Assembly (NCBI RefSeq): GCF_003201875.1
Contig: NZ_QJKD01000004.1
Span: 124,001 to 188,000, forward strand
Direction of reading: 5' to 3'
Origin: Hungatella effluvii
GTDB taxonomy: Bacteria > Bacillota > Clostridia > Lachnospirales > Lachnospiraceae
Length of the DNA stretch: 64,000 bases
Positions 1-64,000 of this stretch are shown here, in pieces (position 1 is the stretch's first letter; each line of letters starts with the position of its first letter). The notes under the pieces were generated by a model. It made no database searches. It was not told the origin of the DNA and was given only the letters and a program-made list of their open reading frames with translations. Both the position numbers and the translations under genes were made by a program.

Positions 1-34
1 CCATGGCAGATCTGTTTTTTCCTAATTCCCTTTT

Positions 35-385
35 TTAAAAGCAGCGGCATCGATCAGATACCTGGCAAAGCTCCAGGAGAGGGCAGTCCGTGGATGATAC
101 GGTGTGCCACTCGATATACAGGCCGTATACGCTCTCAAAAGTCTGTTTTCCTATCACGGCCCGGCAGCCTTCCGGTTCTATGGATTCTCCGGTCATCTTC
201 TGTAAGAGTTTTACAGGCATAAGGATGAGGGAACCGTCCGCATCCACAGCCATCAGGAATCCTTCACAGGGCGGAGACTGGCCGTGGGGGCAGACTGCAT
301 GTTCGCATTTGATAAACAGGGCATTGTGCCAGCAGCCGCGGACCGCTTTTAAAAAGGGATAAATTCTACAGTTTTTTTGATTCAA
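35..385 (-). CDS. small cysteine-rich hypothetical protein
   Basis: I do not recognise this protein of about 116 residues. The start chosen is a TTG preceded at 8 nt by AGAGGTG; the frame is open further upstream to another TTG near 433, but that one has no ribosome site. It is rich in cysteine: a C-x4-C-P-H-G-x4-C cluster in the first third and a C-terminal C-x5-C-x5-C-x-C tail, which could bind metal or form disulfides. There is no signal peptide or membrane segment. It lies downstream of the pilus operon terminator, so it is a separate unit on the same strand. The reading frame and ribosome site make it plausible, but no function can be given. Confidence 0.5.
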   Translation of the reverse strand: MNQKNCRIYPFLKAVRGCWHNALFIKCEHAVCPHGQSPPCEGFLMAVDADGSLILMPVKLLQKMTGESIEPEGCRAVIGKQTFESVYGLYIEWHTVSSTDCPLLELCQVSDRCRCF

Positions 386-512
386 TTTCTTTTCACCTCT
401 CTTACGTTCTTTTTTCAGTCCTGAAATGGTCAATTTGGGCCAAAAATTTCTTAAATTTTTATAAAATCCGGTTATTTCTCTTAAAAAGTTCCTTCTAAAA
501 ATAAAAAAAGGA

Positions 513-543
513 GGGCCAGCCGCAAATTTCTGCGGTCCGGCCC
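513..543 (-). terminator. intrinsic terminator of the Tad-like operon
   Basis: On the minus strand a GC-rich hairpin (GGGCC..CCGCA / TGCGG..GGCCC with a short internal mismatch) is followed by TCC and a long T run. It lies just after the last gene of the pilus operon. Confidence 0.8.
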
Positions 544-565
544 TGAAAGTTTTTATTCCGTTATA

Positions 566-787
566 TTATCCGAACAGCCCCTCGATCTCCTGCGTAATTC
601 TGGGGATGACCGTATCATTAAAGATTAAGGTCAGCGCTGCCAGAAGCAGGGCGCCCAGCACAACGGCAATGATGATCTTCACGGCATCCGAGATATAGAA
701 ATCCCCCCGCTGGTTGGAAACCGCCATCCGGGCACGGATGATAAACTGGTCTGCTTTGTTACGGATACAGGTTGTGATTTTTCTCAT
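566..787 (-). CDS. putative Flp/Tad-like pilin (DUF6133-like)
   Basis: A 73-residue protein with a basic N-terminus, the motif NQRGD at about residues 25-29, and one hydrophobic helix (about residues 34-58). This is the layout of a class III prepilin: short leader, Gly cleavage site, then the polymerising helix. The same N-x-R-G-D signature occurs in the two TadE-like proteins of this operon, which suggests that all three are cut by the operon's prepilin peptidase. It is the last gene of the Tad-like operon. I associate it with the DUF6133 family of mobile-element proteins from memory, with moderate certainty. It lacks the usual Glu at +5 of Flp pilins, so the pilin role is inference. Confidence 0.6.
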   Translation of the reverse strand: MRKITTCIRNKADQFIIRARMAVSNQRGDFYISDAVKIIIAVVLGALLLAALTLIFNDTVIPRITQEIEGLFG

Positions 788-799
788 GGAAACCTCCTA

Positions 800-1102
800 T
801 TATTTTTCATGCATGGTTACAGGGATACAAGGCCGGCTCTTTAAGGCCGCCGGATCGGTCTTTTCCGCTTGTTCTTTCTGCCCGCCGGCCTGTCCCGGCA
901 GGGTGCAGGCTTCTGGCGGAGCAGGCGGCGGAACCGCTGTTTTTCTGCCTCTGCCAGAGATGGCAGGGGATGTTTTCTGTGTCTTTTCATAGGCAACTCC
1001 TGTCTGTATTCTTTCTGCCGTGGAAGGACGGCGTGGGCTGACTGCTGTAGAATGCTGTGCTAAGGAAAACCGCTGGGGTACAGGTGACCGCCTCCTTTCC
1101 AT
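800..1102 (-). CDS. doubtful small ORF between tadC and the pilin gene
   Basis: An open frame of 100 residues fills the gap between the TadC-like gene and the pilin gene. Its composition is low-complexity (Pro, Ala, Arg and Thr rich) with no hydrophobic segment or recognisable motif. The start codon itself sits on an AGGAGG sequence, so it has no ribosome site of its own in the usual position. It may be a real but poorly conserved gene, or a decayed one whose ribosome site survives. No function is proposed. Confidence 0.25.
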   Translation of the reverse strand: MERRRSPVPQRFSLAQHSTAVSPRRPSTAERIQTGVAYEKTQKTSPAISGRGRKTAVPPPAPPEACTLPGQAGGQKEQAEKTDPAALKSRPCIPVTMHEK

Positions 1103-1117
1103 AAAACTGCTTTGGAT

Positions 1118-1996
1118 TTATCCAAAGAACGCGCCGAGGGAGCTTAAGACCTCCGTACAGAGAACCACCAGATAGATGATCATGATGCAGATCAGCATCA
1201 TCATGGAGTAGCGCTGGATCTTTTTCGGCCGTTTGGCAGCTTCTTTTTTCAGGTTGTTCTGCTCAATCTGCCGCATGTCAAAGCAGATCATCTTAAAGTA
1301 CATCCGCTGGTCATCCCCCCGCAGGACGCCCACCAGCCCCCGCACTACATCGGAAAGCATGGGGCTTCCGATACGGGTCTCGAAGCGGATCAGGGCATTC
1401 TCATAGTTGCCGGTCTTCATGTCTGCGATGGTCTGGTCCAGTTCCGCCCCGAAGTCCCGGCCTGCCACCCTGCGGTAAGAGGTGAGTATCTTCAGCACGT
1501 CCCGGTCATTCTCCAGGTTCTGCCCGATGGTCAGGGCAAAGCGGGGAATCTCCGCCTCGATGAGTCTGCGCCGCTTTTTTACAAAGTCAAAGGCCGCATA
1601 GTAGGTGGAGAACCAGAGCGCCACGGCGGTTCCGATCAGGACGGGCACAAAGAGCGGCATCAGGAACGCCATGGGGAACGCACAAAGCCCCACGGCTCCG
1701 GCCGTTACCCAGGCCCTGGCCGTGTACACCTCCGGCGTCAGTTTCAGCCCGGCAATGGAGAGGGCCGCCTGCAGCTTGTTCCGTTTCAGGCGGTCCAGCC
1801 GAAAGTAAGGGGCGAACAGCTTTGCGATCCTTGTGATATACACATCCAGGAGCTGTTCGTTTTTCGTGCCCCGCTGTTTTTTCGCCAGCATCATCATCCT
1901 GGATGTTTTGCTGGTAGGGATGTCCGCAAAAGCCGTGGACAGGTTATAAACGGCAAAGCCGAACAGGATAATGGCAATCAGTGCTAACAAAGTCAT
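1118..1996 (-). CDS. tadC: TadC-like inner-membrane platform protein (T2SS F fold)
   Basis: A 292-residue membrane protein with an N-terminal helix (about 3-23), a central pair of helices (about 95-140) and a C-terminal helix (about 262-285), flanking the cytoplasmic domain with the E-x-E-I-P-R-F type segment typical of the T2SSF family. Its start overlaps the end of the tadB-like gene by 4 nt (ATGA), implying translational coupling. In Tad systems TadB and TadC form the platform on which the TadA ATPase acts to extrude or retract the pilus. Identity rests on size, topology and its place after TadA and TadB. Confidence 0.8.
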   Translation of the reverse strand: MTLLALIAIILFGFAVYNLSTAFADIPTSKTSRMMMLAKKQRGTKNEQLLDVYITRIAKLFAPYFRLDRLKRNKLQAALSIAGLKLTPEVYTARAWVTAGAVGLCAFPMAFLMPLFVPVLIGTAVALWFSTYYAAFDFVKKRRRLIEAEIPRFALTIGQNLENDRDVLKILTSYRRVAGRDFGAELDQTIADMKTGNYENALIRFETRIGSPMLSDVVRGLVGVLRGDDQRMYFKMICFDMRQIEQNNLKKEAAKRPKKIQRYSMMMLICIMIIYLVVLCTEVLSSLGAFFG

Positions 1997-2925
1997 GTTC
2001 CGTCACCTCCGTATTCAATGGGCTTGCTCAGCTTCATGATCTGCGTAAAGGCAAACAGGATGATGGCTGCGCAGATGGCCAGGGCAATCTTGCCCGGCGT
2101 GGTGTAGATCAGGGTGTGGAACCAGTCCTTGTTGAGGAAATAGAGTAGGGGGACGTTGCCGATCACCAGGAACATCATGGTGATGGCTTCCCGCCTGGGC
2201 CCCTGCATCATGGCTTCCAGCTCCGACTGCACCACACGGACATCGGAGAATTTCTGCACAATGGTAGGCAGCGTGTTCTTCATGGAACGGTCCGACTGGC
2301 ACTGGATCAGGATATTGGCCCATTCGTGGAATACCCGGTTGGGTATCTTCATTTTTAAGGAGTTGATGGCGCTGGTCATGTTGGCATTGATCAGCTCGCT
2401 CTCATATACAAATGCCTCGAAGTTTGCCCTGATCGGCTCATTGATGTAAGGCAGGTTCTCCCTTACGGAGCGCAGCAGGTCCTCTGTCCGCAGGTAGGAA
2501 GTGGTGACGATGGAGATCGCGGTCTCCAGTTCCTCGTTCAGGTGCTTCTTATAACTGGCCGCCGTGCTGCGCAGATACCATACGGGAACCAGGGAAAAGC
2601 CCAGCCCCAGGATGGGGACCAGGTACACGTTGTTAATCAGCAGCGCCAGCACCGCTCCCACGGCGAACAGGATAAGCGTCAGCCGGGTAACCGCTTCATA
2701 GCGGTCTGCCCGCCCGGTATCCTTTAAGATCTGTTTGATCTCATAGCCCTGGTTGAAAAACCCTCTGGCAGGCGTGCCCATGATGACATTCAGCTCATCC
2801 GACAGGGTGGCGGTTTTCCTTCCGGTGTTGAAGATAACATCCGTAAAATCCCGCGGCTTTACTTCAAACAGTGCCAGAAGCCCGGCACTCAGCAGGGCAA
2901 AACAGATAAGATAAATCCAGTGCAA
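1993..2925 (-). CDS. tadB: TadB-like inner-membrane platform protein (T2SS F fold)
   Basis: A 310-residue protein with an N-terminal helix (2-19), a helix pair around 88-125 and C-terminal helices near 250-292; the cytoplasmic T2SSF-type domain lies between. The start is a TTG with GGAGGTGG 8 nt upstream. It lies directly after the TadA/CpaF ATPase gene and overlaps the tadC-like gene, the canonical tadA-tadB-tadC order. It is expected to be the partner of TadC in the pilus platform. Family and order agree; nothing appears truncated. Confidence 0.85.
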   Translation of the reverse strand: MHWIYLICFALLSAGLLALFEVKPRDFTDVIFNTGRKTATLSDELNVIMGTPARGFFNQGYEIKQILKDTGRADRYEAVTRLTLILFAVGAVLALLINNVYLVPILGLGFSLVPVWYLRSTAASYKKHLNEELETAISIVTTSYLRTEDLLRSVRENLPYINEPIRANFEAFVYESELINANMTSAINSLKMKIPNRVFHEWANILIQCQSDRSMKNTLPTIVQKFSDVRVVQSELEAMMQGPRREAITMMFLVIGNVPLLYFLNKDWFHTLIYTTPGKIALAICAAIILFAFTQIMKLSKPIEYGGDGT

Positions 2926-2940
2926 CTATTCCACCTCCTT

Positions 2941-4341
2941 TCACGGTGTCTTTTTTCCGGATGTGCCTTTACGGGGCGGCCCGGTTTCTAAAAATTCCTG
3001 CAGCTCCTTGTGGGAGATCCCGTTGTCCAGGAGCCGTTTTTTCAGTGTCTCGGACATGGCTTCCATCCTGCGGTGCCTGCCTACCACATGGGCATTTCCG
3101 TCTTCATCGGTCACGTTGTCCACCACTTCATATTTATAAAGGGAGCGGTACAGCAGTTTTCCGTCCAGATAGTCCTCCCCTTCGATGATCTCCATGATCT
3201 TCCGGGAACGGTCCTCCAGCTGTTTGGTGAACACCACCACGGGATAGGCTTCCACCATGATCTGCATGAGGATGGAATCGTCCATGCTGTATTTCCGCTT
3301 GGCCAGGGTCATCATGCGCCGGTAGGTGCTTTCGCAGGAGTTGGAGTGGATGGTGGTGCAGACCGTGTGGCCGGTCCGGGAGCTTTCCGCTGCCGACAGG
3401 CTCTCTGCCGCCGACCGCATCTCCCCCACGCCGATCACGTCCGGATGCTTGCGCAGCACCCGCTCCAGAAGGAAGTCCTGGTTGATGTTCATGGACGGGT
3501 TCTCATGGGGGCGGGTCAGCAGGTGGACCACGGAGTTTAAAATATTCCCGTCTTCATCCCTTTTTACCAGGTCAAACTCCCGGCTGCCCTCCTCAATGGT
3601 GATGAGGCGGCGGTTGTTGGGCACATTGGATAAGAGCCATGCCATGATGGTCGTCTTTCCGGAACCGGTGGAGCCGGCGATGCACACGGAAACCCCATAG
3701 CGGATGCAGGCGGTCAGGAAATGGAGCATTTCCGGCGTGGCGCTGCCGGAATCCAGGAGCTTTTCCTCGGATACCGTATTCTGGTTGACGATACGGATGG
3801 AAGCGTTGATTCCCACCTCCGAATCCACGATGGGCGTCTTATCTACGGAAATACGGATGTTCTTGTCCAGAAAGCCGATGACGGAGGGCATGGTGTCGTC
3901 AATGACCATGCCGCAGGCGTTCAGCATACGCCGCACCACATCGATGGCGTGCTGGGGAGAGGAAAACCGGTCCGGTATCTTGATGCTGCGCCCGCTGTTC
4001 ATAATGACTTCGATATCGTTATAGGCATTGATGTTCACCTCCTCCACCCCCGGCTGGTAGATCCATTTTTTCAGGAAAGAGTAGCCGGCCATGTCCTCAT
4101 AAAGCCTGGCACAGAGCTGTTCGGTGGTAAGCCTTTTGATGGCGTATTTGCGTTTTACCAGATACTGCACCATCAGCTCCTTTAATACCGTGACTGCCCG
4201 TTCCGAATCATTTTCCCCGGCGCCGGCGATGGTGGAGGCATGGTTTTCGGAAAAGTAGCGCTGTACGTCCTCCAGCACCTGCTCATAAGTCAGGGCGCCG
4301 TTTTCCACAGGGGCAAAGAAAATATCATTCAAGTTATTCAT
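2941..4341 (-). CDS. tadA: TadA/CpaF secretion ATPase
   Basis: A 466-residue hexameric-type secretion ATPase. It has a Walker A motif GSTGSGKT at about 223-230, an acidic box after it (ITIEE, 247-251), a Walker B-like DVIGVGEMR at about 301-309, and a His box GHTVCTTIHSNS at about 324-335, as in CpaF/TadA and other VirB11-like ATPases. The all-alpha N-terminal region of CpaF is present. It powers pilus assembly through TadB/TadC. The start codon overlaps the stop of the TadZ-like gene (ATGA), and TadB follows 15 nt later, so these genes are co-translated. All catalytic motifs appear intact. Confidence 0.93.
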   Translation of the reverse strand: MNNLNDIFFAPVENGALTYEQVLEDVQRYFSENHASTIAGAGENDSERAVTVLKELMVQYLVKRKYAIKRLTTEQLCARLYEDMAGYSFLKKWIYQPGVEEVNINAYNDIEVIMNSGRSIKIPDRFSSPQHAIDVVRRMLNACGMVIDDTMPSVIGFLDKNIRISVDKTPIVDSEVGINASIRIVNQNTVSEEKLLDSGSATPEMLHFLTACIRYGVSVCIAGSTGSGKTTIMAWLLSNVPNNRRLITIEEGSREFDLVKRDEDGNILNSVVHLLTRPHENPSMNINQDFLLERVLRKHPDVIGVGEMRSAAESLSAAESSRTGHTVCTTIHSNSCESTYRRMMTLAKRKYSMDDSILMQIMVEAYPVVVFTKQLEDRSRKIMEIIEGEDYLDGKLLYRSLYKYEVVDNVTDEDGNAHVVGRHRRMEAMSETLKKRLLDNGISHKELQEFLETGPPRKGTSGKKTP

Positions 4342-5195
4342 CCTTCGTATTCCTCCCCGTCTTCGTCTTCGCTGTATGCGTCCTCTTTATCTTCCTCCCC
4401 TCCGTATGCCGCCTCATCATATCCGTCCTCATAGCTTTCCTCCTCCTGCTGCTCGGCAAGCTCCATCTGTTCCAGGGCATCCAGCACCCTGTTTAAAGAG
4501 GCGGTATATTTGGAGTTGCAGTATTTGATGGCCTGGAACATGCCCCCTTCAGTAGCGCAGCGGTCAATCTCCTTCCCATAGGGCAGGAGGCCGTCAAAGC
4601 CGCCGATGATATAGCCCATCTCGTCAAAGGCATGGAAGGGGCGGGCCATGCCGGCAAAGGTTATATGCTCATGGTAATGGAAACGCCCGTCTGCCAGTAA
4701 GGGCTGGTGCGCTTTCAGGTAATTGATGCCTTTTAAATCCGGCGTCACGATGCGGAGCACCAGGTCCCCGGATTCAATGGCGGCAGGGGTGAACACGTTG
4801 GTCATAACAGAGCCGCAGTCCAGGATGACGTAATCCACCAGCTTCTTTGCGGATGCAATGAGCTGCAGGGCCATCTGGTAGTCCGTTTCCGGGTAGCTTA
4901 ACGGGTTCTCCCCGGCGCAGTATCCCATAAGGCCGATATAGGGGTAGCTTTTCAGCACCGTCACATGGCTGGCTACCAGGGATGTGTCGATCTCCACGCT
5001 GGTTAATACCTGGCCGATGGAGGCGGCCGTGGTGGTGATCTGCTCCGGGAGCCAGACCGGGAGCATGGGGATGCCCGGCTCCCCGCTTATGATGATGGCC
5101 TTTCGTTTGTCACGGGTCAGCGCTTTGGCAAGGATGCAGCAGAACATGGATTTGCCGCTGCCGGGGCTGCCCCAGACCGTGATTGTTTTGGACAT
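4338..5195 (-). CDS. tadZ: TadZ/CpaE-like P-loop ATPase (ParA/MinD superfamily)
   Basis: A protein of about 285 residues that opens with a P-loop (WGSPGSGKS, residues 8-16) and carries a D-x-G-S-V hhh motif (VILDCGSV) matching the switch/Walker B region of MinD-like ATPases. In Tad systems TadZ/CpaE localises the machine at a pole. The start at 5195 has AAAGGAGG 10 nt upstream; an ATG at 5204 would sit on top of that site. The last 45 residues are strongly acidic (Glu/Asp/Tyr rich), an unusual tail that may be a docking segment. There is no receiver domain. Position directly before the TadA gene supports the call. Confidence 0.8.
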   Translation of the reverse strand: MSKTITVWGSPGSGKSMFCCILAKALTRDKRKAIIISGEPGIPMLPVWLPEQITTTAASIGQVLTSVEIDTSLVASHVTVLKSYPYIGLMGYCAGENPLSYPETDYQMALQLIASAKKLVDYVILDCGSVMTNVFTPAAIESGDLVLRIVTPDLKGINYLKAHQPLLADGRFHYHEHITFAGMARPFHAFDEMGYIIGGFDGLLPYGKEIDRCATEGGMFQAIKYCNSKYTASLNRVLDALEQMELAEQQEEESYEDGYDEAAYGGEEDKEDAYSEDEDGEEYEG

Positions 5196-5223
5196 GGAAA
5201 CCATTCCTCCTTTCTGCCTGCGG

Positions 5224-6102
5224 TCAGGTATTGTTGTCCGAATCTTTTTTGCTGCTGTTTCCGGTTTCTTCTGCAGTTTCGTTTTCTTCCGTGGAGGCAG
5301 GTTCTTCCCCGTTTTCCTCATTACTTTCGGTGTCCGGATTGTCTGCTTCCCCGTCCATCTCTTCCGTTTCTTCCTCCGAAGGCTCCGGGAAATAGATCTC
5401 CTGCAGGATGGTATCCTGTTCGGCCAGAAGCTCCTCTGCCAGCTTTTCATTGCCCCGGGAGATCAGGGCCACATGGGCAACCCCGTCATTTTCCAGGGAA
5501 GTGATGACCCGTGCCTGTTCCGGGCTTGCCAGCACCGTGATGGTGGCGGACTGCTGTTTTTCCTCATCCTCCACAGGCTCCTTTGCGTTGTCCACGTTGA
5601 CGCCTTTGGCATCCGTGACGGAAAGCACCCGGACAAAGCGGAGCTCCGGGACCTCCTGGGCTGCATCCAGGAAATGATAAACCCGGATGATGTCGCCCGG
5701 CTGCAGCTTGTCGGACAGGCCGGAGGCCAGCGTCTTGACGGTCAGGGAGATGGCCACTTTCCCGGAGGGGATGTTGTTTAAGGCCACATCCGAGGAGACC
5801 GGGACGGCGCTGATCTTGGAGCTCAGGATATAATCGCCCTGGGATAAGTCCGCTGTGGCATAAAGTCCTTTCACATCATCAAGGGAATGGGCGATGTTGG
5901 GAGGAAGGTTGTAGCTCCCCACTTCCACGGTCTCCGTATTGTCGGCTGAGAGCTGTTCTCCTTTCAGCACGGGCTTTGTGATGCGGACGATCTCGGTCTT
6001 GCCGTTGGTCTGCTTTGCAATGGTGGGCAGGGCGACAAAGGCGATAACGGCTGCCAAAAGGATGCTGAGCAGGCCGAAGATAAAGCGGTTATTCAGTTTC
6101 AT
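5224..6102 (-). CDS. cpaB: SAF-domain protein, CpaB/RcpC-like
   Basis: About 292 residues: a membrane anchor (about 5-30), a SAF-type beta-clip domain (about 40-105) and a second domain resembling the RcpC/CpaB C-terminal region, followed by a long Glu/Asp/Asn-rich disordered tail of about 65 residues. CpaB-like proteins help assemble or gate the pilus at the cell envelope. The ATG at 6102 is preferred because AGGAG lies about 11 nt upstream, whereas the GTG at 6114 abuts that sequence. It lies upstream of tadZ with a 28-nt gap. The acidic tail is not typical of the family and may face the wall. Confidence 0.8.
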   Translation of the reverse strand: MKLNNRFIFGLLSILLAAVIAFVALPTIAKQTNGKTEIVRITKPVLKGEQLSADNTETVEVGSYNLPPNIAHSLDDVKGLYATADLSQGDYILSSKISAVPVSSDVALNNIPSGKVAISLTVKTLASGLSDKLQPGDIIRVYHFLDAAQEVPELRFVRVLSVTDAKGVNVDNAKEPVEDEEKQQSATITVLASPEQARVITSLENDGVAHVALISRGNEKLAEELLAEQDTILQEIYFPEPSEEETEEMDGEADNPDTESNEENGEEPASTEENETAEETGNSSKKDSDNNT

Positions 6103-6193
6103 GGTTGTTTTCACTCCTGTCTTTTAAAGTGTGGCATCTGCCGCCGGTTCTGCCGGATAAGGCATATCGTGTGATTCTACGGGGCAGATGAAG

Positions 6194-6685
6194 TTATAAA
6201 ATTGCAGCTATCGTAACGGCCAGGCTCCCGATCATCAGAAACGGCACAAAGGGAAGGGAAAGCATTTCCTCTTTCCGCCGGTGCCGCATTGCCAGGGAGA
6301 CACAGGCAGCAAGGCCGGAGGCAGTAAGCAGGATGACAAGCATCCGGGAAGGGCCGTAGAAAAAGCCCATCACTGCCGCCAGCTTGATATCCCCTCCTCC
6401 GATGCCGGCGCCCTCCTTTGACAGCATTGCGGCGGCCAGTAAGACCAGAAAGCCTGCTGCCAATCCCGTAAGAGAGTATAAAAATAAAAGCGGCAGCAGG
6501 GCGGTTCCCAATACCACGGTACGGACAAGGGGCGCCGCAAGGGCAAAGGGGAGGAAGAGCAGGAGCGCCCGGTCGGGCACCCGCTTCTTTTTCAGGTCGT
6601 ATGCGGCAAATCCAGCGATGCACGCAAAGGCCAGCAGTTCATAAAGGAAAAGGACAGGGCTATTCACGGTTGGTATACCAGTCAT
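6194..6685 (-). CDS. tadV: prepilin peptidase, A24 family (TadV/CpaA-like)
   Basis: A membrane protein of about 163 residues with the two catalytic aspartates of A24 peptidases: one in the AAYDLKKKRVPD segment near the N-terminus and one in GIGGGDIKL, the GxGD motif. There are about five to six hydrophobic helices. The length matches TadV/CpaA peptidases that lack the N-methylase domain. It should cleave the prepilin-like proteins of this operon, probably after the Gly of their N-x-R-G-D motif. It starts inside the end of the preceding gene. ATG at 6685 is taken over a TTG one codon upstream; a GTG near 6667 is also possible. Confidence 0.88.
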   Translation of the reverse strand: MTGIPTVNSPVLFLYELLAFACIAGFAAYDLKKKRVPDRALLLFLPFALAAPLVRTVVLGTALLPLLFLYSLTGLAAGFLVLLAAAMLSKEGAGIGGGDIKLAAVMGFFYGPSRMLVILLTASGLAACVSLAMRHRRKEEMLSLPFVPFLMIGSLAVTIAAIL

Positions 6686-8357
6686 CAAACACGCTCTGGT
6701 GGATGGTGACGTAGTCGTTTAGGTTGACCGAGAGCATCCCGTCCGGCGTCCATGCGTCCCATACCTGGGTATATACCACATAGCTTGTGCTGTCCGGGAA
6801 CCATACCGGCGTGAAATGCACCGTGCGCCCGTAGGTGGAAAACTCATTGGGCTGGAAGGCAAACCGTGCGCTGCGCCCGCTGGATGTGCGCTGCAGAAGC
6901 CGCAGGTAGGTATTGTACTGGAACTCCGGAAATAGGGAAAAAGCAGTCTGCGGGTTGCTGTGGTGCCCGTCCGGCGAGTTGGTGGACAAAGTGGCCCGCA
7001 CTTCCGTTTTGACGCCGTACCCGCTCTTCATGTCCTTTCCGTTTGCTGTCGGTACGATATCATCCGGCATTAAAGTCATGGTGCCGCTGATGGATGCAGA
7101 GTAGCTGGTATAGTCATACTCCCAGTCTCCCCAGTCTACCCAGTGGCCGTCATCCTCCCCATGGCTGCACCACTGCCAGTCAGGAACCCAGTAACAGCTC
7201 CACACACCCCAGCTTGCGCTGAGTTTCTGCGGATTCACCGGGAGGGCAGGGACGGTATAGCCGGGGTTGATATCCGTTGCCAGAGGGTCAGGCGGTATCT
7301 TTTCATTCAGGTCCACGATTTTTGCCACAAAGGTATCCTGGGCGGTAAAGCCCCTGCTTAATGACACCGTGATGGTGATGGTCTGCGGCGTAGGGGGCGT
7401 GTGCCATTTCACCCATACCAGCTGGGAGTCGTTTGCAGGTATGACAATGTTCCGGACGGTGTAGCTCCTTCCCATGATATGGAAAGTGACCGTTGCCGGG
7501 TTATCTGGTGTTAGACGTCCGCCTGTCCGCAGGCGGATGGCAGTGATCACATCCGTGTCCACCCGGTATTCCACATCCGGCGCTTCGATCTCGCCGCCGG
7601 GCTCTTCCGTTTCCTCAAACCAGACAATGCCGACCCCCAGGGCATTTATGATATCCGCATTGGACTGTATCCCCCGCCTGCCCCCGGTCCAGGCCGGAAA
7701 GCCAAGGTCATCGTATTCCAGGAACAGGGCAAGAGGGAGGTTCTGGAATGCCACCGAGGGCAGCTTACTGCGCAGGGCGCCGCCGGAGAGCTGGTCATAG
7801 AGGGCGGCCTCTGTTGCCGTAAAAGCGTATTTTGTCCCATTGAAGGTCACATAGGCAATGGGCTCTAAAAGGATCTTGTATTCCCCAGACAGCATGCGCT
7901 CATAGCTGACGCCTGCGGCATCCGCTACCATCATGCAGGCATACTCCGAACAGAAATAGCGCTTGATGGCTTCAATGGTGGCAGGCCGGCTGTTGCTGGT
8001 GATGATGGCCGGCATGGAATAGGCGGGCTGCCGGCAGTTATAAGGGACGCCGGACTGCAGGGAAACCGAAGCTCCGTCCCGGTACTGGATCTTGTTCACT
8101 TTGCCGAAATGGAGCATCGTGGCGGACTGGCTGCGGTTGGCGAAATCCACCGGCGTGCTCACGGCGGCGCCGGACTGGGCATCCACCACCGTCACTCTTA
8201 CCCCGTCATTTCCGGGGGACCAGAAGTTGGCGGAGGTGCCCTGGTTCATGCTGCCGCCGCCTCCGTCAAGGTTGCCCTGCCCGGAAGCAAAAGCCTGTGC
8301 GGGGCACAGGCAGAGCAGGAGCGCGGCGGTGCAGAGGATGGCATAAAAGCGTTTCAA
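6660..8357 (-). CDS. large secreted protein of the pilus operon, function unknown
   Basis: A 565-residue protein with a clear Sec signal peptide (residues 1-25, ending near AFASG). The mature part is beta-rich, with aromatic and Gly/Ser/Thr-rich stretches and a Trp-rich region around residues 380-415. I see no transmembrane anchor, LPXTG motif or catalytic signature. The start is TTG with GGAG about 10 nt upstream. Its 3' end overlaps the prepilin peptidase gene and its upstream neighbour is separated by a hairpin with T-rich tail. In this context an adhesin, pilus tip or mating-pair factor is possible, but that is inference from location alone. Confidence 0.65.
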   Translation of the reverse strand: MKRFYAILCTAALLLCLCPAQAFASGQGNLDGGGGSMNQGTSANFWSPGNDGVRVTVVDAQSGAAVSTPVDFANRSQSATMLHFGKVNKIQYRDGASVSLQSGVPYNCRQPAYSMPAIITSNSRPATIEAIKRYFCSEYACMMVADAAGVSYERMLSGEYKILLEPIAYVTFNGTKYAFTATEAALYDQLSGGALRSKLPSVAFQNLPLALFLEYDDLGFPAWTGGRRGIQSNADIINALGVGIVWFEETEEPGGEIEAPDVEYRVDTDVITAIRLRTGGRLTPDNPATVTFHIMGRSYTVRNIVIPANDSQLVWVKWHTPPTPQTITITVSLSRGFTAQDTFVAKIVDLNEKIPPDPLATDINPGYTVPALPVNPQKLSASWGVWSCYWVPDWQWCSHGEDDGHWVDWGDWEYDYTSYSASISGTMTLMPDDIVPTANGKDMKSGYGVKTEVRATLSTNSPDGHHSNPQTAFSLFPEFQYNTYLRLLQRTSSGRSARFAFQPNEFSTYGRTVHFTPVWFPDSTSYVVYTQVWDAWTPDGMLSVNLNDYVTIHQSVFDDWYTNRE

Positions 8358-8391
8358 ACAGTATCACACTCCAATCTTTTTTTACATAAAA

Positions 8392-8417
8392 GAAAACCGC
8401 CTTGCATAGCGGTTTTC
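8392..8417 (-). terminator. hairpin inside the Tad-like operon
   Basis: A perfect 9-bp stem (GAAAACCGC / GCGGTTTTC) with an 8-nt loop is followed on the minus strand by TTTTATG and further T-rich sequence. It sits in the 164-nt gap between two genes of the same operon, so it may lower downstream expression or be read through. Confidence 0.5.
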
Positions 8418-8521
8418 CGGTTTTCAGTATTCAGTTTTTTTCGTATGTGCCGGTAATCAGCAGGGTAACCTGTCCTGAAAGCCTGCGGATGTATCTTTAT
8501 AGGCTTGTCTGGAGTAAGGAA

Positions 8522-9100
8522 TCAGTTGCCCATGTTCCCGACCATCTTATTCGGGTCGCCGCTGCTGTCTATGGCGGCCTGGTTGACCTGTCCGGGCACC
8601 ACCCAGCCGAATACGGGATCGTATACGGCGCCGTTCTCATTGGTGGAGCCTGCTGCAGGCGTATCCCCTTTTCCGGTATCGGTGGAAGAGGGGGCTGTAT
8701 CCGGAGCGGGGTTCACAGGATGTTCCCCGCCAGGGTCTGCCGTGACGGCCTTGCCTTCCGGGGGCGGGGGAGGCGTTTCCTCTTTTGTTTCTTCGGGAAC
8801 AAAATCAATTACAATCTCCTGTTCGGATTCCTCCGCCACCTTCGGATATCCCTCCAGCTTTTCCTCTGCGCTGTTCTGGCCGGGGATGCCGGCATCTGTA
8901 CGGTCCTGGAAGCCTCCTGTGGAATCGGTGGTATCCGGGGTGTCTTTCCATTCCTCCTGGACGGCATCCGGGGGCTGTTCATCCGGCAGGAAGGCAGCTT
9001 CTTTATCCCGGCCCGCCAGCCAGCAGGCGGCGAGGATGGCGATACAGGAAACAGAAAGGGCTGTGACAAGGAATCCTTTGGATTTAAAAATTTTCTTCAT
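8522..9100 (-). CDS. membrane-anchored acidic protein (DUF6550-like)
   Basis: A 192-residue protein with a short basic N-terminus, one hydrophobic helix (about 9-29), then a long acidic and Pro-rich, probably disordered extracytoplasmic region that contains a Pro-6 tract near residues 110-115 and ends with an Asn/Gly-rich tail. GGAG precedes the start. I associate it with DUF6550 from memory. Its first 32 residues closely resemble the 38-residue protein encoded just upstream (9204-9320). The Pro-rich stalk could span the cell wall. No enzymatic function is suggested. Confidence 0.65.
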   Translation of the reverse strand: MKKIFKSKGFLVTALSVSCIAILAACWLAGRDKEAAFLPDEQPPDAVQEEWKDTPDTTDSTGGFQDRTDAGIPGQNSAEEKLEGYPKVAEESEQEIVIDFVPEETKEETPPPPPEGKAVTADPGGEHPVNPAPDTAPSSTDTGKGDTPAAGSTNENGAVYDPVFGWVVPGQVNQAAIDSSGDPNKMVGNMGN

Positions 9101-9203
9101 ATAGCAGTCATCTCCTTTTTTTCTTTCTGTATATCCTTTACGTTATTCAGGCAGGTTTTTTCAACAAAAAAGCAAATATAATGGGATACCTGCAGTCCGG
9201 CCA

Positions 9204-9320
9204 TTATAAACTGCTGCCTGCTGCCCTGCGGCGTCCGATGAAGCGGAAGGCCAGGAAACCGGCAAGGGCCGTGAACAGGGTGGTAAGGATGAACTTTTTG
9301 GATGTAAACAGTTTTTTCAT
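9204..9320 (-). CDS. 38-residue single-helix membrane peptide
   Basis: A small gene reading MKKLFTSKKF followed by a hydrophobic helix and an Arg-rich end (GRRRAAGSSL). AAAGGAG lies at a good distance upstream of the ATG. The sequence parallels the N-terminus of the next protein in the operon (same MKK-h-F-x-S-K-x-F start, helix, and G-R-x-[KR] border), suggesting duplication of the anchor segment. It lies between the TadE-like gene and the DUF6550-like gene on the same strand. It may be an assembly factor or a minor pilin-like subunit; the role is unknown. Confidence 0.6.
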   Translation of the reverse strand: MKKLFTSKKFILTTLFTALAGFLAFRFIGRRRAAGSSL

Positions 9321-9366
9321 AAGAGTAAGCTCCTTTCATAGCTGGCGGCTGCATGTCTCTGGCAGC

Positions 9367-9873
9367 CTAAAATTTGGTGTTGTGGTAGCCGGTCAGTTCT
9401 ACGCGCCGGGTAATGGCGGGGTAAGAGTGGCCGAACATGTAGACATAGAACTCGACATTGCAGGTGAATACATACTCCACCCGGTCGCCTGTTACATGGA
9501 ACGCAAGGTGGATGTCCCTTACCCGGTAGTCATCCGTGGAAAGGGGGATCTTGTTTGCGAGGCCGTCTGTCACCATGTCCTCCAGCATGGCGGTATAGTC
9601 GCTGCTGGAGTAGAGGGTATTTAAGTATTCGCTGAAATTGGTCTCCCTCTGGGAACGGTAGGTGTCCGCATAGATGCTGGCGCTCAGGTTGTTCAGTTCC
9701 ATCTTTGCGCCGTTACGGATGTTGATGCAGGTGATGCGGATGGAGGCGTACAGCAGCAGGAAGGAGACCAGCATTACGATCCCCACCACAAAAAAGCAGG
9801 TAAAGATAGAAATATCCCCGCGGTCATTCCCGAGGAGATTCCTGGCTGTGCCTTTTTTCATACATTTCTTCAT
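9367..9873 (-). CDS. TadE/TadG-like pseudopilin
   Basis: About 168 residues: a basic leader, the motif NDRGD, a hydrophobic helix of about 22 residues directly after it, then an extracytoplasmic domain of about 120 residues with beta-strand character. This is the layout of TadE-like minor pseudopilins of Tad systems. The ATG at 9873 is preferred because GAGG lies 6 nt upstream; a GTG at 9885 overlaps the stop of the preceding gene. It shares the N-x-R-G-D motif with the gene before it and with the pilin-like gene at the end of the operon. Substrate status for the prepilin peptidase is inferred. Confidence 0.7.
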   Translation of the reverse strand: MKKCMKKGTARNLLGNDRGDISIFTCFFVVGIVMLVSFLLLYASIRITCINIRNGAKMELNNLSASIYADTYRSQRETNFSEYLNTLYSSSDYTAMLEDMVTDGLANKIPLSTDDYRVRDIHLAFHVTGDRVEYVFTCNVEFYVYMFGHSYPAITRRVELTGYHNTKF

Positions 9874-9881
9874 GGGGCACC

Positions 9882-10394
9882 TCACTTCCAGTAATGCTCA
9901 CTGACGCCCGCCCCTCTGGAGACAACCGTGATGTTCACCAGGTTGAAGTTCCAGAAGCCTCCCAGCTTTGCCCTGCCCGTGATGGTGATGTAGAAGGGTG
10001 TGCCCAGCTGGATGGCCCGGCTCATGCCGGACGGGGTAGGGGACTTGTAGGAGGCGTCAATGGAATAGGAGATATTTTCAGCCCCCTCGATCTGGGAACA
10101 GAGGAACTGAAAAAGCTGGTCGGTCTCCCCGTTGATGCCGCCGGAAAGCTGGATCTGCTTCACCATCTGGTCCGCACAGTGGTCCAGTTCCTGTTTGGTG
10201 GAGATGATGCTGAACAGGTTCAGGATGAAGGCCAGCAGGAGCACCGCAATGAAGATGAACACCACCGTACTGAAATAGTTGACGTCCCCGCGCTCATTTT
10301 TCAGTATGGCTGCCGGACTCCTACAGGATTGACCTTTATGGGGAGAGGCCCTGCCGGCTGCTTTGGACATTGTGCCTGGAATTGTCTGGGACAA
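9882..10394 (-). CDS. DUF4320-like, TadE-type pseudopilin; first gene of the pilus operon
   Basis: 170 residues. A basic N-terminal leader of about 30 residues ends in NERGD, followed by a hydrophobic helix (about 40-65) and a soluble domain with a conserved-looking D-x-C-A-D segment. I associate it with the DUF4320 family found in clostridial conjugative elements. The start is TTG with AGGCGGTGG about 7 nt upstream; an internal ATG lies 24 nt downstream. It is the first gene after a leader that contains an intrinsic terminator, so its expression probably depends on terminator readthrough. Likely a minor pilus subunit, inserted in the membrane and processed by the prepilin peptidase. Confidence 0.7.
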   Translation of the reverse strand: MSQTIPGTMSKAAGRASPHKGQSCRSPAAILKNERGDVNYFSTVVFIFIAVLLLAFILNLFSIISTKQELDHCADQMVKQIQLSGGINGETDQLFQFLCSQIEGAENISYSIDASYKSPTPSGMSRAIQLGTPFYITITGRAKLGGFWNFNLVNITVVSRGAGVSEHYWK

Positions 10395-10417
10395 AGTAAA
10401 ACCACCGCCTTTCTGAC

Positions 10418-10451
10418 AAAAACAGCCGTCTCCACGGATGGAAAACGGCTG
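10418..10451 (-). terminator. leader terminator of the Tad-like operon
   Basis: On the minus strand a 7-bp stem (CAGCCGT / ACGGCTG) is followed directly by five T. It lies between the promoter at 10476-10504 and the first gene of the operon, i.e. in the untranslated leader. Confidence 0.6.
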
Positions 10452-10475
10452 CTTTACATATTTTTGACTGTACCA

Positions 10476-10541
10476 AGTATAGCATGGATGCCTTTACGGG
10501 GAAAGAGCAGAACCGTGCCAATGTTGTGCCGATGATGTGCC
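10476..10541 (-). promoter_or_regulatory. promoter and phased operator of the Tad-like operon
   Basis: Minus strand: -10 TATACT (10481-10476) and a weak -35 TTTCCC (10504-10499) with a 17-bp spacer. Upstream, GGCAC boxes occur at 10515-10519, 10526-10530 and 10537-10541, exactly 11 bp apart. The arrangement, including a 16-bp offset between the -35 and the nearest box, is the same as at 25174-25249. Confidence 0.7.
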
Positions 10542-10565
10542 AATTTTTTATAATTATTGAAAGGC

Positions 10566-10593
10566 TTGATAGATTCTATATTAGTTGTATAAT
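10566..10593 (+). promoter_or_regulatory. promoter of the cyclase-like gene
   Basis: TTGATA (10566-10571) and TATAAT (10588-10593) with a 16-bp spacer, followed by a GGGGG ribosome site before the ATG at 10626. Confidence 0.65.
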
Positions 10594-10625
10594 AATTATG
10601 TGAAATTTATTAGGGGGAAATATAG

Positions 10626-11717
10626 ATGCAAAAAGATAATAAACAGGTTGAACCTATAAAAGAATATTATATTGCATATTTTGATTTACTGGGATATAAA
10701 AATTTTTTTGAAAAGAATCCAGAAAGGGTAGGAGCCTTTTTAAATACAATATATGAAGCAATCCAAAATACAAAATCATATATACAAGATATAGATGCTT
10801 CTCCAATTATTAGAGGACTTGGTGAAATATCTATTCAAGTAAAAATATTTTCGGATAATATTTTATTATGTTTGGAAAGAAGCGTTGAGCAAATAGAATA
10901 TTTGCGGTTTTTGGCATTTGTATCCATTGTAGCAGATATACAACGGAATTTTATTTTACAATATGATTTATTTTTACGAGGCGGAATAACAATTGGTTCG
11001 CTTTCATTTAATGAAGACTTTATTTTTGGACAAGGCTTAATTGATGCTGTTGCACTAGAAGAAACAGCAATATATCCAAGGATTATTATTGGACAACCAG
11101 TCCTTGATTATATTTTACAGACACATTTTATAAAATCTGAGGATTTAAAGAAAGCCTGTGAAATTGAAAATCGTGCACATGCCGGTGAACATATTTCGGA
11201 TGAAGAACTTAAATTTTGTAATGATATTATTCCTGCAGTTAATATGGAAAAGTTTTATTTACAATGGAGAGATCATCTTATTCTTAGAACATCTGATGAA
11301 GCAGTAGTTTTGAATTATTTATATTGTATTGACGTAAATACAATGATTCCTCAAACCGCTAAGGAGCAGATATTAGAATATGTTAAAAAAATTTCTCCAA
11401 GTGACTATCAAAGGTTTAGTAATCTTAATCCAAACCAAAAACTCCGATTGGAGCAGCATAAAAAACATATTATTCATAAGATTAACGAATATGGAAAATA
11501 TGATGACCTGGAAATATCTGCGTGTAAAGAAGCACATTATAGAGAACGCATTCTTAAAAAATATTTATGGGCATTATCCTTTCACAATTATGTGTGTACA
11601 ATATATCATTTTCCAGAGTGTATGATTAAATCAGGGAGTACTTGTGATATTAGATTTATGAAAATGACTGCAAAAGTATTTGATGATGACGCATTGCACT
11701 CAAATGAAATCTTCTAA
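10626..11717 (+). CDS. class III nucleotide cyclase-like protein (Pycsar PycC-like), orphan
   Basis: A 363-residue AT-rich gene on the opposite strand to its GC-rich neighbours. The N-terminal half carries the layout of a class III cyclase: AYFDLLGYKNF with Asp20, IFSDN with Asp77 (the two expected metal ligands), then LRGGI (118-121), a FG-x-G-L motif (134-138) and A-x-x-LE-x5-YPR (141-152). This combination is what I know from the cyclases of Pycsar antiphage systems, which make cCMP or cUMP. The C-terminal 170 residues are not recognised. No TIR, TM or cyclic-nucleotide-binding effector gene lies beside it. It has its own promoter and a strong terminator, as expected of cargo. Cyclase activity and nucleotide choice cannot be read from the sequence. 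Confidence 0.6.
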   Translation: MQKDNKQVEPIKEYYIAYFDLLGYKNFFEKNPERVGAFLNTIYEAIQNTKSYIQDIDASPIIRGLGEISIQVKIFSDNILLCLERSVEQIEYLRFLAFVSIVADIQRNFILQYDLFLRGGITIGSLSFNEDFIFGQGLIDAVALEETAIYPRIIIGQPVLDYILQTHFIKSEDLKKACEIENRAHAGEHISDEELKFCNDIIPAVNMEKFYLQWRDHLILRTSDEAVVLNYLYCIDVNTMIPQTAKEQILEYVKKISPSDYQRFSNLNPNQKLRLEQHKKHIIHKINEYGKYDDLEISACKEAHYRERILKKYLWALSFHNYVCTIYHFPECMIKSGSTCDIRFMKMTAKVFDDDALHSNEIF

Positions 11718-11798
11718 AAATGTGAGTTATGAAGTAAGAAATATTCGAGCTGATTATAATACCATATGAAAATGAAATATGGGAGGAATAGAAAATAA

Positions 11799-11838
11799 AA
11801 AATTCGGAACTGCTTATAAATTTGCAGTTCCGAATTTT
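11799..11838. terminator. bidirectional terminator
   Basis: A perfect 15-bp stem (AAAATTCGGAACTGC / GCAGTTCCGAATTTT) with a 10-nt AT loop. Its ends supply a T run on both strands, serving the plus-strand cyclase-like gene and the minus-strand T4SS operon. Confidence 0.9.
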
Positions 11839-11851
11839 ACTATTCCGGAAA

Positions 11852-13402
11852 TCACAGATTCTGCCGAATAATCCGTGTAATGATCCCCACGGCCACGCCC
11901 CGCTCTTCATCCAGACGTGTCACGGCAAAGCTTACATCATCCTTCTTGCCGGGAGTCCGGTAGTCATAGCAGGAGTGGGCCACCGCATTGACGCCGTTGG
12001 ACAGCCGGATATAGACCACGCCCTTATGTACATCCGTGACCTTGCCGGCATACTTGCTCTGGATACGGCATTTTTTCAGGTTGTCATGGCTGGTGTTCTG
12101 GGACACGCTCTTGATGTCAGCTTTGATTCCCATATCCTCCAGGCTGTCACGGCGCACGCTCAGGATACGCACAAGCACCTGGTCACCCACGGAAAACCGC
12201 TCGTGGGCATCCCCGATCCACTCCCAGGCCAGGTCACGGGCCATGATGGAGCATTCTACACCGAAAACCTCTACCCGGATGACTTTTTCTGCCACAGCAA
12301 TCACACGGGCCTGGGCGATACGGCCTTCGTAAATGCGGTACATCCCCATGGCATCCGTATCCAGATAGAAGATCTGCCGTTTCCGGAGCATGGCTTCTTT
12401 CCGGCTTGCCACCACGCTGCGGGATTTGGAATCAATGCCTTTTACAATAAAGTCGATTTCCGCGCCAAGCATGTTGCCGAGGATCTTGTTCTGGCGCAGC
12501 ATCAGCTCCGCATATTCCTGCCCGGAAGGGCTGCGGCCGATATTGATCATCATCTCTTTTAAGGGAATCACAATGCGGAATCCCTTGTAGTCTACGATGG
12601 AAATGGTCTTGCCATTGTCCGTCTGCTCAATCCCGCCAAGCTGTCCGGTAAGGATGCGCCTGGTGCGGTAGGCGTTGTGGATCTCATGCCAGATGGCATC
12701 CTCGCGGGATTCCTCGGTCTCTACTTCTCCCCGGACTTCCAGTGTCAGGACAGGAGCATCCTCTTTTCTGTTTCTGGCACGCCGGGAGGGCGGAACTGTA
12801 GTTCCTGTTTCCCTTTCGCCAGAAGGGAGGGGTGTTTCTTCCGGTCCGGCCCAGGCAGGCGGTACATCTTCCTGGGGGATTGTTTCTTCTCCTTCGTCTG
12901 TATCAGGAACTGCGGCAGTATCCGGGAAATCCGGCACACCATCAGAAACTGCTTCCGGTGTATCCTTCATTTCTGTATCCGTTTCCTTTGTTTCTCCGCC
13001 ATTTCCTTCAGGAGTTTTCTCTTTCTTACTGCGTGTGGTGCGCCTGGTCTTTGCAGCGGGGGCATCTGTTTCAGGAGATGCTGCAGATTCCGGTTGTACT
13101 TCACCGGAACTGCCGGCATCATACTCAGTACCAGAGCCGTCCATATCCCCCAACACTTCCCCAAACATTTCCTCTTCTGTAAGCTCCGGGAGCATTCCGT
13201 CTTCCATATCCGGCCCCTCTGCCGGTTCCTGGTCCATGCTTCCCAGCAGCTCATTTAAGTCCATGCCATCCCCGTCAGTTTCAGGCGGCATGCCGTCTCC
13301 TTCAGTGAGGGAAGCTCCGGTCTCTGTGTCCGTTCCGTCCAAAGGAGTGTTTTCTCCCATAGAAGGGTTTTCCAGTTCCATAAGTTCCTTTTTTCTTGCC
13401 AT
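11852..13402 (-). CDS. S1/OB-fold RNA-binding protein of the conjugation operon
   Basis: A 516-residue protein in two parts. The first 200 residues or so are acidic, rich in Glu, Asp, Pro, Ser and Thr, and interrupted by a basic patch (KTRRTTRSKK). The C-terminal half is folded and contains an S1-type domain (around 350-425, from IYEGRIAQARVIAV to VGDQVLVRILSV) and a second OB-like repeat (around 447-513). S1 domains bind single-stranded nucleic acid. It is the last gene of the T4SS operon, just before the terminator, and starts with GGAGG 7 nt upstream. A role in RNA-level control or DNA processing of the element is possible; which one is unknown. Confidence 0.7.
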   Translation of the reverse strand: MARKKELMELENPSMGENTPLDGTDTETGASLTEGDGMPPETDGDGMDLNELLGSMDQEPAEGPDMEDGMLPELTEEEMFGEVLGDMDGSGTEYDAGSSGEVQPESAASPETDAPAAKTRRTTRSKKEKTPEGNGGETKETDTEMKDTPEAVSDGVPDFPDTAAVPDTDEGEETIPQEDVPPAWAGPEETPLPSGERETGTTVPPSRRARNRKEDAPVLTLEVRGEVETEESREDAIWHEIHNAYRTRRILTGQLGGIEQTDNGKTISIVDYKGFRIVIPLKEMMINIGRSPSGQEYAELMLRQNKILGNMLGAEIDFIVKGIDSKSRSVVASRKEAMLRKRQIFYLDTDAMGMYRIYEGRIAQARVIAVAEKVIRVEVFGVECSIMARDLAWEWIGDAHERFSVGDQVLVRILSVRRDSLEDMGIKADIKSVSQNTSHDNLKKCRIQSKYAGKVTDVHKGVVYIRLSNGVNAVAHSCYDYRTPGKKDDVSFAVTRLDEERGVAVGIITRIIRQNL

Positions 13403-13471
13403 GTGTTTACCTCCATAGTGTTGTTATTTTATTTCACAGCCCGGAAATGAGCTGCTCCATAGCGTTCTGTG

Positions 13472-15484
13472 TTAGGACATGATGGAATCCCTGTCCGTGG
13501 ATACGATTCCGGCAGGCGTGCCGGAAGATGCGGTTGGGGCAGCCTTTCCCCGATCAGCTGCCGGTGGTTTTTGCTGTGCGCCTGCCGTTGATGGCTTTGG
13601 AGTTCCTTTCACAGCGGGTTTTGTACCGGTTTTGGAAGCAGCCCCGGATGATGCCTTTGGCGCATTTTTTGCAGTCTGTTTTTGTGGAGCGTGCTTTGCC
13701 ACAGGTTCCGGCGCGGCAGCGGTTTCCATTTCCAGCCGCCTCCATTCCGGGATGTGGGCGGATGCCTTGCAGGAGCGCAGCAGGGGATATTCCGGGTGTC
13801 TGGAATAGTCCATTTTGTCCACTTTTAAGGTTTTCTTTCCCCGGATGATCACGAGTGCTTCGTCAATGGGCAGGCGCAACACTTCATCCGGCGTCAGCAC
13901 GGGCCGTTTCCCCACGCCGCTGGTCTCCCGGTATTCCGGTGTGTAGTTGGAGATCCGCCAGGTCCCTAACTGTTTGGACTTGCTGGAGACCGCCACGCTG
14001 GCCAGCCCGGTGCGGGAGGAGACAAATTCCGCGGTCAGGGGGTCGGTGCATCCCAGAAAGAGCTGGACGTCACAATTCCCCAGAATTTCCTGCCAGAGGT
14101 TCAGCGGATACCGGTTCTGCAGGCCCGCAAGGTTCTGGAACACGCAGGACATGGAGATATTCCGGGAGCGGATGACGCTCAGGCGCCGGGAAAGGTCCGG
14201 GATGGTGCCGCAGGCGGTCAGCTCCTCCCCCAAAACATGGACGGGCACCGGGAGCCTCCCGCCCTCGCAGTTTTTGTCCGCATACCGCACCAGCTTGATG
14301 AACACGAAGGACAGAAACAGGGACGCCAGGAAGTCGAAGGTGCTGTCCTGGTCGCTGGTCACAAGGAAATAGGCACAGGGCTTCTGTCCTAAGAGTTCTA
14401 AATCAATCTCGTCCCTTGCGGTGATCTTTTTGATCAGTTCGGACTGGAACACCTGCAGGCGGCTCCCCAGCCCGATGATCACGCCGCTGCGCACGGAATC
14501 GGATGCCTGTTTGAACAGGCTGTAAGGCGCCTTTGCCGGGTGGCTGATGGGCAGCACTTCAAACAGGCTGTTCAATGCGGTTTCCGAATTCAGGGTAATG
14601 AGCTGGTAGACCTGGCCCATGTTCCGGTTTTCCGGCGGGTAGCCCTTATCCACATACAGCACCAGCGCCTTTAACAGGTTCATTTCCGCGGAATCCCAGA
14701 AATGGTCTCCCTTGCCGCCGCCCGTGGTGTTTCTGATGATGACATCCACGAAGAGCTGCGCCATCAGTTCCTGCCCTTCCACTTCCGAGAGGCAGTTCCA
14801 GGAATCCGAGTTTTCCGGACTGACCAGGTTGAACACGTGGACGGTATAGCCTTTGTCACGCAGGTACTCGCTGGATTTTTCGTACAGCTCCGATTTGGGG
14901 TCGCAGATTACCAGGGATTCCCCGCGGGATACCCCCTGCAGAATGCGGTTCATGCAGAAGGAGCGTGTCTTCATGGAGCCGCTGGCGCCGTAGACTGCCA
15001 GGTTGCTGTTGAGCCTTGTCTTCTCCGGCACGCAGACCGCTTTCCTGTCCAGCATGCCCAGCACGATCCCCTGGTAACGGTGCAGGTCTGCCACCAGCTC
15101 CAGAACGCCGGCCATTTCCTTCCGGCTCATCCATCCGGACGTGCCGTAGGTGCCCCTGGCGGAATAGGTGAAATTCCGGTCCTCGTCATATTCCCCGGTA
15201 TCGCTGTAACCGATCCGCATGACAAGGAGCAGAAGCACCGCCAGTAATCCGATGCAGATAAATATCCCGTAGATCCCGTATGGGGGATGCACCGCCGCAC
15301 GGAGGCAGGCGGACAGGCCCGGAGAGGGGGACAGGGGAGAAGTGCCGTCCCCCGGATAGCCGCCGCCCTGTTTCCAGAGGGCGTAGTTGCCGATGAACTG
15401 CCCCAGGTAGCCGCCCGCATACAGGATGGCAAGGATAGCTATGGGGGCAGTGACCAGTCCTTTCAGTAGTTTTTTCTTGTCTAT
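13472..15484 (-). CDS. virD4: VirD4/TraG-type coupling protein, apparent ATA start
   Basis: The T4SS coupling ATPase that hands the relaxase-DNA complex to the channel. The frame encodes two N-terminal helices, one near residues 8-30 and one near 75-95, then a Walker A variant GASGSMKT, a DPKSELYE motif after it, a Walker B-like region (VHVLGEELTACG), and motifs typical of VirD4 (GCTDPLTAEFVSSRTG). A Pro/Ala/Lys-rich tail ends it. The only standard in-frame start is GTG at 15292, which would delete the first helix. Sixty-four more codons are open up to ATA at 15484, which overlaps the upstream stop as ATAG and has AAAGGAGG at proper spacing. I therefore take ATA as the start. Confidence 0.85.
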   Translation of the reverse strand: MDKKKLLKGLVTAPIAILAILYAGGYLGQFIGNYALWKQGGGYPGDGTSPLSPSPGLSACLRAAVHPPYGIYGIFICIGLLAVLLLLVMRIGYSDTGEYDEDRNFTYSARGTYGTSGWMSRKEMAGVLELVADLHRYQGIVLGMLDRKAVCVPEKTRLNSNLAVYGASGSMKTRSFCMNRILQGVSRGESLVICDPKSELYEKSSEYLRDKGYTVHVFNLVSPENSDSWNCLSEVEGQELMAQLFVDVIIRNTTGGGKGDHFWDSAEMNLLKALVLYVDKGYPPENRNMGQVYQLITLNSETALNSLFEVLPISHPAKAPYSLFKQASDSVRSGVIIGLGSRLQVFQSELIKKITARDEIDLELLGQKPCAYFLVTSDQDSTFDFLASLFLSFVFIKLVRYADKNCEGGRLPVPVHVLGEELTACGTIPDLSRRLSVIRSRNISMSCVFQNLAGLQNRYPLNLWQEILGNCDVQLFLGCTDPLTAEFVSSRTGLASVAVSSKSKQLGTWRISNYTPEYRETSGVGKRPVLTPDEVLRLPIDEALVIIRGKKTLKVDKMDYSRHPEYPLLRSCKASAHIPEWRRLEMETAAAPEPVAKHAPQKQTAKNAPKASSGAASKTGTKPAVKGTPKPSTAGAQQKPPAADRGKAAPTASSGTPAGIVSTDRDSIMS

Positions 15485-16602
15485 GGGAAAAACCTCCTTT
15501 CAAATTTTTCAAAGCTGATGGTGGAAAACTCTGCCTGCCCGCCGCAGAAGCGGTGGAGGACTTCTTTCTGGAAGTCAAAGCAGATCAGGATTCCTTTCCT
15601 CCCCTGTAGCTGGAGCGCCGTGTGGAAACGGTTGATGCGGGGGATGTCCAGAAAGTAACCGAACAGCACCGGGTTTCCGTTCTGGTCCAGGGCGTCATGT
15701 TCTATGGGAAGGCCCGCATCCTTTGGGGTAAAGCCCTGCATCAGCAGGTTGTCAAGTTCCGTTGTTTTTACAGGGTCGCATAAGAGTTTCAGCAGCGTAT
15801 CCCCGTAATGGTCATTGGTCAGGTAGTAAAAATGCTCATAATTCCCGTCCAGAAGGAAGAAGCAGCGGGTATGGCTGTCGCCTTCTTCCAGAATCTGATA
15901 AAAAGGTTCCAGAGTATTGCAAAACAGCAGGCCGGAAACTTCCGTCCGGGCATACTGGGAGGCCATCCGCTGGTGGCAGAGGACCATTCTCAAAAGGACC
16001 TGCGCCCGCTGCTCTGCGCGGTAGTCCCATTTTGCCATATACGGGCCGCTGTTATAGGTAAGGAAGATGCCGGACGGTGCAAGGAGCACGCCGGTCATAC
16101 GGGAACTTCTGATCTTTACCATCTCAATCCCCATTTCCTTAACCTCACGGGAACCGTAAAAGGCAGGGGTTTTCAGGGCAGGGAGGGGAACCGCTTCCAG
16201 TAAAAAGACCGGGGGCTTTTCGTCCCGGAAGACAGCCACGCCTGCGTTCAGCATGGAGGCATAAGTCTCCGCTGTCCGGTGCAGCCTCATCCTTCTCGTC
16301 ACTTCGCTCCTGATCCGGTTGGTGTCCGTATCCCCGGTAAGGTAAAAGGAAAACCGTTCGGGGTTCTCTGCCAGAAGTATGCCCTTTGCCCGCCGTCCCA
16401 GGCGGAAACCACGCAGCCTGTCTTTGTAGAATACCCGCAGCAGCCCCTCCTTTTTTAGTGAAGTTATGACCGCCTCCATATAACTGGAGCTGTCGTGGAT
16501 GCGGGGGAGAAGGCTGGACGGGAACTCGCCGCAGACGGCGGCCAGTTCGAGCAGGTAACGGCCCAGTGTGTCCTGCCTGGGGAATGTGTCCTTATGGGAC
16601 AT
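15481..16602 (-). CDS. conserved element protein with N-terminal winged-helix-like region
   Basis: 373 residues, cytoplasmic by appearance, no membrane segment. Residues 10-80 look like a winged helix (a helix-turn-helix followed by a basic beta wing with LLRVFYKDRLRGFRLG). The remainder is a mixed alpha/beta domain that I do not recognise. AAAGGAGG lies upstream of the ATG. Its stop overlaps the presumed start of the coupling protein, so the two are translationally linked. The layout is reminiscent of replication-relaxation accessory proteins of Gram-positive mobile elements, which would fit a gene beside the coupling protein, but this is a weak analogy. Confidence 0.55.
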   Translation of the reverse strand: MSHKDTFPRQDTLGRYLLELAAVCGEFPSSLLPRIHDSSSYMEAVITSLKKEGLLRVFYKDRLRGFRLGRRAKGILLAENPERFSFYLTGDTDTNRIRSEVTRRMRLHRTAETYASMLNAGVAVFRDEKPPVFLLEAVPLPALKTPAFYGSREVKEMGIEMVKIRSSRMTGVLLAPSGIFLTYNSGPYMAKWDYRAEQRAQVLLRMVLCHQRMASQYARTEVSGLLFCNTLEPFYQILEEGDSHTRCFFLLDGNYEHFYYLTNDHYGDTLLKLLCDPVKTTELDNLLMQGFTPKDAGLPIEHDALDQNGNPVLFGYFLDIPRINRFHTALQLQGRKGILICFDFQKEVLHRFCGGQAEFSTISFEKFERRFFP

Positions 16603-16745
16603 AAAAAATCACCTCCTTTCCCGGTTTTTTACCGGGGCGGCTAAAGACTTCGGTAAACAGGGTTTATATCCGCCGCAGATAAAGCCCAATAAATGCAATG
16701 TTTTTCTGATCCTGGCTGTATGGAGTGGAGAAAGCCTGAAAACCA

Positions 16746-17408
16746 CTAAAAATCCGATATGGATTTCAGTTCTTTTTCCCTGCCGGAAAGCCATCCGGCA
16801 AAGCGGCTTTTTTCCATGATGTAGATACGGGTGCCGTTCTGATCTCCAAGCTCCGTGGTATTGTAGGCGTCACATAAAAGCCCGCTGTCATCCGCCATCA
16901 CATACAGGGCGATGGCGTCCAGGATCTGTTTCTGCTGCAGGTTGTCATAGTCCAGAAGGCACCAGTCCGGCAGTTCATGGTCGTATACATGGGAAATGCA
17001 TACCACGCATTCCCGGAAGTGGGGCATGGGATGCTCTTTCGCATACTGCCCCAGTGTTGCATGGAGAGGATCAAGCAGGAACAGGCTGCTCTGCCTCATT
17101 TTTTTCTTTGGAAGCAGCCGTGGAAGGGATACCTCCAGGATGCCGTTTTCATAGCTGACCTCAATGCCGTGTACTTCCCCGGCTTTCACAAGGTACTCTG
17201 CTTTGGGGACAGAGGTGGAAGCGTAGAGGAGATTCCTGAGCTGGCAGGCGATCCCTTCGGCCCGCAGGGCGGCTTCGGTTGACATGGTTTCATAGTTTTC
17301 CGGATAGCGCTGGATATCCAGGGAATCCATGGCGCAGATATGGCTGCTCAGCCGGGAAAGGCCATTCTGGATATCTGCGATCCGGCGTGAGATGATTTTT
17401 CGGTCCAC
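16746..17408 (-). CDS. DUF6100-like protein with a RusA-like resolvase signature
   Basis: 220 residues; start GTG with GGAGGG upstream. I associate it with DUF6100, a family of uncharacterised clostridial element proteins. The C-terminal part reads D153-Y-D155-N-L-Q-Q-K160, then D164-A, then D173-D174 and D180, followed by a strand (TRIYI). RusA Holliday-junction resolvases have the same order: D-x-D-N-L-Q-K, D-A, then a D-D pair and a final strand, with the aspartates binding the catalytic metal. The N-terminal 100 residues have no counterpart in RusA. It is followed by a 143-nt gap before the next gene in the operon. Nuclease activity is inferred from the motif only. Confidence 0.65.
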   Translation of the reverse strand: MDRKIISRRIADIQNGLSRLSSHICAMDSLDIQRYPENYETMSTEAALRAEGIACQLRNLLYASTSVPKAEYLVKAGEVHGIEVSYENGILEVSLPRLLPKKKMRQSSLFLLDPLHATLGQYAKEHPMPHFRECVVCISHVYDHELPDWCLLDYDNLQQKQILDAIALYVMADDSGLLCDAYNTTELGDQNGTRIYIMEKSRFAGWLSGREKELKSISDF

Positions 17409-17427
17409 TCACATCCCTCCAATCTTT

Positions 17428-17955
17428 TTAGGTTGATTTTTTGTAGTAGCTTACGTTTCCGGCAGCATCCACCGTACAGAATCCGGTAATTCCGGGAAAT
17501 TCCAGTAAAGGGATCTGTTCCGGGCTGTCCACCAGCACGATACGGCGGCTCCCGCTGTCACGGCTCTGGCGCAGGGCATGGGAGGCGATGGCTTCCTGCC
17601 CGGCAGCGGCATGGATGATCTCATACAGTTCGCCGCCGGAGAAAAAGGCAATCTTCACGGGGAACTCACTGGATGAGTGGTATTCCGCCCGGTCGATAAA
17701 ATCCAGCAGTACCCATGCCGCCCGTACCATGCCGGAATCCGTTTCCATTCTGTCATTCCTGTATGGGAAATAGCCTCCGGTGTCCGTCTGCCGGGTGCGC
17801 CCCTGCCTGGATAAGTGGGAGAGCAGGTTTTTCGTGACATCCTCCCTATCCGGGTAGAACCGGCATAACTGTTTTTCTGAAAGCCCCGGATACATGGATA
17901 TGATCCGGAGCAGTTCCGTGGCCTCATGGCCGTATATATCCGCTCTGGTTTTCAC
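17428..17955 (-). CDS. DUF5697-like winged-helix protein
   Basis: 175 residues; GTG start with GGGAGG 8 nt upstream. The N-terminal 75 residues have a winged-helix pattern (ATELLRIISMYPGLSEKQLCRFY, then helix and a basic wing). The C-terminal 100 residues form an alpha/beta domain with a hydrophobic strand (RRIVLVD) and no obvious catalytic residues. I associate it with DUF5697 from memory. It follows the VirB4 gene after a gap containing phased TGCGTA repeats and precedes the RusA-like gene by 19 nt. DNA binding is likely; it could be the protein that reads those repeats, but that is a guess. Confidence 0.55.
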   Translation of the reverse strand: MKTRADIYGHEATELLRIISMYPGLSEKQLCRFYPDREDVTKNLLSHLSRQGRTRQTDTGGYFPYRNDRMETDSGMVRAAWVLLDFIDRAEYHSSSEFPVKIAFFSGGELYEIIHAAAGQEAIASHALRQSRDSGSRRIVLVDSPEQIPLLEFPGITGFCTVDAAGNVSYYKKST

Positions 17956-18041
17956 AAAAATTTCCTCCCTTGCTTTTGTCTGCGGAGCAGCCTGGACAGC
18001 ATAAAAGCTGTATGGGAATCAGGCCGTGGCTGTATTCTGAT

Positions 18042-18112
18042 TGCGTAATCTGTGCGTACAGCAGACGTAATAAAAATAGTATTGCGTAATCCATGCGTAT
18101 ATGGTGCGTAAT
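18042..18112. repeat. 11-bp phased TGCGTA repeats (iteron-like)
   Basis: TGCGTA occurs on the plus strand at 18042, 18053, 18083, 18094 and 18105, with a degenerate GACGTA at 18064. This gives two groups of three units, each spaced by exactly 11 bp. They fill the gap between the VirB4 gene and the DUF5697-like gene. Confidence 0.7.
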
Positions 18113-18120
18113 CCTGTATG

Positions 18121-21100
18121 CTATCCGGCTTCATTCTGCCGGCGCATCCGCTCCACGATGTCCTTTAACTCCCTCCGGTCTGTGGTGATCAGGTCTTTTT
18201 CCAGGGGGCTTGCCTTGAACTCCACCATGATGTTATTGTTGTTGGTACTGATCAGGCCATTGCCCCGTTCAAAGTGGGTGACTTCCATGATCTCCGCATC
18301 GGAGAGGTGGAGGGCGCTCTGCACGCGCATGGCCTCGTCATCCTCTAGGTTCAGGATGATCTTGGTCTTGGAGTTGTTGATGATGCCTTTCCCAAACCGC
18401 CCTTCATCCAGGTTGAAGAAGTCATTCAGGTCCTGGCTGGCGCAGACGGCAGAGCCGCCGTATCCGCGGATGGTCTTGAAGATCTCCAGGACAAAATCCC
18501 CCGCAAGGCGCGTGCCCGTGGCGCCGGCGCCGGATAAGAGCTGCCAGCACTCGTCAATGAAGATGGTCTTTTCCTCGGTACGGTCTTCCTTGGCCCGGTC
18601 CCAGACAAAGTCCAGGGCAACGAACATCCCCACGGTGAGCAGGTCCCCGGTCAGGGAGGAAATATCCAGTACGGTATATTTATTGTCCAGTGACACGTTG
18701 GTCTGCTGGTTGAAGGTGCTGGCGGAGCCGTTCACCAGACGGTTCAGGATATTGGCAAGACGCCTGGTGGCAGCGGCTTTCTTTAAAATCTCATAAAGGT
18801 CGCCCAGCACCGGCATTTCCCGGTATCTCCCCGGGGCTTTTGGGTCAGCCAGGGAAGCGTTGTCATGGGTGATGCCCTTTTTGTTGTAGGTGTGGATCAG
18901 GGCCTCATCCAGAAGCTGGCGCTCCTCATGGTTCATGTCCGGGATCAGCAGGCTGAAAAAGATATGGAGCCGCTGGATCTTCTCCGCCAGTTCCGAAAGC
19001 TGGATGCCGGGGCCATCCAGCAGCTCGTTCACGGTGCGGTCCACCTGCCGGATCTCCATCACGTTAATGCAGTGTGGGCTTGCCGGGGAGACCTGGATAA
19101 ATTCGCCTCCCACGTTGGCGCAGGCCCGGTGGAACTCATGCCCTTTTAACGGGGCGATGATAAAAATGGGGATTCCCTTGCGCCGCATCCGCAGGGCCAT
19201 AAGCTGCATGGTAAAGGTCTTGCCCGCGCCGGAAGTCCCCAGGATTGCCATGTTGGCGTTTTTGTAGACGGCGGAATTGAAGATATCCACAATGATCAGG
19301 GAGCTGTTGTATTTGTTCACCCCCAGAAGGATGCCGTTGTCATCGCACATCTCGTAGCTGGTAAAGGGATAACAGCTTGCCGCGCCCCCGGTTAAGAGGT
19401 TGCGCCTGCTGCGCTCATACAGCCCTTTATCCACGGATACCAGGGGCAGGGCGGTAAGGAAAGCCTGTTCTTCCCGGAAGTGGCAGGAGGATACCCGCAT
19501 GTCCTGGGAGAGCAGGAGTTTCTTCATCTCGCTGACCTTCCATTCCAGGTCCTCTTCATTGGGCGCCGTAATGGTAATTAACAGGTTCATAAAGTAAAAA
19601 TCTTCATTGTCTGCCAGCCCCTCCTTCAGGAAATAGCCGCTCCGGATGGCGCTGTCGATATCGTCAAAGTCCGTGTTGGTATCGCTGGCGTCCTTGATCC
19701 GGGAGCGGTTGATGCGCAGCTGCTGGCCCACCTTCTGGATGATGCGCTCCTTGGGCTGGCGGGAGAGGAACATGTCCAGGTCGATCCCGTCCCCGGCATT
19801 GACCATCAGGCTGAGCCAGCCGGCCGGCACATGGGTCTTATAGCCGTCCGAGGGGATCAGCAGGTAGGCATAATACAGCCCGTCGATGCAGATGTACCTT
19901 CCATGGGTAAAGTCAATGCTTGCAGGGGCGATAAATTCCCCGGCCGGGATATGGTCGATCTCCGCCTCCCTCCCGTCTGCCAGATACCGGGCCACCACCT
20001 CTTTTGCCCGGACAGGGAGGGGCTTTGTGGCGCTTTCCTTCCGGCACAGGAGGTTGTAGAGCACATCTATGGTAAACTCGTCCTCGTTGTCCGGCAGCAC
20101 CACTTCATTCCCGCACTGGCGCAGGTAATTGGATGCAGTATGGACGGCGGACTGCAAAGAACCGATGGCCTCCCCTTCCTCGTCCGTGCGCCTTGCGTTC
20201 CCCCAGGGTTCATATTCAAAGATCAGGAAGAACCGGCGCGTCACCGCTTCACGGGAACAGATCTGCTGGATGAACTGCAGGTAGTCCTCCTGCATGAGCC
20301 GGCACTGTTCGTTGATCTCCTGTGCCATCTCCCGGCGCACCGTGTCCATGTGGCGGCCGATGTCCGCCCGGCGGGTCAGCACCTTGAACTGGAGCTTTAC
20401 GGGGCTTATCTTTAAATAGGAAACAAAGGAATAGATGATGCTCCTCTGTTCTCTGGCACTCCTGAGCAGGAAGTTGATGGGGACCACCTCCACCACCTTG
20501 ACATAGCGGTGGTCTTTTGTGTAGATGATGCCGTTTTCAATTTTGCGGATGGGCAGGTAGTCCGCCACCGGGTTTAAGTGGGTAAACTGGGGTTCCAGTG
20601 TACGGAGCGGTTTTCTGGCAGAAGGATTCCTGCCGGACTGCCTGTTTTTATGGTCTGCTTTTTTGGATTTTGCAGATGCTTTCCGCGTATCTGTTTTTTT
20701 GTTTCCTTTTTTTTCGGCTTTTCCCGTTTTGGGGTTCTGGGTCCTGCCGTTTTGGGGTTTCTGTGTCTGGCTGGGGCGGAGCTTCTGCCGTATCTCATAT
20801 CCTTTCACCTGGTCGAACTCTGCAGGAAAATCATCCTCCCCTTTGCGTTTCCAGCCGGATATGCCACCGATCCTGTCATTTTTGCCGGAAGTGTTTTTTC
20901 CAGCCGGCTTTGTATTTTGGGCAGCATTTTCTGATGCCGCAATTTCCCCACTGCTGTATTTTCCTTTCCGGTGTTCTTTTCTCTCTTTTTTTGAGCGGGG
21001 AGTTTTCCGCATGGTCTCCTGGCTTTCGCCGCCCACGATACGGCGGTTCTTCATATATTTTAAGAAGATGACCAGGAAGGACGACAGGCTTTCCCCCGAT

Positions 21101-21327
21101 ATGCCGATCAGGGCAAACAGCACAAGGGGCAGGGTAGTCAGGCACAGCACGATGATCCGTGCGGTCAGGCCAAAGGGCAGAAACAGGAAGATTGGCAGCC
21201 CGGTCACTACCGCCAGGATGCCAGCCTCGATCACGTTCCTTGCCCGGAACATGCCGCCGAAAAACGTGCCCGTGTCTACAAAGTTCGGCGGGATGATATA
21301 GGTATCATGGTCATTTTGATGGTTCAT
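18121..21327 (-). CDS. virB4: VirB4-type conjugation ATPase with N-terminal PrgI-like membrane domain
   Basis: A 1068-residue protein. Residues 1-100 hold a PrgI-like part with two adjacent hydrophobic helices (about 33-52 and 56-78), a region usually encoded as a separate small gene. A basic linker rich in Lys, Arg, Asn and Gln (about 105-250) follows, then the VirB4 body. The ATPase core has Walker A GTSGAGKT (697-704) and Walker B IFIDE with Asp925-Glu926. VirB4 energises T4SS assembly and substrate transfer at the membrane. It lies after the C39-peptidase gene and before a repeat-containing gap. All motifs look intact. Confidence 0.93.
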   Translation of the reverse strand: MNHQNDHDTYIIPPNFVDTGTFFGGMFRARNVIEAGILAVVTGLPIFLFLPFGLTARIIVLCLTTLPLVLFALIGISGESLSSFLVIFLKYMKNRRIVGGESQETMRKTPRSKKERKEHRKGKYSSGEIAASENAAQNTKPAGKNTSGKNDRIGGISGWKRKGEDDFPAEFDQVKGYEIRQKLRPSQTQKPQNGRTQNPKTGKAEKKGNKKTDTRKASAKSKKADHKNRQSGRNPSARKPLRTLEPQFTHLNPVADYLPIRKIENGIIYTKDHRYVKVVEVVPINFLLRSAREQRSIIYSFVSYLKISPVKLQFKVLTRRADIGRHMDTVRREMAQEINEQCRLMQEDYLQFIQQICSREAVTRRFFLIFEYEPWGNARRTDEEGEAIGSLQSAVHTASNYLRQCGNEVVLPDNEDEFTIDVLYNLLCRKESATKPLPVRAKEVVARYLADGREAEIDHIPAGEFIAPASIDFTHGRYICIDGLYYAYLLIPSDGYKTHVPAGWLSLMVNAGDGIDLDMFLSRQPKERIIQKVGQQLRINRSRIKDASDTNTDFDDIDSAIRSGYFLKEGLADNEDFYFMNLLITITAPNEEDLEWKVSEMKKLLLSQDMRVSSCHFREEQAFLTALPLVSVDKGLYERSRRNLLTGGAASCYPFTSYEMCDDNGILLGVNKYNSSLIIVDIFNSAVYKNANMAILGTSGAGKTFTMQLMALRMRRKGIPIFIIAPLKGHEFHRACANVGGEFIQVSPASPHCINVMEIRQVDRTVNELLDGPGIQLSELAEKIQRLHIFFSLLIPDMNHEERQLLDEALIHTYNKKGITHDNASLADPKAPGRYREMPVLGDLYEILKKAAATRRLANILNRLVNGSASTFNQQTNVSLDNKYTVLDISSLTGDLLTVGMFVALDFVWDRAKEDRTEEKTIFIDECWQLLSGAGATGTRLAGDFVLEIFKTIRGYGGSAVCASQDLNDFFNLDEGRFGKGIINNSKTKIILNLEDDEAMRVQSALHLSDAEIMEVTHFERGNGLISTNNNNIMVEFKASPLEKDLITTDRRELKDIVERMRRQNEAG

Positions 21328-21430
21328 GTAGTAGTACCTCTCTTTCGCAGTGTGTCAGTTCCGGCCATGGGCAGATGCAGAGCGGAACCGTCCGTAAACA
21401 GGTTTCATGGCCGGACTGCGGCAGGGCGGC

Positions 21431-22807
21431 TCATCCGATGATCCAGAAGGGGCCGCCCGCGCCGACACGTCTGCTGGCTTCGTTTAAAATAATGGAAAGG
21501 TCCCAGAGCTGTCCGCTCCGCCGGTAGCTGGCGGGGTCCGCCACCAGGATCTTCCCGTCTTGCACTCCCCGCAGCACGATAAAGTGGCCGCCGCTTGTGA
21601 AGTGTCCCTTTGACATGATGGCCACCACCAGCTTCCCGTCCGCCAGGGCGTCCAGTATCCGCTGGGGCTCCGAGGGGGAACAGCCGGAAACGGCAAGCCC
21701 CCAGTGTGCGGCCGCCCCGGGGATCAGGGCATGGTAGGAGCCGCTGCCTTTGCACCAGTAGCCGTTTTCATACGCCCACCGGGCCATCTGTTCCGGGTCC
21801 ACCGTCTCGCCGGCCAGGGAGGACACCACCATCGCCATGGAGGTAGGCCCGCAGCCGTAGCCGCCGATATGGTCGGTGCCATAGGGCTTCCCGGCATAGC
21901 GTTCATCCAGCTGGTTGAAATAGACAACCTCCGTGCCCCCGTCCGTGAAACGCACATCGCCCAGGGAGGGGATGCTGTTTCCTTCCCAGTTCTCCAGGTT
22001 CTGTATAAGTCCGTCTCCCAGAAACAGGCTCAGGTTCTGCGCATAATCGGCGGCAAGCTCCTTCTGTTTATCCGTAAGGGCGAATACCTGGTCGGCAAAG
22101 TAATCCTCCCCGTTGTAGGAAATGGTATAGATCATCCATTTCTCCGATACGATGGTCTCTTCCCCGGTCTCCGGGTCCTCCACGGTCTTCTCACGGATTT
22201 CTTCCGTCCGCCTGTAGGAGTAGAGATGGGATTTCCCCCGGCGCATGACAGCCGCCATGTCCGCAATGGAGATATCCGCGAAGTCTTTTTCCTTTGCCGC
22301 GCAGTACTGGGAGACAAACAGGTTGGCATTGTATACAGGACTTGTCTCATAAGGGTTAATGACTTCCATGCCGTCCCCGTCCGAGGCTGCAAAATCCCGT
22401 TCAATCCGCTCCATGACATCCTCCATGCCTTCCCCCAGGATGGTGATGATGGTATAGGTGATGGTGTTGGCATTTTCTATAAGGGCATTTTCGCTGTTCA
22501 GGATGGGCGTTTCCGGGTCTGCTGGGGAAAAAGCGGAGGAAAAGCCGTCAAAGAGCAGGCCGGGGAGCATAAGTACAAACAGCACCGGGAGCAGCAACAG
22601 CACAGCGGCGGCCGCCACAAATTTCCCAATCGATTTCCGTTCTTCCCATAACGCCCCGGCCACAGCCCCGTAGGGGCCGCCGGCAGCGGCGCCTTTTGCA
22701 GCCCCGGATACCGCCTTTCCCGCTTTCAGGGCGCCCCTGGCCAGGTGTGCCGCGGATGCGCCGGTTTCCAGGGCTTCTTCCAGCCCGTTTTTCTGTTGTT
22801 CTGCCAT
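21431..22807 (-). CDS. membrane-anchored C39-like cysteine peptidase of the T4SS
   Basis: 458 residues. A Gly/Ala-rich cytoplasmic start, one membrane helix (about 63-87), an extracytoplasmic domain of about 200 residues, then a C39-type papain-like domain with Cys319 in GGYGCGPTSMAM, His408 in GGHFIVLRG and Asp424 in VADPAS. This is the same place in the operon where other Gram-positive T4SS loci encode VirB1-like wall hydrolases, so it probably opens peptidoglycan for the channel. The cleaved bond cannot be told from the sequence; C39-like domains can cut peptides or wall cross-links. Its start abuts the stop of the preceding gene. Confidence 0.8.
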   Translation of the reverse strand: MAEQQKNGLEEALETGASAAHLARGALKAGKAVSGAAKGAAAGGPYGAVAGALWEERKSIGKFVAAAAVLLLLPVLFVLMLPGLLFDGFSSAFSPADPETPILNSENALIENANTITYTIITILGEGMEDVMERIERDFAASDGDGMEVINPYETSPVYNANLFVSQYCAAKEKDFADISIADMAAVMRRGKSHLYSYRRTEEIREKTVEDPETGEETIVSEKWMIYTISYNGEDYFADQVFALTDKQKELAADYAQNLSLFLGDGLIQNLENWEGNSIPSLGDVRFTDGGTEVVYFNQLDERYAGKPYGTDHIGGYGCGPTSMAMVVSSLAGETVDPEQMARWAYENGYWCKGSGSYHALIPGAAAHWGLAVSGCSPSEPQRILDALADGKLVVAIMSKGHFTSGGHFIVLRGVQDGKILVADPASYRRSGQLWDLSIILNEASRRVGAGGPFWIIG

Positions 22808-23821
22808 TTATAACCTGTCCTTTCTTTTCGGTGCCGGCGGCATCTTTTTCACGATGGATTCTTTGTAGGCGATAGAGCCGTCTGCCGCCATATAGGGTGA
22901 CTTCTCCACGGCATCCTGCGCATACTGTTTATACCAGGAAGTGCCGTCCACGGCCTGCACGGTGGCGTATGCCCCTTCCGGCGGGGTGTACTGGTCCGCA
23001 TGGTACATGCCGAAGGAAATGCCCTCCGGGTGTTCCCCGGAGATCTCCGTGCCGGTGATGCGCCCGCCCCCGATTTCTACATTGGTAAAGGACGGGACAT
23101 GCTGTGCACCCTCTTCCAGGGCGGCATAGCCCATGTAGGAATGGAGGGCCTGGGCTGCCTTTTCCCCGGTCATGGAACCCACGGACGCCATGCTTCCGGT
23201 CGCCACCGTGCCAATCACGCTGTTAGCAAAATCGCCGCCCTTTGCAACGGAAGACGCATACATGTTTCCCCCAATGCCTGCGGATACGGCGGATGCGAAG
23301 CCGCCGATACCGGTTTTGGAAGTCCGTTCACTCTGCCGGTCTGCCTGCGTGTGGGTAGTAGCCGTGCGGATGGCGCTGTTTGTGACCTGCCGGCTGACCA
23401 CCCCGGCAAGGCCGCCTGCCATGAATCCGCCCGGACTGCCGGGGCTTCCGGGTGAGCCGGAGCCTGCATTCACATGGGAGGAGGAACTGCTGTAGCCGCC
23501 GCCGAAGTGCTGGCGGGAAAAGTTACGGACCGCCCCCACGCCCCTTGCGGCGATCATGGCCTCCGCAATCATGGAACCGCCCGTATGCCCCACGTTGACA
23601 CCCAGGCTGGACATGAAGGAGTCAATCTTCTGGGACACCTTTAAAAATGCGATGGCACACAGGAACCAGACCAGGACATTGCCCGATACCGCTTCCCGGC
23701 CCGCCGCATCCACCTGGGCCTGGGCATCGCTCTCCGAAAAGGCAAAGGTCGTCTGGCAGGACAGGCAGAGGAGGAGTGCCACCAGAAAGGCCGCAGTCAA
23801 TATTTTTTTATATCTTTTCAT
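22808..23821 (-). CDS. T4SS membrane protein with signal peptide and Gly/Ser-rich cytoplasmic tail
   Basis: About 337 residues. A signal-like helix (about 8-28), a second helix near residues 45-65 (GNVLVWFLCAIAFLKVS), then a long Gly/Ser/Ala-rich region with a GSGSPGSPGSPGG stretch and a C-terminal soluble part. It resembles the CD0419/TraL-type proteins that accompany VirB6 in clostridial elements and may extend that channel component. The ATG at 23821 is preferred because the first ATG sits on the ribosome site (GGAAGG). It is flanked closely by the VirB6-like and C39 peptidase genes. No enzymatic motif is seen. Confidence 0.6.
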   Translation of the reverse strand: MKRYKKILTAAFLVALLLCLSCQTTFAFSESDAQAQVDAAGREAVSGNVLVWFLCAIAFLKVSQKIDSFMSSLGVNVGHTGGSMIAEAMIAARGVGAVRNFSRQHFGGGYSSSSSHVNAGSGSPGSPGSPGGFMAGGLAGVVSRQVTNSAIRTATTHTQADRQSERTSKTGIGGFASAVSAGIGGNMYASSVAKGGDFANSVIGTVATGSMASVGSMTGEKAAQALHSYMGYAALEEGAQHVPSFTNVEIGGGRITGTEISGEHPEGISFGMYHADQYTPPEGAYATVQAVDGTSWYKQYAQDAVEKSPYMAADGSIAYKESIVKKMPPAPKRKDRL

Positions 23822-23845
23822 GGTTTTCATCCTTCCTTTCGTCTC

Positions 23846-24556
23846 TCATAATGAAAGCGGGTTTGCAATAAAAGCCCCGACCATGCTCGTGAACAGGCGC
23901 AGGCACCAGGCATTCATGAGCAGGAGGAAGACCTGCCCGCCGAACATCCGGCACCAGGATTTGAAAATGTTAGCGGTGGACTGGGAGGCCCCCATGGAAA
24001 AAGCCACAGGCGCCGTGTAGACCAGCACCCCTAAAAGGACATACCGTTCCGCCGCTTCAAAAAGGAGCTTTAAGTAATTCCATGCCAGCACCAGCACGAC
24101 GATCAGGGCGATCAGGGCCACCGCCCCGTTGGCACAGACGCCGATGATGGCCAGCATCACCGAATTGAAATCGGCAAAGCTTAAAGCCGGCAGGTCGGAA
24201 TCCATGATCCAGTGGTACGGGGTGCCGCCGATCTTTAAGACCGTATCCACGATGCCGTCCGAGAAGTAGGCCAGCAGGATGAAGAGGACGGAGCGGATGC
24301 TCAGGCGCACCGGGTCCTCCGCCTCAATGCCTGCCCCCAGCCCGAAGTTTTTGAACAGCTGCCATACCCAGTTTAATAAGATGATGCCGATAGCCAGCGC
24401 CACAAAGACTTTATACATGGTCTCCGCGGCGGGGAAGTAGCGGAGGAATACGGTCATGTCGCAGCCCAGCGCCCCCAGGACCGAAGTGGTGACAAGGTCA
24501 AGGCCGTGCATCACCTGTTCGGCGATCCATTCCACAATGCCGTCTAAGATACCCAT
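23846..24556 (-). CDS. VirB6/TrbL-like polytopic membrane protein
   Basis: 236 residues with about six hydrophobic segments, including one around 45-67, one near 85-105 and a cluster between 135 and 235. The hydrophobic layout and gene order (after a VirB2-like gene, before VirB4) fit the VirB6/TrbL channel component of Gram-positive T4SSs. A short amphipathic N-terminus (MGILDGIVEWIAEQV) is typical of the clostridial versions. GGAGTG precedes the ATG. It should form the inner part of the transfer channel. The call is from topology and context, since this family is poorly conserved in sequence. Confidence 0.75.
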   Translation of the reverse strand: MGILDGIVEWIAEQVMHGLDLVTTSVLGALGCDMTVFLRYFPAAETMYKVFVALAIGIILLNWVWQLFKNFGLGAGIEAEDPVRLSIRSVLFILLAYFSDGIVDTVLKIGGTPYHWIMDSDLPALSFADFNSVMLAIIGVCANGAVALIALIVVLVLAWNYLKLLFEAAERYVLLGVLVYTAPVAFSMGASQSTANIFKSWCRMFGGQVFLLLMNAWCLRLFTSMVGAFIANPLSL

Positions 24557-24588
24557 AAATGATCACTCCTTTCCGTGTGGGATGCCGG

Positions 24589-24981
24589 TCATCCATTCCA
24601 TTTGCCGTCCGCAAAGAACGGGGTGATGTAGGCCATGATGAAGCCCAGCCCGTTTAAGATCGCCCAGGTGATGCAGATGCGCTTCAGCCATGCCCGGCTC
24701 TCGTCCACCGTGCGGCCGGAGCGGGAGAAGTTCATCATCAGCAGGGCAACCGAAGCAGTGACGATAGCGGCAACCGTGGAGATCAGCACGATCTGGTTAT
24801 AGACATCTTTCATAATCTCCGTGGCCTTCGTCCATACATCCGCGGCGTATGCCGTCTGGGTGAACATTAGGAACATCATGGAACTGAGGAAGGCATAATA
24901 GGCTGCCTTTGTGGGGGAGAACCTGAATTTTGGTTTCTTTCCTGCCGGGGCAGGCGTCTGCAGTTTGTTTTTCAGTCTCAA
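24589..24981 (-). CDS. VirB2/TrbC-like pilin-type protein; first gene of the T4SS operon
   Basis: About 130 residues: a basic N-terminus, a signal-type helix ending in YAADV, then two hydrophobic helices separated by a short basic loop (SRSGRTVDESRAWLKR). This is the VirB2/TrbC arrangement. The start is TTG at 24981 with AAAGGAGG 8 nt upstream; the frame is open to 25113, but that part crosses a leader terminator and has no ribosome site. As first gene of the operon it directly follows the regulated leader. In Gram-positive T4SSs such proteins are probably channel subunits rather than an extended pilus. Confidence 0.7.
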   Translation of the reverse strand: MRLKNKLQTPAPAGKKPKFRFSPTKAAYYAFLSSMMFLMFTQTAYAADVWTKATEIMKDVYNQIVLISTVAAIVTASVALLMMNFSRSGRTVDESRAWLKRICITWAILNGLGFIMAYITPFFADGKWNG

Positions 24982-25020
24982 TTTGTGGACCTCCTTTAAA
25001 TAAGATTTGGTGGTGGAAAG

Positions 25021-25049
25021 AAAAAACCATGCCGCAGATAGGCATGGTC
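25021..25049 (-). terminator. second leader terminator of the T4SS operon
   Basis: Minus strand: perfect 7-bp stem (CCATGCC / GGCATGG) with a 7-nt loop, followed by six T. It is about 40 nt before the first start codon. Confidence 0.75.
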
Positions 25050-25102
25050 CTCTTTCCTCCGGGCTGCAGGGGTGGGAATATCCGGATTGCGGTGAAAGGC
25101 GC

Positions 25103-25130
25103 AAAAAAAGCACCTCTCTGGAAAGGTGCC
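25103..25130 (-). terminator. first leader terminator of the T4SS operon
   Basis: Minus strand: 6-bp stem (GCACCT / AGGTGC) with an 8-nt loop, followed by seven T, about 45 nt downstream of the promoter -10. Confidence 0.75.
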
Positions 25131-25173
25131 ATGCCAGCCCGGATTGCTTCTGGATACAGTTTTCAGCATATTT

Positions 25174-25249
25174 AGTGTAACATATCTCTATTTACGGGGA
25201 AAGAGCAGAACCGTGCCAATTTTGTGTGGAATTGTGCCAATTTTGTGCC
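25174..25249 (-). promoter_or_regulatory. promoter and phased operator of the T4SS operon
   Basis: Minus strand: -10 TACACT (25179-25174), -35 TTTCCC (25202-25197), spacer 17 bp. Boxes related to GGCAC lie at 25213-25217, 25224-25228 (degenerate CACAC), 25234-25238 and 25245-25249, spaced 11, 10 and 11 bp. A block of roughly 35 bp is nearly identical to the one at 10493-10530. Confidence 0.7.
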
Positions 25250-25381
25250 AGAAAAACAGATTACGGAATATATTAAGAAAAATTAGATGAACGTTATTTT
25301 GTAAAACATACTATAGAATACAGCTTATATATGAGGGGTCATTTTTATAAATTATAGATACCCAGGTTCCTGCATATCTGA

Positions 25382-25387
25382 TATAAT
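25382..25387 (+). promoter_or_regulatory. -10 element before the first RNA module
   Basis: TATAAT ends 7 nt before the G that opens the closing stem of the first 58-nt module, placing a transcription start at the first base of the stem. No good -35 is seen. Confidence 0.45.
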
Positions 25388-25394
25388 ACAAAAG

Positions 25395-25452
25395 AAGATG
25401 CAGTATTTAAGGAGGACTACCCTGGCAGCCCGGTCACAAAAATAAGCATCTT
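25395..25452 (+). ncRNA. candidate structured RNA, module 1
   Basis: A 58-nt unit bounded by AAGATGC and GCATCTT (8 bp when the flanking G-C is included). An inner UAUUU / AAAUA pairing and a core reading ACTACCCTGGCAGCC lie inside. A second 58-nt unit of the same design lies at 25501-25558, with its closing stem changed on both sides. No open frame of note covers it, and it lies upstream of the HEPN-motif gene on the same strand. The strand is assumed from that gene. It could also be a DNA element such as a protein-binding palindrome. Confidence 0.45.
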
Positions 25453-25500
25453 CCAGTAATTTAGTATATGCCATAGCAAATTGTATTATGTAAAATTAAA

Positions 25501-25558
25501 AAGATACAGTAGGCAAGAGAGTACTACCCGGGTAGCCTGTTTCAAGTCTATGTATCTT
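25501..25558 (+). ncRNA. candidate structured RNA, module 2
   Basis: A 58-nt unit bounded by AAGATAC and GTATCTT (8 bp with flanking A-T). The core ACTACCCGGGTAGCC is shared with module 1 and contains the palindrome CTACCCGGGTAG; AGGC / GCCU can pair around it. Relative to module 1 the last closing base pair changes from G-C to A-T on both sides at once, which supports pairing. TATTAT and TAAAAT just upstream (25484-25496) could be -10 elements. It ends about 105 nt before the HEPN gene start. Confidence 0.45.
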
Positions 25559-25663
25559 TAACTGCTCTAATCATAACCGATACATAGGGCTTTGTCAAGC
25601 AGAAAAATACAGGAAAACAGCCAGTACCAAAGCTGCTCTGGCAGAGATACGAGGAGAAAACAG

Positions 25664-27499
25664 ATGGAGAACAGCGGAATCCAAAAGTGCAGAAAATATT
25701 TTATATTTAAAATTCAGGATTTGGTAAATAATTCATACCACACATTAGAGGAAAAGCGTCAGGAGAGCCTTCTTAAATATATTGAAATCTGCATAGACAC
25801 TTATGATGAATTGAGAATGTCATTAGATCAGAGTAAACTGAACCGTTCTTATGAGGGGCTGTTGGACGGACTGGATGCCCAGTTACAAAAACATCCTTTC
25901 CGACTTCTGGATCTGTATAAAGATGATTTTTCCAGACTTCATTGCCTGTTGAAACCGGCTAACGGAAAAAGAGAGAAGGAAAGCGAAAAAGAGAAAGAAA
26001 ATGGCAAAGGACCAGAGATTCATAATATCCATAGAAATCTGGTTGCTTTAAAGAAAAAGCTAGAAGCCGAAAATATGATTGAGCGTTACATAGAATGCCT
26101 ATTGAAGGAACAAGTTTTCAGTAATATGGACTACCTTATGGAAGCTCTGGTTAGCGATTTGTTAAATATGGGTTATTCTATGGCTTATATTGTAGAATAT
26201 TTTAAAAACCAGCAGAAGCGATTTGTAGAGACTGGAGATTGTGAACAAATCATCAGGGATATGAAAAATTTGAATAAAATTCCCGTAGGGTTCAGAATCT
26301 TTATAAAATATAAAGTTGATAGTGAAACTCAGCAGGAACGGGCGCGGGAATTGTTAGGACGGCATTTTGAACTTGTATCCGAAGAAGTTTTGCCAGCCAA
26401 TAATCAGTGGATGCAGGACGGGTGGCAGGTTGCTACCAAAGTGTATCTGGCACTTGATGCATATAAAGCTATAGACATGGCAAGAAAGGAATTCCAGTCA
26501 GTCAAACAGCTCTTTGATATGTGGCAGGCTACTCAAAACTTTATCAGGGACGATATATGGTATGCCTGGGAGGACGAAACAGGTTTTCATAAAATTGGAT
26601 TGGGCAGTGTGGATAATACAAGAATGCTGTCCTATATTGATAACAATTATCGTAAACAGATGGAACGCTTTTTGCAGCTTGAAAAGACTGTTGTTAATGA
26701 AAATAAGGGAACACTGGAAAGGGTACTTTATACCCTGCATACAGCTAAGGGTTATTCCATACAAAACAGATTTTTGAATTTTTGGTCATCGTTGGAGTAT
26801 ATTCTTCATCCGTTCCCTAAATACACGATTATCGAAAAGGCAAGGGTAATCGTACCGGAAGTATTTAGTCTCTTCTATCTTAAAAATAAGCTGAATATAT
26901 TCTGGACTCGCTTGACTTATTGTATGGAGAAAAAAGGATATAAGGAAAAATATCCTGCATTAGATTTTTTCTGTACAGACTGTAGAGAAGGAAAGGATTA
27001 TTCCACAAGAAAAGTAATATCTTACCTGTTAGATAAAGAGAAATATGCCCCCTTACTCTCAGAACTATCCTTTCACATTGTTTTGGAGAGGGAATGTATG
27101 GAACTGATTATGCTCTTAACGGAGCCACAGAAGGCATCTAAGGCGATAAAAGAATATTACGAAGAAATCAGGCATGACTTGAATTATATTTATCGGCTAC
27201 GGAACCAACTGATTCATTCTGCAAAGGATATAGATGATTCATTGGAATATATCAGTTTTCGGTTATACAGGTATGTAAATTCTGTTCTGTCAACGATTTT
27301 ATATTACGAGGAAAAGAACAGTGCTTACAGTATTATAGATATACTTAGTTCTATAGATGCGACTTATCAGAATTATAGCAGTAAATTGTTCATTGAAGAG
27401 CCAAGGAAAAAACAAAATAATAAAGAACAAGAAAGCAATACGATTACGGAAGAAGAAGGCTACCGCTTAGTAAGGCCCAAATATCTTTTCTTAGAATAA
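25664..27499 (+). CDS. large HEPN-motif protein, candidate RNase toxin/defence protein
   Basis: 611 residues from an ATG with GAGGAG 7 nt upstream (the frame is open 24 codons further to a TTG without a ribosome site). It is almost entirely helical and AT-rich compared with the element backbone. Near the C-terminus a helix ends in R513-N-Q-L-I-H518, the R-x4-H catalytic signature of HEPN ribonucleases; about 130-140 residues earlier the segment FLNFWSSLEYIL resembles the first helix of ApeA-like HEPN domains. The N-terminal 350 residues, with a Lys/Glu-rich spacer near 105-125, are not recognised. No signal peptide or membrane helix. Two RNA-like modules lie immediately upstream and a strong terminator follows. 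RNase activity is inferred. Confidence 0.65.
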   Translation: MENSGIQKCRKYFIFKIQDLVNNSYHTLEEKRQESLLKYIEICIDTYDELRMSLDQSKLNRSYEGLLDGLDAQLQKHPFRLLDLYKDDFSRLHCLLKPANGKREKESEKEKENGKGPEIHNIHRNLVALKKKLEAENMIERYIECLLKEQVFSNMDYLMEALVSDLLNMGYSMAYIVEYFKNQQKRFVETGDCEQIIRDMKNLNKIPVGFRIFIKYKVDSETQQERARELLGRHFELVSEEVLPANNQWMQDGWQVATKVYLALDAYKAIDMARKEFQSVKQLFDMWQATQNFIRDDIWYAWEDETGFHKIGLGSVDNTRMLSYIDNNYRKQMERFLQLEKTVVNENKGTLERVLYTLHTAKGYSIQNRFLNFWSSLEYILHPFPKYTIIEKARVIVPEVFSLFYLKNKLNIFWTRLTYCMEKKGYKEKYPALDFFCTDCREGKDYSTRKVISYLLDKEKYAPLLSELSFHIVLERECMELIMLLTEPQKASKAIKEYYEEIRHDLNYIYRLRNQLIHSAKDIDDSLEYISFRLYRYVNSVLSTILYYEEKNSAYSIIDILSSIDATYQNYSSKLFIEEPRKKQNNKEQESNTITEEEGYRLVRPKYLFLE

Positions 27500-27534
27500 T
27501 ATTTATTTAAAATGTTTTTGCTTCCCACGGCAAA

Positions 27535-27578
27535 AGCCCGTCAGGATTCCATGGAGACGTTTTCCTGACGGGCTTTTT
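27535..27578. terminator. intrinsic terminator after the HEPN gene
   Basis: A perfect 12-bp stem (AGCCCGTCAGGA / TCCTGACGGGCT) followed by five T on the plus strand; the A run before it allows weaker use on the minus strand. Confidence 0.9.
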
Positions 27579-27615
27579 GGATAATGCTCTCGAACCTCCC
27601 TTAGCCGAAAGTGAT

Positions 27616-27741
27616 TTAGTGCTTTGTGTTTTTATGATTGACTAATACCTTTGCCGCTTTGCTTTTAGTTCTTTTGCTTGATGATTTTGATGCTAATCTT
27701 CTGCCAGCGGCACCAACTTTTCCACCGTGATGAACAGCCAT
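27616..27741 (-). CDS. 41-residue basic small protein
   Basis: A small gene with AAGGAGG upstream of its ATG, starting 11 nt after the stop of the DUF3892-like gene. The product is Lys/Ser/His rich: it begins MAVHHGGKVGAAGRRL, continues with a run of Ser and Lys (SKSSSKRTKSKAAK) and ends in NHKNTKH. It has no hydrophobic segment and is probably disordered in isolation. I recall similar small basic proteins encoded beside DUF3892 genes, but not their function. Nucleic-acid binding or a chaperone-like role would suit its charge. Confidence 0.65.
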   Translation of the reverse strand: MAVHHGGKVGAAGRRLASKSSSKRTKSKAAKVLVNHKNTKH

Positions 27742-27752
27742 AGTACACCTCC

Positions 27753-28031
27753 TTACATTCTGGGTAATTTCAGTAAATTGTCATGTATGGTATCGTTTGC
27801 TTCTGAACGAACATACTTTTCTCCCCGATAACTTGTTGCGGGAACAACATACGGAAAAGGAGAAATATTAACTTTAATACTGTTAGGATTTGTCTTCAGA
27901 AAGTCGTGAAGAACAGCTTTGGGAAAAAATCCCGGATTATTGCATCCATCCACATAGATTTCTGCGATTTCCTGTGTGTTGTTAGAGTTTCTGCAGCCAT
28001 TCTGCATTCTGATCTTTTTTGCGTACATCAT
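27753..28031 (-). CDS. DUF3892-like protein
   Basis: A 92-residue protein with the features I know from DUF3892: a start with K-K-I-R-h-x-N-G-x-x-x-N, a central DGCNNPGFF segment, an IKVNISPFP strand and a C-terminal GEKYVRS-x-x-N-D-T-x-x-D-N-L-L-K-L-P. GGAGG precedes the start. It forms a two-gene unit with the 41-residue basic protein and is read divergently from the XRE/ImmA pair, from a promoter whose -35 lies in the XRE operator. Its role in the element is unknown; the operator suggests that it is repressed together with the regulator genes. Confidence 0.75.
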   Translation of the reverse strand: MMYAKKIRMQNGCRNSNNTQEIAEIYVDGCNNPGFFPKAVLHDFLKTNPNSIKVNISPFPYVVPATSYRGEKYVRSEANDTIHDNLLKLPRM

Positions 28032-28196
28032 AGAATGTACCTCCTTAAATAATTATTTACAGAGCATTCTTCTGAGCTGTTTCCATAAGAAACCTACTAT
28101 TTTTTGATGATAGAGGTTGTAATTTAACTATCAAAATGCTAAAATGACTGTAGGGAGCAGACATTGCATTTTGAATGGATTGTCGCTACAGAAAGG

Positions 28197-28236
28197 CAGT
28201 GGTTTGTGAGTGCCAGTCACAATACCGCTGTTTTTT
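28197..28236 (+). terminator. terminator-like hairpin in the divergent region
   Basis: Plus strand: an interrupted stem (CAGTGGT..TTGTGA / TCACAA..ACCGCTG) followed by six T. It would stop plus-strand transcripts before they enter the XRE/ImmA promoter. The transcript it serves is not evident. Confidence 0.5.
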
Positions 28237-28254
28237 GTTCTGCATCAATGCACC

Positions 28255-28327
28255 GTTCCTTCGATGCAACATCATTATAGCACATCTGTTCCACGGATGC
28301 AACATATTTTTGTTGCATTTGTGGAAC
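28255..28327. promoter_or_regulatory. three-site operator of the XRE repressor
   Basis: The 17-bp site GTTCC-N4-ATGCAACA occurs at 28255-28271 and 28288-28304, and inverted at 28311-28327. The last two form a dyad with a 6-bp centre. Confidence 0.75.
28274..28302 (-). promoter_or_regulatory. divergent promoter for the DUF3892 unit
   Basis: Minus strand: -35 TTGCAT (28302-28297), -10 TATAAT (28279-28274), spacer 17 bp. The -35 lies inside the middle operator site. Confidence 0.65.
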
Positions 28328-28341
28328 AAATATGGTATGAT
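28313..28341 (+). promoter_or_regulatory. promoter for the XRE/ImmA pair
   Basis: Plus strand: -35 TTGCAT (28313-28318), -10 TATGAT (28336-28341), spacer 17 bp. The -35 lies inside the inverted operator site, implying autoregulation. Confidence 0.65.
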
Positions 28342-28364
28342 TTTTCCAGAAAGGAGCCACTATA

Positions 28365-28712
28365 ATGAAAAATACATCATTTGGGCATTACCTCGTACAA
28401 TTAAGAACTGAAAAAAAGATTAGCCAGCGAAAACTGGCGGAACTGGCAGGAGTAACAAATTCTACAATCAGCCGTATTGAAGCAGATGCCGTTAAACCTG
28501 ATCCAGCAACACTGGAGAAGCTAGCTGCGGCTTTACAGGTTGATAAGGCATTATTATTAACAAAATGTGGATATAGCGAAATACCAGAAGAATTTGTTAT
28601 CATAGCCCGTAAGACAGGGGAGTTGTCAGAGGAAAAGAGGAAAGAGGCATATAAAATATTTAATGATACTATAGACAAATTCCTTCTTGATGATGAAGAT
28701 GAGGAGGAATGA
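28365..28712 (+). CDS. XRE-family helix-turn-helix repressor
   Basis: 115 residues. The first 62 form a Cro/CI-type helix-turn-helix domain (QRKLAELAGVTNSTISRIE as recognition unit), and the rest is a helical region ending in an acidic tail (LLDDEDEEE). AAAGGAG precedes the ATG. It overlaps the ImmA-like protease gene by a few bases or abuts it, the known pairing of a repressor with its antirepressor protease in elements such as ICEBs1. It probably binds the three GTTCC-N4-ATGCAACA sites just upstream and holds the element quiet. Which signal relieves repression is unknown. Confidence 0.85.
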   Translation: MKNTSFGHYLVQLRTEKKISQRKLAELAGVTNSTISRIEADAVKPDPATLEKLAAALQVDKALLLTKCGYSEIPEEFVIIARKTGELSEEKRKEAYKIFNDTIDKFLLDDEDEEE

Positions 28713-28714
28713 TA

Positions 28715-29347
28715 ATGTTCGAGTGGTCAAAAATAACTTCATTGGCTTATTTGACGCTATTGGAACTGAATATACAAGAGTTTCCAATACCGGCAAAAAA
28801 AATAAAATGTAAAGGGGTAATGATAAGCAGTTATCAAAATTATGCTAAAAAAACAGGGCTTTCGATGGATGAAATTACATTGGGCCATGAATTGGAAGAT
28901 GCTTTTCTTTTAAAAGGTTTACGTCCAGGACTCACACTAATTTTATATAATAAAGAAAAATATGGGCCACGCATGAAACATACTCTTTGGCATGAAATAG
29001 GTCATGTTAAATGTGAACATAAAAAGCACAGTGAGAAAGAAGAAATTGAAGCGCACTTTTTTGCGGCACAAGCCAATGCACCTAATGTCCTTATTAAAAC
29101 CATTGCGAAACGAGGCTATAAAATAGATGTACATTTTCTTATGGAATGTTTTGGTCTAAGCGAAGAAGCCGCACAAAAGAAAATGGGCTATTTAAACAAA
29201 TATGGTTTTGAACATTCCAACGAGTATGATGATATTGTGCAGATGCAATTTGCAAATTATATTGATACGAAATACCCACCTAAAACAAAATACTTTTATG
29301 ACGATTATTATGATGATTTAGACAGAGAACGTGAAAATTGGTATTAG
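28715..29347 (+). CDS. immA: ImmA/IrrE-family metalloprotease
   Basis: About 210 residues with the zinc-protease motif H-E-I-G-H (residues 93-97 of this start) and a downstream E-x-E-A-H-x-F segment containing the third ligand, as in COG2856 proteins. The ATG at 28715 lies 8 nt after AGGAGG; an ATG two codons earlier is also possible. Paired with the XRE repressor, it is expected to cleave that repressor and induce excision and transfer of the element, as ImmA does in ICEBs1. The Asp/Tyr-rich C-terminus is not familiar. Terminator downstream. Confidence 0.85.
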   Translation: MFEWSKITSLAYLTLLELNIQEFPIPAKKIKCKGVMISSYQNYAKKTGLSMDEITLGHELEDAFLLKGLRPGLTLILYNKEKYGPRMKHTLWHEIGHVKCEHKKHSEKEEIEAHFFAAQANAPNVLIKTIAKRGYKIDVHFLMECFGLSEEAAQKKMGYLNKYGFEHSNEYDDIVQMQFANYIDTKYPPKTKYFYDDYYDDLDRERENWY

Positions 29348-29352
29348 ATATT

Positions 29353-29386
29353 AAAGAGGCGACTGTTAAATGATAGCCGCCTCTTT
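29353..29386. terminator. bidirectional terminator
   Basis: A 9-bp stem (AAAGAGGCG / CGCCTCTTT) between the converging ImmA-like gene and the next minus-strand gene. Confidence 0.75.
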
Positions 29387-29408
29387 GCTAGTTCTTGGAA
29401 AATATGAA

Positions 29409-29933
29409 TTATAATTCCCTGTCCGCATAATCATACTTTAAATTTCCAACTATTACTCTCGCATGATTTCTGATCTGTATATACTGTTTTCTTTGATTTT
29501 CCAATGCCTTTTTATATCCAGCTTCTGTCAGAAACAGTCTCATTCGACTACCTTTATCTCCTATTGGGGATTCTCCTGAGAGTACATCAAACACAATCAT
29601 ATGCTTTACTTCCGGGTCAAAGCGTTCCAGTGCCATAATATCATGCCCTTCCAGTTTCCGGGCACCGGACTCCTGCCGGGCCACCGCAATCATCTCCCCA
29701 ACGGTCCTTGCTTTCCATGGCAGGTGATAATTTCTCTGAATGTCACAGATCAGCTCTTTGCAGTCATCCTCTGAAAGTTCACGGAGTTTCTTTAACAGAT
29801 TTTCTGCAGTCTCTTTTTTGTGCTGATTGCGGGTATACTGGCACAACACAGCAATCTCCTGTACCGCGTCATATCGGCGGCATCCCTCCAACTGGAATAT
29901 CATCCTTTTTTCCTCTTCGGTCAATGTTATCAT
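29409..29933 (-). CDS. hypothetical element protein
   Basis: About 174 residues; the ATG at 29933 has GGAGG 6 nt upstream, whereas a GTG nine codons earlier has no such site. Mostly helical and hydrophilic, with a Glu/Lys-rich first half and a C-terminal half containing GDKGSRMRLFLTEAGYKKALENQRKQ. No membrane segment or catalytic motif is visible. It is the last of three minus-strand genes (31683 to 29409) at the attachment-site end of the element. Function unknown. Confidence 0.6.
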   Translation of the reverse strand: MITLTEEEKRMIFQLEGCRRYDAVQEIAVLCQYTRNQHKKETAENLLKKLRELSEDDCKELICDIQRNYHLPWKARTVGEMIAVARQESGARKLEGHDIMALERFDPEVKHMIVFDVLSGESPIGDKGSRMRLFLTEAGYKKALENQRKQYIQIRNHARVIVGNLKYDYADREL

Positions 29934-29983
29934 ATATTTCCTCCAATCCGGTTTTATCACCTGTCATGTTATATAGCTGCCTG

Positions 29984-30529
29984 TTATTGTTCCCCGACAT
30001 CTTTATCCTCCGGAAAGAACTGCTCCAGAATAGCAATACTGTCTTTAGAGGTGTAGCCCCACAGGATAGAACTGAGCGCATCAATGGCCTCCCGTCTTCG
30101 GCGGTAATAGGTGCGGAAGCTGATATCCCGGATATGGGGACGAAGATTCTCTATGATTTCCTCCACATTCCGCAGCTGCTGCGGGGAAAGGAACGAGTAA
30201 TACAGCAGCCAGTAATAGCTCTCCCCATTCTTGTGTTTGGTACGGAGCAGGTCGATGGAGGTGTCCAGGAGTTTCAGCATCCGGTGGCTCCGTTCAATGC
30301 ATTTGGCGTGATGTTCGATACTGCGGTCCGACAGATCGATCCCGGCAACATAGACGGACTCCAGAAAATCCTCAATGGAACTGCCGTATTCAATCTCGAA
30401 CCGGTTACGCACCTGCTGGACAGACAGCTCCAGGCTCCACACCACATCCCTGTATTTTTTCAGCAGTTTCCAGGTATCATGGTACAATGGGTTGTCAGCA
30501 ATGTTTATTTCTTCCGGATTCTTTTTCAT
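29984..30529 (-). CDS. hypothetical protein with C-terminal HTH-like segment
   Basis: About 181 residues, helical. The start at 30529 places AGGAGG 9 nt upstream; an ATG at 30538 sits on that site. The end (FRTYYRRRREAIDALSSILWG) looks like the recognition helix of sigma-region-4-like regulators such as ArpU/RinA, and the body has the helical spacing of such proteins, but this is a loose resemblance. It slightly overlaps or abuts the upstream winged-helix gene. A role in controlling late or replication genes of the element would fit; unproven. Confidence 0.55.
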   Translation of the reverse strand: MKKNPEEINIADNPLYHDTWKLLKKYRDVVWSLELSVQQVRNRFEIEYGSSIEDFLESVYVAGIDLSDRSIEHHAKCIERSHRMLKLLDTSIDLLRTKHKNGESYYWLLYYSFLSPQQLRNVEEIIENLRPHIRDISFRTYYRRRREAIDALSSILWGYTSKDSIAILEQFFPEDKDVGEQ

Positions 30530-31683
30530 TCCCTGCATCCTCCTTCCCTGTCATTTTCAGTGGGAGAGAGGCTCAGCTCAAAGGTATAGACCGGTTTATC
30601 CTCCCCACAACATACGGACATTCCAAAACGTGCGGCAGTATTCAGTGTATGGAATATATACTCTTCCCTGCAGGCGTTTGATAAAGGATATAACTTATAT
30701 ATGGATTTCGGGCATCGGAAGCAGGAAATTCCCTGTGCATCAAGGACTTGCGCCATTTTTCTGATGACAGCATCCATGTCCGATTTTGAAACGCAGGATA
30801 ATTCTTCTGAAACGCATACTTCATGTTCTGTGAGGGCAGAATCCGCCTGCGGTTCTCCTTCATCCGGCAGAGTGATACTGATTTTCAGACTCATGGCAAC
30901 CTCCTCTTTATCCACAAGGACATCGGATATCTGGAACATGGTGGAAAGGTAGCTGTGCAGATAGATCACGCTTCCTGTTTTTCCGGGAAATGACATTAAG
31001 GAAATATAATCCATGTCAGCAAGCTTTTTCAGCACACGCCCGGTTGTGGCTTTGGAGATGCCCCAGCGGGCAGCCATCTCACTGTAAGCCACCAGCGGAG
31101 AGCCGGTGCCATTGCGGAAATAGACAACCGGGCCGATCTCCGAACCCTGTACCTGATTGTCGTTATAGACAGCAGACATCCACAGATCCAGCAGGATATC
31201 CATTTCAGAGCAGCGGCCGGCACTGACCAGTTCGGTTGCAGTGACAACAGGCATAAAGAAAAAGCCCGTATCTTTTTGACAGGGACAGTTGTAATCCAGT
31301 ACGGTATTCTGTTTTTTCCAGTCACGGATCTTATATTTGACTACCTTTCCACGGTCAAGAAAGAGATAGGAGATCAGGTGGCGTTTCTGCAGCTCGTCCA
31401 GGATAGAGACTGCCTGGCACTGGAAACGGGTGCGGAACCATGCAGACAGTTCTTTTACGGTACAGATCCATTCTCCGGGATATACCGTGTAGCCGATACC
31501 GTCTATACGGAGATAAGAAGTACGGAAGTTTGCATAGTTGCAGAGCACCGTATAATAAAAAAGACCGGAGCCTCCGTTTGTGCGAATGCTTCGGTCTGCC
31601 ATTAAGTTCTGGATAAATTGCCGGTAGATCCGGCAGCGTGGATAATCCACGACCTGTTTGATTTCTAATTGATATTCTGACAT
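30526..31683 (-). CDS. winged-helix protein of the element, possible replication/regulatory factor
   Basis: About 385 residues; the ATG at 31683 has GGAGGG just upstream. Two segments look like winged helices: one around residues 60-115 (CTVKELSAWFRTRFQCQAVSILDELQKRHLI) and a clearer MarR-like one around 205-240 (YSEMAARWGISKATTGRVLKKLADMDYI). The C-terminal 100 residues contain several Cys (ISCFRCPK, SVCCGED). It heads the minus-strand cluster next to the attachment site, where clostridial elements often carry replication initiators or excision regulators. Substrate and partner are unknown. Confidence 0.6.
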   Translation of the reverse strand: MSEYQLEIKQVVDYPRCRIYRQFIQNLMADRSIRTNGGSGLFYYTVLCNYANFRTSYLRIDGIGYTVYPGEWICTVKELSAWFRTRFQCQAVSILDELQKRHLISYLFLDRGKVVKYKIRDWKKQNTVLDYNCPCQKDTGFFFMPVVTATELVSAGRCSEMDILLDLWMSAVYNDNQVQGSEIGPVVYFRNGTGSPLVAYSEMAARWGISKATTGRVLKKLADMDYISLMSFPGKTGSVIYLHSYLSTMFQISDVLVDKEEVAMSLKISITLPDEGEPQADSALTEHEVCVSEELSCVSKSDMDAVIRKMAQVLDAQGISCFRCPKSIYKLYPLSNACREEYIFHTLNTAARFGMSVCCGEDKPVYTFELSLSPTENDREGGCRE

Positions 31684-32078
31684 AAAACCCTCCATAAATT
31701 AGAGAAGCCTGTTCTGGAACGGGAACGCCATTTTTTGTTGCCAGCCGAACCAAGCTGTGATAAAGTGGTATTATCAGATGTGTTCCAACAATTTTAATTT
31801 GGGGACACATCTACAACAAAATAGGAGTTTTGATTTGAGGCAATTTGCGTGAATCGGCATAAAAATCAAATACTGATTCTGCTAATTTTTTGCTAATCGG
31901 CGTTCCAAAAAACGGCGTCTGCTAATTTTCTGCTAATTTAACGAAAGTTGATAGTAGTAGATGGAATTGTGCAATATGCAATAAAAAAGCACAATGAACT
32001 GAGTTCTACGAGGACATTTTTGACATGAAAGAGCATGAAAAGATGTGTAAGGGAACCGTAGGGCAAGGGGTTATTTTT
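31684..32078. other. non-coding right end of the element with TGCTAAT repeats
   Basis: I see no convincing gene here. The direct repeat TGCTAATTTT-[TC]-TGCTAAT occurs at 31880-31897 and 31920-31937, close to the attachment site, and TTTGCTAAT recurs at 32193-32201 beyond it. These may be arm-type recombinase sites. The long minus-strand frame across 31938-32426 is a shadow of the tRNA junction. Confidence 0.45.
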
Positions 32079-32124
32079 CCTCCTAAGCGGAAGGCCAGCG
32101 GTTCGAATCCGCTCAGGAACGCCA
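32079..32124 (+). other. attachment site: 3' half of tRNA-Arg(CCU)
   Basis: From the anticodon loop (CTCCTAA, anticodon CCT) through the T arm (AGCGG-TTCGAAT-CCGCT), acceptor strand CAGGAAC, discriminator G and CCA. The 5' half is missing: the sequence before the loop cannot form the anticodon stem, D arm or the GTTCCTG acceptor strand. This is what a site-specific integration into a tRNA gene leaves at one end. Confidence 0.75.
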
Positions 32125-32257
32125 GTACGCAATGCCGAAAACCTTGATTTTACTGGGTTTTCGGCTTTTTTGTTTAAGTCGAACCTCCGGATTTTGCTAA
32201 TACGATATTTCAACGCCTGTTCTACCTCTCCCGAAGGGGCAGGGGCAGCGTTGTCTA

Positions 32258-32611
32258 TTGTTTTACCGCCCAGGAAATCATCCATTTTGTCCGCATCTCG
32301 TGGTCTGTGCCGACTGCGGGGAAACCGTGCCGGCATCCGCCGCCCGTTACATGGAGGGAGCCTATTACTGCAATACCTGTCTGTACATCTGCACAGCCTG
32401 CATGGAGTATATCGATCCCGCGGCAATGGAACGGAATATCGGACTGGAGCGCCGGAGCCGCTGCAAGTACCTGATGCCGTTACCGGAGGATGCCAGCCTG
32501 ACTATGGGCGGATATGAGTCCAGCGAGACAGACGCCCACCTCATCGACAACGGTGGGAATAATGTCTACGGTTATCGCACTCCGCCTCGATTGAGGAATA
32601 AGAAATATTAA
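32258..32611 (+). pseudogene. 5'-truncated zinc-ribbon/LIM-like protein
   Basis: The frame encodes VVCADCGE, then about 20 residues later YYCNTCLYICTAC, giving paired C-x2-C knuckles like a treble-clef or LIM-type zinc site. The frame has no ATG or ribosome site at its start and begins close to the attachment site, so the N-terminus was probably lost to element insertion or deletion. The C-terminal tail is polar. It may descend from another mobile element. Function unknown. Confidence 0.5.
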
Positions 32612-33246
32612 AAATGGAATAGATACGCTGGGAGCTTAGAACTTAAAAGCGGTTCGTATTCCCATACAGCATAGGGTTCTTGTAACACGATACTTGTGTT
32701 TGGCGAAGTGTTTTCGCTAATCGTCCATTCCCCGGTTTCAATGTCCTGGGTTAAGTAAAAATACTGTTCCGTATAGCCGTCATCCATGAAGGTCTTTGTA
32801 TGATCGTACTCCACATAATATTTGGCACGTACAACGATAAAGTGTTCTGCGAGATACTCGTCCGTCCAGCCCCGCGCTTCTGCAAGTTCGCTGCCGGAGT
32901 ACATAGCCGCTACACGCGCCGTTTCAGCGTCATCTACCTCAATTTCTTCTATACGCACTCGGAGCGTATATTCTTTGGCAGCCTGGCCTTCAATCGCGCT
33001 TTGGACGGTTTGCACCGGATCGGCAGACGGCTTTTGCAGCCATGGGTCAAACCAACCGAATTGGTATGCAGCAAATCCGCAAAGGGCAAGCAGCGCGGCA
33101 ATCACCGCAACGAGTGTCAGCGTCCGTTTTATATTCCGGTCTTTTTTCCCGGCAGGAGTTGTACTCATATTTCCCCTCACCTTTGCTTCAATGATATATG
33201 TATCATCAATCATTTCTAATGCGTCAAGTATATGATTTGCATTCAT
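32608..33246 (-). CDS. membrane-bound anti-sigma-factor-like protein
   Basis: 212 residues: a cytoplasmic N-terminus of about 40 residues, one membrane helix (about 42-62) and an extracytoplasmic domain of about 145 residues. Its start overlaps the stop of an ECF sigma factor gene by 4 nt (ATGA), the usual arrangement of a sigma factor with its anti-sigma factor. No zinc-binding H-x3-C-x2-C motif is seen, so it is not a ZAS-type protein. The outer domain presumably senses the signal. Specificity is unknown. Confidence 0.75.
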   Translation of the reverse strand: MNANHILDALEMIDDTYIIEAKVRGNMSTTPAGKKDRNIKRTLTLVAVIAALLALCGFAAYQFGWFDPWLQKPSADPVQTVQSAIEGQAAKEYTLRVRIEEIEVDDAETARVAAMYSGSELAEARGWTDEYLAEHFIVVRAKYYVEYDHTKTFMDDGYTEQYFYLTQDIETGEWTISENTSPNTSIVLQEPYAVWEYEPLLSSKLPAYLFHF

Positions 33247-33800
33247 ACTAATCCCTCCTTTTTTAGATAGGAAAGCAGTTTTGTCCTTGTCCTATGGAGC
33301 ATGGATTTTACTTTGCTGCTGCTAAAGCAAAAGTCCATGCTTATTTTTTCAATAGAGTCCAGATACCAGTAGCGGCAGAGAAAGACTTGCCTTTCCGTAA
33401 CCGGCAGACTGGCGATAAAGCGATTGAGTGTTTTCGCCAGTTCCATCGCAATAATTTGATCCTCTACCACAACATTGGATGGAACACATTCCGAAAGTTC
33501 GTCAAGGGCAAGGGACACTTGGCTTCCGCCGCGTTTATCCCGGTGGCTGTCCCGCCATCTTTTCAGGGATACGCGGCGGGTGATTTTGCCGAGGAAAGTC
33601 CCCAGGACTGACGGACGATGGGGAGGAATGGTATTCCATGCACCAAGGTAGGTATCATTCACACTCTCGTCCGCATCCTCTTTATCGCGGAGGATATTAT
33701 AGGCAATAGCGTAACAATAATTTCCATATTTCGATGCGGTTTCCGTTATTGCACACTCGCTTCGCATCCAATATAAATCGACAATTCTGCTGTCCTCCAT
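33243..33800 (-). CDS. ECF-type RNA polymerase sigma factor
   Basis: About 185 residues. Region 2 is seen in YCYAIAYNILRDKEDADESVNDTYLGAW and region 4 in LPVTERQVFLCRYWYLDSIEKISMDFCFSSSKVKSMLHRTRTKL. The ATG at 33800 has AAAGGAGG upstream; the longer frame to 33842 does not. Translationally coupled to the membrane anti-sigma-like gene. The pair is read toward the element end, on the chromosomal side of the attachment site. The target promoters are not identifiable here. Confidence 0.85.
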   Translation of the reverse strand: MEDSRIVDLYWMRSECAITETASKYGNYCYAIAYNILRDKEDADESVNDTYLGAWNTIPPHRPSVLGTFLGKITRRVSLKRWRDSHRDKRGGSQVSLALDELSECVPSNVVVEDQIIAMELAKTLNRFIASLPVTERQVFLCRYWYLDSIEKISMDFCFSSSKVKSMLHRTRTKLLSYLKKEGLV

Positions 33801-34043
33801 AATTTTACCTCCTTTGGTCTGTGCCATAACCCCTTCATCCATCTACTACCCGTTTTTTGTCTATGGTTGCACCGTGCGCTTCTTTTTTTATTCTATTTTC
33901 TTTTACCGGTACAGGCAAGAGCATAAATGAAAAATCATACGGTTATAAGTTTTGCTTCTGTTTTGTTGTCCTTATGCGTATTCAAAGCGTAAAGAAGAAG
34001 TATAAAATAAAAAAGGAGCAATACCAAGCCATCTTTTGGGGGG

Positions 34044-34215
34044 GATATCCTGGAATACAAGGGAAAATACTATTCGCTTACCGGAAGCCGTATCCCTTAC
34101 CTGCGGAACAAAGCAGTTGATGACAGATTTTTCATTCTCACCCTTTTCGCAATAGCCTATGAAATCGAAGCAGCGGGCACTTATGACCCGGATGAGATTA
34201 TGGACGTACAGCTTG
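34044..34215 (+). pseudogene. fragment of a ParM/StbA-like actin-family protein
   Basis: In this frame the sequence reads DILEYKGKYYSLTGSRIPY and continues VDDRFFILTLFAIAYEI to VQLAVGL, a segment I recognise from ParM/StbA-like segregation proteins of clostridial elements. It has no start and then runs into unrelated sequence that is antisense to an XRE regulator. It is a relic of another mobile element. Confidence 0.5.
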
Positions 34216-34424
34216 CGGTGGGGCTGCTCAACGAGGCAGTCTGTTTCCCACAGGTTTATGCCGCCTCGGTTCCCCTGTTTGGCAAGCTCTGTGAGCGCAT
34301 GATTGACCTGCGCAGCCCCAGCCGCAGGGGGCAAAGAAAAAACTTCGCAAATCAGAGGATATCCGGATTGATGACGCTGAGGCAGTTCTTGGTGAAGACA
34401 AAAGGCTACCCGTTCACAGAGGAT

Positions 34425-34658
34425 GCTGTCACAGAGCAAATCGCTCAGTGTGCATTCCAGCGCGTTGGCAATCTTGACCAGCGTGCCAAGCCCCACCTTG
34501 GACGCCGCCCTCTCTATGTGAGAAGTGTTCGAGGGTTCTATAACGACACGCTCCGCAAGGACACTCTGCGTAATTCCCTTTTCCTTGCGAATCCTGTTGA
34601 TTCTTTCACCAAGTGCCTCATAGTTTAATTCTACAGATTCACCACCTGACTTTTTCAT
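34425..34658 (-). pseudogene. truncated XRE-family regulator
   Basis: From the ATG at 34658 about 77 residues match an XRE helix-turn-helix (ALGERINRIRKEKGITQSVL, then NTSHIERAASKVGLGTLVKIANALECTLSDLLCDS). After that the minus-strand frame stays open to 33972 but encodes sequence antisense to the ParM-like relic, so the normal C-terminus has been replaced. A fusion product could still be made; more likely it is debris of an old element. Confidence 0.6.
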
Positions 34659-35160
34659 AATGTTATTGTAGCCCCTTTTAGGAAGTGATAAAATAATACT
34701 GTACTCATAAAAGGGGTTATATTCATCAGTAAAGGAGAATTGAAATGACTGAGATGGTCTGCACAATTACCGGGGGAGTATCGGCGTAGAAACATGGGCG
34801 GCTGGTGGGGAACCTTTTGTCGGTGGAAATCCTCTGCGACGAAAACCTGCTGTGGAGTGTTACAGACGGGCAAATTAAGCTGACACAGAACGGCGATTAC
34901 GAGATGTCCGGCACATGGAGCGGAACGCTGACTGGCATAGGGCCTCTAATCGAAAAGCCGTCATCATTCCGGTTGCAGGCAACCAACAAATATGATAAAA
35001 TGTGATTATAAAATAAAGGAAATGCGAATACGTGAAGACGTATTCGCATTTCGTCGTTTTAGGGAATATGAACGAATTTGTTCATATTGGCAGAGCTTGT
35101 CGGTAAAGTAGATGAGGCAGTGAATGGGCTGCAATATGCAGTCCCTGGAAAAGGAGGTAT
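34659..35160 (+). other. gene fragments of unknown origin
   Basis: A short open segment (34744-34785, beginning MTEMVCTITG) hits a stop and a second (34805-35005) continues with an alternating beta-strand pattern (GQIKLTQNGDYEMSGTWSGTL). Together they look like one small broken gene. A hairpin of the type AATGCGAATACGT-GAAG-ACGTATTCGCATT lies at about 35021-35049 and would terminate it. Not recognised further. Confidence 0.35.
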
Positions 35161-36167
35161 ATGATAACGAAACAAGAAAGTAAGAATTTGAATTATGAAG
35201 ACTATCAGGATTTTTTTGACGCGGCAGAGGGTTTTATTAAAGAACCTCTGCGGTATGATAAGGACAACAAGACGGAACAGGAATTTAAAGACAGGGTGAA
35301 AGAACGGATTGAACTTTGTCCGGCTTGTGTCAATAAGAGTTTATGGCGGCAGGCGCTTCTCAACAATATGCACGGGCTGTACCGGGTATGCGATTCAATC
35401 TAGCAAGCGCAGCGCTGAATCTATACTGGGAAAACGCAGACACCGAAAAGAAGCGCCCGGTTAAAGCCATTATCCTCACCCACACCCACATAGACCACTA
35501 CGGCGGAATACAGGGAGTGATGGATGCCCATCGCAGGGGACGCCATGGCACGGCGGTCCACCTACCAGTACGGCACGCTGCTGGCTGTCAGGGGCGATGG
35601 CAAAGGCAAGATAGATGCAGGACTGGGAAAGGATATCCAGCAGGGAGGTACCGTGAGCTTTCAGACACCGGATATTACCATTGTTCCCAATCCTAAGGAT
35701 GACAAAAACCCTGACTGGGAGCACGTTGGCGATACCATATTTGAGCTGGCAAACATAGAGATTGACGGAATATGCTTTGAATTTTTCTTTGCCCCGAGAC
35801 GGAGGCTCCCGCCGAGATGACAATATGGATAGAAGGGGAGTCCCGCAATTGCCTGATAGCTGCGGAAGTGGCAACCCACACGCTCCACAACATACTGACG
35901 CCCCGCGGCGCGGAGGTGAGGGACACTAGAAAATGGTGGAAGACCCTCGATAAGCTGCTGCTCCGGTATGGCGAAAGTATGAGTTGTATCTGCGCCACCC
36001 ATCACTGGTCCGTCGTGGAGAAGCACAGCAAAGGACGGTGCCGGACTTTCCTGGAGCAGCAGCGTGACACCTATAAATTCCTGCATGACCAGACAGCCCC
36101 GAATTTTAATATTGTGCTGCCGAAAAAAGAGCTTAGATCAGACTTTAGGACAGGAGGAAAAGCATGA
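35161..36167 (+). pseudogene. shattered alkylsulfatase-type metallo-beta-lactamase-fold hydrolase
   Basis: Pieces in several frames match consecutive parts of SDS-hydrolase-like alkylsulfatases: an N-terminal part ending LWRQALLNNMHGLY, then after an apparent deletion the metal-binding segment ILTHTHIDHYGG, then GDAMARRSTYQYGTLL and GAGLGKD, then GDTIFELANIE, and finally EMTIWIEGES, ATHTLHNILTPRGAEVRD and THHWSV to the end. Intact enzymes are about 600 residues in one frame; here frameshifts and missing segments exclude activity. The start still has a good ribosome site (AAGGAGG). Its end overlaps the start of the next gene. Confidence 0.7.
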
Positions 36168-39100
36168 GATTTCAGATAAAAAACAATTGGCGTATTTATT
36201 GACTGTGATCATGATTGCAGTACAGTTTCCGTATGTGGCTCTGGCAAAGCCAGATGTGCCGGATACCAAAACCGTGGCATCGTTTTCCCCGCTCAGGGAC
36301 GATATGAAACAACAGACTGTCCCGACGGGAACAGAGCGAGAGGATTTGATTCTGCCGGATCAACTGGAGGCGGAGATAATCGAAGAGCCGGAGGAAAACC
36401 TGGATACTGCCACGCCCTCGCAGGCAGAAAAAGAGGAAGGGGAATCCACACCGGATTTCGTGTATTCGGCGTGGATTCCGGTGACCTGGGACAGCGAGCC
36501 GGAGTATGACGGCGATACGGAGGGAAGCTACGTGTTTACTGCGGATATCGGTGACTATATGATGGCGGACAGTGTGAAACCACCCCAAATTACCGTAACC
36601 GTGGAAAACTCTGAATTTCTCCCGCCGGATGCCGGCGCCGCAAAGCTCGCCTCCAGTCTTTTGGATGGAGGAGGGGAAAAAGTTTTTGAATCGCCTTTTG
36701 ATTTTCTTGCCGCTATGGGGACTGGTGACATTCAGCCCGGAGACGTTATTTTAGCAAACTTTACGCTAAACTCAGATTGGATTTTTAATGAAGAAGTGTT
36801 AGCAGACGTAACAATCATCTATTATGTAAAAGGATACTTCCATGCGAGCTTTGGAAATGTAGGAAACCTCACCTTAAAACAGGGAGTGATTGAGCTGCTC
36901 GGCAAAGTAGAATCGCTGACAATAGAAGATGGATATGTCAGGGCTTCCAATGATTCAGAGATAAAAGATATCACAATGATGGGCGGTAAATTAGACATAA
37001 ATTCATCCTGCAATATCACTGGTAAATTTAGCTATCAGGGCGGTACCATAAACGGGGATTTCAGATTGTCCGGGGATGGTGTGTTTATAAATGACAGTGA
37101 TAACTATGTTAAAGTCTTAATGGATTCCAATGAGTATACCATTTATCCCGGAGTAGAAATGAAGGCAGGTGGAACTCTCTTAAACCCGGTTATACTGGAT
37201 AATGTGGAGGGCGGATTTGTAACTGTCAGCTCTTCAATGGTAGAGGCAGGTCAAACCTTTGATGTTAAAGTCGTTACTAATGAAGGCTATGTATTTCAAA
37301 GGGTGGACGTATCAAAGTATATGGGGGGTGTTTTTCTCTCCGCTCTCGATCAATCCTTCCAGTTGCAGATGCCGTATGAAGGAGCTATCCTCACGCCGGT
37401 ATTCTATAGTAAGAATGCTTCGTTATCAAGCCTGCGGTATCAGGTGAATGGGGAAGTTTCTGTTGATGTGCCTGGGTTTACAGGTGATCGGGATACATAC
37501 CACGTGTCTCTGCCGCCTGACACGCCGCAGGATGCGGTCATTGTCTTGAAAGGAGTTCCGGAACACAAAGGGGCAAAGGTCGTGGGGAATCCCCAAATCA
37601 CCCTTTCCGGCGGAGCCGGCCGTGCGGCACTCACTGTTGAGGCAGAGGCGTTTGAGGAAAGGGATGCCGACGCCAAGACCTATGTAAAGACATACACCGT
37701 GGATTTTTCCATAGGAAGCGATTATGATATTGTCCCACTTTCTCCAAATCAGGACTTTGGAAAAGCCGAGGCAGGTTATCTCCCCTCCTCTGCCGCGAAG
37801 ACCGTGAGTTTTGAGAACACGGGAACCTTGCCGTTAAATGTAACAGGCGGCATCCTGTCAAAGGTGGAAGCATTTGAAGTTGTGAATCATCCAACGAAAA
37901 CCGTATTGCTCGCGGCAGGTGAAACAATATCCTATACCATACAGCCGAAATCCGGTCTGGAGCCGGGAGTATATGAGGATACGTTTACCGTCCATACGGC
38001 GGAAGGCGTCACCGCAGCAGTGAACCTAAAGTTTACAGTGACAGAAAAGACCGTTCAGACCGTCACCGTCACCTTTGACCCTGCGGGAGGGACGCGGACC
38101 GGCGGAGGAGAACTGATACAGGCGGTTCCCGTGGGCGGCGGGGCGGCTGCCCCGGAGGTGACCCGTGACGGATATACCTTTACCGGGTGGGATAAGGATT
38201 TTACAAAGGTGACGGCGGATATGACTGTCACCGCTTTATGGAAGAAAAATTATGCCATTGAGGTATCCCCTGCCGACCTGGACTTTGGCACTGCCGAGGA
38301 AGGTTATGAGGGCTACTCTTACACAAAGACTATGAATTTTACGAATACGGGAGCCCGTCCAATGAATATTACAGGTGTCGTCCTGTCAAAGGCGGAAGCA
38401 TTTGAACTTGAAAGCAATCCGCCAGGACCAATGCCGTTTTTGATAAATCAGGGATTCACCTATTTAATACGACCGAAGTCCGGTCTGGCGCCGGGAGTAT
38501 ATGAGGATACGTATACCCTCCATACAGTGGAAGGCGCCACCGCCACAGGGAACCTAAAGTTTACGGTGACAAAAAAGACCGTTCAGACCGTCACCGTCAC
38601 CTTTGACCCTGCGGGAGGGATGCGGACCGGCGGTGGGGAACTGACACAGGCAGTCCCGGTGGGCGGAGCGGCAGCTGCCCCGGAGGTGGCCCGTGACGGA
38701 TATACCTTTACCGGTTGGGATAAGGATTTTACAAAGGTGGCGGCGGATATGACTGTCACCGCTTCATGGGAGAAAAATGGCTTCTATGGGATTGAGCCAC
38801 TCTCTGCCGATCAGGACTTTGGCAAGGCCGAGGCAGGCTATCTCCCCTCCTCTGCCGAAAAAACCGTGAGTTTTGAGAACACGGGAACCTTGCCGTTAAA
38901 TGTAACAGGCGGCATCCTGTCGAAGGCGGAAGCATTTGAAGTTGTGAACCATCCAACGAAAACCGTATTGCTCGCAGCAGGTGAAACAATATCCTATTCC
39001 ATACAACCGAAATCCGGTCTGGAGCCGGGAGTATATGAGGATACGTTTACCGTCCATACGGCGGAGGGCATCACCGCGGTAGTGAACCTAAAGTTTATGG

Positions 39101-39714
39101 TGACAGAAAAGACCGTTCAGACCGTTACCGTCACCTTTGACCTTGCGGGAGGGACGCGGACCGGCGGAGGGGAACTGACACAGGCTGTCCCGGCAGGCGG
39201 AGCGGCGGCTGCCCCGGAGGTGACCCGTAACGGATATACCTTTACCGGTTGGGATAAAGATTTTACAAAGGTGGCGGCGGATATGACTGTCACCGCTTTA
39301 TGGGATAAGAATACAGGTTCGTCGGACAGTGGCGGCGATTCCTCGTCGGACAGCAGCAAAACTTCCTCCGCGGATGCATCGGTCCTCCACGGGGACTGGG
39401 AACAGACCGCTGCGGGCGTGTGGCTGTTTAAGATGCCAGACGGTTCCTATGCAAAGAACCGTTGGGGTCAGGTAAACGGTCTGTGGTACTACTTTGATGC
39501 GGAGGGCAGAATGCTGACGAATTGGTACTATGACCAAAATTACAGGAAATGGTTCTATTTCGATCCGAGTGGAAGCATGGCGGTCGGATGGAGGCAGATT
39601 GACGGGAAGTGGTATTATTTCAATCCGGTTTCCGATGGAACCAAAGGAGCGATGGCAGCAGATATCGAGGTGGACGGATATACCCTTGGGGCAGATGGCG
39701 CGGCAATTCACTGA
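36164..39714 (+). CDS. repeat-rich surface protein with choline-binding-type C-terminus; start frameshifted at an A6 tract
   Basis: The long frame encodes a signal peptide (KKQLAYLLTVIMIAVQFPYVALAKP), an acidic region, a beta-helix-like region with pectate-lyase-type rungs (about 36700-37150), three modules of about 175 residues (each an ASH-like domain plus an InlB/Flg_new-type repeat ending GYTFTGWDKDFTKV), a Ser-rich linker, and two to three cell-wall-binding repeats (GLWYYFDAEGRM, GKWYYFNP). The ATG with ideal ribosome site (36164, AGGAGG) is one base out of frame: the A6 tract at 36178-36183 would need seven A. The long frame itself is open from an unlikely ATG at 36064. Surface adhesion or wall binding is expected. 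Confidence 0.75.
37735..39306 (+). repeat. three tandem ~520-540-bp repeats inside the surface protein gene
   Basis: Units begin near 37735, 38257 and 38800. Units 1 and 3 are nearly identical at the DNA level over long stretches; unit 2 diverges in its ASH-like half but is near-identical in the InlB-like half. Confidence 0.85.
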
Positions 39715-39772
39715 TTTTTCTTACATCCAACGTACCATAATGCTATATTCATCTTAAGGGGGGTGGAAACAT

Positions 39773-40453
39773 ATGGACTATTCTTATCGGCTGCTGGCAG
39801 TTGATGATGAACCGGATATTCTGCGGACAAACCGCCGGTATCTGGAGGCGCGGGGATACCGGGTGGATTCAGCCGTCTGTGCGCAGGATGCCCTGGAATT
39901 GTTAAAAAAACATAGCTATGACTGTATTCTGTTAGACGTGCTGCTTCCGGATATGAACGGATTTGCACTGTGTGAGGCTGTGCGCGCGCTTACTTTTGCC
40001 CCAATCCTGTTTTTGAGCTGTATGGATGATGAGGAGGATAAGATAAAGGGGCTGATGGCAGGCGGCGATGACTACATCACCAAGCCATACAGTCTAAAGG
40101 AGCTGGCGGCTCGGGTGTATGCCCAGGTGAGGCGCAGCGCCATGAAAGGATTTGCCATCGACCACCAGAACCAGATTCTGCGGATTGACAACCGGATTAT
40201 TCCTCTGGCACAAAAGGAATTTGATTTGTTCCTGTTTTTGCTGGGGAATCCGGGCAGGGTCCTGTCGGCGGCGGAGCTGTACCGGGAAGTGTGGCGTACG
40301 GGGAAAGCGGATGCGGCCAATACCGTGGCGGTTCATATGTTACGGCTAAGGCACAAGCTGGAGGACGCGGAGCCCGTCATTGGTCAGATTGAGACAATCC
40401 GCGGCGAGGGATACCGGTTTATGCCCAAGGAGAAAGCGAGGACCATGCTATGA
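39773..40453 (+). CDS. OmpR/PhoB-family response regulator
   Basis: 226 residues. Receiver domain with acidic pocket D11-D12, phosphoacceptor Asp55 (ILLDVLLPD) and Lys104 (YITKPY), followed by a winged-helix output domain (from about 130) ending in the typical IRGEGYRF. GGGGGTGG precedes the ATG. It overlaps the next histidine kinase gene by 4 nt, so the two form a two-component system. Position 60 nt after the surface-protein gene suggests that it might regulate that gene, but no binding site was identified. Confidence 0.93.
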   Translation: MDYSYRLLAVDDEPDILRTNRRYLEARGYRVDSAVCAQDALELLKKHSYDCILLDVLLPDMNGFALCEAVRALTFAPILFLSCMDDEEDKIKGLMAGGDDYITKPYSLKELAARVYAQVRRSAMKGFAIDHQNQILRIDNRIIPLAQKEFDLFLFLLGNPGRVLSAAELYREVWRTGKADAANTVAVHMLRLRHKLEDAEPVIGQIETIRGEGYRFMPKEKARTML

Positions 40454-42420
40454 AACGGTTTTTGGCAGTATTTCTGTTGATTTTTTCCCTGTGCCTTGCT
40501 CTGTTTTTCACTTCCTCCAAATCTTTTGTCTCCAGGGGACCGGCGGCTGGAGAGGGAGTTCTTGATTACCGTGAGACTGATTTTACGTCTTCCGTGTACG
40601 CTCTGAGCGGACAGTGGGAGTTTTATTACGGCAGACTGTACACCCCGGAGGATTTCCGGCAAGGCATTCCCGAGGGGATGGAATATATTGATCTTCCAGG
40701 ACCATGGACCCAAAAGGGGTATCCTGGACTCGGCTATGCTACTTACCGTCTGAAAATCCTGACGGAGCCGGGGCAGCCCTATCTTCTCTATATCCCGGAG
40801 ATCATGTCTTCCTCGGTTATCTGGTTGAACGGGGAAGATTTTTACCGGGCCGGACGGGTGGGAACCTCGGATGTGGAGACGGTCACCGGAGTGCGCAATG
40901 AGCTGCTGACCGCCGTTTCCGCAGACGGTGTCCTGGAGCTTGTGGTTCAGTCTGCCAATTACAGGATGAACGGAAGCGGGATTTTTTATCCGCTTCTCAT
41001 TGGACGGGATACGGTGCTGATCCATCACATACTCTGGCAGCGCACGGTGCTGGCTGCCGCACTGGGCGGCATCCTGCTGATCGGTGTCTATCATCTGTTC
41101 CTGTATTTCTTCCGCCGGCGGGAGCTTTTATATCTGACCTTCAGCCTCATCTGTCTGACTGCGGTGATGCGGCTGGGGATGGAGAGCAATGCCCTGGTTC
41201 AGTATTTTCTGCGGGGCGGGATTGGATTTGTTTTGAGCCGGGTATTCCTGCTGCTGTTTACCACACACAGCATGTTTATCTGTCTTTTCATGATACAGGC
41301 TCTTTCCATCCGTCTGGGACGGCGTCTGCGTTTATTTTACGTGTTCTGCTTTGCCGTGCCCATGGCTGGAATCTGTATCCTGCCCTATGCAACAGCGGTT
41401 GCCGGGATGTTTCTGGTCATGATACCGTTTGGCGTTTCCATCGTTCTGGCGGTACGGACGAAAAAAATCGGCAGGGATCCATACCGTCTACTGTATCTGT
41501 GCAGTATGGTGACCTTTGTTTTCTATGGACCTCTGTCAAAAACGGTATTGGAGGGTGATCTGTTTGTCCCCGGTATCGTCCCGAATATGTTTTTAATCCT
41601 CAGCCAGTGTGTCATGCTGTCGCGCAGCTACGCCCAGGCCCACGAAGAGGTGGAGCGGGTCAATGCAAATTTGGAGGGACTGGTGGAACAGCGGACGGCT
41701 CAGCTAAACAGCGCCAATGAACAACTGGCTGCTTCCCAGGCGGCTCTCCGGGAGATGATCAGCAACATATCACACGACTTAAAGACTCCGCTGACCGTGC
41801 TGAACAACTACTTAGAGCTGCTGGGAGATGAGACGATTGCCTCCAGCGAGCAGGAGCGGACCGAATATCTGGGGATTGCCTACAACAAGAATCTGGATTT
41901 GCAGCGGCTCATTCACAACCTGTTTGAGGTCACCCGGATGGAGGGAGGAACCACAGTCTACCACCTGGAATGGGTTTCCGCGTACAGTCTTATGGCGGAG
42001 GCAGGAAGAAAATACGGAGATTTGGTTTGTGATAAGGGACTCTCTTTCCATGCAGAGAGTAACGATACGCTGGAACTGAAGATAGACAAAAATAAGATAT
42101 GGAGCGTGCTGGACAACCTGATTTACAATGCGCTGCGTTACACGCCGGAGGGTCAAAGAATCTCCCTCTCCCTTTTCAGAAATGGGGACCGGGCGGAGCT
42201 TACCGTTGCCGATACCGGGGAAGGGATAGGCGCAGAGCATCTTCCCCATATTTTTGAGCGGTTCTACAAGGTCTCGGCGGAGCGCGGGGAGAAGGACGGC
42301 TCCAGCGGACTGGGACTTTATATTGTGAAAACCACGGTGGAAGCTATGGACGGCACCGTGTCGGTGGTAAGCGAGCCGGGAAAGGGAACGACCTTTACCT
42401 TGACATTTCCTGCGAGATGA
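40450..42420 (+). CDS. sensor histidine kinase with 7TMR-DISM-type sensor
   Basis: 656 residues. Signal-type first helix, an extracytoplasmic beta-sandwich (about 40-195) of the 7TMR-DISMED2 kind (PGPWTQKGYPGLGYATYRLKI, YIPEIMSSSVIWLNG), seven membrane helices (about 195-390), a coiled coil, then HisKA with His442 (ISNISHDLKTPLT) and a HATPase domain with N, G1 (DTGEGIG) and G2 (GLGLYIV) boxes. The DISMED2 fold binds carbohydrate-like ligands, so a sugar or wall fragment is a reasonable ligand. It pairs with the overlapping OmpR-type regulator. Confidence 0.9.
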   Translation: MKRFLAVFLLIFSLCLALFFTSSKSFVSRGPAAGEGVLDYRETDFTSSVYALSGQWEFYYGRLYTPEDFRQGIPEGMEYIDLPGPWTQKGYPGLGYATYRLKILTEPGQPYLLYIPEIMSSSVIWLNGEDFYRAGRVGTSDVETVTGVRNELLTAVSADGVLELVVQSANYRMNGSGIFYPLLIGRDTVLIHHILWQRTVLAAALGGILLIGVYHLFLYFFRRRELLYLTFSLICLTAVMRLGMESNALVQYFLRGGIGFVLSRVFLLLFTTHSMFICLFMIQALSIRLGRRLRLFYVFCFAVPMAGICILPYATAVAGMFLVMIPFGVSIVLAVRTKKIGRDPYRLLYLCSMVTFVFYGPLSKTVLEGDLFVPGIVPNMFLILSQCVMLSRSYAQAHEEVERVNANLEGLVEQRTAQLNSANEQLAASQAALREMISNISHDLKTPLTVLNNYLELLGDETIASSEQERTEYLGIAYNKNLDLQRLIHNLFEVTRMEGGTTVYHLEWVSAYSLMAEAGRKYGDLVCDKGLSFHAESNDTLELKIDKNKIWSVLDNLIYNALRYTPEGQRISLSLFRNGDRAELTVADTGEGIGAEHLPHIFERFYKVSAERGEKDGSSGLGLYIVKTTVEAMDGTVSVVSEPGKGTTFTLTFPAR

Positions 42421-42451
42421 GGGGGCTGTGTTTTCATAGAAAATATTATTT

Positions 42452-42483
42452 AAAGTTGGCTGCCATATATGGCAGCCAACTTT
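42452..42483. terminator. bidirectional terminator
   Basis: A perfect 13-bp stem (AAAGTTGGCTGCC / GGCAGCCAACTTT) around a small AT loop, after the kinase gene and before the end of the converging GntR gene. Confidence 0.85.
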
Positions 42484-42622
42484 CGTTTTGAAAGAGAGGC
42501 TATGTATGCCAATTATTCCATGGTATTACCGTTTGGCGGTTGATATTGTTCCGGGAAAAATGATACGATGGTCAGGTATTCGGCTTTTTGTGTGATGGGA
42601 GAGACAGTATAGCTTCAATCTG

Positions 42623-44095
42623 TTATTTCCACAACGCACGGCCATCATAGACTTCCATGGCAGAATCATAGTATCCTAATTTCTTACATTTGCTAACTAC
42701 ATAATCATAGATATACCGGAATATTTTAGCAGTCCCATCAGAAAATTCTTCCTGATGTCCGGCGTAAAGCTGGTTCAGTGCAGTCATACATTGTCCATGC
42801 AGTTCATGGTCCACAGCAGTTTTTCCTGTTTCAAGCAAGGCGGGAATACTTCTGCCTATCCCCAGATTTCTCCGCAAAAGAGTATAAATTGCATTGAGAG
42901 AACCATCACCCGTATGCTTTACAATAAGATTCAGAAGGAAAGATGGGGTAAGCATGTATAGATAGTCTTCATTCCAGAAGTGGTTCATTTCACCCATCAC
43001 TTCCTCGATTTCTTCCTGCATAATGTGTGTGGCGGCATAAGCGGCAACCCCCTCAATTGTCAGGGTAAGTAAATCCAAAGTATCCAGATAGCGGCGGACA
43101 TGACAGGCAATTAAGTGGGGAGAGATTTCTATTTTCTTTAAATCATGGATATCCATCATTACAAAGATTCCATTACCGCGAACTGCTTTTACCACGCCCC
43201 ATTCCTGCATAATCTGTATTGCTTTAATGGTAGTGTCCACGCTCACATTATAAAGTTTCTGCAGTTCATTATGAGTCGGGAGTTTATCTCCCGGTTTATA
43301 ACGGCCTATAGCAATGAGGCTCAAAAGATCCATATACACAGCTGAGTATCTCACTTCTTCTCTTAGTAAGAGTTTTTCCAGCTGCTCTCTGCCAAGTACG
43401 GCTGCGGAGTCTGCAGGGACATCAAATGCAGGTTCACTTCCATAAGTGAGACCGTAGATTCCGGACATATCATCGAAATGAACGCTGTCGGTATCCCCTC
43501 CTTCTTCAATAACACTCATCAATTCTTGCAGCTGTCCATAAAACCTGATTCTGATTTCTGTGTTGTCCCGCAGCGGTCTTAACTCTGAAAGCCCCAGACT
43601 GTCCATGACACGCAGGCTTAAATCATTTTCGTTCCGTCTGATAAAAAAGCGCTGGAACTGTTTGGCTAACCGCCAGAACTCTGCAGAATCCTCAATATTC
43701 ATACTATCTACGATTTTACGAGGAATTTGGAAGCCCTCCTGTTTACAAAGAGCAATCCCTTTTTCAATCACTGGATATCCCAATAAAACCCCTGTTTTCA
43801 GCACCTCATCGGTAATGGAGGTATCGATTCTCTTCAATGCGAGATTGATCATTGAACGCCTTGGATGGTAATGAAAGCATACAACGGGACGCATTCTTTG
43901 GTGCGTTTCAATCAATCCATGTTCCTTTAGCATGGATAATACGCGGCGAATTGTCTTTCCCGATGTTCCGAATTCTTTACATAAATCATCTCGTGACGGG
44001 AGCTTTGTACCGGCTGGCAACAGCCCGGATTCAATTCTATTTTTTAATATTTCATATATTCTTTCATACATCAAGCCATCGTATTTCAAGCCCAT
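42623..44095 (-). CDS. tandem GntR-type regulator
   Basis: 490 residues with two GntR winged-helix domains. The first is at about 8-70 (IYEILKNRIESGLLPAGTKLPSRDDLCKEFGTS), the second at about 250-310 (GRYKPGDKLPTHNELQKLYNVSVDTTIKAIQ). Each is followed by a helical domain, the second resembling an FCD-type ligand domain. It looks like an internal duplication of a whole regulator. GGAGAG precedes the ATG. It is divergent from the CheB-CheR kinase gene, with a 430-nt region between, and may control that gene. Ligand unknown. Confidence 0.85.
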   Translation of the reverse strand: MGLKYDGLMYERIYEILKNRIESGLLPAGTKLPSRDDLCKEFGTSGKTIRRVLSMLKEHGLIETHQRMRPVVCFHYHPRRSMINLALKRIDTSITDEVLKTGVLLGYPVIEKGIALCKQEGFQIPRKIVDSMNIEDSAEFWRLAKQFQRFFIRRNENDLSLRVMDSLGLSELRPLRDNTEIRIRFYGQLQELMSVIEEGGDTDSVHFDDMSGIYGLTYGSEPAFDVPADSAAVLGREQLEKLLLREEVRYSAVYMDLLSLIAIGRYKPGDKLPTHNELQKLYNVSVDTTIKAIQIMQEWGVVKAVRGNGIFVMMDIHDLKKIEISPHLIACHVRRYLDTLDLLTLTIEGVAAYAATHIMQEEIEEVMGEMNHFWNEDYLYMLTPSFLLNLIVKHTGDGSLNAIYTLLRRNLGIGRSIPALLETGKTAVDHELHGQCMTALNQLYAGHQEEFSDGTAKIFRYIYDYVVSKCKKLGYYDSAMEVYDGRALWK

Positions 44096-44525
44096 CTTAG
44101 TCTCTCCTTAATGATGTTAATTGTTTTGTATACGGCCAGGTAATCGGTATGTATGATGCACGGTCAAATCCGTCGATATCTTTAGACGGGGGATTTATTA
44201 ATGTGATAGTCCCGGTTCCCCTGCCTCCTGGTGAAATTATACCTTTTTGAAGAATGAATTACAAGTCATAGATACACCACAGCATTACCTGCCATAATCG
44301 TAAAATTAATTCATACAAAATATTACTTATAGAATACTAAAAATACCGCAGGAATCATTGATATTTAAAGACTGCGGTGATATAATTACCTAATATATGG
44401 CTGTGGTACCAAGATTATCATACAGCTTATTAAGCAAAGAGAATCAGCTGATTAACAGCATTTAATTAATCGAATTATTATGTATTAAAATAATGGTACA
44501 ATTGTAAAAGGGGGATATCAATGCA
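44096..44525. other. 430-nt divergent intergenic region
   Basis: AT-rich towards the right. A possible promoter for the plus-strand kinase is TACAAT at 44497-44502 with a weak TTATTA about 17 bp upstream. I looked for a c-di-GMP riboswitch because of the neighbouring c-di-GMP genes and saw no GEMM-type signature. No small gene is evident. Confidence 0.4.
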
Positions 44526-47500
44526 ATGGATCAGATGAACCATGGTACTGTAAAACACCAGCTAAAATATTGTGTTGGAATTGGAGCTTCTGCTGGAGGT
44601 GTGGAGGCTTTACAGGAGCTTTTCCGGAATATGCCGCTGGATACAGGAGCCTCTTTCATCGTTGTACAGCATCTGTCTCCTGATTCTGTGAGCATGATGG
44701 ATAAAATTCTCCAGAAATCGGTTAAAATGCCGGTACGGCTGGCAGAGGAGAATATGGAACTCCGGCCTAATGAGGTATACTTAAACATACCGGGCATGAT
44801 GCTGGAGGTAGAGAATGAACGCCTGCATCTCAGGCCGGTGCAGGACCGTATACAGCGCTATGCACCAATCAACCAGATGCTTAATTCTCTTGCTTCGAAT
44901 AAAAACATACACAGTATTGCCGTGATTCTGTCTGGCAGTGGATCGGACGGCACCATCGGTATCGGCTCTGTCAAGGAAAACGGCGGTACTATTATCGTAC
45001 AGAAGCCTTTGGAGGCACAGTACGCTTCGATGCCGCAGAGCGCTATTGCCACGGGCCTGGTAGACCTGACAGAAAATGTGTCCCGAATCGGACCGGCAAT
45101 ACGGGATTATTTAAAAAATCCGAATAACCAATACCTTCATTTTGGGGATGAAGTTGAGAATCAGGAACTGGCGGGATATTACAATCAGATTATCGATGCA
45201 ATGTCAAAGTATTCTGATATTGATTTTTCTGCTTATAAGTCCAATACAATTTACCGTCGGATTGAACGCCGGATTGCCATCAATAAATTTACCTGCATTG
45301 AAGATTACATGGATCATTTGCTTGCTTCTGAGGAGGAAAAAGGGCTTTTGTGCAGTGATCTTCTGATTGGAGTGACTTCGTTCTTTCGGGATGAAGCTGC
45401 TTTTAAAAGTTTAGGCGAGCATGTGCTGGCTCCGCTGCTGCGAGAAAAAAAATCAATCCGCATCTGGAGTATTGCCTGTTCTACTGGTGAGGAAGCGTAT
45501 TCCATAGCGATTTTACTCTGCGAGTATATGGAAAGGCTGAACCATAATGTGGAGGTTAAAATCTTTGCCTCTGATACAGATCCCGATGCAGTTGCCACAG
45601 CCCAGAGAGGATTCTATACCGAAGGCAGCCTGGCCAGCATAGACAATTACTTGATAGAAAAATATTTTGATAAGACAGAGGACGGTTACATCATCAAGGA
45701 CATGATCCGCAAGATGATTGTATTTGCCAAGCACAATATATTCAGGGATGCCCCTTTTTCTAAACTTGATTTAATTGTCTGCAGGAATATGTTCATCTAT
45801 GTAAAGCCAGAGGTACAGCAGCGTACTATTGGAAATTTCCACCATCTTCTCAATGATGACGGGTGTCTGTTCCTGGGTAACAGCGAATCCCTGGGAGACT
45901 TGGAAGGCGCATTCGATGTTCTGGACAGAAAATGGAAAATATTCCGTAAAAACAAGGGATTCCATACAGAAAACAACGGTTTTTATCTATGGGATAGTCT
46001 CTCTCAACCCCAAAAGGGAATACAAGAATCTGCCGGAAGCCTGCGTTCAAAAGTCCGGTCCACCAATATCTTTGAAAGACTTTTTTTTGAATTTGCGGGA
46101 CCATCAGTCCTGGTGGACGGTTCTGGAAAAATTGTGCAGATTATTAAGAGCGGAGGCCGGTATCTTCGCTTGCAGGATGGACAGTTTGATAATTCTATCA
46201 GTTCGTGTTTTGCACCTAGCCTGACGATTCTTTTGGAGCACATCATGAAAGAAATCAAGGAAAATAAAAGTTCCGTTATTGAAAAAAATGTGACGGGAGT
46301 AGCGGATTATCCAGGTGAAAGCCTGAATATTAAGATCAATTATTTTAACCTTGATAATGATGAATATTTTCTGATCCAAATAGAATTCGGTCAGCCAGCC
46401 GTACCAGACTTAGCCGATAAAAGCCTGGATATCAGTGAATTAACAAACAGCAGGATTGCCCAGCTTGAATATGAACTGGGGGAAAGCAACTGGAAGCTGT
46501 CCCTGGCGATGGAGGAGTCAGAATCCCGTAACGAGGAGTTACAGGCGACAAATGAGGAGCTGATGGCATCCAATGAAGAGCTGCAGAGCACCAATGAGGA
46601 GATGCAGTCAATTAATGAAGAACTCTATACAATCAACGCAGAACACCAGAGTAAGATTTTAGAGCTGACCACGGCATACTCAGACTTTGACAATCTGCTG
46701 GTAAATGCAGAGGTAGGCGCACTCTATGTGGACCGGGATATGAAAATCCGCAAGATTACCCCTATCATGCTGCAGAATACCAATCTGCTTGGGTCGGACT
46801 TAGGACGTCCGGTGTTTCATATCAATTTCATTGACTCCTATGAGGATTTTAACTCAGATATAAAAAAAGTGGCTGAAACAGGAACCATAATAGAAAGGGA
46901 AGTGACGGATTCCCGCAATACCATATGGCTGATCCGTATCCGCCCCTACTATGAGAAGCCGGAACAGGTCGGCGGACTGCTGGTGACCATGTTTGATATC
47001 ACCAAGCGTCTGGAGGCTGCGAAGTTTGAGTTAAAGCGCCTGACGGACAGTGTACCGGGCGGTGTAGTGCGGATGCACTATGACGGGGAACTGGTCATTG
47101 ATTATGCCAACGACAGTTTTTATGCCATGACCGGCTATAGTCCTGAGGATGTAAGGTATAAATTTCATAACCGTCTCAATAAAATGGTACAGCCTGAAGA
47201 CTGGATGCAGATGGAACAGCAGATTGAATCTGCAGCAGCCGGAAATGGTATGTTGAAAACTGAGTATTGCGGACGCGGGGAGGCTCTGCCTGCCAGGTGG
47301 TATTCCATTCAGGCCACGGTGTTTCAGGTAAATGGCCTGACTGAACTTCAGGGCATCATCATGGATATTTCTAAATTGAAAGACTATGAGCATCGGCTGC
47401 AGAGAGAACGGGATTATTATGATACACTCTATCAGAATATGCTCTGTGGGATTGCACAGTATACATACGATGAAGATGCCATGGATTTTATAGGTATTAA

Positions 47501-49340
47501 TCCTGAATCACTCCGTATACTGGGCTATTCTTCCATGGAAGAATTTAAGAGCCAGGGCGAGCCTACAATGCTGGAGATAACATACGAAGAGGATAAGGAA
47601 AGAATTGTCGAAATGCTGCGTTCCCTGACAAAGGAGGGGGACTGCGCCAGTTTTGACCACCGCATTGTCCGCGGGGATGGGGAAATCCGCTGGGTGACTG
47701 GCGCCTCCAAACTTATTACGTCTCCGGAGGGAAAACTGCTGATTCAAAGTACTTTTATTGATACAACCGAAGAAAAAAGGATTCTTGAACAGCTCAAGGA
47801 GGAGAGAGACCGTTATGATCTGCTGTATGAGACATCTTATAATATGGCAGTGTGCGGCGTCATTCAGGCAGATGTCAAACATAACAAAATAATTGCTGTC
47901 AACAAGGAGGCCATGCATCTCCTCGGAACAGATGCGGCAGGCCTTGAAATGCAGCTGTTTGGCCGAAAATCCGGAAAGGACGTTCTGGATTTAAGCAATA
48001 TCGGTAAAATGATGCAAACCGCAGAGAAAAATGAGCACAAGCTCTTTTCGCAGGTTGTGAATTTTGAGGACAAATATATGTCCATTGAAGGTGCCGTAGA
48101 TTATATCATGGAAGACAAGAGTGTCAGAGTGGTCCAGTTCACGTTTTTGGATAATACGGAACGGGAACTTCTGCGTGAAGCAAAGACGAAGCTGGAGATC
48201 GCCACGAAATCCAGCGAGGCTAAATCCTATTTTCTTTCCAAAATGAGCCACGAGATCCGTACACCCCTCAACGGAATTGTAGGTATGATTGATAGTGCGA
48301 TGCTCTACCGCCATGATAAAGAGAAGCTGCAGGACAGTCTGACCAAGTTAAAACGTTCCTCTCTCCACCTGCAGCAGCTGGTCAGCGAAGTATTGGACCT
48401 GTCCAAAATTGAAAGCGGAAAGATGGAAGTTAATATGGAACCGGTAAACCTGAAGCAGCTGCTGTCCGATGTCATTGAGGAGTTTGATGCACTGGCGAAG
48501 GAAAGAGGAGTAGGCCTTACCCGGACGGGAAAACTGCTTCATGAATCTGTGAATACCGACAAGGTTAAGTTGCATGAGATACTGGCAAATCTGGTTGGTA
48601 ATGCCCTTAAATTCACCGACAGTTCCGGAGTGGTTCTGCTAAATATAGAAGAAACAGTAATTACGGAACGGGAATCCCTGTTTACATTTCAAGTCCAGGA
48701 TAATGGGAAAGGAATCAGCAAGGAGGACCAGGAACGGATTTTCGAGGCTTTTGACCAGGGTTCTCATGATCAGTTATACGGAAACTCCGGGAGCGGCCTG
48801 GGGCTGACCATCTGCAAGAACCTGGTGGCGATGCTGGGAGGCACTTTAGAAGTTGAGAGTATAGAAAATGAAGGGTCGGAATTCTCATTTACACTCACAA
48901 TGGATCTGTTAGATGAAGAAAAGGAGAAGGATACTCCGTTAAAATCCTGCTCCTGCTACCAGGGAAATCGCGTGATTGTAGCGGAGGACAATCTTATAAA
49001 CGGGGAAATCGCGGAAACCTTTCTGAACTCCTTTGGCTTTGATGTAGATTTGGTGCAGAACGGTCAGGAGGCGTTTGAAACGTTTGTTGAATCACCGGCG
49101 GGTACCTACAGTATTATATTAATGGATATTCAAATGCCTGTCATGAACGGATATGATGCTGCCCGCCAGATTCGGGCCTGCAAAAAAGAGGATGCAAAAA
49201 CGATTCCTATTTTGGCCATGAGTGCAAATGCATTTCAGGAAGACGTGGCGCGTTCCCTGGACGCCGGTATGAATGAACATCTGTCTAAACCAATTGATAT
49301 GGAGACGTTATTCCGCGTCATTGAAAAATATATGAAGTAA
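44526..49340 (+). CDS. CheB-CheR-PAS-histidine kinase-receiver fusion
   Basis: A 1604-residue signalling protein. CheB methylesterase domain (about 15-200: [12 protein letters not shown] with the nucleophile Ser, VVQHLSP with His, SGSGSDG with Asp); CheR methyltransferase domain (about 215-490: [24 protein letters not shown]); coiled coil of repeated NEEL units (about 655-710); four PAS-like domains (about 715-1215); HisKA with His1242 ([11 protein letters not shown]), HATPase (GLGLTI), and a receiver with Asp1534 ([11 protein letters not shown]). No membrane segment, so it is cytoplasmic. The ATG at 44526 follows GGGGG; an ATG at 44521 leads to a stop. A diguanylate cyclase gene follows 30 nt later. 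Confidence 0.92.
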
Positions 49341-49370
49341 AACGGAATACTCCAATATGGGGGAAAACGA

Positions 49371-50753
49371 ATGACTGAGGAAGAAAGAATTAAAGAGGTT
49401 CTTTATAGATTTGAAGACGGCGGCCTTATCTCAAAGGATCCGGATATCATTATGTCCTGTATTTCAGATACTATAGTGGGAATTGGGATTGGAGAACAGG
49501 GATTTGTAGCGTCTAAAGAGGACATTTTAAGAGTATTTAAGGCTGGACTTAAACAGGACCAGGATGTCTCCCATTTCCTTAATTATGGACGCATCGAAAT
49601 ACGGTTTTTGAGAGACGATATAGCTGTCCTTTGTGCTGATGTTATTGTCACAGCCAAGTGCCATGAGAATATTACGAAGAGCAGATTTTCCCAGTCGCTT
49701 ACTCTTGCAAAGGAGGCGGATGAATGGAAGATCAGCTGTCTTCATGCCTCAGCGCCAGTCGTCACAGAAGAAAATATAGAAGCGTATCCCCTGAAGTTTG
49801 CTGAAAAAACATTAAAAAGCCTTAAGGAAAAATTTGGTGGGGAAGTGTATGCGATTGAAGAGCAATACCGTATGGCTGTACTCTCAGATACCATAGCGTT
49901 CTATATCATTAATTTTTCGAAAGACATTTATGAAAAATGCCAGCTGAACAGTGAACTGTGCGCCTATGTAGAAGAAGGAACCCGCTATGAGCAGTTTGCC
50001 AGGGAACACGTTGATGAATATGTCATGAAGGAGGACAGGGAATTATATCTGGAATGTTTTTCACTCAAAAATATTAATCAGGCTTTTCTGGATCATAAGC
50101 AGGAGGTTAAATGCGAATACCGGATGCTTGATGGTCAGCAAGGTGCATCTATCTGGGTGGTGACGATTATTCGCCTGATTACCGATATCGTTACCGGTGA
50201 AAAAAAGGGAATCATGTACGTTAAGAATATAGACGGCTCTATGCGGCAGCAACTTGCCATGCGGGAGCAGGCGGAATATGATTCTATGCTGAAAATTTAT
50301 AATAAAAGTACGTTTATATCACATGTGGACAGTTATTTAAGGCAGGGAAACGGTACTTTTATAATGCTGGATATTGACAATTTTAAAGAAATAAATGATA
50401 CTGGCGGTCATCCGTTTGGTGATAAAATTCTGATCAGCGTAGCAGAGCTGTTAAAAGGTACTTTTGCCCAAAATGCATTTATCGGCAGGCTTGGAGGCGA
50501 TGAGTTTGGCATTTTTCTTAAAGAGGACTGTGACAGGAATCAGATTAAGAAGTATATGAACGCCTTATACGGTTATAAATCTGGTTCCATAATTGGAGAA
50601 AAAGAGAGGGAAAAGATCTCCTTCAGTATCGGTATCGCATTATCAGACGGAAAGAACAGCTTTCAAGATTTTTACCAGGAGGCAGATATAGCACTCTATC
50701 TTTCTAAACATGACGGGAAAAATAAATACTCCTTTTTTGAGGAGGATGTTTAA
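49371..50753 (+). CDS. diguanylate cyclase with N-terminal SnoaL-like domain
   Basis: 460 residues. Residues 1-130 have the cone-like alpha/beta pattern of SnoaL/NTF2 domains (YRFEDGGLISKDPDIIMSCISD, then strands ending WKISCLHAS). A PAS-like part follows, then a GGDEF domain with the intact motif at 375-379 (RLGGDEFGIFL) and the conserved D-I-D-N-F-K-E-I-N-D. It should make c-di-GMP. No RxxD inhibitory site is seen just before the motif. It is probably co-transcribed with the CheB-CheR kinase, whose output may set its activity. GGGGG precedes the ATG. Confidence 0.9.
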   Translation: MTEEERIKEVLYRFEDGGLISKDPDIIMSCISDTIVGIGIGEQGFVASKEDILRVFKAGLKQDQDVSHFLNYGRIEIRFLRDDIAVLCADVIVTAKCHENITKSRFSQSLTLAKEADEWKISCLHASAPVVTEENIEAYPLKFAEKTLKSLKEKFGGEVYAIEEQYRMAVLSDTIAFYIINFSKDIYEKCQLNSELCAYVEEGTRYEQFAREHVDEYVMKEDRELYLECFSLKNINQAFLDHKQEVKCEYRMLDGQQGASIWVVTIIRLITDIVTGEKKGIMYVKNIDGSMRQQLAMREQAEYDSMLKIYNKSTFISHVDSYLRQGNGTFIMLDIDNFKEINDTGGHPFGDKILISVAELLKGTFAQNAFIGRLGGDEFGIFLKEDCDRNQIKKYMNALYGYKSGSIIGEKEREKISFSIGIALSDGKNSFQDFYQEADIALYLSKHDGKNKYSFFEEDV

Positions 50754-50778
50754 AAAACTGCAAAACTCTGCACAGTAT

Positions 50779-50828
50779 AAAAACAGATGGGTCCATTTTC
50801 CGGCAGGAAAACAGATCCATCTGTTTTT
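50779..50828. terminator. bidirectional terminator
   Basis: A 12-bp stem (AAAAACAGATGG / CCATCTGTTTTT) between converging genes, giving T runs on both strands. Confidence 0.85.
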
Positions 50829-50834
50829 GGTCAT

Positions 50835-52145
50835 CTAACTGGGCTCCTTTACTCCGTACTTTGAAATTTCCTCCATTTGTATGGAGTCGTATTCTGCTGA
50901 TACCTCCGCGGCGCTTCGTCCCCTACAGAGCTGCTGACTCAAGTCCCTCACATTTTCCCATACATTAAAATTCAGGCTGAAATCCTGATTAGGAATCTGT
51001 CTGCCTTCTGCTATACAGGCAATAAACGAATCTGTCTGGGGGATGTCAGGAGCAGTAGCATTTTTAGAAGAGGATATTCTTCCCTGGTTTTTGGCAAAGG
51101 TATCAAGTGTTTCAGTCTGTCCCAGCGCTTCCACGATGGCGATAGCCGAGTCTAAATGCTTTGAGCCCGGATTAACTGCCATTCTCTGATCTGCACCCAC
51201 AACACAGATGGAACCATGTTCAAGTACCGGCAAAGGTGTCATTGCGATTTCAAACGGGTACCCTTCTAAAGCTTTGCCGCTATAGATGGCGCAAATAAAA
51301 GCACAGTTTCCACTGGAAAAAAACGATTTTTCCTCCTCTCTTTTTGGCAGTGTTTCAAGCGCCCGTTCCGGATTCATATACCCCTTATCAATCATCATCT
51401 GAAGAAAGTCAAAGCCTTTTTCCATATATTCACTGATTGCAACCGTACCATTCGACAGTGCTTCCAGCTTTTGATTACAATCGTCACTCTGGTAAACATC
51501 ATAAAGGCCAGCACACATAACCGGGACCGTTAAGGCATAGTCCTTGTTTGCTCCATAGGGCATAATTCCATTTACTTTCAGCGTTTCGCATACATTGAGA
51601 AATTCCTCCAGGTTCTCTGGCAGCTCCAGACCATACTGTTTCAGCATATCCACATTCCATATAAAGCCGAAACCAGTATAAGAGAGTGGGATCGAAAATA
51701 CTTTTCCGTTATAAGTACTCTGTGTCAGCGCATCATGCGACAGGTTCCCGGTAAAATTCAGAGCGGACATATCATATATATAGCCTTTTTCATCGAACTC
51801 CAGCACATCCTCTGCGTGAATCATATATAAGTCGTCCGCATTTCCTGAGGCCAGGCGTTTCAAAAGCAGCTCCCGGTATGACAGCCCATCCGCTGCATAA
51901 TAATTGGCAGAATCACTGTAAACCGTAATATTCGTACTTCCGTCTTGATTCAACACTGCTTTGCAGCGTTCTTCTATCGCTCCTGAGACTTCAGCATTCT
52001 CTGTAAAAACAGTAACCCGTGTTTCACGGGGGGTATCATCCACATACAGCTCCGGAACCGTCTGCCCCGTATTGCAGCCGGTTCCCAAAAGGCCAGCGAT
52101 TATAAGAATACCGAGTAACCCCCTTTTTGTCATAACCTTCTTCAT
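50835..52145 (-). CDS. extracellular solute-binding lipoprotein, probably a sensory partner of the adjacent kinase
   Basis: 436 residues with a lipoprotein signal (AGLLGTGC, Cys at about 24) and the fold signs of family 1 sugar-binding proteins (YNGKVFSIPLSYTGFGFIWN, a Trp/Tyr-bearing central part, a MAVNPGSKH segment). No permease or ATPase genes lie beside it. Instead it overlaps by 4 nt the start/stop of the upstream hybrid kinase, which suggests that it presents a ligand to that kinase rather than to a transporter. The length is normal for the family. Confidence 0.8.
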   Translation of the reverse strand: MKKVMTKRGLLGILIIAGLLGTGCNTGQTVPELYVDDTPRETRVTVFTENAEVSGAIEERCKAVLNQDGSTNITVYSDSANYYAADGLSYRELLLKRLASGNADDLYMIHAEDVLEFDEKGYIYDMSALNFTGNLSHDALTQSTYNGKVFSIPLSYTGFGFIWNVDMLKQYGLELPENLEEFLNVCETLKVNGIMPYGANKDYALTVPVMCAGLYDVYQSDDCNQKLEALSNGTVAISEYMEKGFDFLQMMIDKGYMNPERALETLPKREEEKSFFSSGNCAFICAIYSGKALEGYPFEIAMTPLPVLEHGSICVVGADQRMAVNPGSKHLDSAIAIVEALGQTETLDTFAKNQGRISSSKNATAPDIPQTDSFIACIAEGRQIPNQDFSLNFNVWENVRDLSQQLCRGRSAAEVSAEYDSIQMEEISKYGVKEPS

Positions 52146-55048
52146 TCCATCTCCCCCTGTGCCTCTTTATTTAGAAACTTCCGGACAGTACTGTATAACT
52201 TATCCAATTCCACCGGTTTTCCTATATGCGCGTTCATTCCGGCCTCCTGGCATCTGCGTATATCTTCCTTAAATACGTCCGCTGTCATGGCGATGATTGG
52301 AACCACCAGGGCATCCGCTCTGCCCGAATTCCGGATTTCTTTTGTTGCTTCCAGTCCGTTCATTTCCGGCATGTGCACATCCATCAGTATGATCTGGTAA
52401 TAGTTCTGGCTGCTCTTCAAATAAGCGTCTAAAGCTTCTTTGCCATTATGGACACTATCCACCTCAGCTCCGCTGCTATTCAAAATCTCAAACATGATTT
52501 CCAGATTCAGTTCATTATCGTCCGCCACAAGAATTCGTAGGTCTTCCAGATTTTGTGATATCTGAGTCTGCTGCTCTTCCTGTTCCGGCTGCCCGCCATG
52601 GATGTAATGCTGTAACCGTTCCAGAATATCTGCTTTAAAAATCGGTTTTGTCAGAAAACCGTTAATTCCTGCCTGAATCGCCTCCTCTTTTACCGTTTCC
52701 CAATCATACGAGGATAACAGAAGTATCGGCATCTCGCTGCCCAGCCGTGCTCTGATCTGTCTGGCTGTCTCCACTCCATCCATCTCCGGCATTTTCCAGT
52801 CTACAATGACAATGCAGTAATCATCTTCCCGTGTATGGGCCTGCCAGGCTTTATCCACTGCCGCCATCCCGCTCATAACCCAATCTGCACGGATACCGGT
52901 CTCCTGCAGCATTAAGCTGATGCTTTCGCATGCGTCCTGATCGTCATCCACAATCAGAACGGAATAACCGGCCAGATCCGGAAGCTCCTGTACCTGCCGG
53001 TTTGGCAGTTTCAGCGGAATTTCCACCGTAAACCGCGATCCCTTGTCTTTCTCGCTTTCAACACATATCTCTCCCTCCATCATATCCACGATGCTCTTTG
53101 TAATAGCAAGCCCTAACCCGGTGCCGGCAGCCTGGCTCATTCTGCTGTCTTCCGCCCGTTCAAATGGTGTAAATACGCGCTCCAGAAATTCAGGGGTCAT
53201 ACCGATGCCATTGTCCTCTACCACGAAACACATCCGTATGGTATCTGACTCCACCTTAGTCTCTGCAATCTGCAGGCTGATAGTGCCGCCGGCCTGTGTA
53301 TATTTCATGGCATTGGACAGGAGATTAAGCAGAATTTTCTGCAGGTGCAGCCCATCGCTGATAACCGTGTCATGTTCCAGAATCTGTGACTTCAGTTGAA
53401 ATGACTGTCCCTTTTTATCCATATCCGGTCTGATGAATGAAATCAGATTTGCAATCATACTGGGCAAATGGACAAGTTCTTCCTTAAGACTGATTTTTCC
53501 GCTCTCGATCCGGGACATATCCAGCACTTCATTAATCAGCGCCAGCAGATGGCCGGAAGCTGCGGTAATCTTATTCAGACAGGACTCTACCTTTTCCCTG
53601 TTGTCCAGGCTGTTCAGTGCGACATTCGTCATTCCTATGATACCATTCATTGGAGTTCTGATATCGTGCGACATGGAGGAGAAAAATGCCGTCCTTGCCC
53701 GATTGCTGTTTTGGGCCTGCGTGAGGGCATCTGCCAGATGCTCACGCATGTTATGTTCTTTGGTCGTTTCATGAAGTACGGCAAGATACTGGCCGTAATC
53801 TGCCGGAATCATATGGACTGCAAACCAGCGCTTCACTTCATTGGGATCATCCCCGACCATAGCTTCCCTGGTCACCTGTTCCTTTAAGGTTCCGTCCAGG
53901 AAACTCATTTCGGCAGGATCATCCGGTGACAATCCGCTGGCACTGAATACCAGCTCCGGCCTTTCCTGTACCTGCTGTACCGTAACTCCAAGAAGCGCAG
54001 GCAGATTATCGGACACAAGCTCTACCTTATGCGTAAACGGTGTGTAGAGAAGGAACACAAAGTCTATATTTGCTGAAAGATTTCCGAACAGTTTTTCCCT
54101 GTATGCCTTTTGCCTTGCATCTTCTTTCATGGACTGTCTTCCGATTACAAGGTTAGCAATCGCAGCCACCGTAATCAGAAGAAATGCAAACATAGTATAA
54201 AGCATAATGATAATGAGGGCCGATTCACGCTGAAGAACCGTGCGTGGTATCATCGTAATCAGATAGCACCCCTCCGGTGCATCTATTGGAAGAAAGCCGA
54301 GAAGGGATTTCTGATTCCCGTTTGTTACAACAAGCGTCCCGCTTTTTCCTTCCTGGATTACCTCACGAAGCGTATTTTGTACAGCCTCACTGTTCCCCTG
54401 CATTGCCAGATAACTATATATATCCGGCTGTTCTGCCGTGCCTCTGGATTCTATAATATAATTTCCATCCCTGTCCACCACATAGGCATATCCATCCCCG
54501 TTATTAAAGGTAAATAAGGTTGGAAGGTTATAATCGTTGATAATCCGATCCGCATAGACGGCCCCTATCTGCTTTCCATCCTTTCTGACAGGAGACTGGT
54601 ATGTAATCTGGAGCCGTCCGCTTGTACCATAATAAGGATCTGACAGTCCAGCCGTTCCACTGGAAAGCGCCAGATCGTCAAAGGGGAAATCAGATGCACG
54701 GACAGACTCCCCATCACTGTCTATTCCTTCACCTTCCATATCTACATAAGTAAAGTGAAAAAAATCAGTTGAATCTGTATAATCCCGCAGGGCTTCTCCG
54801 ATTGCGCTTTCGGGCTCCGAAGCAAGCATATTTGCCAGGGTGAACAACAGTTCACGATCGAGGCTGATCTTATTATTCAGCCCCTCGCTGATAACCTTGC
54901 TGGAAGTCAGAAGATTCTGGTTGGCGCTGAGGTTCATTCTGCCAATAATCTGCATAAGAAAAAAAACGGATATTGATAAAGCAGCCACACATATTCCGGC
55001 AGGCAGCGCCAGCGTTGCAACTGATTTTTTTTTCGGCTTGGTTTTCAT
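52142..55048 (-). CDS. hybrid histidine kinase with Cache-type sensor and two receivers
   Basis: 968 residues. Two membrane helices (about 12-34 and 282-305) bracket an extracytoplasmic Cache-like domain (ADRIINDYNLPTLF, AYVVDRDGNYII). A PAS-like part follows, then HisKA with His461 (SSMSHDIRTPMNG), HATPase (GLGLAI) and two receiver domains with Asp750 (IVDWKMPEMDG) and Asp890 (LMDVHMPEMNG). No HPt domain is present, so the phosphorelay must end on another protein or on the receivers. It is co-translated with the solute-binding lipoprotein. GGGAG precedes the ATG. Confidence 0.92.
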   Translation of the reverse strand: MKTKPKKKSVATLALPAGICVAALSISVFFLMQIIGRMNLSANQNLLTSSKVISEGLNNKISLDRELLFTLANMLASEPESAIGEALRDYTDSTDFFHFTYVDMEGEGIDSDGESVRASDFPFDDLALSSGTAGLSDPYYGTSGRLQITYQSPVRKDGKQIGAVYADRIINDYNLPTLFTFNNGDGYAYVVDRDGNYIIESRGTAEQPDIYSYLAMQGNSEAVQNTLREVIQEGKSGTLVVTNGNQKSLLGFLPIDAPEGCYLITMIPRTVLQRESALIIIMLYTMFAFLLITVAAIANLVIGRQSMKEDARQKAYREKLFGNLSANIDFVFLLYTPFTHKVELVSDNLPALLGVTVQQVQERPELVFSASGLSPDDPAEMSFLDGTLKEQVTREAMVGDDPNEVKRWFAVHMIPADYGQYLAVLHETTKEHNMREHLADALTQAQNSNRARTAFFSSMSHDIRTPMNGIIGMTNVALNSLDNREKVESCLNKITAASGHLLALINEVLDMSRIESGKISLKEELVHLPSMIANLISFIRPDMDKKGQSFQLKSQILEHDTVISDGLHLQKILLNLLSNAMKYTQAGGTISLQIAETKVESDTIRMCFVVEDNGIGMTPEFLERVFTPFERAEDSRMSQAAGTGLGLAITKSIVDMMEGEICVESEKDKGSRFTVEIPLKLPNRQVQELPDLAGYSVLIVDDDQDACESISLMLQETGIRADWVMSGMAAVDKAWQAHTREDDYCIVIVDWKMPEMDGVETARQIRARLGSEMPILLLSSYDWETVKEEAIQAGINGFLTKPIFKADILERLQHYIHGGQPEQEEQQTQISQNLEDLRILVADDNELNLEIMFEILNSSGAEVDSVHNGKEALDAYLKSSQNYYQIILMDVHMPEMNGLEATKEIRNSGRADALVVPIIAMTADVFKEDIRRCQEAGMNAHIGKPVELDKLYSTVRKFLNKEAQGEME

Positions 55049-55216
55049 TATTATCTCCCTTAAAAATATAATGCTGCTTTACAAGTTCAAAAAAATATCG
55101 TTTATATTGTTTATCATGTTATGCTTCATAAACTTGGTACCTAAACCATATATCAAAAATAATTATATCACTACAAACTATATGAATCAATAATTAGAAT
55201 GCATTTTTCCAGTATA

Positions 55217-55244
55217 AAAAAAGGCTGTCTCCCGGACGGCGGTA
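55217..55244 (-). terminator. weak terminator-like hairpin
   Basis: Minus strand: GCCGTC / GACAGC stem with one G-T pair and a 5-nt loop, followed by seven T. No obvious minus-strand gene lies upstream of it. Confidence 0.35.
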
Positions 55245-55328
55245 ATCGCCATAGAATCCCCTCATTTCGGTATTATACTAATTACAGTTACAGATAAAAA
55301 CTGGGATAGAAAAGGATACAGGTACAAC

Positions 55329-55550
55329 ATGAAGGCTCGTTATAAAATAGTTGGATTGGAACATGACGAATTGATTGATAAGATTTATAAGGAAATTTCG
55401 GCAATCCATGGCGTAGAGGAGGTATTCATCAACATACAGAAGCAAGAGATGGTAATTGAGACAGAAGAAGAAAATCTTTTGAGAATTGAACATGCAGCCA
55501 TTATAATTCTCAGTTATATAACTCCGCAGATTTGCATAAAGAAATTTTAA
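55329..55550 (+). CDS. small HMA-like protein without the metal-binding cysteines
   Basis: 73 residues with the beta-alpha-beta-beta-alpha-beta pattern of heavy-metal-associated domains (YKIVGLEHDELIDKIYKEISAIHGVEEVFINIQKQEMVIE), but the C-x2-C metal loop is absent. The ribosome site is weak. It stands alone between the hybrid kinase and an OmpR-type regulator. It could be a degenerate metallochaperone or an unrelated ferredoxin-like fold protein. Confidence 0.5.
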   Translation: MKARYKIVGLEHDELIDKIYKEISAIHGVEEVFINIQKQEMVIETEEENLLRIEHAAIIILSYITPQICIKKF

Positions 55551-55672
55551 ATAAGCAGTTACAGAAGGTCAGGCGCCGTCCGGTGCCATTGAACCCCATA
55601 TTGCCGGTACAGTGTGTTATGTAGTATAATAAACGGGTTAAAATAGTTAAATTATCACAGAAGGGGTCGATC

Positions 55673-56374
55673 ATGAAGAGTCCAAGAACAGTTTTAATAG
55701 TGGATGACGAGGAAAAAATCGTAGAGGTGATGCAGACGTATTTGGAGAAAGACGGGTATCAGGTACTGGGGGCATACGATGGAACGACTGCGCTCAGGCT
55801 GTGGAAAGAGAACGATGTCTCATTGATCCTGCTGGACCTGATGCTTCCGGATATTATGGGGGAACAGATCTGTCAGATGATTCGCCTTAATTCCCGGGTC
55901 CCGATTATCATGCTGACGGCCAGGACAGAAGAAACCGACTTAATAAAAGGGCTTCAGATGGGCGCGGATGATTATATCTATAAACCGTTCAGCCCCAGGG
56001 CGGTGGTGGCCAAAGTGGGCGCCGTTTTAAGAAGAACCGAGAGCGATGAGTTGATCAGCATGCCGGTTTCCTATAAGCAGGGGAAACTGGTAATTGACTT
56101 TGATAATATGAGCGTTACGGTGCGTGGGGAGAAAGCCGGTTTAACTCCGACTGAGTTTAAGATTCTGATGACTATGGCGAAGGCGCCCAACCGTACTTTT
56201 ACCAGAGAGCAGCTGATCACGTATGCGCTGGATGATGATTTTGACGGGTATGACCGCAGTATTGATACATATATTAAGGGAATACGGGCTAAAATCGAAG
56301 AAGACCGAAAGGATCCATCCTATATACTCACGGTTCACGGGCTGGGATATAAGTTTGCCGGAGAAAAAGAATGA
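55673..56374 (+). CDS. OmpR/PhoB-family response regulator
   Basis: 233 residues: receiver with D11-D12, phosphoacceptor Asp55 (LLDLMLPD) and Lys104 (YIYKPF), then a winged-helix domain ending HGLGYKFAG. AAGGGG precedes the ATG. It overlaps the next kinase gene by 4 nt. With the VanW and NlpC/P60 genes downstream, the system may respond to the state of the cell wall, but that link is only positional. Confidence 0.93.
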   Translation: MKSPRTVLIVDDEEKIVEVMQTYLEKDGYQVLGAYDGTTALRLWKENDVSLILLDLMLPDIMGEQICQMIRLNSRVPIIMLTARTEETDLIKGLQMGADDYIYKPFSPRAVVAKVGAVLRRTESDELISMPVSYKQGKLVIDFDNMSVTVRGEKAGLTPTEFKILMTMAKAPNRTFTREQLITYALDDDFDGYDRSIDTYIKGIRAKIEEDRKDPSYILTVHGLGYKFAGEKE

Positions 56375-57774
56375 AAAAAAGTCTGAAGAATATATTGATT
56401 ATTTCCTACTCTTTGATGGCGCTTTTGATTATATTGAGTCTGAGCATATTCTTTCATATCAGGACAGACCAGCTGTTTGAAGAATACGCGAAAAAACAGC
56501 AGAAAACTCAGATTGACCAGATCATCAGCCAGATAAATCAACTGTATGATAAGGAAACCGGCACATTTGACAAAAGCGGAATCGGAACGATTGGATACGC
56601 GGCTCTTCAGAACGGATATATCATCCATATTCAGTCGATGAATGGAAAGATTGACTGGGATATGCGGACACACCGGTCAGAAGAGTGTCTTATGATTCTG
56701 GAACATGCAGAAGGCAATATGAAGGGACGATATCCCAACTTCAAGGGCAGCTATGCGGAAGATACCTACACTCTTGAACGGGAAGGAACGGTGATCGGCT
56801 CCTTAAGAATTGGGTATTACGGCCCGTATTCTCTGAGTGACCAGGAGCTGGAGCTTTTGGGAGCGCTGAACCGGTCACTTTTGCTGATTGAGGCATTTTC
56901 CCTTCTGGGTGTGATTATACTGGGGATTCTGATCGCACGGGCCGTTACCAGACCCATAGACAGCGTTATAGAGGTGGCCCAAAAGATTGCTGGCGGTGAA
57001 TACGGGGTTCAGGCAGAAGCCGCCCGTGGAATGAGTGAAACCAGACATATGGTAGAGGCAGTCAATGAGATGTCCCAGGCGTTGGAGACAGAGGAACGGC
57101 AGAAGAAGCAGATTACGGCGGATGTGGCCCATGAATTACGGACGCCGCTGACGAATCTGCAGAGCCATATGGAGGCTATGATTGATGGAATCTGGGAGCC
57201 CACAACAGAACGTCTGGAAAGCTGTCACGGAGAGATTCTGCGCCTGGCAGGAATGGTAGGGCAGCTTCAGGAGCTGTATTCTCTTGAAAATCGCGGAAGG
57301 GAATTAAATCGGGCGGAATTTAATTTCAGGACACTGTGTGATAATATTTGTCATGATTTTGAACTATCCATAAAAGAAAAACAGATTAACCTTATAATGG
57401 ATATTAAGTCGGAGGAAAACCTGTATGCGGATTATTCGCGGATCAAGCAGTGTATGGTTAATCTAATCTCCAATTCCCTGGCATACACCCCCGCGGGCGG
57501 AACCGTCGCCATCGTTTACAGCAGCGCGGGGAAAGGCAGGAAGGAAATCAGAGTGGAGGACAACGGTATTGGAGTGCCGAAAGAGGAGCTTCCCAATCTG
57601 TTTGAACGGTTTTACCGCGTGGACAAGTCCAGGAGCAAGAAGACCGGAGGTATGGGAATCGGATTATCCATCACCAGGGCAATCGTTGAGAAACACGGCG
57701 GAAGAATCTATGCGGAGAACCGGGAGGGCGGCGGTACACGGTTCGTCATGGTATTGCCGGATAAAGAAAAATGA
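56371..57774 (+). CDS. sensor histidine kinase with HAMP domain
   Basis: 467 residues. Membrane helices at about 9-29 and 168-192 flank an extracytoplasmic sensor of about 140 residues with no recognised fold; a HAMP domain follows (RPIDSVIEVAQKIAGGEYGV), then HisKA with His254 (VAHELRTPLTN) and a HATPase with DNGIGVP and GIGLSI boxes. It is translationally coupled to the OmpR-type regulator before it. Terminator downstream. Confidence 0.93.
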   Translation: MKKSLKNILIISYSLMALLIILSLSIFFHIRTDQLFEEYAKKQQKTQIDQIISQINQLYDKETGTFDKSGIGTIGYAALQNGYIIHIQSMNGKIDWDMRTHRSEECLMILEHAEGNMKGRYPNFKGSYAEDTYTLEREGTVIGSLRIGYYGPYSLSDQELELLGALNRSLLLIEAFSLLGVIILGILIARAVTRPIDSVIEVAQKIAGGEYGVQAEAARGMSETRHMVEAVNEMSQALETEERQKKQITADVAHELRTPLTNLQSHMEAMIDGIWEPTTERLESCHGEILRLAGMVGQLQELYSLENRGRELNRAEFNFRTLCDNICHDFELSIKEKQINLIMDIKSEENLYADYSRIKQCMVNLISNSLAYTPAGGTVAIVYSSAGKGRKEIRVEDNGIGVPKEELPNLFERFYRVDKSRSKKTGGMGIGLSITRAIVEKHGGRIYAENREGGGTRFVMVLPDKEK

Positions 57775-57778
57775 TCAG

Positions 57779-57823
57779 AGGACATAGAAAAGGGAGTGAT
57801 CCGTTTTCCGTGTCCTTTTTTGT
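57779..57823 (+). terminator. terminator after the two-component operon
   Basis: Interrupted stem AGGACA..GAAAA / TTTTC..TGTCCT followed by a T run. Confidence 0.7.
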
Positions 57824-57974
57824 AACGGAAAGAAAGGCCTGTCACTGAGAATACGTCTGATTTTGGTAATCCATCAGACCCACCCTGGCTTTAATCATAA
57901 AATCACCACATCCGGACGATATGATGGAATCGATTTTATAACGAGTACAGGCTGTGGCGCAGAGGGAGGGTAAT

Positions 57975-59594
57975 ATGTTGCAGAATCATGACAGAAGAAG
58001 GCAAAGACGCCGGAGGGAGATACAGAAAGGCAGATTTGAAAGGAAAAAAACGGGAACGGGTTTAATAACTGGGGGTATCTGTTTTGGGATACTTATTCTA
58101 ACCCTGGCCTTTATACTGTCTGCTTTCATACAAAGGGGAAAAAAGAGTCATGTTGAACCGATACAATCCAGAGCGGAACGTATAGTGGTAATAGATGAGA
58201 TACCGGTCACCGGGTTATCTAAGGACGAGGCAAAAAGTAAAATCCTGGATATATACCAGTGGGATATGACGCTTTCTTACCAGAACTCAGCAGCAGAACT
58301 AAAAAATCCCCTGCCGGAGAGTCTGGACGTGCTTTTGGGAGAAATATACAGTCAGGACGAATCCCTATGGAGAGAGTATTATGAACTGACCCCGGCCTCT
58401 ATGGAAAGCAGCATCAGAGAGCAGGTGGCGGTAGCGGCATCAAAGTGGAACCGCAGTCCATCCCGCACACAGCTCACCGGAAGAGATAAGGAAAGAGGAA
58501 CCTGGATTTATACGGGCGGTGAAAAGGGGCTTTTGATCAATGAGGAAGCTGCGGTCCGGGAGATCATGGATCTGCTGGGGAAGAAGATATTTACAGCAGT
58601 TATCCCTGTTCAGGCAGAGGAGACAGCGCCGGAACTTACTGCTGATGAAGTAAAAAAGAAGTATCAGGTAATTGGTACCTTTTCTACTACAGCCACCAGC
58701 AACAGCAACAGAAATAATAATATCCGCCTTGCTGCCAATGCCCTTGACGGCCTGGTTATTTTCCCGGGAGAAGAATTTTCCTTTAACAGTACCACCGGAA
58801 ACAGGACGACGGAGAGGGGATATCTGCCAGCCGGAGCTTATCGGAACGGCGAATTTGTGGAAGAGCCCGGAGGAGGCGTATGTCAGGTTTCATCAACTCT
58901 GTATAATGCCGTTATTTTTTCGGGAATCAAGACGACAGAGAGACATCCCCACAGCTTCGAGCCTTCTTATGTGATTCCCGGAGAGGATGCAATGGTCAGC
59001 TATGACGGATACAGCGGACCGGATTTACGTTTTATTAATAAACAAAGTACGTCTGTGGCAATACGGGCTGTGTTTGAAGACAGGAAGCTGACAATTTCCA
59101 TGATAGGAATGCCTGTTCTGGAAGAGGGAGTGGAAATTTCCATGCGTTCCCAGAAGACAAAGGAATACGATCCTCCAGAGCCTGGCTATATAGAGGACCA
59201 GACGCTTCTGCCTGATCAGGAAATCGTGGTTCAGGAAGGCGTGAAGGGGACGACCTGGAAAACATGGCTGGTTACCTCCAAAGACGGAACGGTAATTAAC
59301 GAGGAGTATTTCCACTCCAGTACATATAAGGGAAAGCCGGGAATCGTAAAAAGAAATACTTCCGGTGTTGTAATCCCTGAACCAACAGAACCGGAGACAG
59401 TTCCCGAAACCGGAGAAACGGCGCCTGGTGAGAGTGTGCCTTCTGAGAGTGTGCCTGCTGAGACAGTGCCGGGAGAGACAATGCCGGAGGAGACAATGCC
59501 GGAGGAGACAATGGCGGCAGAAGACGCGCCCGTGGAATCAGGCCGCTCTCCGAAAACTACAGAAGAGAGTCAATCGGGACCAGGGGTGCAATAA
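57975..59594 (+). CDS. VanW-family protein with G5 domain, membrane anchored
   Basis: About 539 residues from the ATG with GGAGGG upstream. Basic start, one membrane helix (about 30-52), a region like the peptidoglycan-binding PG4 fold (VTGLSKDEAKSKI), a VanW domain (about 210-370: FSTTATSNSNRNNNIRLAANALDG, EEPGGGVCQVSSTLYNA) and a G5-type domain. A low-complexity tail repeats short units of the type E-T-[MV]-P-[EG] (about 455-520). VanW proteins occur in some vancomycin-resistance clusters, but most, as here, lack van genes nearby and are general wall proteins. It is followed closely by an NlpC/P60 gene. Confidence 0.88.
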   Translation: MLQNHDRRRQRRRREIQKGRFERKKTGTGLITGGICFGILILTLAFILSAFIQRGKKSHVEPIQSRAERIVVIDEIPVTGLSKDEAKSKILDIYQWDMTLSYQNSAAELKNPLPESLDVLLGEIYSQDESLWREYYELTPASMESSIREQVAVAASKWNRSPSRTQLTGRDKERGTWIYTGGEKGLLINEEAAVREIMDLLGKKIFTAVIPVQAEETAPELTADEVKKKYQVIGTFSTTATSNSNRNNNIRLAANALDGLVIFPGEEFSFNSTTGNRTTERGYLPAGAYRNGEFVEEPGGGVCQVSSTLYNAVIFSGIKTTERHPHSFEPSYVIPGEDAMVSYDGYSGPDLRFINKQSTSVAIRAVFEDRKLTISMIGMPVLEEGVEISMRSQKTKEYDPPEPGYIEDQTLLPDQEIVVQEGVKGTTWKTWLVTSKDGTVINEEYFHSSTYKGKPGIVKRNTSGVVIPEPTEPETVPETGETAPGESVPSESVPAETVPGETMPEETMPEETMAAEDAPVESGRSPKTTEESQSGPGVQ

Positions 59595-59621
59595 GAAAAA
59601 AAGGATTTAGGACACAGAACA

Positions 59622-61199
59622 ATGAATAAACAAAAAAAACAACGTATGAAGTGGTATATAATGGCGGCAGCCCTTGCCGCGGTACTGATAATTTGTCTTG
59701 CTGCCGCTTTGAGCAAAGGAAAGCAGCCGGATTCAGAGGATACAGAAGAGACTCTGCCCATGAAAATACAGGCGGAGAATCAGCCGGAAATCGTGATAGA
59801 GGGGGAGGAGGGCAAAGCGGAAGACAGTCTGATGGGTGAAAACAGCGAAACGGCTGATGCAGAGGAAAGCGGGGAGGCAGAGCCGGAAGGGCCGGCTCCC
59901 GAAAACTTAAAGGAAGGCGTGGAGCACTCCGCCGTGTCGGAGCTCCAGGCGCGGCTGATGGAGCTGGGGTTCATGGAGAATGATGAGCCCACCAGGTTTT
60001 ACGGACCGGTAACCGCTGCGTCCGTGAAGCGCTTTCAGCGCCAGAATAATCTGGAGCAGGATGGAATTGCCGGTCCCCGGACCAGGGAGATGATTTTGTC
60101 GCCGGATGCGAAATACTACGCTGTTTTTCTGGGAATTTCAGGAGATGATGTGAAGCAGATCCAGAACCGGCTTTATGAACTGGGGTATCTGGTATCCGCT
60201 GATAACGTGAATGGGACCTTCGACGAGCTGACGGAAAAGGCGGTAATCAAGCTGCAGGAGATAAATCTGCTGAATGCAGACGGCAAAGTAGGCAAACAGA
60301 CGGTAAATCTGCTTTACAGCGAATCGGTAAAACCCAATTTCCTGTCGTATGGGGAAGAGAGCGATACGGTGCTGAAATTCCAGAAACGTCTGAAGGAACT
60401 GGGATATCTGACAACAAATCCGGATGGCAATTATGGAAAGGACACCGTTCAGGCGATCAAACAATTCCAGTCAAGAAACGGTCTGGTCGTAGACGGCTAC
60501 TTAGGCCCCACTACCAGAAACGTCATGGAAGAGTCCGGAGCCAGGCCCAATGGACTGGTGCTTGGGGAGCAGGGAGACAGCGTAAAACGCGTCCAGGAGT
60601 TATTGAGTCAGTACGGCTATCTTCCTTCCGGAAACGTCACCGGATATTATGGAGAGATTACAGAAGCTGCAGTGGTTTCTTTTCAAAAAAATAACAGTCT
60701 GGCCGCGGACGGCTCTGTGGGAATTAATACCATGGCTAAGCTGACGGATTCTTCCAAAGCGGTGGCGAAGGGGAAAGCATCCGGCGAGTCCGGCTCCAGC
60801 GGCGGCAGGCAGCAGGAGGACGGCAAAAGATCCGTCAGCGGAAGTGTCCAGGCGTTGATTAATGCAGCGGCATCAAAAGTGGGATTACCTTATGTATGGG
60901 GATCAAAGGGCCCTAACTCATTTGACTGCTCCGGCTTTGTCTATTGGTGCTTAAACCAGGTTGGAGTGCGGCAGAGCTATCTGACCTCCAGCGGATGGAG
61001 AAATATAGGAAAGTATAAGAAAATAACGAATTACAATGATATTCAGCCCGGAGATATCATAGTGGAAAACGGTCATATGGGAATAGCGGCAGAAGATGGA
61101 AAAGTAATCGATGCGTCGTCCGGAAATGGAAAAGTCGTATACCGTAAGAGAACAAAATGGTGGAGGGATAATTTCATTGTGGCATGGAGAATTTTTTAA
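59622..61199 (+). CDS. NlpC/P60 cell-wall hydrolase with peptidoglycan-binding repeats
   Basis: 525 residues. Membrane helix (about 9-28), acidic linker, four peptidoglycan-binding type 1 repeats (about 105-160, 172-230, 245-300 and 318-375: VSELQARLMELGFM, VKQIQNRLYELGYL, VLKFQKRLKELGYL, VKRVQELLSQYGYL), a Ser/Gly linker and an NlpC/P60 domain with Cys436 (FDCSGFVYW) and His485 (NGHMGIA). Such enzymes cut D-Glu-diaminopimelate bonds in the wall. The start has no strong ribosome site; coupling to the VanW gene 27 nt upstream is likely. Confidence 0.92.
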   Translation: MNKQKKQRMKWYIMAAALAAVLIICLAAALSKGKQPDSEDTEETLPMKIQAENQPEIVIEGEEGKAEDSLMGENSETADAEESGEAEPEGPAPENLKEGVEHSAVSELQARLMELGFMENDEPTRFYGPVTAASVKRFQRQNNLEQDGIAGPRTREMILSPDAKYYAVFLGISGDDVKQIQNRLYELGYLVSADNVNGTFDELTEKAVIKLQEINLLNADGKVGKQTVNLLYSESVKPNFLSYGEESDTVLKFQKRLKELGYLTTNPDGNYGKDTVQAIKQFQSRNGLVVDGYLGPTTRNVMEESGARPNGLVLGEQGDSVKRVQELLSQYGYLPSGNVTGYYGEITEAAVVSFQKNNSLAADGSVGINTMAKLTDSSKAVAKGKASGESGSSGGRQQEDGKRSVSGSVQALINAAASKVGLPYVWGSKGPNSFDCSGFVYWCLNQVGVRQSYLTSSGWRNIGKYKKITNYNDIQPGDIIVENGHMGIAAEDGKVIDASSGNGKVVYRKRTKWWRDNFIVAWRIF

Positions 61200-61315
61200 C
61201 CTGGAAGGCCTTCAAATTGCATTTAACGAATTCCTGTGATAGTATTAGCTTGTAATTATTCAGAAAACATGCAAGTTAATACGAATGGAGCCATACCAGT
61301 CAGGAGGAACTTTTC

Positions 61316-64000
61316 ATGCAGACTAAAACAAAGAATTTAAACTGGACAGCACTGATTGCAGCCCTATTTATTGCTTTTCTATTTCCTCTGAAGGTATCTG
61401 CGGCGGAAGGCGATTCTGTCGCACGAGTAGGCTACTATGAAGACGGCGACTACATGTATCACAATATGCAGGGGGAATATGAAGGCTATAACTTTGAATT
61501 CCTTCAGGAAGTCTCAAAGCTGAGCGGCCTGTCTTATGAGGTGGTGGACACTCCCAGCTGGCAGGAGGCATTCCGGCTTTTAGTTGATGGTAAGATCGAT
61601 ATTCTGCCTGCCGTGTACCGCACGGAAGAACGTACGGAACAGATGTTATTTACAGATGAGTCTATGTGTACCATTTATACGACTCTCAACGTACGTATGG
61701 ATGATTCCCGCTATAATTATGAAGATTTCGATGCTTTTCAAGGGATGAGCGTAGGCATCATAAAGGGCGGTGAGGATGGAGAAAGTTTTAAGCGGTACTG
61801 CGAAGAACACGGTGTAACTCTTCATATCATCGAATACGACGAAACTCAGGAGTTGTTGGATGCACTTGAGGATGGTACGCTTGACGGCGTTGCCATTACC
61901 CATCTGGGCCGGAGCAGTGTCTTCCGCAGCGTTGCCCAGTTTGCGCCGACGCCCATGTATATTGCCGTATCCAGACAACGCCCGGATCTGCTGGCACAGA
62001 TTAACCGGGCCATCAATGACATTCTGCTTCGGAATCCCGCTTACCGTACGGACCTTTATGATAAGTATCTTTCTCCTAGTGCGAATCAGATCCCTGCCTT
62101 AACCAGGGAAGAGGCTGCATTTGTTGAAGCCGCGGATAATCCGATCCATATCTCCTACGATCCCTCCTTAGCCCCACTTTCCTACAGCAATGAAAAAGGC
62201 GAATTTTGCGGTATCATGGCGGATATTTTCTCTCTGATTGGTGAGAAAAGCGGACTGAGCTTCCAGTTTGAAGCCCGTTCTGCTTTGGAATCTTTAAGTG
62301 CATTAAAACGGGGGGAAACCGATGTGATCGCTGTTGCAGACGGAGATTATCTCTGGGATGAGCGGAATCATATGAATACCACTCTTCGCTTTCTGCATAC
62401 TCCCAGTGCCATGATTACCAAGGGCGAGCGGCCGGATGTGAAGGTATTGGCACTTCCGGAGGGATATCAGCTCTCTGAGCGCGTGGCTCAAAACAACACG
62501 GATAAGGAAATCCTTTATCTTGATACTGTCCAGGCGTGTTTTGATGCGGTTCTGGAAGGAAAAGCACAGGCAACCTATACCAACACACAGACAGCGAACT
62601 ATATAATCAGTACCCCGGAATATGAAGAACTTCATATTACAACATTAACCCAGTATCCGAATGACCTCTGTATCGGCATATCAAAGTCTGCCGATTCCAG
62701 CCTGTTTTCCATATTGGATAAGTATAGTCAGTATATGTCCAACGAAGAGATCGACTCTTTGCTGTTAAAAAATTCCGTTTCCGCCCGTCCAATTACGGTA
62801 GAAGCGTTTGTCCGTCAGAATATCTGGCTGATAACCGGACTTGTGGCGGTTGTGTTCGGCTGTATCATTTTACTTTTATGCATCAATCTGTTTAATATGA
62901 CACGCAGTAAGCGGCGCATACAAAATCTGCTTTATCGCGATGAACTGACGGGGTTAGATAATATTAACCGTTTTTATGTCCGGGCCAGAGAATTTCTCTC
63001 AGCGAAATCGAGTGAACACTATGCAGTCATCTACTGTGATATTGACCGTTTCAAGTTAATAAACGATACGTTTGGCTTTGAAGAGGGGGACAAAGTCCTG
63101 TGTGCATTTGGAGATATAACACAGCGGTTTGTTCAGGAAAAGGAGAGTTGTGCCCGGCTCTCGGCCGATAACTTTGTGATGCTTAAATATTACAAAGAGT
63201 GGGATATGCTTACCGCGCAATTGAAGAAAATCCAGACGGAATTGAATCAGTGGCGTAAAGACAGAGGGGTGATTCCTTACGAGATCGATATTTCCTTTGG
63301 CGCCTATCCTGCAGATATCGGAGAAAAGCAGGATATTAAACAGATGCTGGACCTTGCAAACTATGCCATGCACAGTGCAAAAACCGCGGCAGGGGGAAGC
63401 GTCGTTTTATACGATGAAGAGATGAGAAAGAAAGCGTTGATTGAACAGGAACTGGAGGGAAGACTGGCTGTTGCGATGGAACAGAGGGAATTTGAGGCGT
63501 ATTACCAGCCCAAGGTGGACATGAACACAAGAGCGATTGTTGGCTGTGAGGCCTTGGTGCGCTGGAATCATCCGGAACTGGGACTCCTAATGCCGAACTC
63601 TTTCGTTCCGTTCTTTGAGAAAAAAGGAATCATTACGGACGTGGATCTTTATATGTTTGATCAGGTTTGCCGTACAATCCGTACATGGCTGGATAAGGGA
63701 CTTCCGGTTGTCGCTGTCTCATGTAATTTTTCACAGCTGCATTTTGAACATACGGATTTAATCAAACAGATTTCTGAAATTGCCGACCGGTATCAAATCC
63801 CTCACCATCTGCTGGAGGTTGAGATTACAGAGAGCACGATTGCCAGCGTATCGGAAGGTGTAGCCTCTGTATTATTGATGCAGCTAAAGCAGCATGGGTT
63901 TCAGATTGCCATTGATGATTTCGGCTCCGGATACTCTTCGCTGGGGCAGCTCCAGAGTCTGAGAGCGGATGTTCTCAAACTGGACCGCAGCTTTGTATGC
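61316..64000 (+). CDS. periplasmic-binding GGDEF-EAL signalling protein (3' end outside window)
   Basis: At least 895 residues, open at the window edge. Signal peptide (ending VSAAE), two family 3 solute-binding domains (about 35-265 and 275-490), a membrane helix (about 500-525), a GGDEF-like domain and an EAL domain. The GGDEF motif is replaced by S616-A-D-N-F620, so cyclase activity is probably lost. The EAL part has E745-A-L (CEALVRWNHPELG) and DDFGSGYSSL, intact for c-di-GMP phosphodiesterase as far as it can be read. AGGAGG lies 8 nt before the ATG. Amino-acid-like ligands may control c-di-GMP breakdown. Confidence 0.9.
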   Translation, partial: MQTKTKNLNWTALIAALFIAFLFPLKVSAAEGDSVARVGYYEDGDYMYHNMQGEYEGYNFEFLQEVSKLSGLSYEVVDTPSWQEAFRLLVDGKIDILPAVYRTEERTEQMLFTDESMCTIYTTLNVRMDDSRYNYEDFDAFQGMSVGIIKGGEDGESFKRYCEEHGVTLHIIEYDETQELLDALEDGTLDGVAITHLGRSSVFRSVAQFAPTPMYIAVSRQRPDLLAQINRAINDILLRNPAYRTDLYDKYLSPSANQIPALTREEAAFVEAADNPIHISYDPSLAPLSYSNEKGEFCGIMADIFSLIGEKSGLSFQFEARSALESLSALKRGETDVIAVADGDYLWDERNHMNTTLRFLHTPSAMITKGERPDVKVLALPEGYQLSERVAQNNTDKEILYLDTVQACFDAVLEGKAQATYTNTQTANYIISTPEYEELHITTLTQYPNDLCIGISKSADSSLFSILDKYSQYMSNEEIDSLLLKNSVSARPITVEAFVRQNIWLITGLVAVVFGCIILLLCINLFNMTRSKRRIQNLLYRDELTGLDNINRFYVRAREFLSAKSSEHYAVIYCDIDRFKLINDTFGFEEGDKVLCAFGDITQRFVQEKESCARLSADNFVMLKYYKEWDMLTAQLKKIQTELNQWRKDRGVIPYEIDISFGAYPADIGEKQDIKQMLDLANYAMHSAKTAAGGSVVLYDEEMRKKALIEQELEGRLAVAMEQREFEAYYQPKVDMNTRAIVGCEALVRWNHPELGLLMPNSFVPFFEKKGIITDVDLYMFDQVCRTIRTWLDKGLPVVAVSCNFSQLHFEHTDLIKQISEIADRYQIPHHLLEVEITESTIASVSEGVASVLLMQLKQHGFQIAIDDFGSGYSSLGQLQSLRADVLKLDRSFVC

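Follow-up and report, generated by a model that had tools for sequence, protein, structure and literature searches.

A putative small-RNA gene opposite the leader of a divergent apeA gene in Hungatella effluvii, with counterparts in several ApeA lineages

The window analysed here, a stretch of 64,000 nucleotides from a Hungatella effluvii contig (NZ_QJKD01000004.1), contains a plus-strand gene for a large HEPN-motif protein, preceded by a leader in which two similar stem-loop modules lie one after the other (Table 1). The gene adjoins a minus-strand block of conjugation-type genes (18121-24556; TraG-like, C39-like peptidase), one of which has a TraG match (18121-21327), and these neighbours suggest that apeA is cargo of an integrative conjugative element. 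Directly downstream of apeA is a small DUF3892 protein on the minus strand (27753-28031) and, close by, a regulator pair composed of an HTH protein and an M78/IrrE-like peptidase (28365-29347), for which PADLOC reports capH (5e-13) and, weakly, capP (5.5e-4).

Judged by sequence homology along its whole length, the product of 25664-27499 is a divergent ApeA-family HEPN nuclease. As a lone query it reaches only Ec4ApeA, and weakly (E 0.092), but profiles of its relatives match Ec2ApeA along the protein length, with E 1.1e-23 (A2, four rows) and E 8.7e-70 (A3, eight rows). A 15-row alignment places the R-N-x-x-x-H catalytic motif in the window protein as RLRNQLIH. Pfam returns nothing that reaches cut-off, and PADLOC gives weak partial matches only, with no match to ApeA. 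A structure model (mean pLDDT 79.7) has no Foldseek match in the PDB at E<=0.001, in a library from which ApeA entries may be missing, so that the fold lends no support to the ApeA identity. The original prediction had looked to HEPN toxins of the AbiF type and to Cas13; the profiles place the protein in the ApeA family instead, no Abi_2 match is found in it by Pfam at E<=10, the abiF RNA family (RF03085) has no match in 25200-25760 at E<=1, and no result pointed to Cas13.

Relatives are sparse in the sampled genomes. With the window's own genome counted, matches were found in 11 of 397 genomes at the level of the family, 3 of 392 for the order (searched with the single protein), 5 of 391 for the class and 9 of 398 for the phylum, and later, smaller samples, which overlap the earlier ones, gave matches in 1/4, 1/3, 1/58, 3/96 and 6/241. 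Viral contigs contained no relatives of the window, L024, L035 or L028 proteins or of profile A2, and none was found in phage records. Among the loci so collected, position was used to fix the start codons of L001 and L036, which are uncertain, and the L012 gene is short (458 aa). The apeA of L002 is broken, being split into pieces (2446-3526), yet both modules are kept; that of L005 (1202-2508) is missing its N-terminal part and no modules were seen, and this locus was excluded from counts. Also excluded were repeats of the same places (L003, L004, L008, L021, L031, L059; L022, L032, L058; L026, L040, L057; L010; L011; L019; L027; L054; L055; L060; L048-L050, L053), the fragmented apeA of genome G1092 (L038/L041/L042), and L051 and L052, which are weak matches to the model R1 discussed below; L017, which has little upstream sequence, was used only for the comparison of hairpin energies.

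Table 1. Features of the apeA locus, in window coordinates.
Feature	Coordinates	Strand	Basis or remark
Possible extended -10 (TGATATAAT) of apeA mRNA	25379..25387	+	Sequence; TGATATAAT also in L009
Module 1, second stem-loop copy, farther from apeA	25395..25452	-	Present in L002, L009/L010; absent from L001
TATACT, possible weak -10 for module 1	25463..25468	-	By eye, 10 nt before stem as in module 2; no good -35
Terminator-like U-run past stem-loop	25492..25502	-	Sequence; detector
Small RNA, predicted to start near 25563 and to measure about 65 nt	25499..25563	-	Start 7 nt past -10, end in U-run
Module 2, putative small-RNA stem-loop	25501..25558	-	Seven copies pair in 90.5% of cells, and in 35/35 cells of the apical helix
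-10 box TATGAT of predicted small-RNA promoter	25570..25575	-	17-base spacing
-35 box TTGACA of predicted small-RNA promoter	25593..25598	-	Plus strand reads conserved TGTCAA
apeA, divergent ApeA-family HEPN protein, 611 aa	25664..27499	+	Family profiles match the solved ApeA proteins of E. coli
HEPN motif RLRNQLIH in apeA	27194..27217	+	R, N, H invariant across 15 aligned relatives

The two modules are, as first described, each exactly 58 nt long, and both copies start with AAGAT[GA]C and close with G[CT]ATCTT. The paired change in the stem between copies is real (A-U against G-C, columns 6-54) and is joined by double changes at four further pairs; the heptamer ACTACCC of the proposed shared core is not special by itself, occurring five times in the window against 4.19 expected. 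A structured RNA tied to the large HEPN protein had been foreseen, and the modules do recur upstream of apeA relatives: both are present in L002, which lies on another contig with different left-hand sequence, and in L009 and L010, and a single counterpart of module 2 is present in L001, whose protein is 66% identical. Two copies are no rule, since L001 has one and one was seen in each other lineage. L009 and L010 are identical at 4,779 of 4,779 bases in genomes placed in different genera, which indicates a recent transfer of the apeA cassette.

When aligned, the modules are better preserved than the sequence that flanks them. Identity between the window and L009 is 47/58 in module 1 and 45/58 in module 2 against 30/48 in the linker and 56/105 in the leader past module 2, and between the window and L001 it is 46/58 in module 2 against 48/105 past it; the contrast with the near-identical L002 is small (56/58 and 53/58 in the modules, 44/48 in the linker and 90/105 in the leader). 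A covariance model of seven copies scores those copies, on which it was built, at 67.5-82.5 bits. Across 10 whole genomes, chosen in most cases because they carry apeA, all six strong matches of this model (E<=8.6e-12) adjoin apeA, while the other six have E>=0.14, three of these being the opposite strand of the same modules. Rfam finds nothing at gathering level over the window. At E<=1 it finds one chance-level match in the leader, overlapping module 2 (Gl_U1, E 0.77, scoring 15 bits where the gathering cut-off is 100), and no match on the hairpins of the 14 other loci scanned, all of them from outside L062-L068.

The modules had been read as RNAs on the plus strand; that reading, or one of them as an element of the mRNA leader, draws on a -10-like TATAAT that does stand ahead of module 1 on that strand (25382-25387), and on a fair plus-strand promoter at L006 (p 0.01). 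A plus-strand promoter scan of the window leader is nevertheless not significant (p 0.14), and the shared structure pairs better on the minus strand. In a structure of 21 pairs common to seven copies, drawn from minus-strand folds, 90.5% of cells are paired on the minus strand versus 77.6% on the plus strand, with slid controls pairing in 30.6-50.8% of cells; because the plus strand attains 84.1% when its own folds supply the structure, the contrast is clear yet not absolute. The plus strand leaves 33 cells unpaired, and 23 of these turn into G.U pairs when the minus strand is read; in the apical helix all 35 of 35 minus-strand cells pair, compared with 71.4% for the plus strand. Counting of pairs over the copies, which the original prediction had called for as a covariation check, is positive: 12 minus-strand cells carry a double change versus a shuffled mean of 5.1, and 0 of 500 shuffles is as high, although the five pairs that carry such a change are not above the shuffles (83 of 500 as high) and the shuffles leave the relatedness of the copies in place. 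Folding energy agrees weakly, being better on the minus strand in 12 of 19 elements and on the plus strand in six, with one tie (p 0.055). Strong promoters and U-runs also lie on the minus strand, and we consider a plus-strand RNA or leader element very unlikely; plus-strand alignments and the model R1 were abandoned after this comparison of energies, promoters and pairing. Hairpin energy as the lone evidence was likewise rejected, 7 of 60 control leaders having z below -5. Module 2 has the look of a minus-strand small-RNA gene.

A further reading is a palindrome bound as DNA by a transcription factor, and the module 2 apex does contain a 12-bp palindrome (CTACCCGGGTAG). This explanation is scarcely credible in view of the G.U pairs confined to one strand, the one-sided bulge and the fixed order of promoter, stem and U-run; moreover, no palindrome is common to the lineages with the same layout.

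In the apeA leader of the window, TTGACA-N17-TATGAT points away from apeA, through the hairpin and into a U-run, the plus-strand A-run ahead of the hairpin being the minus-strand U-run behind it, and its score is equalled by none of 200 dinucleotide shuffles of the leader; module 1 appears to have at best a weak promoter. Hairpins of differing sequence occupy the same place in other ApeA lineages, and in clade 2 (five rows, by hand) one position shows a double change. A sigma-A-like minus-strand promoter was found at all 16 loci, no more than 160 bases from the start codon used, with shuffle p<=0.04 at 15 and 0.10 at L007, and in L012, L023 and L024 it reads TTGACA-N17-TATAAT. At nine hairpin-less ApeA loci the best promoter scores are 3 to 5.5, with p<=0.02 at L045 and L047. 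The predicted RNA measures 65 nt in the lineage of the window, and in the others its length is 58-100 nt, the ends being unreliable for L007, L030, L036 and L037.

These elements were combined in a detector, defined as a promoter score <=2.5, a hairpin of >=36 nt and <=-12 kcal/mol, and a U-run. It is positive at 15 of 16 ApeA loci of RNA-bearing lineages (L007 is missed) and in 2 of 75 control leaders, one of which proved to be the apeA of L062, leaving 1 of 74 controls. The detector was devised after the pattern had been seen, so the figure of 15/16 describes the set and is no blind test, and it is the controls that bound chance. Among the other ApeA loci, 1 of 18 is positive, again L062; hence the RNA is not universal.

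L062 is a Paraburkholderia plasmid, and its detector-positive apeA led to four DNA relatives, L063 (missed by the detector), L066, L067 and L068. The L067 gene is unannotated and the annotated gene of L068 is short (about 299 codons), both having been judged from the gene start alone. The five Burkholderiaceae plasmids have a different RNA in the same place beside apeA, containing an invariant core, and TTGACC-N17-TATAGT is unchanged in 5/5. Identity over 40 columns is 80-85% in the RNA and falls to 23% in the flanks, and in the RNAalifold structure 25/25 pairs are standard throughout the five rows, two neighbouring pairs having changed in a compensatory way (G-C/A-U and C-G/U-A); few independent events are represented, because identity between L062 and L066 is about 91% and L067 closely resembles L068. 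A separate G+C-rich hairpin, the terminator, follows the RNA structure. Directly past the RNA gene, a gene for an HU-family DNA-binding protein occurs on the Paraburkholderia plasmids L062 (544-819) and L066 (365-643).

Since nothing in the layout is more constant than the promoter and the terminator, it might be supposed that the divergent promoter alone matters, short terminated transcription away from apeA serving to dampen the apeA promoter. We regard this as improbable, for the body of the RNA has compensatory changes and kept sequence, and in the Burkholderiaceae the terminator stands apart from the structure that is kept. Computationally, the layout is evident beside ApeA genes of several lineages and selection on the structure of the RNA is seen, and the small-RNA gene, with this computational support, is very probably real.

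In a tree of 24 ApeA proteins, midpoint-rooted and with long branches, RNA-bearing lineages occur to either side of the root; six RNA-free proteins group in a single clade (support 100/99). The RNA may thus have been lost, or may have been gained more than once. A member of that clade, L013, is close to Ec2ApeA (phmmer 1e-47 versus 7.5e-18 for the RNA-bearing L024). The layout is absent from the group nearest Ec2ApeA, in which the detector is positive at 0 of 9 loci, comprising the six-protein clade and L020, L056 and L061, which were grouped by resemblance to it and stand outside the tree. L056 and L061, tried as a positive test, lack the layout, and their N-terminal sequence resembles the RNA-free group. 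Some genes of this group begin shortly after another open frame. At L029 and L039 the detector finds no layout, and it is positive in 0 of 5 Enterobacteriaceae loci (L045, L046, L047, L064, L065), which have a common minus-strand terminator and a partly conserved stretch; TTGCTT-N16-TATAAT was seen by eye in L064. The enterobacterial plasmid ApeA genes of L045, L046 and L065 adjoin the annotated anti-phage gene ppl.

We picture a two-gene unit, consisting of plus-strand apeA and an opposite-strand small-RNA gene that sits within the apeA 5' leader and has its own promoter and terminator. Healthy cells would make the RNA, and its stem-loop would bind the ApeA nuclease and hold it off, as an RNA guard; phage attack would cause the RNA to be lost, freeing the nuclease so that infection is aborted. 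It is likely that the small RNA regulates ApeA in some way, and its role is probably to restrain it. The kept apices are suggestive of how: L028 and L030 have a 17-nt apex in common, their proteins being 46% identical, and modules 1 and 2 have the same apex. Together with the core of the five plasmids, this suggests recognition in trans, most simply by ApeA. The exact L028/L030 17-mer has two matches in viral contigs, which were judged by sequence context to be chance.

The principal rival is a cis-antisense RNA that pairs with the apeA mRNA leader and cuts translation or stability, the protein not binding the RNA. Being encoded opposite the probable apeA leader, the RNA could act in this manner, and the layout would be explained equally. 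At L006, L028, L030, L033 and L037 a distance of 12-22 nt separates the start of its promoter from the start codon used; overlap of the apeA mRNA with the RNA is therefore probable, and antisense control may operate also or instead. Pure antisense pairing needs no fixed sequence and would allow the apex to drift freely, whereas the apices are kept, which counts for restraint of the protein; we rate antisense action as rather unlikely, and direct RNA-protein restraint as the main mode of action at somewhat short of an even chance.

Small RNAs encoded around toxin genes are familiar in other arrangements. SymR is a small RNA encoded opposite the symE leader, and lowers the translation or stability of symE mRNA by pairing; the present case resembles SymE/SymR, an antisense type I system, in its layout, but the toxin is unrelated and the RNA apex here is conserved as if read by a protein. 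In type III toxin-antitoxin systems (ToxIN, CptIN) the RNA is encoded on the toxin strand, upstream of the toxin, as tandem repeats; these too have an RNA with the role proposed here, restraint of an RNase toxin, whereas promoter and fold here place the RNA gene on the minus strand, divergent from apeA.

The original prediction invoked the same-strand upstream RNA of AbiF, and the restraint of a HEPN toxin by RNA is indeed known there: in PMC12373285, RCd22 of Clostridioides difficile carries two motif copies and restrains AbiFCd in both ways, since it lowers expression in cis and also neutralises the protein in trans. AbiF/RCd22 (Rfam RF03085) and the window locus have in common a HEPN protein, a small structured RNA at the 5' side and two motif copies. 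The AbiF RNA shares the strand of abiF and is transcribed together with it, while the RNA described here accompanies another protein family, has its own minus-strand promoter and shows no RF03085 match. With the solved anti-phage proteins Ec1-Ec4 ApeA of E. coli (9hxb to 9hxn) the window protein shares the whole-protein profile match and the C-terminal RxxxxH HEPN motif; it differs in being very divergent and in having on the opposite strand an RNA gene that is missing from the group nearest Ec2ApeA. The ApeA/BMEI1217 family figures in PMC3710099, and a preprint title in the reference list of PMC13405049 has deoxydinucleotides activating ApeA. An RNA partner of ApeA is not described in the titles and abstract openings found in part of the open-licence literature, and a report of one outside that literature is possible.

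The case illustrates how a near-symmetric stem can mask the coding strand of a small RNA. It also bears on how ApeA stays silent in healthy cells. We tentatively propose that ApeA nucleases of Bacillota and Pseudomonadota may be RNA-guarded, with loss of the RNA as the signal of infection, and that the family may have both guarded and RNA-free branches. If this is true, the RNA-controlled nucleases AbiF and Cas13 would be joined by ApeA as a second HEPN family.
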